DNA of 64,000 nucleotides, taken from Polyangiaceae bacterium (GTDB taxonomy: Bacteria > Myxococcota_A > Polyangia > Polyangiales > Polyangiaceae). Below the pieces are notes generated by a model. The model saw only the letters and a list, made by a program, of their open reading frames with translations, was not told where the DNA came from and did no database searches. Position 1 is the stretch's first letter; the number at the start of each line of letters is the position of its first letter. Made by a program: the position numbers and the translations under genes. This document shows, in pieces, positions 1 through 64,000 of the stretch. The stretch spans positions 1 through 64,000 of the forward strand of contig JAICQQ010000006.1 in the NCBI GenBank assembly GCA_025937785.1, given 5' to 3'.

Positions 1-60
1 ACTTGATACACTTCCAATCCCTCATGATCGAGCGTCATGCTCCAGCCATCGGCCCCACCT

Positions 61-140
61 CGGCATCGGTTGCGCTTCTTCGGGCACGGGCACGTTTACG
101 TTCACGTTCACGGGGCCATCGTCCAATTCAGGGACAGGCC
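61..140 (+). repeat. Dispersed repeat copy A (GGGCACGGGCACGTTTACGTTCACGTTCACG ... TTCAGGGACAGGCC); similarity to copy B extends left to the window start
   Basis: Near-identical to the reverse complement of 8873-9010 and related to 9080-9147; shared blocks CATCGGTTGCGCTT, CGGGCACGGGCACGTTTACGTTCACGTT, TTCAGGGACAGG. Confidence 0.8.
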
Positions 141-268
141 CGAGTTTCGTGCACGGCCCCGGCACTTCAGCGGCACTGGAGCCGGCACACCCGTGCGCAG
201 GAAAAATCGCATGGCAGGTGACGGAGCCCCCTTATCCCACCCTCGAAAACGCGCGTTGTGCGAGGGTT

Positions 269-694
269 ATGACGATGGCCTGGTGCTGGGACGGAGAGCT
301 GCATGTCGTCGTGCACGACGCGCGCGACCCGACCGACGTGGAGTGGAACCGCTATGTCTCCGAGCTGCACCAGTTCACCATGCGCGGGGACTGGAAGATC
401 CTGGTGTACTCGGCGGGCGGGACGCCGACGGGCCAGCAGCGCCACGCGCTCACGAAGACGTTCCGAGGTCATCCCGTGGCCCTGGTCACGTCGAGCCCGA
501 TCATGCGCGCCATGGGCCTCGTCATGCGAGCGCTCGATCCGAACATTCGCGTGATGCCGCCCCAAGACGAGGACCTGGCCTTTGCCCACTTGCGGCTCAG
601 CGAAGCTCAACGACGCCGTGCGCACATGCACCACGAGCAGCTGACGCGACAGGTGATGGGTCGCTCGAGGCTCGACCAGTCGGCCGCGCGCTGA
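269..694 (+). CDS. Conserved hypothetical protein, possibly STAS/SpoIIAA-like
   Basis: Internal ATG of ORF 149..694 (MTMAWCWDGELHVVVHDARDPTDVEWNRYV...); compact alpha/beta pattern. Confidence 0.6.
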   Translation: MTMAWCWDGELHVVVHDARDPTDVEWNRYVSELHQFTMRGDWKILVYSAGGTPTGQQRHALTKTFRGHPVALVTSSPIMRAMGLVMRALDPNIRVMPPQDEDLAFAHLRLSEAQRRRAHMHHEQLTRQVMGRSRLDQSAAR

Positions 695-723
695 CGCTTG
701 GCCGCCGGTCCTGCGGCGAAGCA

Positions 724-2451
724 TCAGGCGCTGGCGTGGAGAGCTGCTTGGACCTGCTCGACCAGCGTGCTCACTGCCGAGTCCAGCCCGATGAGGCTCG
801 CCTTCTTCGGATCCGGTTCGCTGCGGGGCTTCAGCTCGACCTGGCCCTGCTTCAAGCCACGGTCACCCACCGTCACGCGCAGCGGGATACCGATCAGGTC
901 GGCGTCCTTGAACTTGCTGCCCGGCCGCTCGTCGCGATCGTCTACCAGTACCTCGACGCCGCGACTTTCGAGGCCCTGCTCGATGCTCCGCACCGCAAGG
1001 TCGACTTCCGGCGAGTTGCCCAGCTGCACCAGGTGCACGTGGTACGGAGCGAGCGCCATGGGCCAGGTGATGCCGTTCGGGTCGTGGAACTGTTCGACCG
1101 CGGCAGCTACCAACCGCGAGACGCCGATACCATAGCACCCCTGCACGATGGTCTGCTGAACGCCCTTGTCGTCCAGGAAGGAGGCGCCCATCGACTCTGT
1201 ATAACGTGTACCGAGCAAGAAGATGTGTCCCGCCTCGATACCCCGGTACAGGCCCAGCGAAGCGCCGCACTGCGGACAGGCATCCCCGTCGATGATCTCT
1301 CGCACGTTGACTACCTCGGCTTCGAAGTCTCGCCCGTGCTGGACGTGCTTCAGGTGGTAGTCCGTCTCGTTGGCGCCGGTGATCGCGTCGCTGATGCTAG
1401 CCGCGTCGCGATCGATCACGACCCTGCCGGAGTATCCGACCGGTCCGGCGAAGCCGACCTTCGCTTTGGTCGCACGCCACACCTCGTCCGCCTCGGCCAT
1501 GCGCACTTCCGCGGCGCCCAGCGCGCGGCCGAGCTTGATCTCGTTGACCGCATGGTCGCCGCGCACCACGACCAGCACCGCTGTCCCGTCACAGATGTAG
1601 ACCAGGCTCTTCAGGAAGCGGTCGGGCGCGCTCTCCAAGAACTTGGAGACCTCTTCGATGCTGCGCTGCCCGGGAGTGTGGATCTTTTCGTGGGGTGGCA
1701 CGCTACCCGGCTCTGGACCCCTCGCGGGAAAGGCCGGCGTCTCCGCGACCTCGATGTTCGCGGCGTAGTCGCATTGACGGCAGGCCGCGATCACGTCCTC
1801 GCCGCTCTGCACCAGGATCTGGAACTCCGCGCTCTTCTTGCCACCCATGGCTCCCGTGTCCGCGTTCACCATGCGGTAGTCGAAGCCCATGCGGTCGAAG
1901 ACTCGGGTGTACGCGACCCGCATGCCTTCGTAGGCGCGCTCCGCAGCGCCCTCGTCGACGTCGAACGAGTAGGCGTCCTTCATGGTGAACTCGCGGCCGC
2001 GCAGGATGCCACCGCGCGGACGCGGCTCGTCGCGGAACTTCGTCTGGATCTGGTACAGGTTGAGCGGCAGGTCGCGGTAGCTCTTCACCTCGCGTCGGAC
2101 CATGTCGACGATGATCTCTTCGTGGGTAGGGCCGAGGTGGTAGTCGCCGCCCTTGCGATCCTGAAGCCGCAGCAGCGTCTCCCCGAAGACGTCCCAGCGC
2201 CCGGACTCCTTGAAGTATTCTGCCGGCAGCAGCGCCGGCAACAGCACCTCTTGCGCGCCAGCCCGATCCATCTCCTCGCGCACGATGCTCTCGACCTTGC
2301 GTTGAACTCGGAGCCCCAGCGGGAGGTAGCTATAGATCCCTGCGCCCACTCGACGCACGTAACCCGCTCGGGTGAGCAGCACGTGACTCACGCTCGTGGC
2401 GTCGGACGGGGCCTCTCTCAGCGTCGGAAACAGTCCACTCTGGATGCGCAT
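724..2451 (-). CDS. proS: Prolyl-tRNA synthetase
   Basis: 575 aa; class II aaRS motifs (GPTHEEIIVDMVRREVKSYRDLPLNLYQIQTKFRDEPRPRGGILRGREFTMKDAYSF). Confidence 0.97.
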   Translation of the reverse strand: MRIQSGLFPTLREAPSDATSVSHVLLTRAGYVRRVGAGIYSYLPLGLRVQRKVESIVREEMDRAGAQEVLLPALLPAEYFKESGRWDVFGETLLRLQDRKGGDYHLGPTHEEIIVDMVRREVKSYRDLPLNLYQIQTKFRDEPRPRGGILRGREFTMKDAYSFDVDEGAAERAYEGMRVAYTRVFDRMGFDYRMVNADTGAMGGKKSAEFQILVQSGEDVIAACRQCDYAANIEVAETPAFPARGPEPGSVPPHEKIHTPGQRSIEEVSKFLESAPDRFLKSLVYICDGTAVLVVVRGDHAVNEIKLGRALGAAEVRMAEADEVWRATKAKVGFAGPVGYSGRVVIDRDAASISDAITGANETDYHLKHVQHGRDFEAEVVNVREIIDGDACPQCGASLGLYRGIEAGHIFLLGTRYTESMGASFLDDKGVQQTIVQGCYGIGVSRLVAAAVEQFHDPNGITWPMALAPYHVHLVQLGNSPEVDLAVRSIEQGLESRGVEVLVDDRDERPGSKFKDADLIGIPLRVTVGDRGLKQGQVELKPRSEPDPKKASLIGLDSAVSTLVEQVQAALHASA

Positions 2452-2718
2452 GGCCCGCGGCTCGTACCATGAGGCTCAGGGGCGCAAAAGCCGCCGCGAG
2501 CGAGACACACCGCCACAGTGGGTGTCCCAGGAGCATTGACCACGCAGTTTTTTCACGGGGAAAACGCGTCGTTCGACCCGCGCCCCAACAATTTTACCCA
2601 ATGATTCCAAATAGATGTAATGTCTATTCCCGATACCCGACTTGTCACACCGGAATTAGGGGGTACAAAGCGCAACCCCGGGCTTGATTATCACGCCCCA
2701 ATCGAGGAGTCACAAGGA

Positions 2719-4971
2719 ATGACCGCCGTCAGGAACTGGAAAGAATCGCTCAGGGACCGCATGCCGGAGTCCCTCGCCCGCGAGATCGATATCTTCGAGA
2801 CACAGATCGAGCTCAGGAAAGCCGGCAAGATTGGCGACAAGATGTTCGCCGAAACGCGCTTGCGCAAGGGCGTGTACGGGCAGCGCTACGACAATGGGCG
2901 GCGGCACGACGGTGAGAAGACGCAGGCTTTGGAGTTCCCCTGCGGGGACCTGACCAAGGGCCCCGAGACCGTTTGGGACGCGCCGGGCATGATGCGCATC
3001 AAGATCCCGCTCGGAAAGGTCACACCGGATCAGCTCGATCTCATGTGCGAGCTCGCCGAGGAGTATTCCGATCAGATCTTGCACGTCACCACGCGGCAAG
3101 ACATCCAGCTGCACTTCATTCACATCGACGACACACCCGACCTGATGCGGCGGCTGGCTTCCGTGGGCATCACCACGCACGAGGCGTGCGGCAACTCCGT
3201 GCGCAACGTCACGGCCTGCCAATACGCGGGAGTGTGCAACGACCAGACCTTCGACGTCACGCCTTACGCACACGCCGCGGCGATGTTCTTGCTGGGACAC
3301 GACGACGTGCAGGACTTCGGCCGCAAGCTGAAGCCTGCATTTTCTGGCTGCAAAGACAATCCATGCGGCCTTACGACCTTTCACGACATCGGCTGCATCG
3401 CCCAGGTACGCGAGGTCGACGGCAAGCCGAAGCGTGGGTTCGAGTTCTACGTCGGCGGCGGGCTCGGCGCCGTGCCGCACCCCGCAAAATTGTTGGAAGA
3501 GTTCACCCCGGAAGAAGAGCTGCTGCCGATGATGCAAGCCGTCTGTCGCGTCTTCGCTCGGCTCGGTGAGAAAGAGAACCGCTCGCGCGCGCGCCTGAAG
3601 TTCCTGGTCAACAAACTCGGCATCGAAGAGTTCACGCGCCTGGTGAAAGAAGAGCGAACCAAGCTCCGGCCCGACCCGCGCTGGACAGCCTATCTCGACG
3701 ACCTGGCAAGCCTCGACGAGAAGCCGCTCAAGCCGGGCTCGGAGCTGGTTGTCGACGCTGGTGAACGCTTCAAAGCGTGGTTCAAAACCAACGTTCGACC
3801 CCAAGCGCAGCCGGGCTATTCGTGCGCGATCGTCACGCTGCCCCTGGGCGACTTTACCCCAGACCAAGGCCGCACCATGAGCGACCTCGCCCGCGAGTTC
3901 ACCAACTGCTCACTGCGCTTCACGGTGGACCAGAACATGCTCTTCCGTTGGGTGTCCAACGCAGATCTGCCCGAGCTCTTCGCCCGTCTCGACGCGGCTG
4001 GCCTCGGGGCCAGCGGGGCCGAAACCATCAGCGACATCACCTCGTGCCCCGGCACCGACACGTGCAAGCTCGGGATTTCGTCGTCGCGTGGGTTGGCCGG
4101 AGAGCTCCGCCGCCATCTCTCCGTCGCCCCCGAGCTGCCGCCGGCCGCGCAAGCCCTACACATCAAATGCAGTGGTTGCTTCAACTCCTGCGGGCAGCAC
4201 CATGTGGCTGATATCGGTTTTCTCGGCGTCAGCCGAAATGTGAGCGGCCGGAGAGTGCCGCATTTTCAGCTGGTTGTGGGTGGGCAGTGGACCGAGAACG
4301 GGAAGACGTACGGCCTAGCGATCGGGGCCATTCCCTCGAAGCACGTGCCCCAGGCGGTGGACCGATTGACCAAGGCCTACGCGGAAGGCAGGCGCGAGGG
4401 TGAGAACTACCGCCAATACGTGGCTCGTGTCGGCAAGAAGGCCGTACGCCAGCTGATCGACGATCTGACCCAGGTGCCGAGTTACGAGGCAAATCCGAGC
4501 TTTTACTCGGATTGGGGTGACCCTCGTGAGTACACCATTGGCGACATGGGTGTGGGAGAGTGTGCTGGGGAAATCGTCCCGTTCGTGGAAATGGGGCTAG
4601 CGGCCAGCGAGCGCGAGCTCTTCGAGGCCCAGGTGATCCTCGACGAAGAAGGCAACGCCACGAAAGCGGCTGAACGAGCGTATCAGGCCATGCTCCACGC
4701 CGCGAAAGCGCTCACCCGAGAGCGCAATGCCAACCTGGGCGACGACCCGGACGAGATCGTGCGGGAGTTCAAGCTGCACCTTTGTGATACACGATTGTTT
4801 CACGACCCCTACGTCGGCGACAAATTCGCCAACTTCCTCTTCAGCGCTCACGGGAACGGAACCACGACTTCCCCGAACAACGCCACCGCGCACCAGCGGA
4901 TTGAGGAAGCGCAGCTATTCGTAGAGGCGGCGCATCAATGCTATATCCGTAACGCAAGCCCGGCTTCCTGA
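2719..4971 (+). CDS. Ferredoxin-dependent-type nitrite/sulfite reductase (siroheme, 4Fe-4S)
   Basis: Duplicated NIR/SIR architecture with CPGTDTCKLGISSSRG and KCSGCFNSCGQHHVADIGFLG motifs; internal ATG chosen as start. Confidence 0.9.
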   Translation: MTAVRNWKESLRDRMPESLAREIDIFETQIELRKAGKIGDKMFAETRLRKGVYGQRYDNGRRHDGEKTQALEFPCGDLTKGPETVWDAPGMMRIKIPLGKVTPDQLDLMCELAEEYSDQILHVTTRQDIQLHFIHIDDTPDLMRRLASVGITTHEACGNSVRNVTACQYAGVCNDQTFDVTPYAHAAAMFLLGHDDVQDFGRKLKPAFSGCKDNPCGLTTFHDIGCIAQVREVDGKPKRGFEFYVGGGLGAVPHPAKLLEEFTPEEELLPMMQAVCRVFARLGEKENRSRARLKFLVNKLGIEEFTRLVKEERTKLRPDPRWTAYLDDLASLDEKPLKPGSELVVDAGERFKAWFKTNVRPQAQPGYSCAIVTLPLGDFTPDQGRTMSDLAREFTNCSLRFTVDQNMLFRWVSNADLPELFARLDAAGLGASGAETISDITSCPGTDTCKLGISSSRGLAGELRRHLSVAPELPPAAQALHIKCSGCFNSCGQHHVADIGFLGVSRNVSGRRVPHFQLVVGGQWTENGKTYGLAIGAIPSKHVPQAVDRLTKAYAEGRREGENYRQYVARVGKKAVRQLIDDLTQVPSYEANPSFYSDWGDPREYTIGDMGVGECAGEIVPFVEMGLAASERELFEAQVILDEEGNATKAAERAYQAMLHAAKALTRERNANLGDDPDEIVREFKLHLCDTRLFHDPYVGDKFANFLFSAHGNGTTTSPNNATAHQRIEEAQLFVEAAHQCYIRNASPAS

Positions 4972-5019
4972 GCCGTACAGTACAGCTGAAACCTTCTAGA
5001 ATCGCGAGGCCCTGGTTCC

Positions 5020-5613
5020 ATGGACGCTCCCAAGCTTCAGGTGAAGCTATTCTCAGACAACGTCGATAGCTCGAATCTCGAGAAGTTCATTCCCGTTTTC
5101 CATCGCTGGATTCGCGATCACGTGCTGGACGAGCTGATGATCGACGTCGCCGACTACAGCCATGTGCACCATGGCCCGGGCGTGGTCCTGGTCGGTCACG
5201 CTTCAGACTACTACCTCGATCTCAGCGACGGCCAACCGGGATTACTCTACAGCAGAAAGCGCCAAGCACCCGAACCAGGAGAACGCCTGAGGGACGCCTT
5301 CCGTCGTGCGCTCAACGCCTGTCGCTTGCTCGAAGGCGATCCCACGCTGAACCCTCGTCCCAAGTTTCGTCCGAACGAAGCGCTGATCAAACTCCCCGAT
5401 CGCTTGGATTTCAGCAACGACGACCCGAGCTTCGACGCGCTGAAGCGCGAGTTCGAAACCTTCTTGGGTCAGCTGTACGCAGGCGGTAAGGTAAAGCTCA
5501 CGCGCGTGGGCTCGAACAAGTCACCGCTCAGCGTCCGCGTCGTGGCCGAGGGCGCCCCCGATCTGACGAGCCTGCTCAATCGAGTGGGTGGCCCCATCAA
5601 CGGCAGCTCGTAA
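5020..5613 (+). CDS. Conserved hypothetical protein, likely co-transcribed with the upstream reductase
   Basis: 197-aa ORF 48 bp downstream of the reductase, same strand, no recognised domain. Confidence 0.75.
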   Translation: MDAPKLQVKLFSDNVDSSNLEKFIPVFHRWIRDHVLDELMIDVADYSHVHHGPGVVLVGHASDYYLDLSDGQPGLLYSRKRQAPEPGERLRDAFRRALNACRLLEGDPTLNPRPKFRPNEALIKLPDRLDFSNDDPSFDALKREFETFLGQLYAGGKVKLTRVGSNKSPLSVRVVAEGAPDLTSLLNRVGGPINGSS

Positions 5614-5667
5614 GCTCGTTCCCAAAGTCTGCGACGGCCTTCCAGGCTGTGGCGGCCCAAAACGGCC

Positions 5668-5893
5668 AAGACTCCAAGAGCGCCAAGTTCGCCATTTTTT
5701 CTTTTTTGGGCTAGCTGAGATCCCGGCGGGCTCGCGCTCCCGCTCGCTTGCCCGATAGCGCAGAGCGTCGTGCCCGTTGCACCGAGCGCTTCCAGACATG
5801 CGAGCCTCGGAGTTGTTCGAGCATCCGGAATGAACCGCCGGTTCCGGTAGGCTGACATGAGATTTCTTGGCGGCGCTTGGCGCGCTTGGCAGT
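5668..5893. repeat. Non-coding element flanked by inverted GCCAAG-rich repeats (copy 1)
   Basis: Left end GCCAAGACTCCAAGAGCGCCAAG; right end CTTGGCGGCGCTTGGCGCGCTTGGC, the reverse-complement type. Confidence 0.55.
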
Positions 5894-5946
5894 GAAATTG
5901 ACGCCTCTGCCGGGCAAAGCCTATCGGAAGTTCGTCAGGCTTGGCG

Positions 5947-6540
5947 TCAGTCCACCGGAGCGAGTGCGGCTTCGACGAGCCTGCGCGCGCTCGCAGGTAA
6001 ATGCAGCTCCAACGCGGCGCGCTGGGCCTGGGGGCTCAGCTTGCGCCAGGTCTTTCGCAGGATGTCGACCACCTTCGCGGGCGCGTGCCTCGCTGCGAAC
6101 TCTTCGAGCTCGTACTCGAGGAACGTTAGACACAAAGCGTCTTCGAGCGTCTGCGTGTCGGGGTTCGTGGTGAGCCCCTGCTTCAGGTTGAGCTGACGCA
6201 CCGCCGCGATCGTTTCGGAGGCGACGCCAGCCTCGCGCAGCGTTTCTGCCGCCAGGTCGGCGTGGAACTTCGAGAGATCTTTGCGCCATTTGAGGTAGCC
6301 CACGCGCCCGCTGGGGTAGCTCTCTCGGGGAACTTCCCAGCGCCGCACGTGTTGCGCGTATGCCGCCAGGCGCAGCGCGTCCGACGCCTCGGGGTTCAGC
6401 CGCAGCACCCAGCCGAAAATGCGCTCGGCTTGCACGAGCTGCTTGGGCTCGAGCCGCCCATTCACCGGAATCTGGTTCGGATCACGCGCATTTGCGCGCT
6501 TGAACAGGGCAATGGCTGCATCGACTTCTGAAGCTTGCAT
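5947..6540 (-). CDS. DUF4202 family protein
   Basis: RRWEVPRESYPSGRVGYLKWRKDLSKFHA and LTFLEYELEEFAARH segments typical of the family; start at MQASEVDAAI. Confidence 0.85.
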   Translation of the reverse strand: MQASEVDAAIALFKRANARDPNQIPVNGRLEPKQLVQAERIFGWVLRLNPEASDALRLAAYAQHVRRWEVPRESYPSGRVGYLKWRKDLSKFHADLAAETLREAGVASETIAAVRQLNLKQGLTTNPDTQTLEDALCLTFLEYELEEFAARHAPAKVVDILRKTWRKLSPQAQRAALELHLPASARRLVEAALAPVD

Positions 6541-6622
6541 CTTACGCGGACCAACAGCCGAGCCCGAAGCGTACTCCGAGCGCCGGCCCACGGACTCTAT
6601 CAATTGGCGGGAGCCAAACCAA

Positions 6623-7621
6623 ATGCGTAAATGCGGCATGCACTATCGAACCTTGGGCAAGTCGGGCCTGGAGATTTCCTCTGTAAGCTTCGGCGCGTGG
6701 GCGCTGGGCGGCGACTTCGGCACGGTGACCGACGCGGAATCGAAACAGGCGATCGTGCGGGCGCTCGAACTCGGCGTGAACTTCTTCGACACCGCCGACG
6801 TTTACGGCGACGGACGCAGCGAACGCATCCTCGGTGAGGTGAAGCGCTCGACCAAGGCCGACATGATCATCGCCACCAAGGCGGGGCGGCGCCTGAAGCC
6901 CCATGTTGCCTCGGGCTACGACCTCGAAAACTTGACGGCCTTCGTCGATCGCAGCCTCACGAACCTGCGGGTCGAGGCGCTCGACCTGGTGCAGCTGCAT
7001 TGCCCGCCGACCGACGTTTACTACATGCCCGAGGTATTCGAGGCGCTCGACGTGCTGAAGCAGCGCGGCAAGTTGCGCCACTACGGCGTGAGCGTGGAGC
7101 GCGTCGAGGAGGCCTTGAAAGCCATCGAATACCCGGGCGTGACCTCGGTGCAGATCATTTACAACCTGCTCCGGCAACGCCCCAGCGAGCTGTTCTTCGA
7201 GCGCGCGGCGCAGCGGCAGGTCGGCGTTCTGGCGCGGCTTCCGCTGTCGAGCGGGATGCTCGGCGGCCGCATCAACGCAAGCACCGCGTTCGAGCCGAGC
7301 GACCACCGGAACTACAACCGGAACGGTGAAGCCTTCGATCGAGGCGAGACATTCTCGGGGGTGCCGTTCGAGGCCGGGCTCGCGTTCGTCGAGCGCCTGC
7401 GCAATCTGGTGCCGAACGGCACGAGCATAGCAGCGTTCTCGCTGCGCTGGGCCTTGATGCAAGACGCGGTGACTGCGGTGATCCCCGGCGCAAAACGCCC
7501 CAGCCAAGTCGAGCAGAATGTCGGCGCGGCGGCGCTTCCGCCCCTGCCCCAAGACACGCTGCGACAGATCGAAGCTCTGTATCGAGAGCACATTCGACCC
7601 CTGGTGCATCAGCGCTGGTAA
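6623..7621 (+). CDS. Aldo/keto reductase
   Basis: MHYRTLGKSGLEISSVSFGAWALGGDFG..., NFFDTADVYGDGRSERILGE, LQLHCPP; start 6623 or 6638. Confidence 0.92.
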   Translation: MRKCGMHYRTLGKSGLEISSVSFGAWALGGDFGTVTDAESKQAIVRALELGVNFFDTADVYGDGRSERILGEVKRSTKADMIIATKAGRRLKPHVASGYDLENLTAFVDRSLTNLRVEALDLVQLHCPPTDVYYMPEVFEALDVLKQRGKLRHYGVSVERVEEALKAIEYPGVTSVQIIYNLLRQRPSELFFERAAQRQVGVLARLPLSSGMLGGRINASTAFEPSDHRNYNRNGEAFDRGETFSGVPFEAGLAFVERLRNLVPNGTSIAAFSLRWALMQDAVTAVIPGAKRPSQVEQNVGAAALPPLPQDTLRQIEALYREHIRPLVHQRW

Positions 7622-7629
7622 ATGCGAAA

Positions 7630-7655
7630 GAGCCCACCCTTTGCGGGGTGGGCTC
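7630..7655. terminator. Hairpin between convergent genes, probable bidirectional terminator
   Basis: GAGCCCACCC-TTTGC-GGGGTGGGCTC stem-loop right after the aldo/keto reductase stop. Confidence 0.6.
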
Positions 7656-7681
7656 CGTCCACTGCGCGGCCTCGGGACGGC

Positions 7682-8671
7682 TCAGCGCGGCGGCTCTGCG
7701 AAACGCCCCGGGAAGGGATCCGCCGAGTGACGTCGCTCGACCTCTCCACGAAGCCAGGGCGAGTCCGAACCGCGCTCGTGAAACAGGGCGACGCCGATCA
7801 CCCCCACGTTGCGCGCCTTGCCTTTCCTGCCGGCGTAGGAGTCGCGCACCGAGCCGAAGCGAAATGCTGCGACGGTATCCGTGCTGCGGCGGAACCCATC
7901 GATGCGCACGGAATCGAACGGACCGATGACGTAACCGCGCTTGACGAACGAGCCTTCTTCACCGTCGACCACGTCGAGCCCGTCGACGGTCGCCACGGCT
8001 TCGATGCGGTCGTTCGTGTGGTTCCTGACCTCGATACTGTACGCCGCGCCGTGCTCACCCACGACGTAATCGCGGCTGGCCAACTCGAACGCTGGCAGCG
8101 CGCGCCCGTGTTCATCGAGCAGGCGCAGCGTGACAGCGCCATTCATCACGCTGAATCCGCTGTCGCCGTGATCGGTCCGTGCACTTTCGCGCGCCATCGC
8201 CGAAATGCCTTCGCGATCGTTGTAGAACAGAGTTGCCAGAGCGAAGGGGCGCTGGGGAGCTGCGCGGTGGAACACCGTGTGTCGCACGTTGCTCTCGCGA
8301 TCTTCGCCCCAAACCGTGCCCAGACCCGGCCGAGCTTGGGGAGCGTCGTCGCGAGGGGCCGCGGAGCTCGATTTGCTCGGACCGCGCATCGAAGAGCCGG
8401 CAGCTTCCTCGGCTTCACTCGGGGAGGCGCTGCTGTCGATGCCCACGCCCTCGGTGACCACGGGCGGTGCCATCGGTTCGGCCTGAGTGCCGTCCCACGC
8501 CTCACCCGACGCCCCGCTCGACGTCGCAGACTCGGTCCCGCGGGCGGCGATCGGTGGTGCGCCGTTCGGCGCATGGTCCGCGGGCGCGTGCGACCCTCCG
8601 CAGCCGACCACCAGGGCGAGTGCCGTCCACAATGCTCCACGTTTCAACCAGGCTTTCCATCTCAAGGTCAT
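7682..8671 (-). CDS. Hypothetical lipoprotein
   Basis: MTLRWKAWLKRGALWTALALVVGCGGS signal peptide with lipobox. Confidence 0.7.
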   Translation of the reverse strand: MTLRWKAWLKRGALWTALALVVGCGGSHAPADHAPNGAPPIAARGTESATSSGASGEAWDGTQAEPMAPPVVTEGVGIDSSASPSEAEEAAGSSMRGPSKSSSAAPRDDAPQARPGLGTVWGEDRESNVRHTVFHRAAPQRPFALATLFYNDREGISAMARESARTDHGDSGFSVMNGAVTLRLLDEHGRALPAFELASRDYVVGEHGAAYSIEVRNHTNDRIEAVATVDGLDVVDGEEGSFVKRGYVIGPFDSVRIDGFRRSTDTVAAFRFGSVRDSYAGRKGKARNVGVIGVALFHERGSDSPWLRGEVERRHSADPFPGRFAEPPR

Positions 8672-8872
8672 CGTCCGTTCCTCCGCTTGCTCAACGTCAT
8701 TGGGAAGAACGCAAGGCACGCCCGGTCCTTACACCCCGCGTGCTTTTCTCGACGGCACGGCTGGACTCGGCGCGCTGACCTCTCATAGCGGGCTTTCGCT
8801 GTAGGGCACCCGGCAGCTTCCCCGCTGCCGCAGTGGACGCAGTCCGCGGGTGACGGTACACCTCAGAGAATT

Positions 8873-9147
8873 CTAGGCCCTGTCCCTGAACTCCGCTGAA
8901 CGACCCCGTAAACGTGAACGTAAACGTGCCCGTGCCCGAAAAGCGCAACCGATGCCAAGACGGTGCCAATGACCGGAGCAGGATGCTCCCTCATGAGGGT
9001 TGGAAGCGTATCGAGTCGCGCTGGATTTTCTCGTCATCGCGAACGCGATCATCGACGCACTACCGTGGGCGGCCCTTTCCTCGACTTCTCGGGCACGGGC
9101 ACGTTCACGTTCACGGGCCGGACCCCGATTTCAGGGACAGGCCCTAG
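8873..9147. repeat. Inverted pair of the dispersed repeat (copies B and C), forming an approx. 275-bp MITE-like element
   Basis: CTAGGCCCTGTCCCTGAA (8873-8890) and TTCAGGGACAGGCCCTAG (9130-9147) are inverted, 17/18 match; each is followed inward by GTGAACG/CGTTCAC and GGGCACGGGCACG arrays. Confidence 0.75.
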
Positions 9148-9167
9148 CTCTACCGCAACGCCCCCCC

Positions 9168-10567
9168 ATGATCGACTACACTGGATCCCTCGCGGCCGTA
9201 CCCCTGGTGCTGCTCTCGGCATCGTTGCTCTCCGGCTGTGGGCCCTCGACGAGCGACCCGGGGCTGGGCCGAATGCAGACCTCGCTCGACGTGAGCGTCG
9301 GGGTCGACCTTTCGCAACGCCACCAGACACTCGAGGGCTTCGGCGCAGCGGTGGCTTGGTACGACAATTGGCTGACGGAGCACCCGAACAAGCCGAGCTG
9401 TACGAGCTGATCTTCAATGAGCTCGGGCTGGACATCCTGAGGTTGAGAAATCGCTTTCGCTATCAGGACGAGTTCTGGGTCGAGAGCCAAGAGATCGTCG
9501 CCGAAGGCGCCCGCTCACTGGGTCGCGATCTCACGGTCTTGATGTCGTCGTGGTCGCCACCGCCCAATCTCAAGAGCAGCGGGCAAACCGACTGTACCGA
9601 CCAAGTCAGCTGCACGTTGATTCGCGAAGGTGACGCATTCCCCTACCCGGCCTTCGCCCAGTACTGGAACGATTCCCTCGACGCCTATGCAGAGCTGGGC
9701 ATCGTTCCCAAGTTCATCAGCATTCAGAACGAGCCCGACTACCACCCCAACGGCTGGGAAGGATGCATGTTCGCGGCGACCGAGACTGCAGAGCTGCCTG
9801 GCTACGACCGCGCCCTCGAAGCGGTGCACGGCCTGTTGCAGCAGCGGCAAACGCCGCCACGAATCTTGGGCCCCGAAACGATCGGGGTCACGCTCGGCAA
9901 AGTGCAAGGCTACACCGACGCCATGAATGTGGGGTTGCTCGACGGCATCGCCCATCACCTGTACGACGGCAGCACCTGGCAAGCGCCCGACGATTTCACG
10001 CTGGCGTTGCAGTCGCTCCGCGCCACGAACCTGCCGGTCTTTCAGACCGAGTTCAGTGTCGAAGGTTCGGACGGGGGCGCGTTCGAAACCGCCTGGCTCA
10101 TCCACAACTCACTGACTCACGCCGACGCCGTCGCCTACGTTTACTGGGACCTGATCTGGCGCTGGCAGGGCAACGAGGAGGGAGGTCTGGTAGCGGTCGA
10201 GCTTCCCGACGAGACTCGCTGGCAGAGTGAGCGCGGCTACAAGCTGCGGAGCCCCTACTATTCGGTGCGCCATTTCGCGAAGTTCACCGATCCGGGCTGG
10301 ACTCGCGTCGGGGCCAGCGCCTCGTCGGATGCTGTGCGGGTCTCCGCTTTCGTTTCACCGAACGAAGACGCCGTGACCGTCGTCATGCTCAACGTGAGCA
10401 ACACACGCCGCGACGTGCGCCTCGACAACGCCTTCGACGGCTTCGCGCGCACGATCATCCAGTCGACGGACACTGCCAGCTGGCAAGAGCTGAGCATCCC
10501 GGGCGATGCACCCATCGAATTGCCCGCCAGCAGCGTGACGACACTGGCCTTCACGCCCCCTGGGTGA
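9168..10567 (+). pseudogene. GH30-type glycoside hydrolase lipoprotein (glucuronoxylanase-like) split by a -1 frameshift near 9392
   Basis: Signal/lipobox and N-terminus in the frame of 9168 (MIDYTGSLAAVPLVLLSASLLSGCGPS...TLEGFGAAVAWYDNWLTEHPNK); the rest in ORF 8963..10567 (AELYELIFNELGLDILRLRNRFRYQ...SIQNEPDYHPNGWEG...FQTEFSVEG). Confidence 0.8.
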
Positions 10568-10751
10568 GAGCCCCCCTGGCGCCAGGCACGGAACACGCCG
10601 TTCCGACTGGCTCGGTTCGGCTCGAGTCAAAAAAGGGGCGGCTGAAAGGCAATCTTCATCGCCAAGGCGCCACTGATGATTCATCACACCTCCTTCCTGA
10701 CGTCATACGAGTTCGTCTTCATCGCCCTTCCTGCAACTGGAGGCGCATCAC

Positions 10752-11045
10752 AACCGCAAAGACGCCAAGAACGCCAAGCTCACGCCAAGGAGTACATTTT
10801 CTGCCGGTCGCAGATCGCAGCGTTGGGTTTCATGAATCGCCCAGCCCTCCGCTGTAACCTAAATCTGTCACCTATGTGCCCGGCCAGAAACGTCACCTAT
10901 CCTCTCGGTTGCACACTCATCGACACATGCACCGAGCGCAATAGCGCAGTCGAACGCGCCTGCTCGTTACTGGCCATCGATGAACAGAAAAAAAAAAGAA
11001 TTAAAACCTTGGAGAGCTGGCGTTTTTGGCGCCTTGGCGGTTCTA
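10752..11045. repeat. Non-coding element flanked by inverted GCCAAG-rich repeats (copy 2)
   Basis: Left CAACCGCAAAGACGCCAAGAACGCCAAGCTCACGCCAAGG; right CCTTGGAGAGCTGGCGTTTTTGGCGCCTTGGCGGTTC. Confidence 0.6.
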
Positions 11046-11113
11046 TTCACGCCGCAGGTCGGAAGACAGTTCCGTTGACGCCACAGGTCGGAAGGGGCTC
11101 GACGCGGGCGAGG

Positions 11114-12349
11114 CTACTTTTGCTTCACGAGCTCGCGCGCGGTGCGAGCGTAGGGCCCCTTGGGGAAGCGCCTGAGGTACTCACGCGCCACCGCTTCGGC
11201 TTGAGCCTCGCCCTGCACACGCTGCACCAGCGTCAGCTTGCGCCCGAGCGCTTCCGACGCGTAAACGTCGGACCCGGCTTCGGCCAGGTACACGTTGAGC
11301 CAACGCAGCGCACTCTGAGCGTTGCCGCGCTGGTCGTAAATCCTGCCCATGAAGAACGCCGCTTGCTTGCTGCCGAAGCGCTGGCGAGCCTTCGCCCAGG
11401 CGTCGAGCGCCAGCGCGCTGCGGCCCGTGTAATGTGCGGCTTGCGCCAGCGCCTGTAGGTCTTGCACGCCGCGCGTGCTCAGCGCGTGCTCGAGACCGAC
11501 GCGCTCTGCCTCCTGGATCACCTCCGAGAATAGGCCCTTGCCGACTAACTTCGCCCAGCTCGGTGCAGCCCTGAGCGACGCCCCAATGGCCGCGTCGGCC
11601 CGCGCCACTTCGCCGCTGCCCTGGTCTGGGGCGCTTCCCTTCGATACACTCGAAGCTTCCGCGCGCACCACCTTCGCGCTCGTACCCTGCGCGGCGGTGG
11701 CGACCTTCGCCTTGGGCGGCGTACCAAAGGTCCGCGATTGCCCGGCATTCAAGAAGGTTTCGCCAGCTTCTGGCCCGATGATACGGACACGTCCTTCGTG
11801 CATCACCACCGACAGCTGCTCGGTCGCCGGTTTCCAGTTCAGTTCGAACTCCGTTCCGATCACCCGCACCTCGTAGGGGCCGGCGAGGAATCGCCAATCG
11901 GTTTCGTCAGCATGCGTCACCTTGACGTTCAGCTTGCCGGCTTGCACCCGAGCGAGCGCGGCGTGTTCACCCACCACGCTCAAGCTGAGGGCCGTCTGAG
12001 GGTTGGCGACGATGGTACTGTCGTCCGAGAAGGTCAGGGTGGCCGGTGTCGCGCTCGTCTTGATCTGCCCGGCGTGGTCGATGGCACCGACCACCTCGTA
12101 GGTAAGAGTGTCCGGCTCGAGCCAGGACGTCACGGCGATGGTCAAGCCCGCCGCGGCCAATGATGGCGCGATCGTGAGGAACGCCAGGCGTCGCGCGGGC
12201 AGGCGGGGAGCACGCACGCGGCTGCGCTCCTGAATGCGCGCCAGGGTGCGCTTGCCTTCCGCGGCCTCGACCTTGCTCGCGTAGTCGTCGGCGAGCGCGT
12301 TGAACACCCTGGCGACGTCTGCGTCTGAAAGTGATCCGTCAGGTTTCAT
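11114..12349 (-). CDS. FecR-domain protein with C-terminal tetratricopeptide-like region (putative anti-sigma)
   Basis: TM segment, then EVRVIGTEFELNWKPATEQLSVVMHEGRVRIIGPEAGETFLNAGQSRTF (FecR-like), then TPR-like helices; overlaps the sigma gene. Confidence 0.85.
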   Translation of the reverse strand: MKPDGSLSDADVARVFNALADDYASKVEAAEGKRTLARIQERSRVRAPRLPARRLAFLTIAPSLAAAGLTIAVTSWLEPDTLTYEVVGAIDHAGQIKTSATPATLTFSDDSTIVANPQTALSLSVVGEHAALARVQAGKLNVKVTHADETDWRFLAGPYEVRVIGTEFELNWKPATEQLSVVMHEGRVRIIGPEAGETFLNAGQSRTFGTPPKAKVATAAQGTSAKVVRAEASSVSKGSAPDQGSGEVARADAAIGASLRAAPSWAKLVGKGLFSEVIQEAERVGLEHALSTRGVQDLQALAQAAHYTGRSALALDAWAKARQRFGSKQAAFFMGRIYDQRGNAQSALRWLNVYLAEAGSDVYASEALGRKLTLVQRVQGEAQAEAVAREYLRRFPKGPYARTARELVKQK

Positions 12350-12992
12350 CGTGCACTAGCCCCGTTTTGTCCCGCACATAGTCGGCCAGCAGCGCATTTC
12401 GGCTCACCCGCTTGAGCACACGCTCGCTGGCGCGACGCGCCCGCCGTTTCGCCGTCGACTCGGAAATCCGCAGCGCCTCGGCCACTTCTGCGATGGGCAG
12501 ACCTTCCATACAACGCAGCACGAAGGCTGCTCGCTCATTGGCGCTGAGCTCTTCGAGGATCCGACTCAGCTGAATCAAGGCGGCTTTGGCTTTCGGATCG
12601 TCCAGCCCCGGACGCCGCTCCATCTCGTCCGACCCGGCGAAGAAGCGCTGGAACAGCGCACGCCGCTTGCGCCTGCGGGCTTCACGCCGCACCGAGTTCA
12701 TCGTGATCGAGACGAGGTAGCTGCGGATCCCTTCGGCGCTGCGGATGCGCCGGGCGTTCTCCAGGAAGCGGAGGAAAACGTCACCGACGACGTCTTCGAT
12801 GTCGCCCCTGGGACCGAGCGACTTGACGATCAAGCCCCGCACCAGGGACTGATACTGATGGTAGGCACGACCCTGCCAACCCGGCAGCCCACGCGTGATG
12901 GCCGTGAACAACTCCGTCTCCACCTCGCTGGCAAGACGCGGTACGGCCGGCGGGCTCACGGGGGGCACGAGGAGTAATGTAGCAGAGTTCAT
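12339..12992 (-). CDS. RNA polymerase sigma factor, ECF/sigma-70 family
   Basis: Region 2 (YHQYQSLVRGLIVKSLGPRGDIEDVVGDVFLRFLENARR) and region 4 (LSANERAAFVLRCMEGLPIAEVAEALRISESTAKRRARRA). Confidence 0.92.
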   Translation of the reverse strand: MNSATLLLVPPVSPPAVPRLASEVETELFTAITRGLPGWQGRAYHQYQSLVRGLIVKSLGPRGDIEDVVGDVFLRFLENARRIRSAEGIRSYLVSITMNSVRREARRRKRRALFQRFFAGSDEMERRPGLDDPKAKAALIQLSRILEELSANERAAFVLRCMEGLPIAEVAEALRISESTAKRRARRASERVLKRVSRNALLADYVRDKTGLVHDET

Positions 12993-13193
12993 GCAGCCAG
13001 AGCCCGCGATGGTCCGATCGACGGGGCCGGTCCAAGCAGACTCTGCTGGGCGCTGGAACGGGTCAGGTTTTGTCTGCTTTGCTCGCCTGGTCGCGAGGGA
13101 GTTCGGGTACCTGCGAACGCCTACCGTGGCGCTGGAGCCGCATCCCAGCTGGAAAGCCCTCTCGCCGCGGGCGCGCCGCAAGAAACGCGAGCT

Positions 13194-14393
13194 TCAGCGC
13201 ACGAGGCCGAACATTATTCCAACGGCGAAACTTAGCAGCGGACGTTCAAATCGGTCCCCGGCGATGCCGCCGAATCTCACGTACGGCGCGTTCAATGCCG
13301 CGCTGGCTTCGGCCTCGAAGAATAGCCCCACGCGAGGACCCAACCACCACTCCCCCCCCAGCCCCGCGACCCCGAAGGCCGTCCAGTGGGTCTCGTCGTT
13401 CGCCGCGTAACCCGAGCGAGCGGTTCCCTGGACTCGGTAGGCGACTGGGCCGCCGCCAAGTTTCGCGAACAGGCCCACCGCCTCGGAAAGTCGTAAGCGA
13501 CTACGGAACTCCAGCGCTGCGGCGTGTCGATGCACTCGTGCGGAGCCTGACTCGGCTCGAAGCTCGAACGGGAGCAGCGTCGACTCGAGCTCCGCCGCCA
13601 CGAGCCACCAATCGCTCCCCGCCCCCAGACCGAGACTGGCGGCCCCAGCGGTGCGAGCGTTCAAGGCGTCCACCTGCAGCGTCGGCGCCAGCCACAGATC
13701 GGCCGTGAACGACGCGCGAGACTCCGACGCGGCGGGGGGTGGCGGGGCGACAGGCCGAGGCGACGGCGCCACCACCGGGGGTGGCGGCGGAGCTGGACGA
13801 GGCGGCGGTGGCTCCTCGATGCGCGCGAGTTTCTTGACGGGCTCGGGCACTGGATGGTGAGTGCTGTAGTAGTACTGTTGGAGCGCCGCACGCAGCGTCT
13901 CTACCGCTCTTACACCGACGACCAGGGGCGTGATGCGCCCATCTTGCGTGCCGAGTTGCTGGCTGATCGGTTCCGGTGACCCCGGGTGATAGGCGCGCAG
14001 GATCAGCAGCCCCGGCCGCTCCTCGAAGGTCAGCGCACCGTAGGTGCCCGGCGCGAGCTCGGGCTTCACGTCCCGCTCTTCCGCAGCAGTCGTGGTGACC
14101 TGGATCGCGAGCCCCAGGCTGCCAAGCTCTCCACGTACATGAACCAAAGCCTCGCCGAGCAACGGAGACGGCACCTCTGGGTATACCAACAGCACTCGGC
14201 TCTCCTCGGCCACGGCCGTACTCACCATCGCGCACAGCGCGACCGCCGCCAGCGCGACCGTCGCCAGCGCCGAACGTACCGCGCGCCCCGCAGGGCTTGA
14301 CTCGTACGCCATCAGCAGCGCGTTCAGGACGGCCGCTAGCACGAAGCGCACGCCTGATCTCACGATGTTCGCCGGCTCGGGTAGGCCATCCAC
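13194..14393 (-). CDS. Secreted protein: periplasmic domain, Pro-rich linker, C-terminal beta-barrel-like domain
   Basis: Signal region, EEPPPPRPAPPPPPVVAPSPRPVAPPPP linker, alternating C-terminal strands; directly upstream of the sigma gene. Confidence 0.75.
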   Translation of the reverse strand: MDGLPEPANIVRSGVRFVLAAVLNALLMAYESSPAGRAVRSALATVALAAVALCAMVSTAVAEESRVLLVYPEVPSPLLGEALVHVRGELGSLGLAIQVTTTAAEERDVKPELAPGTYGALTFEERPGLLILRAYHPGSPEPISQQLGTQDGRITPLVVGVRAVETLRAALQQYYYSTHHPVPEPVKKLARIEEPPPPRPAPPPPPVVAPSPRPVAPPPPAASESRASFTADLWLAPTLQVDALNARTAGAASLGLGAGSDWWLVAAELESTLLPFELRAESGSARVHRHAAALEFRSRLRLSEAVGLFAKLGGGPVAYRVQGTARSGYAANDETHWTAFGVAGLGGEWWLGPRVGLFFEAEASAALNAPYVRFGGIAGDRFERPLLSFAVGIMFGLVR

Positions 14394-14651
14394 GCTCGCC
14401 TCCAGCTTCGCACCTTAGCGCCCGACGAAGCCAGCACCGTGGAACGCATTACTCGGGGCGGAAAGTTTTCTATCGATCACGGCGCACGCCGGCCCCCCGC
14501 GATCAGCGGCGCGTTCGCGTAAGCACTGCGCACCTCGGCCTTGCGCCCTGATGCAGCTCGAGCGGCGAAACGCGGGCAGCCGGCCCGGCTGGTGCCGCTC
14601 GCGGCCGTCGTGATACAAACTCGTGGCCTGAGAGCCGCCCAGGATGAGCCC

Positions 14652-15866
14652 GTGACGGATCCCCCCGAATCTACACCTGTACCAGGCAGCGCCTTGCCAG
14701 GAACCGATCGGACGACGGAGAGCATCCCGCCGAGCGAGGCCCGACAGGCCAAGCAGTCAGCGGTGCTCAACACCATGGACCGCCTCGAACTCTGGGATCG
14801 CGAGGGGGTGGCCCCGGCGGGGTTCGTGATCCTGCTGTTGGTGGCCGGCGCGGCGGTGCTCTACGTCTTCGCCACCTTCGTCCATGACATCGTGCTTGCC
14901 TTCGTGGTGGCAGGGCTTTTCGGTCCAATGTACCGGCGGCTGCTGCCGCGCGTGGGCAACCGCTGGACGTGCTCGACGTTGGTCACTCTAGCCGCGCTGG
15001 TCTTGGTGGCGGCGCCGGTGATCTGGCTGGGCCTCGCGCTGTTCGAAGAGCTGATGAACGCCTACGACCGGATGAAACCAGGCTTCGCCGATGGCTCGAC
15101 ACAGCACGAGATTCAAACCGTGCTCGCCAAACTGGGCATCCAGCTGAGCGACGCCGAGGTGGTCACTTACATCGATTCGTATGCGGCACGCGTCAGCGAC
15201 TTCGCTCTAGAGCGCGCAAGCTGGTTCGTGAACAACATGATCGCGGGCTTGCTCCACTTTTGCATCATCGTCGGGCTGGTGTTCTACACCCTGGTCGACG
15301 GCCCCAGGCTCAAGGACTTCTTGTTCCGCCTGTCACCGCTCCCCGATGAACAAGATGAGCTCATCGTAGTGAAGTTCACGACCGTCGCACGCAGCGTGCT
15401 CGTGGGCAACGGCATCGGGAGCGCGTTGCAAGGGGTGGTGGGGGGCGTCGCCATGGCGCTCGTTGGGCTACCGTCACCCGTGTTCTGGGGGTTCGTCATG
15501 ACGATCCTGGCGTTCCTGCCGCTGATCGGTGTGTCGGCGGTCGTGCTCCCGGCCGGCTTCTATCTGGTGTTTCAGGGGCGCACGGCGGAGGGCGTGGCCT
15601 TCATGACGGTGTGCATGTCCTTGCACTTCGTGCTCGAGAACATCTTGAAGACGAAGCTGATGGGAGCCGGCGTCCATGTGCACGAGGTCCCGCTCTTCCT
15701 CAGCATCCTGGGCGGGCTCGCTGTTTTCGGAGTGCTGGGGATCCTGTACGGGCCACTGATCGTCGCGATGTTCCTGACCTTGACCGACTTGTACATGACC
15801 CACTACCGGCACGAGTTCGCGGCGCGCTTCCTCCGCCGGAAGCGGGGGCGCGGCAGCATCTACTGA
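14652..15866 (+). CDS. AI-2E family transporter (PerM-like)
   Basis: Multi-TM; GLVFYTLVDGPRLKDFLFRLSPLP and NILKTKLMGAGVHVHEVPLFLSILGGLAVFGVLGILYGPL typical of the family; GTG start proposed. Confidence 0.88.
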   Translation: MTDPPESTPVPGSALPGTDRTTESIPPSEARQAKQSAVLNTMDRLELWDREGVAPAGFVILLLVAGAAVLYVFATFVHDIVLAFVVAGLFGPMYRRLLPRVGNRWTCSTLVTLAALVLVAAPVIWLGLALFEELMNAYDRMKPGFADGSTQHEIQTVLAKLGIQLSDAEVVTYIDSYAARVSDFALERASWFVNNMIAGLLHFCIIVGLVFYTLVDGPRLKDFLFRLSPLPDEQDELIVVKFTTVARSVLVGNGIGSALQGVVGGVAMALVGLPSPVFWGFVMTILAFLPLIGVSAVVLPAGFYLVFQGRTAEGVAFMTVCMSLHFVLENILKTKLMGAGVHVHEVPLFLSILGGLAVFGVLGILYGPLIVAMFLTLTDLYMTHYRHEFAARFLRRKRGRGSIY

Positions 15867-16153
15867 AGGCGACGCGGTGGGTCCCGGCCACCCCTGAACG
15901 ACGGACCGACCCTCCCCACGCCAGCGAACCAGCGCTTGGATGTCGCAGATTTTCCCCGGTACGTCTTGGCCGTGCGGTCCAAGCATTGACAAAACCGTGA
16001 ATTCCCGACTATCGCGCCACCACCGGGCAGCGCGGCTAGCGCCAACCGCAACTTCTGTCACAGTGGCGCCGGCGGGCGCCACGAGCTCGAAAATTCTTCG
16101 GGACGCCGGTGGCAGTCGCCTCACCTGCGCACTAATAGACACGACCAAAAGCC

Positions 16154-18241
16154 ATGACCGACCTCAGTAAATACCGCAACATTGGCATCTTCGCTCACGT
16201 CGACGCGGGCAAGACCACCACCACCGAACGCATCCTGAAGCTGACCGGTAAGATCCACAAGATCGGCGAGGTGCACGACGGCGCGGCGACCACCGATTTC
16301 ATGGTGCAAGAGCAAGAGCGCGGTATCACGATCCAGTCCGCAGCCACGACCTGTTACTGGAACGGTCATCAGTTCAACATCATCGATACGCCCGGGCACG
16401 TCGACTTCACGATCGAGGTGTATCGTTCGCTCAAGGTGCTCGACGGGGGCGTCGGGGTGTTCTGCGGATCGGGGGGCGTCGAACCCCAGTCCGAAACGAA
16501 CTGGCGCTACGCGAACGACTCCAAGGTCGCCCGCATCATCTACGTGAACAAGCTCGACCGACTCGGAGCCGATTTCTACCGCGTCGTGGGTCAGATCAAG
16601 TCCGTGCTCGCCGCGAAGCCCCTGGTGATGGTGCTGCCGATCGGCACGGAATCCGAATTCGTGGGTGTGGTCGACGTCCTCGATCGCAAGGCCTACATCT
16701 GGGACGACTCCGGGCTGCCCGAAAACTTCGAGGTCAAGCCGGTCCCCGCCGATATGGTCGACAAGGTAGAGCAGTATCGGGCGGAGCTCATCGAGATGGC
16801 GGTGGAGCAAGACGACGACGTGATGGCGGCGTACCTCGAAGGCAACGAGCCCGACGTCCCGACGCTCAAGCGCTGCATCCGCAAGGGCACCATCGCGCTC
16901 AAGTTCTTCCCGACCTACTGCGGGTCGTCGTTCAAGAACAAAGGCGTGCAGCAGGTGCTCGACGCCGTGGTCGACTACCTGCCCGACCCCACCGAGGTTC
17001 CGCCACAGCCCGAGATCGATCTGGAAGGCAACGAGACCGGCGAGTTCGCGATCGTCGATCCCGAGAAGCCGTTCCGCGCGCTCGCCTTCAAGATCATGGA
17101 CGACCGCTTCGGCAGTCTGACCTTCACTCGCATCTACTCGGGCAAGATTACCAAGGGTGACAACGTACTCAACACGTTCACCGGTAAAACCGAGCGCATC
17201 GGACGTATGGTGCAAATGCACGCGAACGACCGCACCATGATCGATTCGGCGCAGGCGGGCGACATCATCGCCATCGTCGGCATGAAGAACGTGCGCACCG
17301 GGCACACGCTCTGCGATCCGGACAAGCCGGCGACGCTCGAGCCGATGGTATTCCCAGCGCCCGTCATCTCCGTGGCCATCGCCGCCAAAGACAAGGCCAA
17401 CAGCGAGAAAATGGGCGTCGCCCTCGGCAAGATGGTGGCCGAAGATCCATCGTTCCACGTCGAGGTGGATCAAGAGTCCGGCGAGACCATCCTGAAGGGC
17501 ATGGGCGAGCTCCACCTCGACATCAAGGTGGACATTCTGAAGCGGACCCACGGCGTCGAGGCGACCGTCGGTGAGCCGCGCGTCGCCTACCGCGAAACCA
17601 TCACCAAGGCGGTGAGCGACCAGTACATCCACAAGAAGCAGACCGGTGGTTCCGGTCAGTACGCCAAGATCGACTACACCATCGAGCCGCTGCCTGCGGG
17701 TTCTGGTTTCGTCTTCGAATCGGAGGTCGTCGGCGGCAATGTGCCGAAGGAGTTCGTCCCGGCCGTCGAAAAGGGCTTCAAGCTCATGCTCAACAAAGGC
17801 CCGCTGGTCGGGTTCCCGCTCTTGGACATCAAGGTGACGTTGACGGACGGCGGGTTCCACCCCGTCGACTCGTCGCAGATGGCCTTCGAGACCGCCGCCA
17901 AGGCCGCCTATCGGCAGACCACGCCGAAGGCCGCACCCGAGCTACTCGAGCCGATCATGAAGGTCGACGTGTTCGTCCCCGATGCCAACGTGGGCGACGT
18001 CATCGGCGACTTGAACCGACGCCGTGGCGTGATCAACGGGCAAGAGCCGACGCCGACCAACGTGCGCATCAAGGCCAACATCCCGCTCGGCGAAATGTTT
18101 GGTTACATCGGCGACCTGCGTTCCAATACCTCGGGCCGCGGGCAGTTCTCGATGGAGTTCAGCCATTACGCTCCCGTCCCGCGCAGCGTGCTCGACAAGG
18201 TCCGAGAGCAGGTGAAAGAGCGCGAAGCGGCCAAGAAGTAG
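16154..18241 (+). CDS. fusA: Elongation factor G paralog
   Basis: [50 protein letters not shown]-terminal [15 protein letters not shown]; 695 aa. Confidence 0.95.
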
Positions 18242-18263
18242 GTTCGCTCTTCCAGCGCCATCC

Positions 18264-18304
18264 CGGCCCGAGCAGCGGTAGCGCCTCGGGCCGGCTGCTT
18301 TTCG
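18264..18304 (+). terminator. Rho-independent-like terminator of the EF-G gene
   Basis: CGGCCCGAG-CAGCGGTAGCGC-CTCGGGCCG followed by GCTGCTTTT. Confidence 0.65.
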
Positions 18305-18324
18305 TGTGAGGGCTGGTTCGGGGC

Positions 18325-19152
18325 TCAGCGCTCGACGTCGATGCGCATGCCTTCGCGGGCGACGATCGCGCCCGACCACATGTCACGCGCCTCCTGCTCG
18401 AGCGCCTGCATGAAATCGTCTTCGTGGTCCGGGTCGTGGTGGAAGATCGCGAGCTGTTTCACGTCGGCGGCGGTGCAGAGGCGCACCGCTTCTTGCCACG
18501 TGGAGTGGCCCCAACCAACCTTGCTCTCGAACTCCTGGTCGGTGTAGGTGGAGTCGTACACGACCAAATCAGCGCCTTCGATCAGCCCGAGCACGTTCTG
18601 ATCGGGCTGCCCGGGAATGTGTTCCGTATCGGTAACGTAGCAGAGGGCCTTGCCGCCGTGCTCGATGCGGTAGCCGGTGGCTCCGTTGGGATGATTGAGC
18701 GGGGCGGTGCGGACCTTCACGCCACCTCCCAGGTTGAAGGTGTCGCCGACGCTGAAGTCTTCGAACTTCAACACGGCTTTCATGGTCTCGAGCGGCACTG
18801 GAAACGTGGGCTGCATCATTTGGCCCGCGAGGACTTCTTGAATGCCCCCACTACCCTTGAGGTGACCCGCGAGGATCTCGAACGTGCGATCTTTCTGAAA
18901 TGCCGGCGTGAAGAACGGGAAGCCGTTGATGTGATCCCAGTGTGTGTGCGTGAGAAACAGCTGTGCGCGTTTGATGTCAGCTTTGAGAAACTTGTGCCCC
19001 AAGCTCCGGATGCCGGTCCCCGCGTCCAGAATCAACGTGTGCTCACCCGCTTGGACCTCGAGACAACTCGTATTGCCCCCGTATCGAACATGTTTCGGCG
19101 ACGGGCAGGCAATACTTCCCCGGACGCCCCAGAACTCCAGCCCGAAAGCCAT
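18325..19152 (-). CDS. MBL-fold metallo-hydrolase
   Basis: LFLTHTHWDHINGFPFF, DSTYTDQEF, FHHDPDHEDD. Confidence 0.9.
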   Translation of the reverse strand: MAFGLEFWGVRGSIACPSPKHVRYGGNTSCLEVQAGEHTLILDAGTGIRSLGHKFLKADIKRAQLFLTHTHWDHINGFPFFTPAFQKDRTFEILAGHLKGSGGIQEVLAGQMMQPTFPVPLETMKAVLKFEDFSVGDTFNLGGGVKVRTAPLNHPNGATGYRIEHGGKALCYVTDTEHIPGQPDQNVLGLIEGADLVVYDSTYTDQEFESKVGWGHSTWQEAVRLCTAADVKQLAIFHHDPDHEDDFMQALEQEARDMWSGAIVAREGMRIDVER

Positions 19153-19851
19153 CTAGCTCCATCTCCGGTAGCGGGCAGTCGCTCGCACCGCCAGCAGACA
19201 GCTGGTCGACCGCTTATACATGCCTGAACCTGGCCACGTCACTTACCAAAACCCTCGGGCATTAACCCCTGGGAGTCAATGGCTGTGGCGCGGACGCCGC
19301 AATTTACGGGCGACGCGCACCTACGAGTGACGCACGCGTCGAGCTCGCTGGGCGGCTGCCCGCCTCGCACCGGGCCTTGACTCCGTCAGGGTGTACGCGC
19401 TCGCGTGCGTACCATTCCGCACACTTTCCGTTCTGGTAGCGCTCCGTCCCGCGCGGCTTCGTGGCGTGGCCGGGCCGCGTGCCGCGGGCGGAACGGGCTC
19501 GTACCGCGGGCTCCACTCAACGCACACGGGCACTCGACCGCAGCGGCGCTTGAGGCGCGTCGCGCCCGACGCTCGTGGACAGCAGCGCAGCTTGCGTGAA
19601 ATCCTCAGCAACGGCACCAGTTTAGGCAGGCGGCACGCGCCAATCGCTTCCCCGCCGTGCGCGGTACATGTGTGCGCGGAGGAGAGGCTGTCAACTCAAC
19701 TCGAGCCTCGCGGATGCAGCAGTAGAGGAACTCGCGTAGCGGCGGCGCGCTGCATGAACGACGGCTCGCCAGCGCTTGGACCGGGCCGGCGAGAGCCGCG
19801 GAGGCGCTGCGTTCGCCGGACAAAAGCGGTAGAGTGCGAAGCTGAGGCATC

Positions 19852-21573
19852 GTGGAATCCGACAAGCACTCGAGCCCAACGACTCACGGCGACTCGGCAG
19901 AAACGCTAGAACAGCGCCTGGAGCGCTTCGAGCTGCTCTATCGAGTCGGGATCGCACTCTCGGCCGAACACAACACCGATCGCTTGATCGAAATGATCTT
20001 GGTCGAGGCCCAAAAGCTGTGCAACGCCGACGGCGGCACCTTGTACCTGGTGAACGAGTCTCGAGAGCTCTCTTTCGCAATCTTGCGGACCGACTCGCTC
20101 CACGTCGCGCTCGGTGGCACGACGGGCATACCCATCGACCTGCCACCCATTCCACTCCGGGACCCCGCCACGGGCAACCCCAACAAGCAGAACGTGGCGA
20201 GCTACGCCACCTGGCTCAAGCGCTCGGTCAACATCGAAGACGCCTATGACGCGAAGGGTTTCGACTTTTCCGGCATGAAAAGCTTCGACACGCGTAACGG
20301 CTACCGATCGCGATCCTTCCTGACGATCCCGCTCGCGACCAACGAAGGCATCGTGATCGGAGTGATCCAGCTGATCAATGCGCGGGACGAGGCTGGCAAC
20401 GTCAAGGCGTTCTCGAAAGAGAATCAGCGCGTCGTCGAGGCCCTCTGCTCGCAAGCGGCGATCGCCCTGTACAACCAGCTGCTGCTCGACGATCAGCGAC
20501 GTCTGTTGGAGAGCTTCATCAAGTTGATCGCCTCCGCCATCGACGCGAAGAGCCCCTACACCGGCGCCCACTGCGAGCGGGTGCCGATTCTCACCGAGAT
20601 GCTCGCGCGCTCGGTGTGCAACGCCAGCGAGGGCCCGTTCGCCAGTTTCACGTTGAGCGACGAGGAGTGGTACGAGCTGCAGATCGCTGCCTGGCTCCAC
20701 GACTGCGGCAAGATCACGACCCCGGTTCACGTGATGGACAAGGCCACCAAGCTCGAGACCATCTCCGATCGCATCGACAGCGTGCGCGCGCGTTTCGAAA
20801 TCTTGAAGCGCGACGCGGAAATCGCCGCCTTGAAGCGGCGGCTCGAGGGTGGCAACGACGACGACGGCTCACTGGCGGCGGAGCACGCGCGCCTGGACGC
20901 GGATCTCGCTTTCCTGGAGGCCTCGAACATCGGGGGTGAGTTCTTGTCACCGGACAAGCAAGCGCGGATCGCCGAAATCGGATCTCGCCACGTCACGTTG
21001 GGCGGGCAAAGCCGCCCGCTTTTGTCTGAAGACGAGATCTCCAATCTGTCGATCTCGAAGGGCACGCTGCTACCGAGCGAGCGGCTCATCATCAACGGGC
21101 ACATGGTGCAAACCGTCAAGATGCTCGAGGCGCTGCCGTTCCCGAGCAACCTCAGGCGTGTCCCCGAATATGCGGGCGGGCACCACGAGAAGATGGATGG
21201 AACCGGCTACCCGAAGGGCTTGTTCGCCGGCGACATGTCCATCCCGGCGCGTATCATGGCGATCGCTGACGTGTTCGAGGCGCTGACTGCGGACGATCGG
21301 CCCTACAAGAAGGCGAAGAAGCTGTCCGAAACCATGCGCATCATGGGTTTCATGAAGCGCGACAACCACCTCGATCCAGAGCTGTTCGATCACTTCGTAC
21401 GCGGCGAGGTGTACCTCGAGTATGCACGGCGTTTCTTGGCACCCCACCTGATCGACGAGGTCGACGTCGCGGCGTTGCTGGCGATCGAACCCAAGCCTTT
21501 CGAGCTCCCCGAGCAAGAGGTCCGCATGCAACGCTGGCGGAGCTTCCTCGCCGAATACGCGACCGGGCCGTGA
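19852..21573 (+). CDS. GAF domain plus HD-GYP-type phosphohydrolase
   Basis: GAF-like N-terminus; HDCGKITTP, then an insertion, then GGHHEKMDGTGYPKGL and DVFEALTADDRPYKK. GTG start. Confidence 0.9.
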   Translation: MESDKHSSPTTHGDSAETLEQRLERFELLYRVGIALSAEHNTDRLIEMILVEAQKLCNADGGTLYLVNESRELSFAILRTDSLHVALGGTTGIPIDLPPIPLRDPATGNPNKQNVASYATWLKRSVNIEDAYDAKGFDFSGMKSFDTRNGYRSRSFLTIPLATNEGIVIGVIQLINARDEAGNVKAFSKENQRVVEALCSQAAIALYNQLLLDDQRRLLESFIKLIASAIDAKSPYTGAHCERVPILTEMLARSVCNASEGPFASFTLSDEEWYELQIAAWLHDCGKITTPVHVMDKATKLETISDRIDSVRARFEILKRDAEIAALKRRLEGGNDDDGSLAAEHARLDADLAFLEASNIGGEFLSPDKQARIAEIGSRHVTLGGQSRPLLSEDEISNLSISKGTLLPSERLIINGHMVQTVKMLEALPFPSNLRRVPEYAGGHHEKMDGTGYPKGLFAGDMSIPARIMAIADVFEALTADDRPYKKAKKLSETMRIMGFMKRDNHLDPELFDHFVRGEVYLEYARRFLAPHLIDEVDVAALLAIEPKPFELPEQEVRMQRWRSFLAEYATGP

Positions 21574-21633
21574 GCACGGCACCGGGCCGTGAGCACTGCG
21601 CACGCTCCCGGTTCGAGCTCGAGCGCGGCCTGC

Positions 21634-22128
21634 TCAGGGCCCCTCGCCCGCCTGTCCCGCCGAACCCGTGACGGCGCCCATGCCGCCAGTGCCGGCAGTC
21701 CCCCCCGCCCCGCCGGTACTCGTGGTGGCCCCGCCAGTTCCGCCGGTGGCCGTGGTGGCCGAGCCGCCGCTCGCGCTGGTAGCCTCGCTGCCCCCGGCTG
21801 AAGGCACGCTGCCGCCCGCACCGCTCGAGCCACCGGCGCTCGAGTCGGAAGCACCCGCTGCGCCCGCTTCGCCGGCCGCGCCCGCGTCACCGGCAGCGCC
21901 CCCAGCGCCACGGGGACAAGCGCACGCCGACCAACCGACGCCGGCGCCGAGGCAGGTCTGGGTGGCCTCGGTCGTGCACTCCCGCGCTCCTGCGCAGGAC
22001 CGGGTGTCGCCGAGGTCACAATCGAAGTCGAGCGGCGGCGGCTCTTTAGATGGCGGGGAATCGGAGCCGCAGGCACCCGCCATCCCGAGAGCCAAGACCG
22101 CCGCCAGAGCCAGCCTTCGTGCGCGCAT
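21634..22128 (-). CDS. G/A/S-rich lipoprotein
   Basis: MRARRLALAAVLALGMAGACGSD lipobox, then a low-complexity tail. Confidence 0.6.
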   Translation of the reverse strand: MRARRLALAAVLALGMAGACGSDSPPSKEPPPLDFDCDLGDTRSCAGARECTTEATQTCLGAGVGWSACACPRGAGGAAGDAGAAGEAGAAGASDSSAGGSSGAGGSVPSAGGSEATSASGGSATTATGGTGGATTSTGGAGGTAGTGGMGAVTGSAGQAGEGP

Positions 22129-22315
22129 CCCCTAACTCTAGCCAGACCCAGCCGACGAGACCAGCCCGCCCCTACCCGCGCCGGGTGACTACGACGCTAC
22201 GCGCCCACCTCGCCCCCGCTGCGCCGGGCGATGCAGATTGACTTCGGGGGTAGGCCGTGGAGTGCTGATTGCACGAGCTCCGCGGTGTTCTTGGCCTCGC
22301 GGGGCCACGTTCCTC

Positions 22316-24220
22316 ATGGTTCAGCTCGTCGGGTATTTGCTCTGCGTCGTCGGGGCGCTGGCTGGTTTCGCGTACCTGGCGCGCGGCAGCGGCTGGCGCC
22401 TCGGCGCTACGCTTCTGGTGCTGCTCCAGGCTGGTCTCGTGCTCTTGGCGCTGGCCAAACCGAGCGCACCGGACCCCACCCCAGGCCTACCCGTGGCCGC
22501 GCGCTCCGACGGTTACGTCACTTCGGCGGCCTGCCGCAGCTGTCACCCCGGCGAGTACGCCTCGTGGCACAGGAGCTTTCACCGCAGCATGACCGAAGTC
22601 GCGAGCGAAACGAGCGTGCGTGCCCCATGGCAGGGGGAACGCTTGGTGTGGCGCGAGCGCAGCTACGAGTTGTTGCGCAAAGGCCCGGAGTTCTGGGTAT
22701 CGCTGCCCGATCCTGACGCGGCTGCGCCGACACGCGCCGCACGAGCCCTCGTACCCCAAGTGGAGCGCCGGGTGGTCATGGTCACCGGCTCGCATCACTA
22801 TCAAGCGTATTGGGTTCGAGGCGGGCGCGGCAACGAGCTCTTGCAGTTCCCGTTCGTCTATCACTTCGAGAGTCAGCGATTCATCCCTCGCGACGACGCT
22901 TTCTTGCAGCCGCCGGATGCGCCGCATCACACCGCGCGCTGGAACTCCAACTGCATCCAGTGCCACGCGGTAGCGGGCGAACCGAGGCACGATCTCAAGA
23001 GCGATCGCTTCGACACCACGGTGGTCGAACTCGGGATAGCCTGTGAAGCATGCCACGGCCCCGCGCTCGAGCACGTGCGCCACTATCGCAACCCGCTGGC
23101 ACGCTACACCGCGGAGACGGAGGGGACCGCGGATGCAACGATCGTGAACCCCGCGAAGCTCGCGCCGGCTCGGAGCGCCGAGGTGTGCGGCCAGTGCCAC
23201 GCCTACTTCGTGCCGCTGGATGCGGAGGGCTGGTGGCAGAACGGGTTCACAGGTTCGTACACCCCCGGCGCAGAGCTCGGGTCATCGCGCCTGATCTTGG
23301 AGTACGAAACGGAGATCGACCGCGAGAACCCGCTCGTCAGCGCCAGCCTCGAGAGCATCTTCTTTGCCGACGGGACCATCCGCGTCGGCGGACGCGAGTA
23401 CAACGGCCTGCTGCGGTCGCCGTGCTACGAACGCGCGCCGCCCGGCCAGGCCATGACCTGCCTGAGCTGTCACGAGCTCCACGGAGACACGCAGGCGAGC
23501 ACGGGGCGCCCCGCCGATCAACTAAAGCCCGAAGCACGATCTGGCGCCCACTGCCTCGAATGCCACGCATCGATCGGGGAAGCGCTCGAGGAACACACGC
23601 ATCACCGCGCGACGTCCAGCGGTAGCGACTGCTACAATTGCCACATGCCGTACACGACGTACGCGCTGTTCAAGGGCATTCGCTCTCATCGAATCACCTC
23701 GCCGAACGCCGAGGCGACGCACCGCTCAGGCACCCTGAACGCCTGCAATCTGTGTCATCTGGATCGCAGCCTGACCTGGACCGCGACGGCGCTCGAGCGC
23801 TGGTACGGGCAGCCTGCCCCCGAGCTTACAGGCGCCGAAGCCGAACTGCCTCACGCCGCGCTCGGCCTCTTGCGCGGCGACGCGGCCACTCGAGTGCTCT
23901 CGGCGTACGGCATGGGCTGGGACATCGCCCAGCAGGTCTCGGGCAACGACTGGCAGGCTCCCCTGCTCGCCGAGCTGCTCGATGACCCTTACTCGGCGGT
24001 ACGCTTCGTGGCGCATCGGTCGCTCCGCACGCTGCCTGGATTCGACAAACACACCTACGACTTTCTGGCTCCCCCTCACGAACGGCGACGCCAACGCGCC
24101 GAGGTGCGTCGCCTCGCCCGCGCGCGTACCGGCAAGCGCGCGCCTTTCGTCATCGACGAGGCCGTGGTACTGCGAGAGTTGGCGCGCAGGGACGACACCC
24201 CAATCAGCATCTCGGAATGA
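22316..24220 (+). CDS. Membrane-anchored octaheme cytochrome c with C-terminal HEAT-like region
   Basis: Eight CXXCH motifs: CRSCH, CIQCH, CEACH, CGQCH, CLSCH, CLECH, CYNCH, CNLCH; two N-terminal TM segments. Confidence 0.9.
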   Translation: MVQLVGYLLCVVGALAGFAYLARGSGWRLGATLLVLLQAGLVLLALAKPSAPDPTPGLPVAARSDGYVTSAACRSCHPGEYASWHRSFHRSMTEVASETSVRAPWQGERLVWRERSYELLRKGPEFWVSLPDPDAAAPTRAARALVPQVERRVVMVTGSHHYQAYWVRGGRGNELLQFPFVYHFESQRFIPRDDAFLQPPDAPHHTARWNSNCIQCHAVAGEPRHDLKSDRFDTTVVELGIACEACHGPALEHVRHYRNPLARYTAETEGTADATIVNPAKLAPARSAEVCGQCHAYFVPLDAEGWWQNGFTGSYTPGAELGSSRLILEYETEIDRENPLVSASLESIFFADGTIRVGGREYNGLLRSPCYERAPPGQAMTCLSCHELHGDTQASTGRPADQLKPEARSGAHCLECHASIGEALEEHTHHRATSSGSDCYNCHMPYTTYALFKGIRSHRITSPNAEATHRSGTLNACNLCHLDRSLTWTATALERWYGQPAPELTGAEAELPHAALGLLRGDAATRVLSAYGMGWDIAQQVSGNDWQAPLLAELLDDPYSAVRFVAHRSLRTLPGFDKHTYDFLAPPHERRRQRAEVRRLARARTGKRAPFVIDEAVVLRELARRDDTPISISE

Positions 24221-24229
24221 GCGAATCGA

Positions 24230-24679
24230 ATGAGCGAATCGAATGAGCCGGCCGCCACGGGCGATACCCTCCGCGCGCTTCGCCGCCGTCATCTTCGGTT
24301 CGGGTGGTACGCGCTGCTCGGTTTCTTGGCGCTGGGCGCGGCCCTCGAAGGCCTGCACGGATTCAAGGCCGGGTTCTACCTCGACGTGACCCACGAAACG
24401 CGGCGGCTCATGTGGCGGCTGGCGCACGCCCACGGAACCTTGCTCGCGCTCGTCAACGTCGCGTTCGCGCTCAGCCTCGAAGCCCTGACGGAGCAGGAGC
24501 CCGCGCGCTTGCGCTTCGCTTCCGCGTGCTTGCTGATCGGCGCGCTGCTGGTACCGCTCGGCTTCTTCGCGGGTGGCGTGTTCGCCAAGAACGGCGATCC
24601 CGAGCTCTTCGTGCTGCTCGTCCCCCTCGGCGCCCTGCTCTTGTTCCTGGGCGTTCTGCAGGTCGCTCGCCGCACCTGA
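24230..24679 (+). CDS. Small 4-TM-like membrane protein linked to the cytochrome gene
   Basis: Starts 10 bp after the cytochrome stop; hydrophobic segments; conserved-looking HAHGTLLALVN. Confidence 0.75.
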   Translation: MSESNEPAATGDTLRALRRRHLRFGWYALLGFLALGAALEGLHGFKAGFYLDVTHETRRLMWRLAHAHGTLLALVNVAFALSLEALTEQEPARLRFASACLLIGALLVPLGFFAGGVFAKNGDPELFVLLVPLGALLLFLGVLQVARRT

Positions 24680-24770
24680 TTGGCGGGTGGCGAGCCAGCA
24701 CTGCGAGCGATGCAGCCCGTGCTCGTCGCCTCATACTGACGAGCCACGCGGCCGTACTCTTTAGAGGCTA

Positions 24771-26276
<1,506 letters not shown>

Positions 26277-26368
26277 CTGCTACGAAAATAGCACCAGGTC
26301 GGGCTCGAAATACACAGGTATTGCCGCCAAAGGTCGCGGGTCAGCGCCGCCCGGGCCTGGTACGCACG

Positions 26369-27259
26369 TCACCCGGGCGTCGCACTGACGTCGAGATCCC
26401 AACCGTCGAGCGCCGCGAACGAAGCCGTCGCCGAAAAACGGCCTCCGGCGTCTTCACCGATGAACGCCAGCGACGTGGCCGGGTCGTGCGTGAAGAACAA
26501 CCCTACCCGATCGCCGAGCGCTCGCTCGTACAGCGCCCGCTTTTCGTCGATCAGCCGTTCGGGGAAGCGATCGTAACCCATGGTGATGGGCAAGTGCAGC
26601 CATGGCACTCCGGGGATCAGATCAGCGCAAAACACGAGCTGACCCTGGGCTCCCACGACGAAGGTGTGCAACATGCCGGGCGTGTGTCCGTCGCTCTGCC
26701 AGAACCGAAAACTCGCACCCAGCACGTCGCATGTTTCGGCGCGCTCGCGCACGACCTCGAGCCGCCCCGATCGCTCGAGCAATTCCGGCAGGCCGGGGAT
26801 GAATGAAGCGCGGTCGCGCAGGTGCGGGGCGCGGGCGCGCTCGAGCGCGGTTTGCCCCACGACGTAACGCGCACGGGGGAACAGGAGCTCGGGCGGTTGC
26901 CCCTCGCGGAATGGCGAGAGCAGTCCGCCGGCGTGGTCGAAATGCAAGTGGCTCAGCACGACGGCGTCGATCTCGGTGTGATCGACGCCCGCGGCTTTCA
27001 GCGACCCGAGCAGCACGTGCTCGTCCTCGACGACCCCGTAACGCTCCTTCAGCTTCGGTTCGAAGAACACGCCGATGCCCGTCTCGAGCAGGACCTTCCT
27101 GGCGTCCTGCTCGATCAAAAGGGCGCGGCACACCAACGGCACGCGCCCTAACTCGTCCGGGGGCAACCACTTCTGCCACAACGCGCGCGGCGCGTTGCCG
27201 AACATGGCGCCCCCGTCGAGGCGTTGGCTGTTACCGAGGATGGAGCTGACCCGGAGCAT
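26369..27259 (-). CDS. MBL-fold metallo-hydrolase (lactonase-like)
   Basis: [33 protein letters not shown]. Confidence 0.88.
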
Positions 27260-27265
27260 CCTGAC

Positions 27266-29239
27266 TCACTCCGCGGCGCGCGGCGCTGTTTGCACGCTGG
27301 CGACGAAGTCGTCGACGGTGAGCTCGACTTGAGACCCATCGTCGCGCGAACGCACGTTGATCGTCCCCGCAGCTTGCTCCTTTTCGCCGACTACGATCAC
27401 GAAAGGCACCTTGCTCAGGCTCGCCTGACGGATCTTGTACGAGACGCGGTCGTCCGTCAGGTTGGTGTCGCAGCGCAAGCCTGCGTCGAGCAGCCGTTCG
27501 CTGACGCTCTTGGCGTACTCCGCGAACTTGTCGCTCACGGGGATCACCGTCACCTGTACCGGTGCGAGCCACATCGGGAACGCGCCCGCGTAGTTCTCGA
27601 TGATGATGCCCAAGAACCGCTCGAGGCTGCCGTAGCAGGCGCGATGAATCATCACCGGCGTGTGCTTGCCGCCGTCGGCTCCCACGTACTTCAGGTCGAA
27701 GCGATCAGGCATCGAGAAATCGAGCTGGATCGTGCCACACTGCCACGAGCGCTTCAGAACATCGCGGATGTGAAAATCGATCTTCGGCCCGTAGAACGCG
27801 CCGTCGCCAGGGTTCAGCTGGTACTCGACGCCCTTCTCGGTCAGTGCCTTCTTCAGCGCCGACTCCGCCTTCTCCCACATTTCGTCGCTACCGATGCTCT
27901 TTGCGGGGCGCGTCGACAGCTCGATGCGTACGTCGGTAAGGTCGAAAGCGCCGTAGACCTCTTTGAAGAAGTCGATCAGCATCTTGATCTCGCTGCCGAT
28001 CTGATCCGGAGTGCAGAAGTGGTGCGCGTCGTCCTGCGTGAACGCCTGCACGCGGAACAAACCGTGACGCACGCCGCTGAGCTCGCGGCGGTGCACCAGG
28101 CCCATCTCGGCGATACGCAGGGGCAGCTCTCGGTGCGAGTGCAACTTGCTCTTGTACGCTACGCAATGCCCAGGACAGTTCATGGGCTTGACCGCCATCG
28201 GCCGATCTTCCTCCACGTTGTCCAGAATTACGTCGTCGTGGCCTTCTTCGCGCAGCTTGAGCTTCGTGAAGAACATGTTCTCGAGGTAGTTCTGGTAATG
28301 TCCGGAGCGGTGCCAGAGCTGCTCGCTCAAGATGATGGGCGTCTTCACCTCGACGTAGCCGCGGCGACGCAACATGCCGCGCATGTAGTCGACTAGCGAG
28401 TTGAATAGTATCGTGCCCTTCGGCAGATAGAACGGGAACCCGGGGGCGTCCTCGTCGAAGGTGAACAGCTCCAACCGTTCACCGAGAACACGATGGTCGC
28501 GTTTCTTCGCTTCCTCCAGCGCGTGCAGGTAGTCCTTCAGCTCTTGCTTGCTGAAGAACGCAGTGCCGTATACCCGCACCAGCTGCTCGCGGCTGGCATC
28601 AGCGCGCCAGTAGGCGCCTGACACTTTGGTCAGCTTCGTGTTGGCGAGCCATCCCGTATTCGGAACGTGCGGACCACGGCACAGATCGATGAATTCTCCG
28701 TGGCGATAGAAGCTCATCTCGTCCCCGCGCTCGAGGATGCCGTCGATGAGCTCGCGCTTGAACTTGTTGGCGCCCCCGTCGATCGCCTTGTACTTCGCGA
28801 AGTACTCGTCGTGCCCGTCGGACACGCAGCGTTCGAAAGGATACGCGGCCTTGGCCAGCCGCTGCATCTCCGCCTCGATCGCGGGGAAGTCGTCGGGCGT
28901 GATTTTGCCTTCGGGCAGGAAGATGTCGTAGTAAAAGCCATCCTCTACCACGGGACCGATGGTGAGCTGAGCCTTCGGGAACACCCGTAAGATCGCGTCA
29001 GCCATCAAGTGGGCGGCCGAGTGACGCATCACCTCGAGCGCCTCGGGATCGCTCTTCGTCACGATCGCGACTTCGTCGCCGTCGGCGAGCTTGGCAGACA
29101 GATCTTTGAGCACGCCGTTGACCTTCGCGGCTACGGCGGCCTTGGCCAGTCCGGGACCGATCTGAGCCGCCAGCGCCGCCGCGGAGGCGTTGTCGTCGAG
29201 CTCGCGCGCACTCCCATCCGGGAGCTTTATCTGAAGCAT
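27266..29239 (-). CDS. thrS: Threonyl-tRNA synthetase
   Basis: TGS-like N-terminus, RHSAAHLMADAI, MNCPGHCVAYKSKLHSHRELPLRIAEMG. Confidence 0.97.
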   Translation of the reverse strand: MLQIKLPDGSARELDDNASAAALAAQIGPGLAKAAVAAKVNGVLKDLSAKLADGDEVAIVTKSDPEALEVMRHSAAHLMADAILRVFPKAQLTIGPVVEDGFYYDIFLPEGKITPDDFPAIEAEMQRLAKAAYPFERCVSDGHDEYFAKYKAIDGGANKFKRELIDGILERGDEMSFYRHGEFIDLCRGPHVPNTGWLANTKLTKVSGAYWRADASREQLVRVYGTAFFSKQELKDYLHALEEAKKRDHRVLGERLELFTFDEDAPGFPFYLPKGTILFNSLVDYMRGMLRRRGYVEVKTPIILSEQLWHRSGHYQNYLENMFFTKLKLREEGHDDVILDNVEEDRPMAVKPMNCPGHCVAYKSKLHSHRELPLRIAEMGLVHRRELSGVRHGLFRVQAFTQDDAHHFCTPDQIGSEIKMLIDFFKEVYGAFDLTDVRIELSTRPAKSIGSDEMWEKAESALKKALTEKGVEYQLNPGDGAFYGPKIDFHIRDVLKRSWQCGTIQLDFSMPDRFDLKYVGADGGKHTPVMIHRACYGSLERFLGIIIENYAGAFPMWLAPVQVTVIPVSDKFAEYAKSVSERLLDAGLRCDTNLTDDRVSYKIRQASLSKVPFVIVVGEKEQAAGTINVRSRDDGSQVELTVDDFVASVQTAPRAAE

Positions 29240-29401
29240 TTCGATTTTCCTTTCAGTCTGAAGCCGGTTACCCCCGACTTCGTGTGATTCACCCGACGGA
29301 AACCGCCCGTCGAGGCAACGGGATCAGACTAGCTCGGAAGCACGCCGGGGGCCAGCCCGACGGCAGACAGCGATGGTGACCAGGAAGCTGGGCGACGGGG
29401 C

Positions 29402-30145
29402 TCAGGACTTGCGAGAGCGGAGCTCGGCCTCGAGCTCACGCAGGCGCCGCTCCGCATCCTCGGCACGCTGGCGTTCCGTCTCGGCACGCTGGCGTTCCGT
29501 CTCGGCACGCTGTTGCTCATGCCGCAGCCGCTCGCGAGCCGTGGGCAACGGCTCACCGGCCGCATCTATCCAGCGCAGGAAGTTACCTTCGTATGCCGAC
29601 AGCTTTCCTGGGCGCAAACCCAGGCGCAGCTGCAAGCCGGCGACCGGGTAGTCACCGCGTGCGTCGGGCGGGACGGCGACGTAGTCCCGCGTCTCGACAT
29701 CCAGGCGATAAGCGTCGAGCTCTTCGGTGTCGGGGTCGAAGATGAAATACTCGGGGCAACGCCAAACGTTGGCATAGAGGCGCTTCTTGTCTTCGTGATC
29801 GACGCGGCGGGTCGATGGCGATGTGAGCTCGATGACCAGGTCGGGCAGCTTGCCCCCTTCTTCCCAAGCCACCCAGCTTTTGCGATGGCGCCACTCGGTA
29901 TCGAGCACCACGAACACGTCCGGACCACGAAAATCGTTCTTTTTGACCTGCAGCTCGCTGAAATACACGAACATGTTGCCGCCGACGTAGTAGTCGTCGC
30001 GCCCCGCCCAAGCATCCTCGAGCGAGTCGATCAGCAGGTTCATCTGCAGCCGGTGGCGCGGCGTGTCCATCGGCTCACCGTCTTCGCAGGGCAGCTCGTC
30101 CTGACCAGGCGGCAACTTCGGGGTGAGCGGATCGGGTTCGGTCAT
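29402..30145 (-). CDS. Uma2 family (DUF820) putative restriction endonuclease-like protein with coiled-coil tail
   Basis: GPDVFVVLD...PDLVIELTSPSTRRVDHEDKKRLYANVWRCPEYFIFDP. Confidence 0.9.
   Translation of the reverse strand: MTEPDPLTPKLPPGQDELPCEDGEPMDTPRHRLQMNLLIDSLEDAWAGRDDYYVGGNMFVYFSELQVKKNDFRGPDVFVVLDTEWRHRKSWVAWEEGGKLPDLVIELTSPSTRRVDHEDKKRLYANVWRCPEYFIFDPDTEELDAYRLDVETRDYVAVPPDARGDYPVAGLQLRLGLRPGKLSAYEGNFLRWIDAAGEPLPTARERLRHEQQRAETERQRAETERQRAEDAERRLRELEAELRSRKS
29461..29512. repeat. 21-bp tandem repeat (2.5 copies) inside the Uma2 gene
   Basis: CGGCACGCTGGCGTTCCGTCT at 29461-29481 and 29482-29502, partial 29503-29512; encodes RAETERQ heptads. Confidence 0.9.
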
Positions 30146-30240
30146 GGGCCCTCCGGCAGTGGCAATGTAGCATCGCCTCTCATCGGCTGGTAGCGGCGCG
30201 AGTTGCTGGGAATTGCGACTGCCGCTCGCCGCAGGTCCTC

Positions 30241-30291
30241 CGGCGCCGGCATTGCGACGGCGCCGGCATTGCGACGGCGCCGGCATTGCGA
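30241..30291. repeat. 17-bp tandem repeat, 3 perfect copies
   Basis: CGGCGCCGGCATTGCGA x3 at 30241-57, 30258-74, 30275-91. Confidence 0.95.
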
Positions 30292-30308
30292 CGGCAGCCC
30301 GATGCACT

Positions 30309-30728
30309 TCAGTCGCCGGACGAGGGCGGGACGCAGGCTTTGCCGCCCCGCGACCTCTCGACGAAGTCTATATTCGACGAACAGTTGGCTGCGTCAGCTT
30401 CCGGGCGGAAGTAGTTGCACTCGGGCTTGTTGCTGCAGCTCAGAAAACAGTAGTTATTGCCATCGTCGTGAACGACGCACGCCGAGCCTTGGGGGCAGTC
30501 CTGGTCGCCGGCGCAGTCGCTGACGCCACAGTACCCCGCCCGGAACTGCGTCAAGCATTCCGGCGCGGTCTCGGGGCAGTCGTCGTTCGAAGCGCAAGCA
30601 ATGCCGACGCCCTTCTGATGCGCTTCGCTCACGTCCTCGTCGTCGTCGTCTCCGCAGGCAGCCGCCAGCGCGATCGTCACGATGAGCAGGAGCTCGCGCG
30701 CTAGGCCTCCGCCCGCCATTGGTTTCAT
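30309..30728 (-). CDS. Cys-rich lipoprotein
   Basis: LLLIVTIALAAACGDDDDE lipobox followed by many Cys residues. Confidence 0.7.
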   Translation of the reverse strand: MKPMAGGGLARELLLIVTIALAAACGDDDDEDVSEAHQKGVGIACASNDDCPETAPECLTQFRAGYCGVSDCAGDQDCPQGSACVVHDDGNNYCFLSCSNKPECNYFRPEADAANCSSNIDFVERSRGGKACVPPSSGD

Positions 30729-31034
30729 GTCGGCAGGTTATTCCGAATCGAGGGCTGACACAAGAGAGCGCCCCTCCCCGATAAGGTGCCTCGTACGGTG
30801 GGCAGAAGCAGGCGTGCATCGAGTTCTTGTGGCGAGCTGCAGCACGGCGGACGGTGGCTGGTTCGATACGCTGTCGCTCGACACGTTTCTCCGCGTGGGC
30901 ACCGGTAACCGGCATTTCTGCGCGTGCGCGGCGACATCAAGCTGCCCTGTCTCGGTCAACAGGCTCGCCTGGAGACCGCGCACACCTTGTTTCGCTTGTG
31001 CTGGTGCGAGCGCCGTGCAACCCTCGCGACCGCA

Positions 31035-32180
31035 GTGAGCCCCCAGCGGACGAGGCACGAGCCGTCTCCGAACTCGACGCGCTGGCGCCGTGCGCTCCTG
31101 GCAGTGCTCTACCTTTCGGCGACGGAAGCCGCAGCGGGACCCCTAGGTTTGGCGTGGGACGCTCCCGCTGGCTGCCCGTCGCAAGCTGCCGTGCTGCAAG
31201 GCGTCGAGCGCATCGTGGGGCGGCCTCTGGACCAGGTAGCGGCGCCATGGACGTCGGCTCGAGGCGCCGTCATGCGACAACAGGAAGGCTGGCTCCTGCA
31301 GGTGATCGTGGTGGGCGCCGATGGTACGCGGAACGAGCGGCTCCTGGTGGCAGCGAGCTGCGCGGAGGCAGCGGAGGCGGCCAGCGTCGTGCTCGCGACC
31401 AGCCTCACCGCAGCCCAACCCGAGCCGTCTGTCGCCGATGCCCCAGCGCCGGATTCGAACGGGTCGCCCGCACCAGCCAAGACGCCGAACGTCGAGCAGT
31501 CGACGGCAGCAGCACCGACACCGGCGCCGCTGCCGGCGGCGGCTCAGCCCAGTGGCGCAGATCCCGTACCGGCGCCCGCAGTCGTCGTGGCAGCGCCAAT
31601 GGTACCGCCGCCCGCCGCTCCCGCCGTGGCTCGCCCCACGGAACGAACGCCGTCCCCGCGGGCAGAGGCCTCGGATGCCGTCCGCGGTTCGTTGGGCGCT
31701 CGCCTGGGGTTGGATACGGCGCTCTTGGGGGAGGCAACCGCCGTCGTTGGCGCGGTGGGCGGGATCGAGTTTCACCCCGCCAGTGTTCGCGCGTTCGCAA
31801 ACGCCACCGATGCGGTGGATCACCAGGCGCCAGGAACGGAAGGAGGTGCCCGCATTTCGCTCTACGCCGGCGGCCTCCAAGGTTGCTTGTCACTGGCGGG
31901 GGTCACCCTGCGCGTGGAGGGCTGTGCGGGCGGTCAGTTGGGCGTGCTTCGGGCCAACGGCTATGGCGTGGCGGGCACGCACACGGATTCCGTATTCTGG
32001 TCGGCGGGCCAGGGTAGCGCGGTGTTGCGTTGGCGCCGCCGCAACTCGGGATCCTTGTGGTTGGAAGCAGAGTTGCTCGTGCCTCTTCGCCCGCTCTACG
32101 TAGAGCTCGCGGACGAAGCCCTCCATCGGACGCCAGGCGCAAGTGCGCAGATCTGGCTGGGATTCAACCTGGATCTTTAG
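31035..32180 (+). CDS. Secreted protein: periplasmic domain, Pro/Ala-rich linker, beta-barrel-like C-terminus
   Basis: GTG start proposed in ORF 30924..32180; architecture parallels 13194..14393. Confidence 0.7.
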   Translation: MSPQRTRHEPSPNSTRWRRALLAVLYLSATEAAAGPLGLAWDAPAGCPSQAAVLQGVERIVGRPLDQVAAPWTSARGAVMRQQEGWLLQVIVVGADGTRNERLLVAASCAEAAEAASVVLATSLTAAQPEPSVADAPAPDSNGSPAPAKTPNVEQSTAAAPTPAPLPAAAQPSGADPVPAPAVVVAAPMVPPPAAPAVARPTERTPSPRAEASDAVRGSLGARLGLDTALLGEATAVVGAVGGIEFHPASVRAFANATDAVDHQAPGTEGGARISLYAGGLQGCLSLAGVTLRVEGCAGGQLGVLRANGYGVAGTHTDSVFWSAGQGSAVLRWRRRNSGSLWLEAELLVPLRPLYVELADEALHRTPGASAQIWLGFNLDL

Positions 32181-32221
32181 TTTTCGAAACGGATCGGGCA
32201 GCACTTGGCACTAGTAGTGTC

Positions 32222-32863
32222 ATGCGCGCCGTGCCGCTCAACGCCTCTGCCTCCGAGCCTACAGGCGCCGATGCCCCTCTCCCCCCGACGAGCGGCGCTG
32301 AACCTGGAAAGCGCGACCAGAGTTGCGGCTCCGCGAACGGCAAAGTCGAGTTAGCTCCGCTCGAGCTGGGGCAGCTCTATGACGAGCATTTTCCGTTGGT
32401 ATGGCGCACGCTGCGGCGCTTCGGCCTCGACGAATCGTTTTTGGACGACGCCGCACAGGACGTGTTCATGGTGGCGCTCCGGCGCCACAAGGAATTCCGT
32501 GGCCAGTCCAGCTACCGCACGTGGCTGTTCGGAATCGCGGTCAACGTCGCGCGCGAGTACCGCCGCAAAGATCGGCGCTCCGTTCCGCTCCCAGAGTCCT
32601 TCGTCCACGAGCCCGCGGTCGCGTCGAGCCCGCTCGATCACGTGACCCAGCAGGAGGCTCTGCAGTTCCTGGAGCGATTCCTCGTGCAACTGGACGATTC
32701 GCGCCGAGCTGTCTTCGTCATGATCGAGCTCGAACAAGTACCCGCCCCGGAGGTCGCACGAGCGCTTGGGGTCAACCTGAACACCGTCTACTCGCGGTTG
32801 CGCTCCGCAAGGCAAGCGTTCGTCGCGGCGTTGAACAAACAGACGGCGGGAGCACCACGATGA
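32222..32863 (+). CDS. RNA polymerase sigma factor, ECF family
   Basis: LYDEHFPLVWRTLRRFGLDESFLDDAAQDVFMVALRR, SYRTWLFGIAVNVAREYRRK, region 4 VPAPEVARALGVNLNTVYSRLRSARQAF. Confidence 0.93.
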   Translation: MRAVPLNASASEPTGADAPLPPTSGAEPGKRDQSCGSANGKVELAPLELGQLYDEHFPLVWRTLRRFGLDESFLDDAAQDVFMVALRRHKEFRGQSSYRTWLFGIAVNVAREYRRKDRRSVPLPESFVHEPAVASSPLDHVTQQEALQFLERFLVQLDDSRRAVFVMIELEQVPAPEVARALGVNLNTVYSRLRSARQAFVAALNKQTAGAPR

Positions 32864-33672
32864 CTTGGAACGAGGACGCCGAAAAATGGCTCGAGTTGGC
32901 TCGCGACGGTCACGACCCGGACGCAGCCGATACGCGGCGCGTCCGACGCGCGCTGGTCGCGCGTGGCGTCATCGTTGCGGGCGGCATCGCGGGCAGTGTC
33001 GCGACGACGGCCGGGGCCGCAGCTTCCGCGACCGTGAAGGCACTGATGGTGCAAGCAAGCGCTGCATTCATCGTGGTCGGGTCCATGGCGACGGGATCGG
33101 CTCTGCTCTTCGGGGCCAGCCCGAACCAGCCGAGTGCTTCGACTCCGGCAACCGCCTCCGTGGTCCGGACGAGCCCCGCTGCGAATCGCGCGAACGCAAG
33201 GCCCGCCTCGAGCGAAGCTCCAGGAGTGAGTGCCGACGAGCCGCCGGCGAGCACCACTTCGGACGCAGCGTCGCAGTTGCAACCAGCCACGACAGGTTCG
33301 GGCGCGGTGCGTCCGGTACAGCCATCATCGCTCATGGCACGGAGTTCCGAAGCCCCCCTGACCCCGGCGCTAGAGCGCGAGATCGCGGGCTTGCGCTCGG
33401 CCCAGCAAGCACTGCATCGCGGAGAGACCGAGTCCGCAGCGCGCGCGTTGAACGAACTGGAAGCGACCGATCCCGGCGGCGCCCTGCTCGAGGAGCGGTT
33501 GGCGACGCGCACCATTCTCGCGTGCAGTTCCGGGAACGCGCCGGTCGAGCTCCGGCAATTCCTCGAACGTTATCCGACGTCGGTCCATCGAGAGCGCGTG
33601 CGTGCGGCGTGCGAGCGCAGGCCCGAGGTGGGTCGCTTTCCGGAGACGGAACCGACAGCGGGCGCTCACTAA
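32860..33672 (+). CDS. Membrane protein with TPR-like C-terminus, putative anti-sigma partner
   Basis: ATGA overlap with the sigma stop; one or two TM segments; C-terminal ALRSAQQALHRGETESAARALNELEA-type helices. Confidence 0.75.
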   Translation: MTWNEDAEKWLELARDGHDPDAADTRRVRRALVARGVIVAGGIAGSVATTAGAAASATVKALMVQASAAFIVVGSMATGSALLFGASPNQPSASTPATASVVRTSPAANRANARPASSEAPGVSADEPPASTTSDAASQLQPATTGSGAVRPVQPSSLMARSSEAPLTPALEREIAGLRSAQQALHRGETESAARALNELEATDPGGALLEERLATRTILACSSGNAPVELRQFLERYPTSVHRERVRAACERRPEVGRFPETEPTAGAH

Positions 33673-33715
33673 CTTTGTGTTCGCCATGGGAGGCGGATAG
33701 GAGTGGGACGAACGA

Positions 33716-34831
33716 ATGACCATGATTCAAGCTAGGGATCGGGCGGGCGCTGCATGGGTGTTGCTCTTGTCGGCGCTCGGGGCGATCGGTTGTGGCAGCG
33801 ACACGGCAAACGTCGGCGAGTTGACCGGCGAGTCGCGGCGCTCCAATTCGACCAGCTCTGACGGCAGCGGCGCCTCGGATGGTTCAGCTACCGGCGGAGC
33901 GAGCAGTACCAACAGCAACAATAATAGCAGCAGCAGCGGCAGCGCTAGCAGCGACGACGTGGGCACCGCCTCGAACACAGCAGGCCCGTTGCCGCCTAGG
34001 GCCTGCGACATAGGCGACGCTTTGGACTCGCGCTGGCTTGTGTTCGATTCCGACGGTGGCACCAGCGAGTCGGAGCGCCGCATCTACGCAGTCGAGTCCG
34101 AGGGGGGTACTGTACCGCAACCCCTGACTCCCCAGAACGTGCTCGCTAGCGACCCCGTGCTCTCCCCCGACGGATCGGAGTTGGCCTACGTCGCCGACGG
34201 GATGGTCAGAGTGTTGAACCTAAACTCGGGCGACGACGAGGGCCTCGTGGAGGGTGACCAACCCGCATGGTCCCCCAACGGTAGGAGCCTTGCGTATCAT
34301 GCGGATCGAGGCGTGTGGCTCTTCGATGTGCAGGAACGGGTCAGCATGGAGCTAGCGACCTGCCCCGACTGCAGCCTGGGGGGCTACCAGAACCCCGAGT
34401 TCTCGCACGACGGCGACGTCTTGGTGATGGATCGCGAGAACCAGATCGAGTTGTTGGAGCTCGGGACGGGTGAAATGCACGAGGTCGTCGAGAACGGGAA
34501 GATGTCAATCACTCACCCGACGCTGTCGCCGGACGCCGGCTCGGTCGTAGCGGAGCTCGAGTGCGAACCCGGGTTCCCCTCACTCTGGCTCTACGAGGCC
34601 GGCGAGACGACGCTTCCATGCGCTGGCCGCCGCATCGATCCTGGCGGCTCGTACACGAGGCCCAGCTGGGGCCCCAACAGCGTGATCGCTTTCGAACTCT
34701 CGATCCCGAATGTGCGCGCGATCGTATTGTTGGACATGGAGGCCGACCTCGGCTGCGCGCTCGTGATGGAAGGAGTGAACCAAAACCCCAGCTGGGCGCC
34801 TCACGGCTGGCAACCACCGGACGGCGACTGA
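33716..34831 (+). CDS. Lipoprotein with TolB/WD40-like beta-propeller repeats
   Basis: LLSALGAIGCGSD lipobox, S/N-rich linker, repeated LSPDGSELAYVADG / WSPNGRSLAYHAD / FSHDGDVLVMD blades. Confidence 0.8.
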   Translation: MTMIQARDRAGAAWVLLLSALGAIGCGSDTANVGELTGESRRSNSTSSDGSGASDGSATGGASSTNSNNNSSSSGSASSDDVGTASNTAGPLPPRACDIGDALDSRWLVFDSDGGTSESERRIYAVESEGGTVPQPLTPQNVLASDPVLSPDGSELAYVADGMVRVLNLNSGDDEGLVEGDQPAWSPNGRSLAYHADRGVWLFDVQERVSMELATCPDCSLGGYQNPEFSHDGDVLVMDRENQIELLELGTGEMHEVVENGKMSITHPTLSPDAGSVVAELECEPGFPSLWLYEAGETTLPCAGRRIDPGGSYTRPSWGPNSVIAFELSIPNVRAIVLLDMEADLGCALVMEGVNQNPSWAPHGWQPPDGD

Positions 34832-34833
34832 GT

Positions 34834-35415
34834 CTACGCCTCGTCGTCCGCCAGCTCTCGCCGCAGCCGTTCTTCTAACTCCCGCTCTTGCTTCTCGGAG
34901 CGCTGATGCGCGGCAGGCACTTTGGCTTCGTCGTCGTCCTCAGCCTCCTCGTCGTCCTCGGCGTCCTCGTCGTCTTCGCGAGTGCGGGACACCCCGGGCT
35001 CCGCGGCGGCGTCGTCCGCGTCGTCACGTCGAATACGCCTCAGCACCAAGCTCAACACGACCAAGGCGCCGAGCACCAAGGCCACCGGCAACACCCAGCC
35101 GAGCGAGCTCTCGGGCGCGCCGGAGAGATTCTCGCCCGCCCGCTGGTTCAGGACTTTCTGGATCTCCGCCGGCGACATGCCCTTCTGGAGCATGGCGCGG
35201 ATGTCCTGGCGCCATTCGGTGGCATTGCCGCTGGGACAGTCCGCCAGGGTCCGACCCGGACAGAAAGGACTCATGGTTCGCTGGGCGATGTCGAAAGCCA
35301 TCGCTTCGGTCTTGGGATCGTCCAAGGACTTTCCTTCGACCGTCTGGGCGACGACGGCGGGCGCGCCGAGCGCAAGTACCGCCACCGCCAGGACCGCGAA
35401 CCAGTGCTTTGACAT
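34834..35415 (-). CDS. CcmH-like cytochrome c biogenesis protein (variant Cys motif)
   Basis: SPFCPGRTLADCPSGNATEWRQDIRAMLQKGMSPAEIQKVLNQR plus a TM segment; lacks LRCxxCQ. Confidence 0.75.
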   Translation of the reverse strand: MSKHWFAVLAVAVLALGAPAVVAQTVEGKSLDDPKTEAMAFDIAQRTMSPFCPGRTLADCPSGNATEWRQDIRAMLQKGMSPAEIQKVLNQRAGENLSGAPESSLGWVLPVALVLGALVVLSLVLRRIRRDDADDAAAEPGVSRTREDDEDAEDDEEAEDDDEAKVPAAHQRSEKQERELEERLRRELADDEA

Positions 35416-35456
35416 CTGAGTGAAAGGTAGGCTACGCGAGCAGACTGAGTGGCGCA

Positions 35457-36620
35457 ATGCCGTGCCAGCACTCACCGATGACCCGAAGTCCCCTACCTCG
35501 CGTTCGCGGCTGTTACAGGCTGCTTGGTGGACTCGCTGCCGTGATCGGGCTGGGCACGATGCCTGGCTGTGCCGAAAACCGCGCCAGCCCCACCCCTGCG
35601 CGCTCGGCGGCCCCGGTCGCTTCAGCGAGCAGCGCTCCCCAGAAGTTCGAAGCGTCCAAGGTCGAGTTCAAGGGGGCGGCCATGGGAACCAGCGTCACGG
35701 TGATCGCCTACACCACACCAAAGCTCGGTGAAGCACGCATCCAACAGGCCATCGACGCCGCCATGGCCGAGATCCGGCGCCTCGAGGCGCTGATGAGCTC
35801 GTGGCAGAAGACCAGCGAAGTCTCGCGCATCAACGCAGAACCCGGCAGCTTCGTCCCCGTGAGCCCCGAAACGCTGGAAGTCATCGACAAGGGCTTGTGG
35901 GCGGGCGCGATTTCCGAGGGCACCTTCGACATCACCTTTCAAACGCTGAGCGGACTCTGGAAGTTCGGTGACGCCCAGGACCCGAACCCGGTGCCGCCGA
36001 AGGCGAGCGAAGTTCTGCGCCTGCGACGGCACGTCGACTTTCGTAAGGTCGAGGTCAAGCGCACCGAGCGACTCGTGAAGATTGCACCCGAGCAACAGCT
36101 AGGCCTCGAAGGCGTCGCCAAGGGGTACATCGTCGACGCCGCAGCCAAGGTGCTCCGGCAAGGCGGCCTCACGGCGTTCCTGCTGCGCGCCGGCGGCGAC
36201 CTGTACGGGGCAGGAACGAAACCCGACGGCCAGCCGTGGGTGGCCGGGATCCAGGATCCACGCGGCTCGAAGGAAGGCTACTTCGCGACGCTGGAGCTGC
36301 GCGATCGCGCGTTCTCGACCGCGGGAGACTACGCGCGGGCGTACACCTCGGGGGGCAAGCGCTACCATCACATCATCGATCCCAGAACCGGGTATCCTGC
36401 CAGCGCCTGTCGCAGCGTCACCGTCTGGGCCGACACCGCGCTGCTCGCGGACGTGATCGACGATAGCGCGTTCATCCTCGGCCCCGAGAAGGGGCTGAAA
36501 CTAGTCGAATCCGTGGCTGGCGTCGGAGCGGTCATCGTGGACGCGAACAACGAGGTCTGGGTGAGTCAGCGGCTGCAGGGCAAGGTGACCCTGCTGCACG
36601 CGCCCACGGCGGGCGACTGA
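35457..36620 (+). CDS. apbE: FAD:protein FMN transferase (ApbE family)
   Basis: [51 protein letters not shown]. Confidence 0.93.
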
Positions 36621-36627
36621 CCGGACT

Positions 36628-37155
36628 TCAGGGCGAGTCGGTGTCGAACTCACCGGAATCGGGGATTTCATCGAGCCCGGCGCCGCCCTTCACCGGAATC
36701 GCACGCGCCGCCGCGACGGTCTCGAGCACCGAGGAGAGGCCGCGCACGTCACTCACCAGCGGCAGGAACGCCCGAGTACCGTCCCACAAATCGAGCGCGA
36801 TGACCTGCCCTTCGAACACGATGCGATCGATCTGAGCCCACTTGTAGCGGCGCACCTTGGGCCAGCCCAGGCTCGCCACGTCACGGTACTCGACGGCGTC
36901 CCCGCGAATGCGCACGCCGCGCATGTTCGATCGCAGCAGCGACGCGACGGCGCCCAGCACCAACAGCGCGGCGAAGGTGCGCGCTTCGATTGGATGCGGT
37001 CGCTCGATCAGGTAGGCCCGCAGCGACGCACTCTGCCCGGCTTCGGCAGCTGCCACCATGAGTACGACGACGAGCGCCACTATCAGGTACAACATCGACG
37101 GAATTCGCGCTGCAAACGGGGGACCGAACGTCGACTCCGCCGGGCGGTACGTCAT
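36628..37155 (-). CDS. Hypothetical membrane protein, PH-like domain
   Basis: Two TM segments then [36 protein letters not shown]. Confidence 0.65.
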
Positions 37156-37419
37156 GTCGAAGCCCGGGGGCCGAGAAGGACGAGGCACGATGATGAAACC
37201 TACTGCCGCCCCGACTCTTTGGAAAGTTCCGCAGACCTTGGGGGAAGGTGGCCACGCGGTGCTGTGCGGCGCCGCGTCAAAACACACGGCTTCTCAGCGC
37301 AGCGGTCCACGCTCCTCGAAAGTTTCCAAGGCGCGCCTTGCACGGGCCGACGGATGAGGGTACTGCCTACGCGACCGAGGCCCCGGCGGCCGGTTCAAGC
37401 AGGTCCAACAGAGGCAAAC

Positions 37420-38067
37420 ATGAAAATCTTCATCGATTCTGGAGACATTGGGGAAATCAAGGAAGCGGCGCAAATGGGCGCGATCGACGGCGTCACGACG
37501 AATCCGTCGCTGCTGGCCAAGGCGGGCAAGCCGATCCGACAGGCGATCCTGGAAATCTGCGAGGTCGTCGACGGGCCGGTCTCGGCCGAGGTTCTGTCCA
37601 CCGACACCGAGGGCATGCTGAAAGAAGGCCGCGAGCTCGCCAAGCTGCACCCGAACGTGGTCGTCAAAATCCCGCTGATTGTCGACGGTCTGAAGGCCAC
37701 TCGCGTCCTGAGCAGCGAGAAGATCAAGACCAACGTCACGCTGTGCTTCTCGCCGGCGCAGGCGGTGTTGGCAGCAAAAGCGGGCGCTACCTACATTTCG
37801 CCCTTCGTCGGGCGCATCGACGATCTGGCTGAAGACGGCATGAAGCTGATCGAGCAGCTCGTCACCATCTACGGCAATTACGACTTCGACACCGAGATCC
37901 TCGTGGCGAGCGTGCGCCACCCGGTGCACTTCGTACAAGCAGCACTCTTGGGCGCCGACGTCGCGACGCTGCCGTTCAAGGTAATCACGCAGCTGGCGCA
38001 GCATCCGCTCACCGACAGCGGGCTGAAGCGCTTCCTCGAGGACGCCAAGAAGATCCCCAAGGGCTGA
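37420..38067 (+). CDS. fsa: Transaldolase / fructose-6-phosphate aldolase-like
   Basis: [70 protein letters not shown]. Confidence 0.93.
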
Positions 38068-38083
38068 ATCCCAAAGACTGGGA

Positions 38084-38518
38084 ATGCCGACCCTCGTCCG
38101 CCGCAAAGCCCCAGGCGCGCCAGCGCTCGACCCAAGACGTGTTCGCACGCTGGGTGATCGAATGCTGGCCGAGCTGGGGCTTCTCGACGCCGAGCTCAGC
38201 GTTCTGTTGACCGATGATTCGATCATTCGAGAACTGAACGCTGAACATCGTCAGAAAGATCGAGCGACCGACGTGCTCGCGTTCGAACTCGACGCCCCCA
38301 ATCGAGAGGAACCGCGCGTGCTCGGCGACGTCGTGATCTCGCTCGATACCGCTGCCCGTCAGGCCCGCGGCCGCAAGCGGCCCCTGTTGGCCGAAGTGCG
38401 GTTTTTGCTGGCCCACGGCCTCTTGCACCTCTGCGGCTATGACCACGGCACGCAGGCCCAGAAGCGCGAAATGGATCAGTGGACGCGTCGATTGGTGCGC
38501 GCAGCCGGCGGGATTTGA
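38084..38518 (+). CDS. ybeY: Endoribonuclease YbeY
   Basis: KDRATDVLAFEL and HGLLHLCGYDHGT motifs. Confidence 0.93.
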   Translation: MPTLVRRKAPGAPALDPRRVRTLGDRMLAELGLLDAELSVLLTDDSIIRELNAEHRQKDRATDVLAFELDAPNREEPRVLGDVVISLDTAARQARGRKRPLLAEVRFLLAHGLLHLCGYDHGTQAQKREMDQWTRRLVRAAGGI

Positions 38519-38995
38519 GGCCGCGACACCAAAAAAAATAGGGGGGATTTCGAGCGCTCCCCAAGGAGCGGCCCGGTGTACAAAACTTCTGGCCGACCCA
38601 CGAAAATTGCGTGCGAACCGAGGGTTTACGCGGCTCAATTTTCGGGATGACATAAATCTTGCGAAATGCGCCCTAACTCAGCGCTCTCAAAGGGCAAAGC
38701 GACGGGACTCGCGACGCCCTGGGGACAACCCTGCGAGCGCCAATCGCCTGTCGGGTGGCGCCTCGGAAAGCAGGTGGAAAGTAGGCGTGAAACACACCGA
38801 CTGGCCACGGCACAGCATCAAACAAGCTCTATTCGCAGATCGGCGCTGCCGATTTTTGCTTGAAAGGCCAAAAGCCTGCTGTTATCCGTCGCGTGCCTTT
38901 TCGGTGCACGCAACAACCCCGGTTGAAGCGGGCACCTGGATGGCGGGAGACGGCGTCAACAGTCTGATTTACCGCAGAGGAACAGGAGAAAACGT

Positions 38996-39307
38996 ATGGC
39001 AGGCAAGAGGCTGACAAAAGCTCAGGTGATCGCGGAGCTGGCAAACAATTGCGATCTCGACAAGAAGAGCGTCAATCGCGTGTTCGAAGAGCTTTCTGGG
39101 TTGATCAAGAAGCAACTCGGCGCGCGTGGTCCGGGTGAATTCGTGGTGCCCGGTCTCGTGAAGCTCCGCGTCGTCAAGAAGCCGGCGACCAAGGAACGCC
39201 AGGGGATCAACCCCTTTACGAAAGAGCCGATCACGATTCCGGCCAAGCCGGCGAGCAAGAAGGTCCGCGCAACTGCACTCAAGGCTCTAAAAGACCTGGT
39301 TCAGTAA
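38996..39307 (+). CDS. HU family DNA-binding protein
   Basis: MAGKRLTKAQVIAELANNCDLDKKSVNRVFEEL... HU-like fold and size. Confidence 0.88.
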   Translation: MAGKRLTKAQVIAELANNCDLDKKSVNRVFEELSGLIKKQLGARGPGEFVVPGLVKLRVVKKPATKERQGINPFTKEPITIPAKPASKKVRATALKALKDLVQ

Positions 39308-39338
39308 CGCTAACCTGGTGTCTTTCGACACTGACTCA

Positions 39339-39371
39339 TGTCCCCGCCCTCGGCTTCGAGGCGCGGGGACA
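39339..39371 (+). terminator. Terminator hairpin downstream of the HU gene
   Basis: TGTCCCCGC-CCTCG-GCTT-CGAGG-C-GCGGGGACA followed by AGTCATTTTG. Confidence 0.65.
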
Positions 39372-39436
39372 AGTCATTTTGTCCACAGCACTTATCCACA
39401 GGTTCGAAAGCACCCGGCGCAGAATCACTAGAACAC

Positions 39437-40237
39437 TTAGAAATAGCGTGTCGCACCAACACGCAGCAGCGCGCCTGCCGACGAGTTCGATGTTTCGCCG
39501 GTCACTGAATGGACGAACTCGGGGTCATTGCTCGCCCCCGCGTCGACGCGCCCGCGCATGAACCCGTCGAGCCGCGCGAACGCCGAAGTCAGCGGGTGAA
39601 ACGTCAGCTCTGCCCCCAAACCCAGAAACGCGCCAAAATAGCGATAATGCCGCGCATGACTCGCGCGCGGCTCGACCTCGGCCCAGCTGTGGAAAAGTCC
39701 TGTGCTCAAAAAGACCTGAACCAGCCGATGGGTGTCGAAGAACGCCAGAAGCGCGCCTGACACCGCGAGTTCGCGACGCTGTGCGTCGAGCGCGTCGCGA
39801 CCGAAAGCGCTGTCCACGGCGAGCTCGAGCCCGATGTGGTCCAGGGGCAAGAACAAGAACCCCAGGCCCGGGCCCGCCATGAACGGATGCGCCGGCGAAT
39901 CGCCGGCGTCAATCAGCGGCAGATCGAACCTGAGCTGCACGCCCCAGGAGCGATCGCCCTGCGCGGGCTTGGGCTCGTACGTGTCCATGTCGGGCAGAGC
40001 GCCGTCGCGGTCGAGCGTGGGGCTCGCAAGCGCCTCGGATTCTGGCGGCGCTGATTCGATCCGCGGGGAAGCTGACTCCGGGGGAGCAGGCCGCGGAGCG
40101 TCCGTCGCCGGAGCGGGTTCGCAAAACCACCCGGTGGGACACTCAGCAGAAGGATCGGCGGCCACCGAACGACACAGCAAGCTGCCGATGGCGCCGACCA
40201 ACGTGCCGGCGAACTGGATGCGGTGAACCAACATCAC
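39437..40237 (-). CDS. Hypothetical outer-membrane beta-barrel protein
   Basis: Signal peptide, P/S/E-rich segment, amphipathic strands, terminal aromatic ATRYF. Confidence 0.65.
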   Translation of the reverse strand: MMLVHRIQFAGTLVGAIGSLLCRSVAADPSAECPTGWFCEPAPATDAPRPAPPESASPRIESAPPESEALASPTLDRDGALPDMDTYEPKPAQGDRSWGVQLRFDLPLIDAGDSPAHPFMAGPGLGFLFLPLDHIGLELAVDSAFGRDALDAQRRELAVSGALLAFFDTHRLVQVFLSTGLFHSWAEVEPRASHARHYRYFGAFLGLGAELTFHPLTSAFARLDGFMRGRVDAGASNDPEFVHSVTGETSNSSAGALLRVGATRYF

Positions 40238-40303
40238 GCCACGCTAAAGTAGCAATCGAGGCCGAACTTGCCACGGCATGGCGCTCCGGCCTATGCGGGC
40301 CTT

Positions 40304-41497
40304 ATGGCAGACGTCGTACTGAAGGCAGGTCGGGTGCGCCCGGTTTGGGCAGGCCACCCCTGGGTGTTTGCGCAGGCCGTGGAGCGCATCACCGGTCAGG
40401 CCGCCGCCGGGGATGAAGTACGGGTGCTGGATGCCAAAGGCCACGTACTCGGACGCGGCTTGTACTCGCCGGCGTCCGCGATTCGGGTCCGGCTCTACAC
40501 CCGCGATGGGGAGCAGCCGCTCGACGCGGCGTTCCTGCTCCGACGCCTCGGCGAAGCGTTGGCCCGCCGCCAACGCTTCGGCCTGCCCGGCGACGGCACC
40601 GACGCTTTCCGCGTGCTGAACGCAGAGGGGGACGGGTTGCCGGGGCTCGTGGTGGACCAGCTCGGCGACGTGAGCCTGTTGCAGTTCTCGACGCTCGGCA
40701 TGAAGCAGCGACAGGCGGAGGTGGTCGAGGCGGTCAAAAACCTGCTCCCCTCACGTGCCATCGTCGACCGAACGCCCCCGAAGAGCGCGGCCCTCGAAGG
40801 CTTCGAGCCGGGGACGGGCGTGATCGCAGGGGACGAGGCGCTCGACACGCTGCGCTTCGAGGAGCACGGGCTGCGCTTCGAAGTGCCGCTCCAGATCGGG
40901 CAGAAAACCGGATTCTACCTGGACTTGAGGCAGCTTCGGAAGCGCCTGGGCGAGCTCGCGCGGGGACGCCAGGTGCTCGACTGTTATTCGTACATAGGTG
41001 CAGCAGGCTTGAGCATGGCGCGCGGGGGCGCCACCGAGGTGCTGTCCGTCGACTCGAGCGAACTCGCCGTGAACGTCGCCCGACACTGTGTCGCGCTGAA
41101 CCAGCTCGGTGACCGCATGCGCGTAGAACGAATGCAGGCCCAAGCGGCCCTGGAGCGAGCCGCGGCCCAAGGCGGCGTCGACCTGGTGCTGTGCGACCCT
41201 CCGAAGCTCGCTCCCAAGCGATCCGCCCTGGACCGCGCGTTGCGGGCCATGGAAGCCCTCGCCGAGGGGGCCCTGCGCGCCACGCGCCCAGGAGGTATCG
41301 CGGTGGTGTGTTCGTGCTCCGCGGGTTTGGGTATGGCCGAACTCGAGCGGGCGCTGGCCGTCGGTGCTGCCCGCGCTGGACGCCGGGCTACCGTGCTCGA
41401 GCGTATCTTCCAGGATGCCGACCATCCCGTGCCTGCCGCCTTTCCCGAGGGCCTGTACCTCAGTACCCTGATCGCCGAGGTTTCCCTGGACCGATGA
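40304..41497 (+). CDS. rlmI: Class I SAM-dependent rRNA methyltransferase, RlmI-like
   Basis: PUA-like N-terminus (GHPWVFAQAVERI), KTGFYLDLRQLR, DCYSYIGAAGLSMARGGA, LCDPPKLAP. Confidence 0.9.
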   Translation: MADVVLKAGRVRPVWAGHPWVFAQAVERITGQAAAGDEVRVLDAKGHVLGRGLYSPASAIRVRLYTRDGEQPLDAAFLLRRLGEALARRQRFGLPGDGTDAFRVLNAEGDGLPGLVVDQLGDVSLLQFSTLGMKQRQAEVVEAVKNLLPSRAIVDRTPPKSAALEGFEPGTGVIAGDEALDTLRFEEHGLRFEVPLQIGQKTGFYLDLRQLRKRLGELARGRQVLDCYSYIGAAGLSMARGGATEVLSVDSSELAVNVARHCVALNQLGDRMRVERMQAQAALERAAAQGGVDLVLCDPPKLAPKRSALDRALRAMEALAEGALRATRPGGIAVVCSCSAGLGMAELERALAVGAARAGRRATVLERIFQDADHPVPAAFPEGLYLSTLIAEVSLDR

Positions 41498-43359
41498 ACA
41501 GTGCTGCGCTGAAGCATGGGCCGCTGGGGTTCTTGGCCGCTTTGTGCCTCGTACCCCTGGTTGCCGCGTGCGGCGAGCGGGCCGGGGCTCGGGCGGAAGC
41601 GCGGCCGCCAGACGGCCGGAGCGCGAGCAACGTTCTCTACGGCGACTTCGCGGGGAGTCAGGCGTGCGCCGATTGCCACCCGGCAATCTTCGAGCGCTGG
41701 AGTCGTTCGCCGATGCACCAGATGACGCGCCCGTCGAAGCGCGGGGTCAGTCAGGCTCCGTTCGATGGATCCCAGTTCCATTTCAAGGGCGACGTCGCGA
41801 CGATGGTGACCGAGGCGGGTGAGCACTACATGCACCTCGAGTCGCGAGCGTACCCGAGCGCCTGGTACCGCATCACCAAAGTGATCGGCGGCCGCTACCG
41901 CGAGGATTACGCGGGCGTGCAGGTCGCCGCGGCGCGGCCCGACGCCTCGCCGGCGAGCGACGAGCGCATACTGCCCGTCTCTTACCTATTGTTCGAGAAG
42001 AGTTGGCGCTACAAAGGCTACTCGGTGATGTCGCCAGAGCGCGGCGCGCTCCGGCGCGGCTTGAAATGGCGCACCTCATGCGTTTTCTGCCACAACACGA
42101 CCCCGTGGCTGGCCAACTACTACGATGAACTCTACGGCGTCGGCGCCCCGAGCTACCAGGGCGCCGCCAGCCTCAAACTTCCCTCCGATCGCAGGCTCGC
42201 GTACGCGGTCACCGACCCCGACGCGTTCGAGCGCGCGCTCACCGACGAGCTGGAGCGGATGGACGCAGAGGCACCCGAGGGTGACGATCTGCCGTCACTG
42301 CTGGAAGCCGCCTCCGAAGCCACCCACGAGCACTTCACGGAAGCGCACCTGGTCGAGATCGGCGTCGGTTGTGAGGCGTGCCACGGCGGCGCGCGCGCCC
42401 ACGTCGCAAACCCCAGCGGGGTGACCCCGAGCTTCCTCCCCAGCGCCCCTTTCCTCAGCGTGCGTACGGCAGCCGGGCGGCGCGTGTCCGAAGCGCCCGC
42501 CATGACGCACAGCTGCGCCAAGTGCCACACCGTGCTGTTCTCGCGCTACCCGTATACGTGGGAAGGCGGCGAACGAGGTTTCGATCCCGGTGGCAGCAGC
42601 ATGAACTCGGGGGAGGCCCGGGACTTTCTGTTAGGCGGCTGCAGCTCGGCGCTGGCCTGCACGAACTGTCACGATCCGCACGGAAACGACGACTCGAGCA
42701 AGAGCGCACGCCTCGAAAGCGTGGAAGGCAATTCCGTCTGCACCAGCTGCCATAGCGACTACCGCTCCTCGGAGGGCCTGAGTGGCCACACCCACCACGG
42801 CGCCGCCAGCCAGGGCAGCGCCTGCGTGGCCTGTCACATGCCGAAGAAGAACGTCGCCCTCGACTATGACCTGACCCGCTATCATCGCATCGGCTCGCCT
42901 ACCGACCGCGCCCGGGTGGAGCAGGATCGGCCGCTGGAATGCGCGCTCTGCCACACGGACAAGACCGTACGCGAACTGGTCACCGACATGGAGCGGCTCT
43001 GGCCCCGGCGCTACGACCGCGATGCGCTCGAGCGCTTGTACGGGCCAAGCCTCGACGTGAACGCGATTTCCGCGACGCTGGCTCGTGGGAAACCCCACGA
43101 ACAAGTGGTGGCGATCCACGTGCTCGGGCGAGAGCGACGTGCCGACGCCGTCGAGGCGATCGCCGCACAGCTCGATCACGACTTCCCGCTCTTGCGCTTC
43201 TTTGCCCGGGACGCGCTCGAGCGAATCACGGGCAAGCGACTCGCATTGGACATGCACGCAGAGGGGCCGGCGATCGTAGCCCAAGCGCGGAAGGGGCTGG
43301 GGTTGGATCACGCTCCGCGCCCTCGAACCGAACAGGAACCCACCCATGCAACCGATTGA
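41494..43359 (+). CDS. Octaheme cytochrome c lipoprotein with C-terminal HEAT-like region
   Basis: Lipobox LVAACGE; eight CXXCH: CADCH, CVFCH, CEACH, CAKCH, CTNCH, CTSCH, CVACH, CALCH; ATGA overlap with the rlmI stop. Confidence 0.9.
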   Translation: MNSAALKHGPLGFLAALCLVPLVAACGERAGARAEARPPDGRSASNVLYGDFAGSQACADCHPAIFERWSRSPMHQMTRPSKRGVSQAPFDGSQFHFKGDVATMVTEAGEHYMHLESRAYPSAWYRITKVIGGRYREDYAGVQVAAARPDASPASDERILPVSYLLFEKSWRYKGYSVMSPERGALRRGLKWRTSCVFCHNTTPWLANYYDELYGVGAPSYQGAASLKLPSDRRLAYAVTDPDAFERALTDELERMDAEAPEGDDLPSLLEAASEATHEHFTEAHLVEIGVGCEACHGGARAHVANPSGVTPSFLPSAPFLSVRTAAGRRVSEAPAMTHSCAKCHTVLFSRYPYTWEGGERGFDPGGSSMNSGEARDFLLGGCSSALACTNCHDPHGNDDSSKSARLESVEGNSVCTSCHSDYRSSEGLSGHTHHGAASQGSACVACHMPKKNVALDYDLTRYHRIGSPTDRARVEQDRPLECALCHTDKTVRELVTDMERLWPRRYDRDALERLYGPSLDVNAISATLARGKPHEQVVAIHVLGRERRADAVEAIAAQLDHDFPLLRFFARDALERITGKRLALDMHAEGPAIVAQARKGLGLDHAPRPRTEQEPTHATD

Positions 43360-44125
43360 ACGCGCGGACACGGCACGCCTCTCGAAGCTTCGAGGACTCA
43401 TCTTCGACCTCGACGACACCTTCCTCGATCACGGCGAGCTGAAGGCTGCCAGCTATCGAGCGCTGAGCGACCTGCGCGAAGCCGGGCTGACCTTGCTGGT
43501 GGCGACTGGACGCCCTGCGGGTTGGGGCGAAGTGCTGGCGCGCATGTGGCCCGTCGCCGCGGTCGTCTCGGAAAATGGTGCGATCAGTCACGTGCGCAGC
43601 TGCGGCCAGGTGCGCTGCATCGACGAGTGGTCGGGCGCCCCGCGCGAGCAGGCCAGGCATTCGCTCGAGCGCATCGCCGTCGAAGTCGAACGTGAGTTTC
43701 CCGAACTCGTGCGTACGGACGACGCGCTCGCGCGGATCAGCGACATCACCTACGACGTGGGAGAGTACCAGCGTGTCGCCCGCCCGATCGTGGAGCGGGC
43801 CAGCGAGCGGGCTCGCGCCCTGGGGGCTCGAACCACGGTGTCGAGCGTGCACATGCACATCACCCTCGACCCGCATGACAAGGCTACCGGCTGCCTCTAC
43901 GTGCTCCGCACCCAGCTGGGCCTCGACACGACCACGGCGCGCATGACCTTCGGATTCATCGGCGACAGCGGCAACGACGCGGCTTGTTTCGCGGCGTTCC
44001 CCGCGAGCATCGGCGTGTCGAATCTCAGCGGCAGACCGAGCGTTACCCCGAAGTGGATCACACGCGGCGCCCGCGGCGCGGGCTTCGTCGAAGCGGCGCA
44101 GCGTATCCTGGCGGCGCGCCGGTAG
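43346..44125 (+). CDS. HAD-IIB (Cof-like) hydrolase
   Basis: LIFDLDDTFLDHGEL; GFIGDSGNDAACFAAF. Confidence 0.88.
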   Translation: MQPIERADTARLSKLRGLIFDLDDTFLDHGELKAASYRALSDLREAGLTLLVATGRPAGWGEVLARMWPVAAVVSENGAISHVRSCGQVRCIDEWSGAPREQARHSLERIAVEVEREFPELVRTDDALARISDITYDVGEYQRVARPIVERASERARALGARTTVSSVHMHITLDPHDKATGCLYVLRTQLGLDTTTARMTFGFIGDSGNDAACFAAFPASIGVSNLSGRPSVTPKWITRGARGAGFVEAAQRILAARR

Positions 44126-44260
44126 TCGAAAGCGGGTGCGGCGAGCGCCCGCGGCTCGTGTTTCCTTGCAGTTTCGCTGGCATCGTGCGCTCGAACGGAA
44201 AACGTGCCGCCTCGGGGTTGGCAAACCTGCGAAAGCTCTAGTAGTGCTTGCCCTTTCCCC

Positions 44261-45463
44261 ATGACCACGCCTTTGGAAAAGCTCCTCGAGTCGGCTCGAA
44301 CCCACCTGTATCCGAACTACCGGCAACCCGATCTCGTGATGTCGCACGGCGAGGGCGTCTATGTCTGGGATACCAGCGGCAAACGCTATCTGGACATGTA
44401 CGCCGGCATCGCGGTCAACGTGCTCGGGCACGCCCACCCCGCGATCGTTTCGGCGTTGCAAGAGCAGGCGGCTCGCCTCGGTCACATGTCGAATTACTTC
44501 TACAACGAGCCGAACATCGAGCTCGCCGAACGCCTGTGCCGCCTGACGGGCATGCAGCGCGTGTTGTTCGGCAACTCCGGAACCGAGGCCAACGAGGCGA
44601 TGTTGAAGCTCGCCCGCCACCACTTTTACTCCGCGGGCCAGGTCGAGCGCTATCGCGTGATCGCGTTCGAAAACTCGTTTCACGGGCGCACGCTGGGCGC
44701 GCTGGCGCTCACGGGTCAGGACAAGTACCGTGAAGGCTTCGGTCCGCTACCGGGAGTCAGCCACGTGCCGTTCGGCGATCTCGCCGCCGTCGAGCGGACC
44801 ATGGGCCCCGACGTCGCCGCCGTCATCGTCGAAACCGTCCAAGGCGAGGGCGGCGTGGTGCCGGCTTCAGCGGGCTTCCTCGAGGGGCTGCGCAAGCTCA
44901 CCGAGGCGCAGGGCGCGCTGCTGCTGATCGACGAAATCCAGACCGGAGTCGCCCGCACGGGTCGTTTTCTAGGCATTCACCATTATCCCCGCGTGCGGCC
45001 CGACGCGCTCTCGATGGCCAAAGCGCTGGCCGGCGGTGTCCCCATCGGCGCCATGCTCTGCACCGAGAAGCTCGCGGGCGCGCTGCCTCCCGGCAGCCAC
45101 GGCAGCACCTTCGGCGGTAATCCCCTCGCCTCGCGAGTGGCACTCAGCGTGCTCGACGTCGTCGAGAAACGAGATCTCGCCGGACATTCCGCCCGCGTGG
45201 GAGCCTATCTCGGCGAGCGGCTCGCGGCGCTCACCCGTTACCCTGCGGTCACCGGCGCGCGGGGCCAGGGCCTGTTGCAGGCCCTCGAGCTCAGCGAAAC
45301 CGTCGACGCGCGCACGGTGGTGACCGATCTGCGCGAGGCCGGGGTACTAGTCACTGTCGCGGGCGGCAGAGCACTGCGCTTTTCACCGCCGCTCATCATC
45401 ACGCAGGAACAGGTCGACGAGGGGGTAGGCATCGTCGCAGAGGTCGTAGGAAGGCTCACATGA
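44261..45463 (+). CDS. argD: Acetylornithine aminotransferase
   Basis: GNSGTEANEAMLKLAR, FHGRTLGALALTG, LLIDEIQTGVARTGR; adjacent argF. Confidence 0.94.
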   Translation: MTTPLEKLLESARTHLYPNYRQPDLVMSHGEGVYVWDTSGKRYLDMYAGIAVNVLGHAHPAIVSALQEQAARLGHMSNYFYNEPNIELAERLCRLTGMQRVLFGNSGTEANEAMLKLARHHFYSAGQVERYRVIAFENSFHGRTLGALALTGQDKYREGFGPLPGVSHVPFGDLAAVERTMGPDVAAVIVETVQGEGGVVPASAGFLEGLRKLTEAQGALLLIDEIQTGVARTGRFLGIHHYPRVRPDALSMAKALAGGVPIGAMLCTEKLAGALPPGSHGSTFGGNPLASRVALSVLDVVEKRDLAGHSARVGAYLGERLAALTRYPAVTGARGQGLLQALELSETVDARTVVTDLREAGVLVTVAGGRALRFSPPLIITQEQVDEGVGIVAEVVGRLT

Positions 45464-46374
45464 TCCGGCATTTTCTCTGTCTCTCGGACCTGGGCAGCCA
45501 GCAGTTGCTCGCAGTGCTGGACGACGCCGACCGGTTCCTCGAACGGCGCAACCAGGGGACCGGACACCCGCTGCGCAACAAGGCAGTAGCGCTGGTCTTC
45601 GACAAGGCCTCGACGCGCACTCGGCTTTCGCTGGAGGTCGCCGTGGTCGAACTCGGCGGCCACCCTGTAGTCATCACGTCGGCCACCTCCCAGCTCGGGC
45701 GCGGTGAACCACTGAGCGACACGGCCCGCGTGCTGTCGCGCATGGTCCACGCCATCGCGTTTCGCACGGCCGATGAGTCGCGCATCAAAGAGCTGATGCA
45801 GTACAGCTCGGTGCCCGTGTTGAACGCCCTCACCGACCAGGGGCATCCGATGCAGTTGCTCGCCGACCTGCAGACCGTGCGCCGGGCCAAGGGCCGCCTC
45901 CAGGGCTTGAGCTACGCCTGGCTCGGCGACGGCAACAACATGGCCAACTCTTGGCTCGAAGCCGCTAGCTTGCTCCAGCTGCGTCTGCGCTTGGCCTGCC
46001 CCGAGGGCTACGACCCCGACGCGCAGCTCCTGGCTCGCGCCCGCGCCGCGGGGGCCGATGTGGAGGTCGTCCGCTCTCCTCGCGAAGCGGTCGCCGGCGC
46101 CGACGTGGTGAGCACCGACGTGTTCACCAGCATGGGGCAAGAGGCCGAGCAGGCGGCTCGCCTGAAGGCGTTCGAAGGCTACATGCTCGACCGAAAGCTG
46201 CTGGCGTTGGCCAAGCCCGACGCGATGGTACTGCATTGTCTTCCCGCGCATCGCGGCGAAGAAATCGAGGCAGAGGTCCTGGAGGGTTCGCACAGCCACG
46301 TCTGGGACCAAGCGGAGGCGCGACTGCACACCTCCAAGGCCATCCTGGCGTGGGCGCTCGCGAGCGATGAGTGA
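45460..46374 (+). CDS. argF: Ornithine carbamoyltransferase
   Basis: KASTRTRLSLEVAVVELGG, HPMQLLADLQT, GDGNNMANSW, VLHCLPAHRGEEI; ATGA overlap with argD. Confidence 0.95.
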   Translation: MIRHFLCLSDLGSQQLLAVLDDADRFLERRNQGTGHPLRNKAVALVFDKASTRTRLSLEVAVVELGGHPVVITSATSQLGRGEPLSDTARVLSRMVHAIAFRTADESRIKELMQYSSVPVLNALTDQGHPMQLLADLQTVRRAKGRLQGLSYAWLGDGNNMANSWLEAASLLQLRLRLACPEGYDPDAQLLARARAAGADVEVVRSPREAVAGADVVSTDVFTSMGQEAEQAARLKAFEGYMLDRKLLALAKPDAMVLHCLPAHRGEEIEAEVLEGSHSHVWDQAEARLHTSKAILAWALASDE

Positions 46375-46380
46375 GCCGGC

Positions 46381-48669
46381 ATGGTCGAAGAGGCATCCTC
46401 CCAAGAGCCCGACCGCGCGTCGTTCCCGGTCTCGGGCAGCGTAGCCTGCGCCACGTGCGGCACTGCGGTCGACCCGCTGCGCGCGGAACGAGTCAGGATG
46501 CTGCAGGAGCGCTTTCGGTATTTCTGCAGCGCCAGCTGCGCCGGCAGCTTCGACATCGCGGGCCTGACACCGCTACCACAGCCTCGGCGGCGGCGCCCGT
46601 CGGACTCCCCGTTCGTGATCAAGACGGCGCTGAGCACTGATGAACGCCTCGAAGCGCGCAGGCACATCGCCACCGAGCTGAACAGCCTGATTCACGAGGA
46701 CGGGCTGGACCCTGCTGGGTTTCGCGAAACTCCGAGCGCGACCGAGCCGCTGGCCCCCCCAGAAGAACCTGCCGCTGGGGCGCACGCAGGCGCGGCCGAC
46801 ATCGGCTCGCTGCTCTTGACCCTGGCGATGCTCGGCGGGGCGCTGGGTATCGCCCTGCTCTTGGCAGGCGATTCGCAGGCCGCGCTGGTGTCGCGCCTGG
46901 TCGTGGTGTGCGTCGGGTGTGCGTCACTCGTAGCTCAAGGCCTGATGGGCGACCGCGACGAAAGCGAGCCACACCCCCTCAGTGTGCTGGCCGCCCCGGT
47001 GTTGGCGACGATCACGGCGATCGCCGGCACTCTGCTCGAAGAGCCGATGGTGCAAGGGGCCATCACGCTGAGCGCCGTCATCGTGGGCATGCTCGCCCTG
47101 AGCCTCTGGCTCGTGCGCCGGGCGCGCCGGCCCATCGACGCGGAACGCGCAAGGATCGCCGCGTTGCTCGAGCACAAGAGCCAGCGCGTCGTAGGCGAAG
47201 AGATCGCACCGGTGCGCGCCCGCGATCTGCGCCCGGGCGAAGAGATCGTGGTAGACGACGGCGAAATCATCCCGATTGACGGCACCATCTCGGCCGGCGG
47301 CGCCACGCTCAGGCCTTGGCTCACGGCCAGCGGGAGCGTCGAGTGCGCCGAAGGCGACATCGTGGTCGCTGGCGCGCGCGTGCTGACCGGCCGCATCCGC
47401 GTGGTGGTGGGCTGGGCGGGCTACGACCGCACCTGGGTGCGCCTCACCAACGACCCGCGCCGGCGCGCCGATCTGCTGGCGCCGCTGCCCCGGGCGGGCC
47501 GGCTGATCGCGGAGCGAGCAGCACCGCTGGCGGCCGGGCTCGCCGGCCTCACCTCATTCGCGGCCAACGCCGACCCCATGACGATCGCGCTCTTCGCGCT
47601 TGCGGCGCAGGCCGCTGTGGCGCACCCGGCCATCGCACAGATCGCGGCGCTCGCTGTGGCGCGCGGCGTACTCGATGGACTGCGCCGAGGCGTCGCGTTC
47701 CGCACCGCCGAAGCCCTCGACACCGCGGGCCGCGTGAGCATGGCGACGTTCTGCGCACGAGGCACGCTCTTGCTCGGTGAGCCGGAGGTGGCCAACGTAG
47801 AGCCAATCGGCGAGCACGACGCCAGTACCGTGCTCGCGCTGATCGCAGGCGCCGAGAGCGGCGCCAGCGACCCCGTGGCCACGGCGATGCTACGGGCGGC
47901 GCGCGCTCGGGGTGTCCGCCCCGACGGTGCCAGAAGCCACACGGCGCAGCCGGGGCTGGGCATCACCGCGGTCTCTTCCGGCGGCCAGCGCTTGGTCGTC
48001 GGCAGCCGTGCGCTGATGTTGCAGGAACGCGTCAGCGTGGCCAGCGCCGAGACCAAGATCAACGAGCTCGAAGGCCTCGGCCGCTCCGTACTCTTGGTGG
48101 CGTTGGGAGGCCGCCTTGTCGGGGTGGTCGGACTTCAGGACGGACTGCGTCCCGGGGCGCGAGCCGCGGTCCAGTATCTGGCGGACGTCGGCGTGGAGCC
48201 GGTGCTACTCTCGGGCGACGCTCGCGAGACTTGCGAAGCGCTCGGCCGCACCCTGGACATCGAGCACGTTCGCCCCGAAATCCTGCCGCCTGACCGCGGC
48301 GAAGAGATTCGGCGCCTCGCCGCTGGTGGCGGCAGTGTCGCGGTCATCGGTCGCAGCCCCGTCGACGACGGCGCGCTCAGCGCCGCGGATGTATCGGTAG
48401 CCCTCTCGTCGGCGGGTTCTACCACGGCTGAGTGGTCGGTGCAGCTCGCCTCGGACGACATCAAAGAAGCGGCGTTCGCCATCCGCCTGGCGCATGACAC
48501 CCGCAAAGAAGCTCGCTCGGGCCTGGTCACAGCGCTCACGCCCGCGGTGGCAGGCGCGCTAGCCGTAACGTTTTCGTTAGTGCCTCCTCTGCTAGCGCCG
48601 CTGGCCGCCACTGCTGCCGGCTGCCTGGCCCTGTACCGGGCGCGCGGACAGGGGTCCGACAGGAACTGA
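46381..48669 (+). CDS. P1B-type ATPase-like protein lacking catalytic motifs (candidate pseudoenzyme) with N-terminal YHS/TRASH-like metal-binding motif
   Basis: Overall P-type ATPase layout; TFCARGTLLLGEPEV in place of VFDKTGTLTxGxPEV; N-terminal CATCGTAVDP...YFCSASCAGSFD. Confidence 0.85.
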   Translation: MVEEASSQEPDRASFPVSGSVACATCGTAVDPLRAERVRMLQERFRYFCSASCAGSFDIAGLTPLPQPRRRRPSDSPFVIKTALSTDERLEARRHIATELNSLIHEDGLDPAGFRETPSATEPLAPPEEPAAGAHAGAADIGSLLLTLAMLGGALGIALLLAGDSQAALVSRLVVVCVGCASLVAQGLMGDRDESEPHPLSVLAAPVLATITAIAGTLLEEPMVQGAITLSAVIVGMLALSLWLVRRARRPIDAERARIAALLEHKSQRVVGEEIAPVRARDLRPGEEIVVDDGEIIPIDGTISAGGATLRPWLTASGSVECAEGDIVVAGARVLTGRIRVVVGWAGYDRTWVRLTNDPRRRADLLAPLPRAGRLIAERAAPLAAGLAGLTSFAANADPMTIALFALAAQAAVAHPAIAQIAALAVARGVLDGLRRGVAFRTAEALDTAGRVSMATFCARGTLLLGEPEVANVEPIGEHDASTVLALIAGAESGASDPVATAMLRAARARGVRPDGARSHTAQPGLGITAVSSGGQRLVVGSRALMLQERVSVASAETKINELEGLGRSVLLVALGGRLVGVVGLQDGLRPGARAAVQYLADVGVEPVLLSGDARETCEALGRTLDIEHVRPEILPPDRGEEIRRLAAGGGSVAVIGRSPVDDGALSAADVSVALSSAGSTTAEWSVQLASDDIKEAAFAIRLAHDTRKEARSGLVTALTPAVAGALAVTFSLVPPLLAPLAATAAGCLALYRARGQGSDRN

Positions 48670-48815
48670 GGCAGAGCCTCTGAACGACTCGTTTCTGCCA
48701 GCGCCAGAAATACGGCCCAGCACCGCATCGAGAATGGCGCCCACTTTTCGGGGCCCTAGCCCTGCGCGCACACGGACCGCTTGACCTCCCAGCAAAGGCC
48801 CGTAAAGAGTGAGGA

Positions 48816-49367
48816 GTGACCGCACAGGATTCGAGAAGGCCCCCTGAGTCTCATGCCGGTGCCGAGGTGGGGACCGCTGCACGCGCGCCGAACCTCGAGC
48901 GACTGCGCGGTCAACTCGAGGTGTACATGGCGGAGCAAGGCTTGCGCTCCACCGAACAGCGTCGGCTCATCATCGACAAGTTCTTCGAGTCTGCCCAGCA
49001 CCTGACGATCGACGAGCTGTTGGGGCGTGTGCGCCACGAAGACCCCAAGGTCGGCTACGCAACCGTGTACCGAACCATGAAAATGCTCGCTGACGGTGGC
49101 ATCGCGCACGAGCTGAATTTCGGCGACAATGCGACGCGCTACGAGCTCGCCGACGAAGAGGCCCACCACGATCACCTGATTTGCCAGAAGTGCGGCCACA
49201 TCATCGAGTTCGAAGAGCCCTTGATCGAAGAGCTGCAAGAGCGCATCGCGGCGCGCTACAATTTCGAGATCAAGCATCACAAGCACGAGTTGTACGGCAA
49301 CTGTAAGAACACCGCCGAGTGCGAGCAGCGGCTGGCGCACACCGGGGACCGAGAATACTCCAAGTAA
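48816..49367 (+). CDS. fur: Fur family transcriptional regulator
   Basis: LRSTEQRRLIIDKFFES, YATVYRTMKMLADGGIAHEL, HHDHLICQKCGHIIEFEEP, HKHELYGNC; GTG start. Confidence 0.92.
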   Translation: MTAQDSRRPPESHAGAEVGTAARAPNLERLRGQLEVYMAEQGLRSTEQRRLIIDKFFESAQHLTIDELLGRVRHEDPKVGYATVYRTMKMLADGGIAHELNFGDNATRYELADEEAHHDHLICQKCGHIIEFEEPLIEELQERIAARYNFEIKHHKHELYGNCKNTAECEQRLAHTGDREYSK

Positions 49368-49397
49368 GTCTGATGGCCTCTCGGAAGGCCCCTTCGC

Positions 49398-50009
49398 TCA
49401 GGGGATACGCAGCACGCGCTGGTCGGTCACGAGCGTCTGAACGGGCACGTCAGCGTCGGTGACCGGAAGCTCCGCGAGCAACTGGAACTCGAAGGCTACC
49501 GCCAAAGCCACGCCCGGCGGGCAAACGTCGGGCAGAGTCGCGTCGTAGTAACCCGAGCCATAGCCTAGCCGGTGACCCGTGGGAGCGACCGCGAGCGCAG
49601 GAACGATCACCAGATCGATGTCTCCGCGCTCAGCCTGATAGAGCCCCGGCGCAGGCTCGAGGAACTTGCGCCCGCGGTCCGTGAGCTCGGCGGAGGCATC
49701 GACGCGACGAAACCCCGTGGTGAAACCGTTCTCGGTCGGGTCCATGAACGGGTAGTAGACGAGCTTCTGCGCGGCGCGGGCGGCGGCGTCGAGCGGCGAG
49801 ACATCGACCTCGAGTGCTTGCGGAGCGAAGAGCGCTATGCTGCGGGCTGACACGTACTCGGGGGACGTCAGCACCCGTTCGCAGATGCGCTCGCTGCGAG
49901 CGCGGCGCGCGGCCGCAGGCAACGCCTGGCGCAAAGCGCGCATGCGCGCTCGAATCGCACGCTTCGCGCGCCCGCTGATTTGAGCTACGAGGTCGGGGTC
50001 GAGGTCCAC
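49398..50009 (-). CDS. 5-formyltetrahydrofolate cyclo-ligase
   Basis: DLVIVPALAVAPTGHRLGYGSGYYD. Confidence 0.93.
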   Translation of the reverse strand: MDLDPDLVAQISGRAKRAIRARMRALRQALPAAARRARSERICERVLTSPEYVSARSIALFAPQALEVDVSPLDAAARAAQKLVYYPFMDPTENGFTTGFRRVDASAELTDRGRKFLEPAPGLYQAERGDIDLVIVPALAVAPTGHRLGYGSGYYDATLPDVCPPGVALAVAFEFQLLAELPVTDADVPVQTLVTDQRVLRIP

Positions 50010-50089
50010 GGCGTTTCCTAGGTCGGCAGAAACCTTAGAATCTCGCGTGTCGATTCGCTACTCTGAAACGCGGGGCACGCTGTGCTAGC

Positions 50090-50821
50090 GTGCCCGACCC
50101 AAAGCTACGAGGTTCCGTGACGCCCGCGTTCGCGATCATCCCCGCCTATCAGGCCGCAGCCACCATCGCCGAGGTCGTCTCCGACCTGCGCAGTACTTGG
50201 CAGGCAGCCCTGGGCGAGCTGCCTCGCGTGATCGTCGTCAACGACGGGTCGACCGACGCCACGACCCAACAGGCAAAGCGCGCGGGCGCCGAAGTGATCG
50301 AGCATCCATCGAATCGCGGCAAGGGCGCGGCGCTCGCAACCGGGCTGTCACGGGCAGCGGCGCTGAACGCCGCGGTCGCGGTCACGCTGGACGCTGATGG
50401 CCAGCACCCGGCGAGCGAAGCGCTACGGGTGTTCTCGCACCCGGCCCACCCGACCGCGCTCGTGCTCGGCGTGCGAGATCTCAGAGCGGCCGGCGCGCCC
50501 CGCCCGAACCAGTGCTCGAACGCATTCTCCAACGCCTGGTTGTCGGCGTTCGCCAGGTGCCAGCTCTTGGACACGCAGTGCGGTCTGCGCCGCTACCCCG
50601 TACGCGAGACGCTGGCGCTCCGAGCACGGGCGAGCGGCTTTGGTTTCGAAGCCGAGGTCCTGCTCAGGGCCGCGCGCGCGGGCTGGCCCATCGAACACCT
50701 CTCGATCCGGGTGATTTACCCACCGGCTGGCGTGCGCACGACTCATTTCCATCCCTGGCGCGATCCATTTCGCATCGTATTACGTGTGATATATACCGCC
50801 GCAACCGCGGGATCCAAGTGA
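50090..50821 (+). CDS. Family 2 glycosyltransferase
   Basis: AIIPAYQAAATIAEVV, VNDGSTDATT, NRGKGAALATGL, TLDADGQH; GTG start. Confidence 0.9.
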   Translation: MPDPKLRGSVTPAFAIIPAYQAAATIAEVVSDLRSTWQAALGELPRVIVVNDGSTDATTQQAKRAGAEVIEHPSNRGKGAALATGLSRAAALNAAVAVTLDADGQHPASEALRVFSHPAHPTALVLGVRDLRAAGAPRPNQCSNAFSNAWLSAFARCQLLDTQCGLRRYPVRETLALRARASGFGFEAEVLLRAARAGWPIEHLSIRVIYPPAGVRTTHFHPWRDPFRIVLRVIYTAATAGSK

Positions 50822-52236
50822 AGCTTTGGGCAAGGCACAAGAAGAAGTGGCTGGCGCTCGTGCTCACCACCGCGTCCGTGGCCGCCCTCCATGCCGGCAT
50901 CCGCTGGCGAGCCCACGTGACCCCACCCAGCGTCCAGGTCACCGAGCAGGCGCTGGTGCAGGCGGCCGATGGCGGGCGCAGCTTTGGTTCGGCGAGACTC
51001 ACCCGCCGAGGCGCGATCTGGGAAGCGCGTTTATCGGGAACGCCGGCAGAGATCGGCTTTTCTCACGCGCATCTCATGCAGCAACAGATGATCCAAAACG
51101 AGCGCGTGCTACTCGATCATTTCGAGCGCGTCGTCCCCAGCGTCGTGCTGCGCGCGGCGCTCCTCGATCTGGCGTTGTTGCGTTACGGCAACGTGTCCCG
51201 CGGCATGAGCCCCGCCCGGCTCGAAGAATTGGCCGCCATGGCCCGAGGCTTCTCGCCCGATCCGTTCGCCGGATTTTTCGCGACGTTCCAGCGCTTCGTC
51301 TACCTGAACGCGCTCTACGACATCGCCCTTTCGTTCGAGCACTCTCCGCTGATCGGCTGCACCAGCTTCGTGCTCCCCGCGGCAGACGCCAGCGCCGGTG
51401 CCGGTGCGCTCTTGGCGCGGAACTTCGATTTCGAGGTCGACCCGATCTTCGATCGCGACAAGGCCGTTTTTCTGGTGCGCGAGACCGGCAAGATCCCGTT
51501 CGCCTCCGTGGCCTGGCCGGGCCTCGTCGGAGTCATGAGCGGCATGAATCAAGCGGGCGTCGCGGTGGTGGTCCATGGAGCGCGCGCCGCTGAGCCCAGC
51601 GCCGACGGCGAGCCCGTCGTGCACGCCCTCAGACGCGTACTCAGCGAAGCCGACAGCACCGAACGAGCACTCAGCGTGCTCGCCGAACGCGGCGTCATGG
51701 TCTCGCACCTCGTGATCCTGGTCGACGCCAGCGGCGACGGGGCCGTGGTCGAGCGCGCGCCGGGTCATCCCGACCACGTCCGCCGTCTCGAAGGTCGCGC
51801 GAGCGTCACCAACCACTTCGAAGGCCCGCTCGAGGACGATGCCAAGAACCTGCGCGTCCGCCAGGAAACGTCGACGCTCGCTCGGCGCGCTCGCGCTGAC
51901 GAGCTGCTGGCTGCCCTGCCCGCCAGCGTGACGGTCGCCGACGCTGTCCAGCTCTTGCGTGACCGAGCAGGAGCCCGCGGCCAGCCCCTGGCGCTCGGCG
52001 ACCGCAACGCCATCGACGCGCTCATCGCCACCCACGGCGTCGTGATGGATACCGGCAAACGGCAGCTCTGGGTGAGCGAGGGCCCGCACTTGCTCGGCCG
52101 CTTCGTGCTGTTCGACATGAACACGCTCTGGAGCGCGGCCCCGCCGAAGCCCGAAGAAATCGTCGCGATCCCGGCGGACCCGGCGCTCCAGAGCGCAGAG
52201 GTTCGACGCCACCTCGAGCGCGACCGGCCGCGCTGA
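50818..52236 (+). CDS. Membrane-anchored C45-type (acyltransferase/Ntn-hydrolase) family protein
   Basis: GCTSFVLPAADASAGAGALLARNFDF (candidate Cys nucleophile), NQAGVAVVVHG, N-terminal TM; GTGA overlap with the GT2 gene. Confidence 0.82.
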   Translation: MKLWARHKKKWLALVLTTASVAALHAGIRWRAHVTPPSVQVTEQALVQAADGGRSFGSARLTRRGAIWEARLSGTPAEIGFSHAHLMQQQMIQNERVLLDHFERVVPSVVLRAALLDLALLRYGNVSRGMSPARLEELAAMARGFSPDPFAGFFATFQRFVYLNALYDIALSFEHSPLIGCTSFVLPAADASAGAGALLARNFDFEVDPIFDRDKAVFLVRETGKIPFASVAWPGLVGVMSGMNQAGVAVVVHGARAAEPSADGEPVVHALRRVLSEADSTERALSVLAERGVMVSHLVILVDASGDGAVVERAPGHPDHVRRLEGRASVTNHFEGPLEDDAKNLRVRQETSTLARRARADELLAALPASVTVADAVQLLRDRAGARGQPLALGDRNAIDALIATHGVVMDTGKRQLWVSEGPHLLGRFVLFDMNTLWSAAPPKPEEIVAIPADPALQSAEVRRHLERDRPR

Positions 52237-52473
52237 AGCGTCATTCTGAGCGACCGATCCCCCCGACTGCAGGTAGCCGCATGCCTCCGCCAGTCGGAGC
52301 GCCATCAGCGTCTCCCGCGCCTAACTTACCGCAGCTCGAGCGAGATGAAGTTATCGAATTGATAACTACTCGTCCCGAACCTGCTCCTCGTCCCGAGCCC
52401 GAGCCGAAGCCGCTGGGGCCCGCGTGGCCACCTCGACCCATCCTGAGTCGTGCGCCGCAGCGAGCCCCGGGCT

Positions 52474-52512
52474 CCTCCCCCGTTTGGCGCGCAGCGCCAA
52501 ACTTGGGGGAGG
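52474..52512. terminator. Strong stem-loop between convergent genes
   Basis: CCTCCCCC-GTTTGGCG-CGCAG-CGCCAAAC-TT-GGGGGAGG. Confidence 0.65.
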
Positions 52513-52549
52513 CGGCGCGCGCTCGCGCGCCGGGTGGGGGCAGCCTGGG

Positions 52550-53698
52550 TCAGGGCCGATCCAGCCCGAACCAGGCCCCGCCGCACGCCAGCGAGAACGC
52601 CAACGGCGCGATCAGGACCGCCACCACCAGCGCCACCGGTTCGGTGACGCTGAGCATGAACATCACGAAGGCGATCGCCGCGCCGCTGGCGAGCGCGGGT
52701 TCGAGCACGCTCTCTGCGGAGCTGGCGCGTGCGATGAGGTAGCCGGACAGTGGGAACGCCAACAGTACCGCCGACCCGAGCAGCACCAGCGGGCCCGAAG
52801 CCTGCAGATCGGACTCGTTGGCGAGCGTGAAGTCGATCCCGAGGCGGTGACCCAGATAGATCGCAGCTGCGAGCGACGCGATCACCACCCCGAGCGTGAC
52901 CAGCGCACCCAGGGCGATCCAGTGCAGCATCAGCGGGCGCTCCTTGCGCGCAATCGCACGGCGCATCTCGCTCAGACTCGGCGGTGAGAGCAGCGAAAAC
53001 TTCGAAGAAGCGTCGGCGGCGTCGCTGTCGGGCGCCACCGAACGCAGCACGATCCAGGCGGCGCCGAGCATGAAACCCAGCAGCGGGACTGCGACCCAGA
53101 GCAACGCGGGGCCTCGCGCTAGCATCAGGTGGTCGTACAGGCCGTGCAGCAACACGGCAGCGCTCCACGCGAGCGGAAACCAGCGATCGCGCCCGCCGTA
53201 GCCGGCCCCGAGCGCGAAGCCCCATAGCCCGGCGAAGAACAGGTGCGCCGGCGCGAGCGTGAGGATACGCACGGCTACCAGCACATCGAACGGAGTAGAC
53301 AGCGCGAGCACGGAAGCTTCGCCCGCTGCAAACCCCGCCCCAGCGCACATCGCGAACGCCAAGCCCAGGCGTGCAGTGAGCAGCTGCCGCCGGACGTACA
53401 AAGGCCACACCACGAGTGCCTTGAGCGCCTCTTCGAGCGGCGCCGCCATCAGGAGCATCGCGGAGAGCGCGGGCCCCGCCCCCACCTCGCCCGCTTGAAA
53501 CGACAGCTCCATCCAGTCGAGCGCGAGGGGTTCGCCGTAGGCGGCAAGCGCGCCGAACAGTACCCCGCCCGCCAGCATGAAGTAGGCGGGCCGACGCGGC
53601 AGCAAGCGCACGCGCTCCATCCGATGCCACACTACGTGGCAGAGCCCGAGGGGGAGCGCGCCGAGCACCAGCGCCGCGAGCACGCTCGACGCCGTCAT
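52550..53698 (-). CDS. PrsW family intramembrane metalloprotease
   Basis: APLEEALKALVVWPLYVRR, CAGAGFAAGEASVLAL, AAVLLHGLYDHL; multi-TM. Confidence 0.85.
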   Translation of the reverse strand: MTASSVLAALVLGALPLGLCHVVWHRMERVRLLPRRPAYFMLAGGVLFGALAAYGEPLALDWMELSFQAGEVGAGPALSAMLLMAAPLEEALKALVVWPLYVRRQLLTARLGLAFAMCAGAGFAAGEASVLALSTPFDVLVAVRILTLAPAHLFFAGLWGFALGAGYGGRDRWFPLAWSAAVLLHGLYDHLMLARGPALLWVAVPLLGFMLGAAWIVLRSVAPDSDAADASSKFSLLSPPSLSEMRRAIARKERPLMLHWIALGALVTLGVVIASLAAAIYLGHRLGIDFTLANESDLQASGPLVLLGSAVLLAFPLSGYLIARASSAESVLEPALASGAAIAFVMFMLSVTEPVALVVAVLIAPLAFSLACGGAWFGLDRP

Positions 53699-53700
53699 TG

Positions 53701-54492
53701 CTAGAAATGCAAGCCCACGACGGCGGTCGGGGTGAACGCCGCACCAACGCTGGAACCGTCCTCGGCGTAGACGGCGAGGGAACCGCTGGTGCCGGCCGGA
53801 ACATCCAGCGCAGAGCGACTCAGGAACAGCGCCTCGCCGCCAAGGTTGACTCCCAGCGAGAAGGTGTTGCTGAAGTAGTAGTCGAGGCCCGCGCTCGCGC
53901 GCACGTCGAAACCACTCACCGCAAGATCGGATAAACCGGACGAGCCGCCGCCAGAGTCAGTCTGAAACCCGCCCAGCGACACGTAGCCAGCGCTCAGCGC
54001 GAAGTACAGATCGAGCTTGCCCAGCGGGACGTGAAAAGCGCCTTCTGCATTGACCGACCACATGTTCCAGGCGTCGAAGCTGCCGTAACGAAAGCGCGCG
54101 CCGAGCGTGATCACGAACAACCTCACGCCCAGGCCGCCACCAAACACCAGCCCGCTCTGGTTGTTTTCGACCACGGTACCATCGACCAGGTCGCCGTCGC
54201 TCAGCGCTTGCAGTCCCACGATCTGATAGCCGACCTCGCCATTCAGCCAGACGAACTCCAGACCGCGACCGGTGTCCTCGGAGTCCGCCTTCTCGAGCTC
54301 TGTCTCTACTTGAGCTTCCCCCGCCGGCTGCTGTGTCGGCTGCTGCGAGTCGACCGCCTCCGGCGGACGCAACCCACCCGCCTCCAAGTTGCTCGGCGGG
54401 GACGCCGGGGTGGTGCCAGCAGGGGCTTCTTGAGCGCCAGCGGAAGCCGCCGACGAGAGCAGTAGTGCGCAGCTCAGCGAGTGGACTCTCAT
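53701..54492 (-). CDS. Hypothetical outer-membrane beta-barrel protein
   Basis: Signal peptide; repeated amphipathic strands; C-terminal VVGLHF. Confidence 0.7.
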   Translation of the reverse strand: MRVHSLSCALLLSSAASAGAQEAPAGTTPASPPSNLEAGGLRPPEAVDSQQPTQQPAGEAQVETELEKADSEDTGRGLEFVWLNGEVGYQIVGLQALSDGDLVDGTVVENNQSGLVFGGGLGVRLFVITLGARFRYGSFDAWNMWSVNAEGAFHVPLGKLDLYFALSAGYVSLGGFQTDSGGGSSGLSDLAVSGFDVRASAGLDYYFSNTFSLGVNLGGEALFLSRSALDVPAGTSGSLAVYAEDGSSVGAAFTPTAVVGLHF

Positions 54493-54571
54493 GCCGGCAA
54501 GAGTAGCAGCGGAACGCGCTCGGACCCAAGCGGTCCGCGGGGATCGGCTATCGAGCCGCCCATCGAGCGCG

Positions 54572-56284
54572 CTACTCTTCGGCGGCGCCGCTTCCGGCGC
54601 GGCAGTCGGGCGCGAGCTTTTTGGTGGGCGTCCGATTCACGTACCGTCCGCGCAGGTGCGTCACGTACGCACAGCTCCGATCGCGCTTGAGCTTGGCTTC
54701 GGCGTCCGCCGCGTAGGTCGCGGGAGCTTTCGAAAGCCAGTCGTAGCTGCCACCGAGCCGCGCGACCGCGTCTTCGAAATTGGGCAGCCGATCGCCTCGC
54801 CGGATCAAGCGATCTTCGAGATAGACGGAGTAGATGAGCCGGAGCGCCTTCTTCTCCTTCGACCGCTTTTCGACGATGGGCAGCCCGCGCACGTAAGCGT
54901 TACTGTAGTGGTACTGCGCCGCTTCCACGCCGCGAAGCGGAAAGCCTTTGCGAAAGGTGCGAGCGCCGTTCGCTTGGTAGTAGTGATTGGCTATCAGCGC
55001 CGCCGACACCACGGCACACAGCGGAGCCAGAGCGATGACCACTACACGCGCCCAGCGACCCGCTGCGGGTCCGAGGGACCAGCGCCCGCGAACCCAGAGA
55101 GCGATTCGCTTCACTCCACGCCGCGCGAGCCCGACGAAGAACGCCGAATTAGTGGCCATGAGCAGGGGGCAGAGCACGATCATGTAACGTGGCTCGTTGC
55201 TGAGCCAGACCTTGATCGGCGAGATCTGGCGAATCGCGAAGGTCGTGAGGATCAACTGCAAGAAGACGATGAGCGCCACGGCTTTCGCCGGCGTTTGCTG
55301 CGCGAACACCGCCAGCCCCAGCGAGGTACCGAGGAACATGAACAGCGGAAACTTGATGCTCTCCCACGCGACCTGATAGCGCTCGAGGAGTTTCCAGAGC
55401 AGCGCCATCAGGTCGAGTTCTTTCTCGGCTTGTCGCGCGCTCTTCGCGACGGCGTCGGTGACGCTGTCCGCGCCTTGCACGCTGGTCGTCGCTTTGTGAA
55501 TCGTGCGCACCACGCCCCGGATGGTGCCGCCGCGATGTGATTCGGAGATGACGGCGAACTGCGAGCTGTATTCGGTGAAGATGTTGTACCAGAGCGTCTC
55601 GAGCAGGAAGCAGCCCACGAGGGCGGCTGCGAGCGCAAGCACGTCGCGACGAGCACCCCCGAAGAACCACGCCGCGAGCAGAATCCCTGGGGCGAACAGC
55701 AGGTTCGAGACCTTCGCCAGGTAAGCCCCGAACAAGAATAGGCCCACCAGAGCCAACAGCACACGCCGCCATCGGAGCGGGCCTTGGTAGCGCAGGTACC
55801 ACAACAGAAAGTAGACCGCGCCAGCCACGTAGGTGGCCTCGAACGCCTCGGGAAGCAGCTGCGAGCCGGCGCGCTCCATGGGTTCGAGGGTCAGAAACCA
55901 GAGCGCCGCGACGAGGCCGGCAAGTCTACCCCCCAGCTCTTGCCCCAGCTTGTAGCAGAACACGACGCCCAGCGTCGCCGCTGCGACCGGAGCGATGAAG
56001 TACACCGGCGCGCCGGTGCCCCAGATCTTCTGCGCGACGTACGCCCAGAAGTTGATGCCGAAGCGGGCCAGGTGATGGTTCCACGGGATCTCTTTGAAGG
56101 AGTTCGCGAACGACCACTGCTTGACGAAGAACCACTTGCGGATCGCGTCGCCCCCCGCCTCGATGTCCCACAGCGTCAGCCGGCGCACCCAAAGCGACAG
56201 CAAGATCAGCGCGGTGACGATGACGAGATCTTGCCAGTGACGCTTGAAGACACCCAGAGCGTTTGCCATGAGGGCACGCTGCAT
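54572..56284 (-). CDS. Multi-TM GT-C/PMT-like glycosyltransferase family protein
   Basis: N-terminal loop with WDIEAGGDAIRKWFFVKQW; about 10 hydrophobic segments. Confidence 0.7.
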   Translation of the reverse strand: MQRALMANALGVFKRHWQDLVIVTALILLSLWVRRLTLWDIEAGGDAIRKWFFVKQWSFANSFKEIPWNHHLARFGINFWAYVAQKIWGTGAPVYFIAPVAAATLGVVFCYKLGQELGGRLAGLVAALWFLTLEPMERAGSQLLPEAFEATYVAGAVYFLLWYLRYQGPLRWRRVLLALVGLFLFGAYLAKVSNLLFAPGILLAAWFFGGARRDVLALAAALVGCFLLETLWYNIFTEYSSQFAVISESHRGGTIRGVVRTIHKATTSVQGADSVTDAVAKSARQAEKELDLMALLWKLLERYQVAWESIKFPLFMFLGTSLGLAVFAQQTPAKAVALIVFLQLILTTFAIRQISPIKVWLSNEPRYMIVLCPLLMATNSAFFVGLARRGVKRIALWVRGRWSLGPAAGRWARVVVIALAPLCAVVSAALIANHYYQANGARTFRKGFPLRGVEAAQYHYSNAYVRGLPIVEKRSKEKKALRLIYSVYLEDRLIRRGDRLPNFEDAVARLGGSYDWLSKAPATYAADAEAKLKRDRSCAYVTHLRGRYVNRTPTKKLAPDCRAGSGAAEE

Positions 56285-56399
56285 CCCCGACCCTTACCCC
56301 ATCCCAATCGTTGCTGTCCAGCTGACGCAGCCCCTGCGCCTGGCCCCAGTTTTCTGGGGACTTCCCGCGGAGACGGTGCTAGCAGGCCATGGGACCCTG

Positions 56400-58262
56400 A
56401 TGGGACTTGTCGAGCGCGTCACGCATATTCTGGGAGCACTGCGTGCGTCCGTGGCGAGCATCCTCACGCCTTTCGGTACGCGGCTCGCGCGGGCGCTCGC
56501 GCCGGTTGGGGCACCACTCGGGCGCATCGGCAGGCGTTGCGGGCGTCTGTTCCTGCACGCCCGCGCGCAGCGAGCGCTGCACATCGTGAGCGCTGTGGCC
56601 GTACTCGCCAGCTTCGCGGCCTACGCCAGTGTGTGGCTGGGCTTCAACCAGCCGATGCTTCTGAACCCCGACCTGCAGTCGGATGACGCCCGTACGATCC
56701 TGATTCCGTTCCATCGCTACGACAGCGACCCCGCCCTCGCGGACGACCCCATTGCCAACGAGATGCTGGACATGGTCCCGCTCGGTGTGCACGCACTTTA
56801 TCGGGTACTGGTCCCGTTCAGCGACGTGTTCGTCGCCCCCAAGATCGTCCAGGCGCTCGCGTTCGCGCTGATACTCGTCGCCGGTGCCGTCTTGTGGCGC
56901 TCGCGCCGCGCGGGTCTCGGTGCCGGTGTGCTGCTGGTGTTCTTTCTGCTTCACGACTGGTTCGCGGTCGAGCGCATCTCGGGGGGCCTGCCCAGGGCTT
57001 TTGGGTTCCCGTGCTTCGCCCTGTGGCTCGCAGGTATCCTCGCCAACAATCGCTGGGCGCGTTTCGGAGCCCCGCTCATCAGCGCCGTCAGCTACCCCAC
57101 GGTCCTGCTGCTGATTCTGGCGGCCGAGGGGTTGTACGCGGTGCGAGGTCTCGGTAGTTCGAGCGCTCGGGTCGTCTGGCGACGACTCCGCCGCTACGCG
57201 GTGCTCTGTGCCGCCTGCCTCGTCGCGGTGTTGCCTGCAGCGCTCGGGAGCGGCGACGGAGGGCCGGTACACACGCTCGAACAGGCGCAGCTCGAGCCGG
57301 CGTTTGGCAAATCGGGCCGGCTCTGGATTCTACCGTTCGCCGAACCGAGCAAGGTCTTTCTCGAGACCTACATCGATCAGCTGTTGCCCAGGGGAGAGTC
57401 GCCCGTCGACGCCGTCCGCGACGCCTACGGCAACAACGCCGAAGTGTGGGCGACGACTCTGTTCGCGGGCCTGCTGCTCTTGGGGTTGATGCGCCTGGGC
57501 CCCAGCCCGACGGTCGCGCTCGCCTTCACTGCCGGCGCCGTGATCTTGTACCTGCTCTCGCGCGTACTGGCGTTCTCACTCTACTCGCCCGAGCGCTACT
57601 ACAGCTTCGGTATGCGAATGGCCGCAATGGCGCTGTTGATCAGTGTACCGGCGCGGTTGTTCCCGGCGCTGCGGCGCCGCCCACGCGCGATTTTGACCAA
57701 CAGCGTGGCGGCGCTCGTACTGCTCTTGGTGTGGACGACCACGGGGCACGGTCAGAAGGCGCCGAGCGGTATGTTCGTGAACGCGAACGATGAGCGTCCG
57801 CTCCACGACTTCGTGCGGACCTTGCCCAAGAACGCGCGCTTTGCCTCACATCCCATGGACGGCGACGGCATCCCCTACTTCGGCGCGCGCGCCACGATGG
57901 GCACTTTCGAGACGTTGCAGCCATGGTTCGTGGACTCTTGGCGCCGCCAAAAAGATCGCTGCCACGCCACCCTGCGTGCGATGTACGCGACGCAGCAGAG
58001 CGACGTACTGGCTTACGCCAAGGAGCACGGCGTGACGCACTTCTTGGTCAACCAGCAGCGCTATCGCTCTAATTTCGCGGCCAAATCAGCGTCGTTTCAA
58101 CCGTTCACGAGCTACGCGCGTACCCTGGTTTCGGGCCACACACGGCAAGACTTCGTCATGGGCAAAGTACCCAAGAGCGCCATCGTCTTTCAAACCAGCA
58201 AGTGGCAGGTCGTCGACGCCGAAAAGCTCCGCCAAGCCTGGCAATCCGGCGCAGCGCCATAA
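56400..58262 (+). CDS. Multi-TM membrane protein, GT-C-like
   Basis: Many hydrophobic segments; soluble C-terminal domain; ATG 56400 proposed. Confidence 0.7.
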   Translation: MGLVERVTHILGALRASVASILTPFGTRLARALAPVGAPLGRIGRRCGRLFLHARAQRALHIVSAVAVLASFAAYASVWLGFNQPMLLNPDLQSDDARTILIPFHRYDSDPALADDPIANEMLDMVPLGVHALYRVLVPFSDVFVAPKIVQALAFALILVAGAVLWRSRRAGLGAGVLLVFFLLHDWFAVERISGGLPRAFGFPCFALWLAGILANNRWARFGAPLISAVSYPTVLLLILAAEGLYAVRGLGSSSARVVWRRLRRYAVLCAACLVAVLPAALGSGDGGPVHTLEQAQLEPAFGKSGRLWILPFAEPSKVFLETYIDQLLPRGESPVDAVRDAYGNNAEVWATTLFAGLLLLGLMRLGPSPTVALAFTAGAVILYLLSRVLAFSLYSPERYYSFGMRMAAMALLISVPARLFPALRRRPRAILTNSVAALVLLLVWTTTGHGQKAPSGMFVNANDERPLHDFVRTLPKNARFASHPMDGDGIPYFGARATMGTFETLQPWFVDSWRRQKDRCHATLRAMYATQQSDVLAYAKEHGVTHFLVNQQRYRSNFAAKSASFQPFTSYARTLVSGHTRQDFVMGKVPKSAIVFQTSKWQVVDAEKLRQAWQSGAAP

Positions 58263-58276
58263 CGACTCGAGCGTTC

Positions 58277-59146
58277 CTAGGGCTCGTGGGTTTCGAAGCG
58301 ACCGAGTACGCTGTCGTCTTCGATGCGGCGGCACAGCTCGTGGAGCTCGGTCAGGCGGGGGCCGCCCCAGCGCAAGTCGTCGAGGCTTTCGGGGAGCGGG
58401 ACGTCGAGGCGTAAGGTGGCGAGCTTTCGGTAGAGCAGGCTCGCGTCGCGTAGCTCGCGTAGGTTGGCTGCGAGGGCCGGCGCACCGCGGACCTTGACCG
58501 TCCACGCGCGGTCGTCGTCGGGAATGTGTTCGAGGTGCCCGTACTCAGCCAGCACACACGCGGCGGATTTGGCGCCCCACCGCGGGATGCCGGGAATGCC
58601 GTCGGCGGTGTCGCCCACCAGCGCCAGATAGTCCGGGACCGATGCCGGTGATATTCCCAGTTTTTCGATGACCCCGGCCTCGTCGTAAGTTCGGTTGCGC
58701 AGGCGGTCGTGCGTAACGACGCGTTGACCACGCACACACTGCAGAAGATCCTTGTCCGGACTCAGAATCACGACTTGCTCGACGTCGGGGGCAAAACGGG
58801 CTGCCGCAGTCGCGAGCGCATCGTCGGCTTCGAACTCGACCATCGGCCAGCACACGAACCCGAGCGCACGCACCGCGGCTTCTGCCAGCGGGAACTGCGA
58901 CCACAGCGCGGGATCGATGCCCTCGCCCGTCTTGTATCCCAAAAAGAGTTCGTTACGGAAGGACTCGATCACGTGGTCGAAGGCGCACGCTACATGCGTC
59001 ACGCCGGGCTGCCGGGCAAACCCCGCCAGGCTCAACAAGAGCGAGCGCGTCGCCCCCACCTCTTCACCAGAAGCGGTGAGCTTACTCGGGGCCCCGTAGA
59101 ACGCGCGAAAAAGCTCGTAGGTACCGTCGAACAGGTGCGCTTTCAC
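58277..59146 (-). CDS. 5'-3' exonuclease (FEN/Pol I N-terminal type)
   Basis: LFDGTYELFRAFYG, FEADDALATAAARF, SPDKDLLQ, LVGDTADGIPGIPRWGAKSA. Confidence 0.92.
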   Translation of the reverse strand: MKAHLFDGTYELFRAFYGAPSKLTASGEEVGATRSLLLSLAGFARQPGVTHVACAFDHVIESFRNELFLGYKTGEGIDPALWSQFPLAEAAVRALGFVCWPMVEFEADDALATAAARFAPDVEQVVILSPDKDLLQCVRGQRVVTHDRLRNRTYDEAGVIEKLGISPASVPDYLALVGDTADGIPGIPRWGAKSAACVLAEYGHLEHIPDDDRAWTVKVRGAPALAANLRELRDASLLYRKLATLRLDVPLPESLDDLRWGGPRLTELHELCRRIEDDSVLGRFETHEP

Positions 59147-59431
59147 CGTGCATCCTTGGCCAAGCGGACGCCCTCGATGAACAGCTGGCGCGACGTGCGC
59201 TGCAAGCGCTGGTCCAGTTCGGCGGCAAGCATCGGACTTTCAGCTTAACTCGAAACGCCCTACGCCGGCGGTGCCTCGGTGGTTCGACAGCTGCGCGCTG
59301 CGGCGTTCGGCTCCACGCTTGGTTCGCGGCATCGAACGGCTGCTTTGGGCTTTCGCTCGCGGAGCGGCTCGGGGGCAAGAGCGCGTGAAACCGGCGCTCG
59401 TCGCCGGCATTGCCACTAAATCGCCTCTTTT

Positions 59432-59454
59432 CGAGCGGTTGAGGCAACCGCTCG
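59432..59454. other. Perfect 10-bp stem inverted repeat
   Basis: CGAGCGGTTG-AGG-CAACCGCTCG. Confidence 0.6.
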
Positions 59455-59559
59455 CCGTGGCCCGGCGCGACTCTGGGACCGGGACGAAGGCGGATTAGCC
59501 CTTGCACTCTCGAAGTCCCCTAGACCAGAATGGCGCCGGAATCTCAGAGGATTACGATT

Positions 59560-59907
59560 ATGCGTCTTGCTCGTACCGTACTTATTGCGTCCAGCGTTGC
59601 GCTTCTGGGCGCTGCCAGCTGCACCCTGATCACTGACGTCGATCGCACGGACATTCCCCCTCCGAACGAGGGTAGCGGCGGCAGCAACGGCGGCTCGGGT
59701 GGCAGCGGGACCGGCGGCAGTACGACGAGCGCCGGCGGCACCAGTGCGGGCGGCAGCGGTGGAACCGAGCCTGGCGCCGGTGGCAGCGCGGGAAGCCCCG
59801 GCACCGGCGGCGCGACGAATACCACGGGCGGGGCCGCGGGTGGCGCCGGCGAAGCGGGTGGCGTCGGTGAAGCCGGTGGCGCCGGTGAAGCGGGCGCTCC
59901 CGGCTAA
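59560..59907 (+). CDS. G/S/A-rich lipoprotein
   Basis: MRLARTVLIASSVALLGAASCTLITDVDRT lipobox, then GSGGSNGG / GGAGEAGG repeats. Confidence 0.65.
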   Translation: MRLARTVLIASSVALLGAASCTLITDVDRTDIPPPNEGSGGSNGGSGGSGTGGSTTSAGGTSAGGSGGTEPGAGGSAGSPGTGGATNTTGGAAGGAGEAGGVGEAGGAGEAGAPG

Positions 59908-59960
59908 CTCACGCGCTCTCTAAATTTTCCGGGTCCCGGGACCGCTAGTGATGGTGAGGT

Positions 59961-60887
59961 ATGCTCGCCAGTCGACGCGCGTTCTTGTCGGCGTTCGCCA
60001 CCTGTGCAGTGCCCGCGGTCGCTAAAGCCCGCGTCGAGCAGGCTCCAGCGGACGAAACAGCGAGCGAATTCGCGGTCCACGAGCTGAGCTTCGATCGCGT
60101 CGAGCGCTCGATGCAGCGCGCCCGCGTCTACGTCCCACATGAACTGACAGGCGACCAGGAGTGGCCCGTCGCAGTCCTGCTTCATGGCTACGCGCAGGCG
60201 CTCGCCGACAGCCGCGCGCTGTCAGCCTGGGGCTCGGAGTACGACGCGCTGGGCGCCTATCGCAGCCTGGCGCACGGAGAGGTACCGCACACCGCAGCCC
60301 TCGGAGCCGCGCGAGTCCAGGCCATCAGCGATAGCCTGCAGGCGACACCCTTTCGAGGCATGGTATTGGTGGCGCCGGTCACGCCGATCCCATACTTTCA
60401 GCGCAACTTGGGCCAGGCCCTGACGGCCTACGCGGACTGGATGCAGCAAACGCTGCTGCCCGCCGTCGCCCAGCTAGCGCCGATTTCGACCGCGCCCGAG
60501 GCGCTAGGGCTCACCGGTGTGAGCATGGGTGGGCTCGTGGGGCTCGAGCTGATGTGGCGCTTCCCGGAACGGTTCGGTGCTTTCTGCGGCATCCAGATCG
60601 CGATCAAACGATCGCAGGCAGAGCCCTACGCGTGGCTGCTGCAGCGCGCCTTCGCACGGCTCGGCAGTGGCCGCAGCAGACCCGTGCGCGTGGTAACCTC
60701 GACGCGTGACACCTACCGCTGGTCGAACCAGGCCTTCTACCAAGCCCTGAGACGCAGCAACATCGACGCTTCGTTCGAACTCAGAGACGGCGGTCACACC
60801 TCCCGCTGGATGCGGAACGCAGGTTCCCTCGAATCGCTCTATTGGCTGGATCGGACGCTGCAGGTGCCCGAGCCCCCTCCGCGCTGA
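59961..60887 (+). CDS. Alpha/beta hydrolase, esterase-like
   Basis: VAVLLHGYAQAL and LTGVSMGGLVGLELMWRFPERFGAFCGIQ (GxSxG); C-terminal H in DGGHTSRWM. Confidence 0.85.
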   Translation: MLASRRAFLSAFATCAVPAVAKARVEQAPADETASEFAVHELSFDRVERSMQRARVYVPHELTGDQEWPVAVLLHGYAQALADSRALSAWGSEYDALGAYRSLAHGEVPHTAALGAARVQAISDSLQATPFRGMVLVAPVTPIPYFQRNLGQALTAYADWMQQTLLPAVAQLAPISTAPEALGLTGVSMGGLVGLELMWRFPERFGAFCGIQIAIKRSQAEPYAWLLQRAFARLGSGRSRPVRVVTSTRDTYRWSNQAFYQALRRSNIDASFELRDGGHTSRWMRNAGSLESLYWLDRTLQVPEPPPR

Positions 60888-60918
60888 GCGTTGCCGGCTC
60901 AAAAGCCTGCGCTCGCCG

Positions 60919-62175
60919 TCAGAGGTAGAAATGCAGCTGAGCCAATAGCTGCGTCCCAGCGCTTTGACGCTTGATGGCGTCGAGCCGCAGCTCGAACTGT
61001 CTGTAGAAGAACCAGTCGATCGATCCCCAGGCGCCGAAGCGCGGTTTCCCGCGCCCCTCGGTCTGCTGGTTGGTGTCGGTCTCTTCCCCCGCGAGCCCTT
61101 GGTCCAATACCTCACCCGTGACCATGAAATGAAGGCCCTGGACGAGCTCGTAGTCGAACTGCACGAAGCCGGTGTAGCCCGTGGTCGTGTCCGTGGTCAA
61201 AAGCAGGTCGGCTTCGCCGTAGACCGCCAGCGAATCGAAAAGCTTGGCGCGGCCGATCAGACCGTGCGCTTGGCGCCACACGTCTTCACGCAACGTGATG
61301 CGGTCCTCGTCTGCGAACGTCGCCAGGCTGCTAGCTCCGATCGCCAGCTCGGGGCTGGGTAGATACTCGAAGAAGAGACTGTAGCCACGCTCACGTAGTT
61401 TGTCGGGGCTGACCTGAAAGTTACCCGCGATCCCCATGATCTCGCCGCGGAAGGTCTCCCCGGTGTACGCCAGCGCCGCGCCATGCTGCTGATCGCTCTC
61501 GCGATCGGTGCGTGTTGCTTCGCGGGCCCACAGCGTGTGCTCCGGAACGCGAACGCCGAACGGCAGGTTCATGCGCCCCAAGCGCAAGAGGTAGTTATCA
61601 TCCGCACCTAGATCGAAGCCGAGCCAGTGCGTGCGCGAGACCATGTTGTACTGCTCGCCTTGGCCGTGAGTGACTTGAGCGGCGCGCGCGTGGGGCGACC
61701 CCACCTTGACCTTCGAGATGCCAGCGCTGGCGGCGGCGCGGACGAAGTCAGCGCGAACCTGCCCGTACAAGTCGCCCATCATGATCGGGATGATAGTGAG
61801 CGGGTCGTCGGCGCCCGGCTCGTAAATGTTCAAATTACGAAAGCTGCCGCTGAGCAACAGGTTGTCCGGCGTGTCCACGGCCCCCCAGAGGAAGCCCGTG
61901 TCCGGTTCCTCGTCGCCCTCTGCCGGTTCACCGTATTGCATGCGGAGCAACACGTCCCCCTCGAGACGTCCGTAGGACGATAGCAACTCGCCTCCGGAAG
62001 GATCCGCATGACAGCTCGAACACGCCGCGTACCCGTGGCGGATCATCCAGGTGTAAGCATGGGCAGGCTGGGCCCAGCACACGATCGCAAGCGTTGCCAG
62101 TGTCAGGCACCACAACAGCAGGTGCTGAGGGTGCCTTCTGGGTTTGTGTTCGCCGAGCCCACCGCGGAGCAGCAT
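60919..62175 (-). CDS. Porin-like outer-membrane protein with N-terminal CXXCH heme motif
   Basis: Signal peptide, WMIRHGYAACSSCHADPSGGELLSSYGR, then beta-strand-rich barrel-like sequence. Confidence 0.75.
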   Translation of the reverse strand: MLLRGGLGEHKPRRHPQHLLLWCLTLATLAIVCWAQPAHAYTWMIRHGYAACSSCHADPSGGELLSSYGRLEGDVLLRMQYGEPAEGDEEPDTGFLWGAVDTPDNLLLSGSFRNLNIYEPGADDPLTIIPIMMGDLYGQVRADFVRAAASAGISKVKVGSPHARAAQVTHGQGEQYNMVSRTHWLGFDLGADDNYLLRLGRMNLPFGVRVPEHTLWAREATRTDRESDQQHGAALAYTGETFRGEIMGIAGNFQVSPDKLRERGYSLFFEYLPSPELAIGASSLATFADEDRITLREDVWRQAHGLIGRAKLFDSLAVYGEADLLLTTDTTTGYTGFVQFDYELVQGLHFMVTGEVLDQGLAGEETDTNQQTEGRGKPRFGAWGSIDWFFYRQFELRLDAIKRQSAGTQLLAQLHFYL

Positions 62176-62242
62176 CCGAGCTGTTTTAGTCGCTCCTAGG
62201 ACTGAACGTCAAACGTTTCCGGGAGTTCCGGCGTAGTCACTC

Positions 62243-62818
62243 TCAAGGCTGTTTATCTAGAGTGAAGGATGCGGAGACCGCGACGGCGTCTGCGACGCAA
62301 ACTTCTGCCTTGCAGATCGGTTCCTTGATCCCGTGCTTCTTGAGGCTAATCGTGAAATTCCCGTCAACCTTGACCTTGTTGCCGGTCTCGGTCGCCGTGT
62401 ACGAGAAATCTACGGGCTTGGTGACTCCATGAAAGGTGAGCTGTCCCTTTCCTGACTTCTTGCCGCCCGCGCTGAGCTCGCTGGCCTTCACCCTCAACGC
62501 CACTTCCGGAAACTTCTTGAACTCCAGCTCTTTTTTGGCGTGGTTGTAGCGCATTTTGTCCATGGTGCCGTTGCCGAAGCTCATCATGTGCAGATCCGTC
62601 TTCAGCACGAGGAACTCACCTTCCGTTTGGGCAACGGTCAGACGTGGCACGGTGCCCTTGATGTCGATGGTTCCCTTCATGGCTGTCGTCGCGAAGCTGA
62701 TCTTGTCTTGCGACCCCTCCGCCTTCTTGTAGCCAGCAGCGTGCGCCAGCGCCGCCACGCACATCGCACTCGACAAGAGCCCAATCGTTACCTTGCTTCG
62801 AATCTTCATGTTGCTCAC
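62243..62818 (-). CDS. YceI family periplasmic protein
   Basis: Signal peptide; KGQLTFHGVTKPVDFSYTATETGNKVKVDGNFTISLKKHGI. Confidence 0.9.
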   Translation of the reverse strand: MSNMKIRSKVTIGLLSSAMCVAALAHAAGYKKAEGSQDKISFATTAMKGTIDIKGTVPRLTVAQTEGEFLVLKTDLHMMSFGNGTMDKMRYNHAKKELEFKKFPEVALRVKASELSAGGKKSGKGQLTFHGVTKPVDFSYTATETGNKVKVDGNFTISLKKHGIKEPICKAEVCVADAVAVSASFTLDKQP

Positions 62819-63196
62819 CTTGAGGGATGGGGTACCCGTCGGTTCGACGTGACGGGGCGAGATATATTCACCCTACGGGGGGACTGGCGAAAACCTTCCC
62901 GATCACCGAGGTGGCTTGGAATATACCCAGAAAATCGCGGTTGGCTCGGCTCAAGCGAGCCGTAAATTTTTCCAGGTTGCGTGTGGGTGTCGGAAAAGTG
63001 GCCCCATTGTAGATGTGGAAATACGATGGCAGCACGCGGCGATTTTCCCGCAGCAAAGACGGCGGGCGCTGCGACCAACGGTCGCGAGCTGGTTCAGCTG
63101 TGCGCGGTCCCGCAGGCCTGCCCGCCAAACCTGGTACCGTTGCCGCGACGCCCCACCGTTCGGGGGAAGCGGACGCTCGTACTCGTCAAACAGGTG

Positions 63197-63634
63197 TCAC
63201 TCGGACCGCGAAAGCGTTACGGCGCCGCGGCTGAGCGCGACGAACTCGCGAAGCGCCCCTGCGTGGGTCGCCTCGAAGTGCCAGCCGATGTGCGAGCGAC
63301 AGCCGACGCAGGTGCCAATCCGCCAAGCAAACCCCGAGAACCAGGTAAATTCGGTGGTGGCGTGCTGGTCGAAGGCGCCGCCGACCACATGAGTGACCAA
63401 GAGCAGCTCGAAGAATCGGCCGTGCGGGTTGGCAAACACCAGCGGCCCTTGCGAGCCCGCGTCGAGTACCCAGTCCTCACGGGCGAGCCGCCTCCCGCAC
63501 GCGGCACACACGTACCAGCCCTTGTTTCCCGCCTCGAGCTCATCACCCGATTGCGCATGCTCACCGGTCGGGAGTGGCGCGCTGCCGGCAGGCGCGCGCC
63601 GGCGTGCGTCCGCAAGCATGCCAGCGGCTGGCAT
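63197..63634 (-). CDS. CULT-domain (cereblon-like) protein
   Basis: YVCAACGRRLAREDW...VFANPHGRFFELLLV...TWFSGFAWRIGTCVGCRSHIGWHFEA: two CxxC pairs and three Trp in CULT spacing. Confidence 0.88.
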   Translation of the reverse strand: MPAAGMLADARRRAPAGSAPLPTGEHAQSGDELEAGNKGWYVCAACGRRLAREDWVLDAGSQGPLVFANPHGRFFELLLVTHVVGGAFDQHATTEFTWFSGFAWRIGTCVGCRSHIGWHFEATHAGALREFVALSRGAVTLSRSE

Positions 63635-63969
63635 CAGACTCGCTCGAAGCGAAGAGCCCGGCGCTCGACCCCCGTGAGCGGCCACTGGTACTCCCAGTCG
63701 CCCGCCACTTGCCAACCGTCGAGGCGAGGCAGCTCGCCGCGGGCGAGCAGTACCCACACAGCCTTCGTCGCGAGGCGCGCCCCTTCGGGCAGCCACAGAT
63801 CGGGCGCTAGGGTGGCACGCGAGAGCGCTACTGCGTGGCTCGCCGGTTCCAACTCGGCAGAGCGCGCGCGGCTCACGCTCACGTGCAGCGACAACGCGCC
63901 GCTGGCGGTGCGCAGGAATGCCACACGCTTGCTCTTGGGTTCGACCATCGTGAGCGCAATCTCGGGCAA
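63634..63969 (-). CDS. Hypothetical protein upstream of the CULT gene (start may lie beyond the window)
   Basis: Stop overlaps the CULT start (ATGA); no recognised domain. Confidence 0.5.
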   Translation of the reverse strand: MPEIALTMVEPKSKRVAFLRTASGALSLHVSVSRARSAELEPASHAVALSRATLAPDLWLPEGARLATKAVWVLLARGELPRLDGWQVAGDWEYQWPLTGVERRALRFERV

Positions 63970-64000
63970 GAGCAGCGCGAGCGGCAGCGCGGGAGCGCCA

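Follow-up and report, generated by a model that had tools for sequence, protein, structure and literature searches.

P-type ATPases are defined by a phosphorylated aspartate. What, then, is the product of a gene that keeps the architecture of a heavy-metal P-type ATPase and carries a cysteine codon where that aspartate should be? The gene lies in a 64,000-nucleotide stretch of DNA from a Polyangiaceae bacterium (the window), part of a 9.4-Mb assembly, in 501 contigs, of a soil myxobacterium. An earlier note on this DNA had described an intact frame of 762 codons, and the frame is indeed open from its ATG to its stop (Table 1). The protein matches PF00122 (E1-E2_ATPase; 49.7 bits against a cut-off of 28.1) and PF00702 (HAD hydrolase; 45.6 bits against 26.4), and CopA aligns with its residues 204-742 (phmmer E=8e-37). 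With both domains in the P-type order and a CopA-like fold, it belongs by homology to the P-type ATPase superfamily. Its top subfamily model is TIGR01525, the heavy-metal P-type ATPases, at 216.8 bits, which is well below the curated NCBI cut-off of 346.25.

Table 1. Features of the pseudo-ATPase gene and its neighbors, in coordinates of the window.
Feature	Position	Strand	Remarks
argD, acetylornithine transaminase, upstream operon neighbor	44204..45463	+	TIGR00707 452.8 bits, above cut-off; conserved neighbor
argF, ornithine carbamoyltransferase	45460..46374	+	TIGR00658 359 bits, above cut-off; stops 6 bases short of the pseudo-ATPase gene
Pseudo-P1B ATPase gene, 762 aa	46381..48669	+	Open from ATG to stop; PF00122, PF00702; 99 homologs
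TRASH/YHS-like finger CxxC-DPLRA-FCxxxC, residues 23-53	46447..46539	+	Four near-invariant Cys
Actuator (A) domain, residues 263-362	47167..47466	+	TGES replaced by LTASGS (314-319) at 47320-47337
M4 site, CPC replaced by AHPA (residues 414-417)	47620..47631	+	Alignment with actives
Former phosphorylation motif, DKTGT replaced by CARGT	47752..47766	+	C458, codon 47752-47754; Asp 0/99
Nucleotide-binding (N) domain, retained	47818..48030	+	GxG at 47953-47961; invariant Arg543
HAD motif III Lys replaced by conserved Arg639	48295..48297	+	R in 89/99 homologs, K in 27/27 actives
Mg-binding motif, GDGxND replaced by GRSPVD (GRSPVDD = 657-663)	48349..48366	+	Alignment with actives
Fur-family regulator, downstream neighbor	48816..49367	+	PF01475 127 bits; conserved neighbor

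A structure prediction, one of the checks proposed in the earlier note, returned a CopA-like fold. The AlphaFold model, for which 40 window and locus proteins served as input, has a mean pLDDT of 90.5 and a pTM of 0.81; disorder is confined to the N-terminal tail and the linker. All transmembrane helices are predicted at high confidence, and the eight-helix pump scaffold is retained. The closest PDB match is the E1-state CopA 7r0g (E=2e-35, TM 0.62). E1-type entries generally fit better than the E2 entries 4bbj and 4umw (TM 0.37-0.38), which is suggestive, and only suggestive, of an E1-like resting shape in the predicted protein.

To compare the catalytic motifs, we placed 99 distinct homologs without DKTGT and 27 active P1B ATPases from the same phylum in one alignment. 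The phosphorylated aspartate is present in all 27 actives and in none of the 99 homologs, where its column holds Cys (71), Ser (11), Leu (7), and others; in ≈15 members the residue is Leu, Ala, Val, Asn, or Gln, and the family fold is still present. The replacement motif, [C/S]ARGTLLLGEPE, is itself conserved across the homologs. Likewise, the catalytic glutamate of TGES, found in 27/27 actives, gives way to Ala (78), Ser (14), or Gly (5) and is never Glu among the 99; the TGD sequence survives as SGD. At the first aspartate of GDGxND, again invariant in the actives, the 96 members with sequence there have His (43), Arg (39), Gln (5), and other residues. The alignment thus places C458, LTASGS, and AHPA opposite the phosphorylation, TGES, and CPC motifs just as the earlier note had read them by eye. 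Its reading of the Mg site needs amendment: the Mg-binding aspartate is lost, but the segment opposite GDGxND is GRSPVD, and the last aspartate of the motif (D662) is kept in 95/99 homologs. Nor is every catalytic motif replaced, as the note had it, for the phospho-Asp, Mg Asp, TGES Glu, and CPC are gone but the N-domain with its GxG and G541 is retained.

Shared as it is by 99 distinct homologs, this pattern of losses goes beyond chance. The protein lacks each of the residues by which a P1B enzyme is recognized (the DKTGT Asp, the GDGxND Mg Asp, the TGES Glu, and the CPx site in M4). Because the two aspartates, the A-domain glutamate, and the CPC motif have all been lost, a protein of this sequence cannot, by established P-type ATPase chemistry, form a phosphoenzyme or pump. 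Catalytic residues have gone while the fold and selection on it remain, and the protein is almost certainly a pseudoenzyme.

Much of the N-domain signature is shared across the family. Of the 97 members whose sequence covers this region, 96-97 retain GxG and G541, and Glu492 is conserved in 83 of the homologs. The nucleotide-contacting histidine of the HP motif (column of residue 497) is His in 69/99. Checked against the P1B N-domain signature (SEHP plus GxG), the protein of this genome has the GxG and G541 and carries Asp in place of His497. Beside this domain, positions 460, 639, and 658 (Arg460, Arg639, and Arg/His658) are all basic in 76/96 members. The former Mg-phosphate site appears to have changed from an acidic catalytic pocket to a basic one next to the retained N-domain. 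The idea of a basic pocket draws on the alignment, and such a pocket may bind an anionic ligand.

A further departure from CopA and ZntA lies at the N terminus. The protein shares with these P1B ATPases their fold, topology, and N-domain glycines, but in addition to its catalytic losses it has a four-cysteine finger in place of the usual HMA domains. Among the 93 members that extend this far, 91-92 have all four cysteines, which are invariant in the alignment designated A3; they correspond to the metal-ligating cysteine set of a TRASH/YHS zinc finger. The finger has the C-x2-C...C-x3-C spacing of YHS/TRASH/MYM-type zinc fingers, but its DPLRA signature is distinct and most family members fall under the Pfam cut-offs (here DUF7576, 17.3 against 27 bits, and TRASH_HVO_1752_C, 12.7 against 27). 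The pattern was unmatched in all active ATPases of the alignment. The finger appears to be a new N-terminal element of these pseudo-ATPases that takes the place of HMA domains, and its cysteines would bind a transition metal, probably Zn or Cu.

Fingers of the DPLRA/YHS type are not limited to pseudo-ATPases. One occurs on a HEAT-repeat membrane protein (L226:4029-5738, f23) and others on short single-TM proteins, the other loci recorded being L233:3564-5162 (f23) and L230:4047-4463 (f29); the short relative at L230 exceeds the YHS cut-off. Occurring as it does on these other proteins too, the finger is a mobile module in this class.

The 99 homologs were gathered within the host order of Myxococcota, from Polyangiaceae and at least nine related families, and most have full-length frames. 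A search with a tighter alignment retrieved 58 named loci, and the named nearest relatives are all Polyangiaceae (Sorangium, Polyangium, Minicystis, Labilithrix, and many MAGs). With the motif columns removed, the pseudo members form one side of a single branch that sets them off from every active P1B ATPase (SH-aLRT 100). A single-protein search found one family copy per genome, and the tree follows the family groups, which together argue for vertical descent. In complete Sorangium genomes (L109, L113, and L119), the chromosome record begins ≈10 kb away from the gene, which may lie close to the origin.

Purifying selection is evident in three genera, with dN/dS (NG86) of 0.13-0.30 in Sorangium, 0.08-0.10 in Polyangium, and 0.14-0.21 in the third. 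By domain, the linker has the highest ratios, and the finger, P, and N domains are among the lowest; pN of the N-domain is 0 in Polyangium, and TM1-4 are well conserved in Sorangium (dN/dS 0.07). The earlier note had argued for selection on a non-transport role and against recent decay, a view that relatives with an intact DKTGT or conservation no better than neutral would have contradicted. No such DKTGT occurs in the 99 homologs, the ratios lie well below 1, and the loss is old and shared, so recent decay can be ruled out and the note's interpretation is supported. From these sequences, the family appears to be an old, vertically inherited group of P1B-type ATPase pseudoenzymes whose motif loss is most simply explained by a single event within the order.

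We initially regarded the family as confined to one order, a view overturned when searches with a profile of the finger found further, more eroded members in other orders of the class. In families f16 and f27 the HAD part is still there and the catalytic motifs are gone. In f20, from another order, proteins of ≈670-1100 aa (L215, L218, L220, L221, L223, L224, and L229) have mostly lost the A domain; where checked, a gene for a TrkH-type K+ transporter lies downstream, and the upstream gene, divergently oriented, encodes a TPR/zinc-ribbon protein. With the root on the active side, all members fit one pseudo clade, in which the f20 branch is long and its placement unsure. Genome G059 has the same four-Cys finger ahead of an HMA domain and a P1B ATPase that retains DKTGT, GDGIND, and CPC (L225:620-3394); one in-frame stop codon divides this sequence into two halves, and the ATPase groups with the actives. 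Its architecture may be ancestral or may reflect a separate fusion. Among 170 genomes sampled across the phylum, those outside the class yielded no match to the finger at E<=1e-9, and the pseudo-ATPase family was likewise not found in the other classes sampled.

The neighborhood of the gene, with identities checked against NCBIfam models, offers a clue to function. In Polyangiaceae the gene follows argD, often argD-argF, and is usually followed by fur; in families f3, f4, f5, f9, f10, and f11 it adjoins argH-lysA, often with an L,D-transpeptidase gene. Among 74 loci with enough flank, the neighbor is argD/argF in 46, argH in 13, fur alone in 2, and none of these in 13, the last count being inflated by long upstream ORF extensions that overlap argD. 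Fur is next to the gene in 29/74 loci, 27 of which also have argD/argF, and the gaps to argD/argF or argH are ≈6-20 bases in several loci. In the genomes checked, argF lies elsewhere where argH is the neighbor and argH lies elsewhere where argD is. The arginine neighbors may reflect two separate links to one pathway or the breakup of an ancestral cluster. Adjacency to arginine genes is absent in families f6, f8, and f20. As f6 has neither argD/argF, argH, nor fur beside the gene, and the f20 neighbor is TrkH, the arginine link is a lead that may amount to retained gene order. A direct role of the pseudo-ATPase in arginine metabolism is possible and rather doubtful.

Other features of these loci were also recorded. 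A conserved YkuD L,D-transpeptidase gene lies directly upstream of the pseudo-ATPase at L084, L086, L182, L183, and L186, all from argH-lysA families. Upstream of the arginine genes in the window, an ORF with many CxxCH motifs (41191-43359) encodes a multihaem cytochrome-like protein. A promoter scan was uninformative, as the sigma-70 consensus rarely fits this GC-rich group.

How might such a protein act? The reading we favor, with a little better than an even chance, is a metal- and nucleotide-responsive membrane pseudo-pump that serves as a sensor or scaffold. The four-Cys finger would bind Zn or Cu, and the N-domain together with the basic pocket would bind a nucleotide or another phosphate ligand without hydrolysis and probably without Mg; ligand binding would shift the E1-like fold of the membrane-bound protein. 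The output would bear on arginine biosynthesis (ArgD/ArgF or ArgH) or, through the neighboring Fur, on metal homeostasis, a step we hold more weakly. Because the finger is almost invariant, the role of metal sensor or scaffold proposed in the earlier note is plausible. Against the favored reading, residue 497 of the host protein is Asp and not the nucleotide-contacting His, and the finger stays under the Pfam cut-offs. Ligand sensing by the protein approaches an even chance, and the most specific version, in which the E1/E2 machinery of a pump now serves as a membrane switch that is gated by metal and nucleotide and controls arginine biosynthesis in myxobacteria, is unlikely.

Several alternatives account for part of these observations. 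If the protein only tethered ArgD/ArgF or ArgH to the membrane as a structural scaffold, without sensing, the close linkage with argD/argF in Polyangiaceae and with argH in six other families would be explained, but the near-invariant N-domain and finger suggest something more and three families lack the adjacency, which leaves this improbable. The complete scaffold and the metal finger would also suit a non-catalytic partner or inhibitor of an active P1B ATPase, acting by hetero-oligomerization or by competition for metal delivery. The same genome contains an active P1B ATPase with DKTGT (L001), and three P-type ATPases were counted in it apart from this gene. The known neighbors of the pseudo-ATPase, however, are arginine genes and fur, with no active ATPase seen among them, and since nearly every genome has active P1B ATPases, co-occurrence carries no information; we consider such a partnership improbable.

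The prevalence of Cys, with Ser in a further 11 members, in so conserved a motif raises the prospect that the protein still acts as a phosphatase or transferase, independent of metal, in which Cys has taken over from Asp as the nucleophile. We rejected this candidate since some members have no Cys there; with Leu, Ala, Val, Asn, or Gln in its column and the Mg-binding Asp gone, it is highly improbable. A passive channel or facilitator independent of ATP would be in keeping with the confidently predicted helices and the constraint on TM1-4, but M4 and the C-terminal helices have kept no conserved polar or metal-ligating residue, and this too is very unlikely. The loss of many catalytic residues, and of the A domain as well in relatives from another order, might point to a decaying pseudogene without function, but mostly full-length frames, conserved replacement motifs, and low dN/dS in three genera make that scarcely credible. 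The sensor or scaffold remains our preferred reading.

In the literature searched, with many subscription papers outside its scope, we found no report of such a family of pseudo-P-type ATPases. Two uncharacterized P-type ATPase families, 27 and 32, are listed in Myxococcus xanthus without mention of lost catalysis (PMC3924187); family 32 resembles the present family in being an uncharacterized P-type ATPase family of myxobacteria, a comparison made by description only (PMC3924187). The tyrosine pseudokinase EcpK of M. xanthus (PMC12004946) likewise keeps an enzyme fold and a function after losing catalysis, although its fold is different.

In databases, such proteins are probably annotated as heavy-metal transporters, which would be a misleading label. 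Their conserved pairing with arginine genes offers a concrete and testable place to seek their function. Overall, a whole clade has discarded the aspartate, kept the fold under selection across an order, and apparently rebuilt the active site, which would show that pump scaffolds, in parallel with kinases and proteases that have turned regulators, can become regulators as well.
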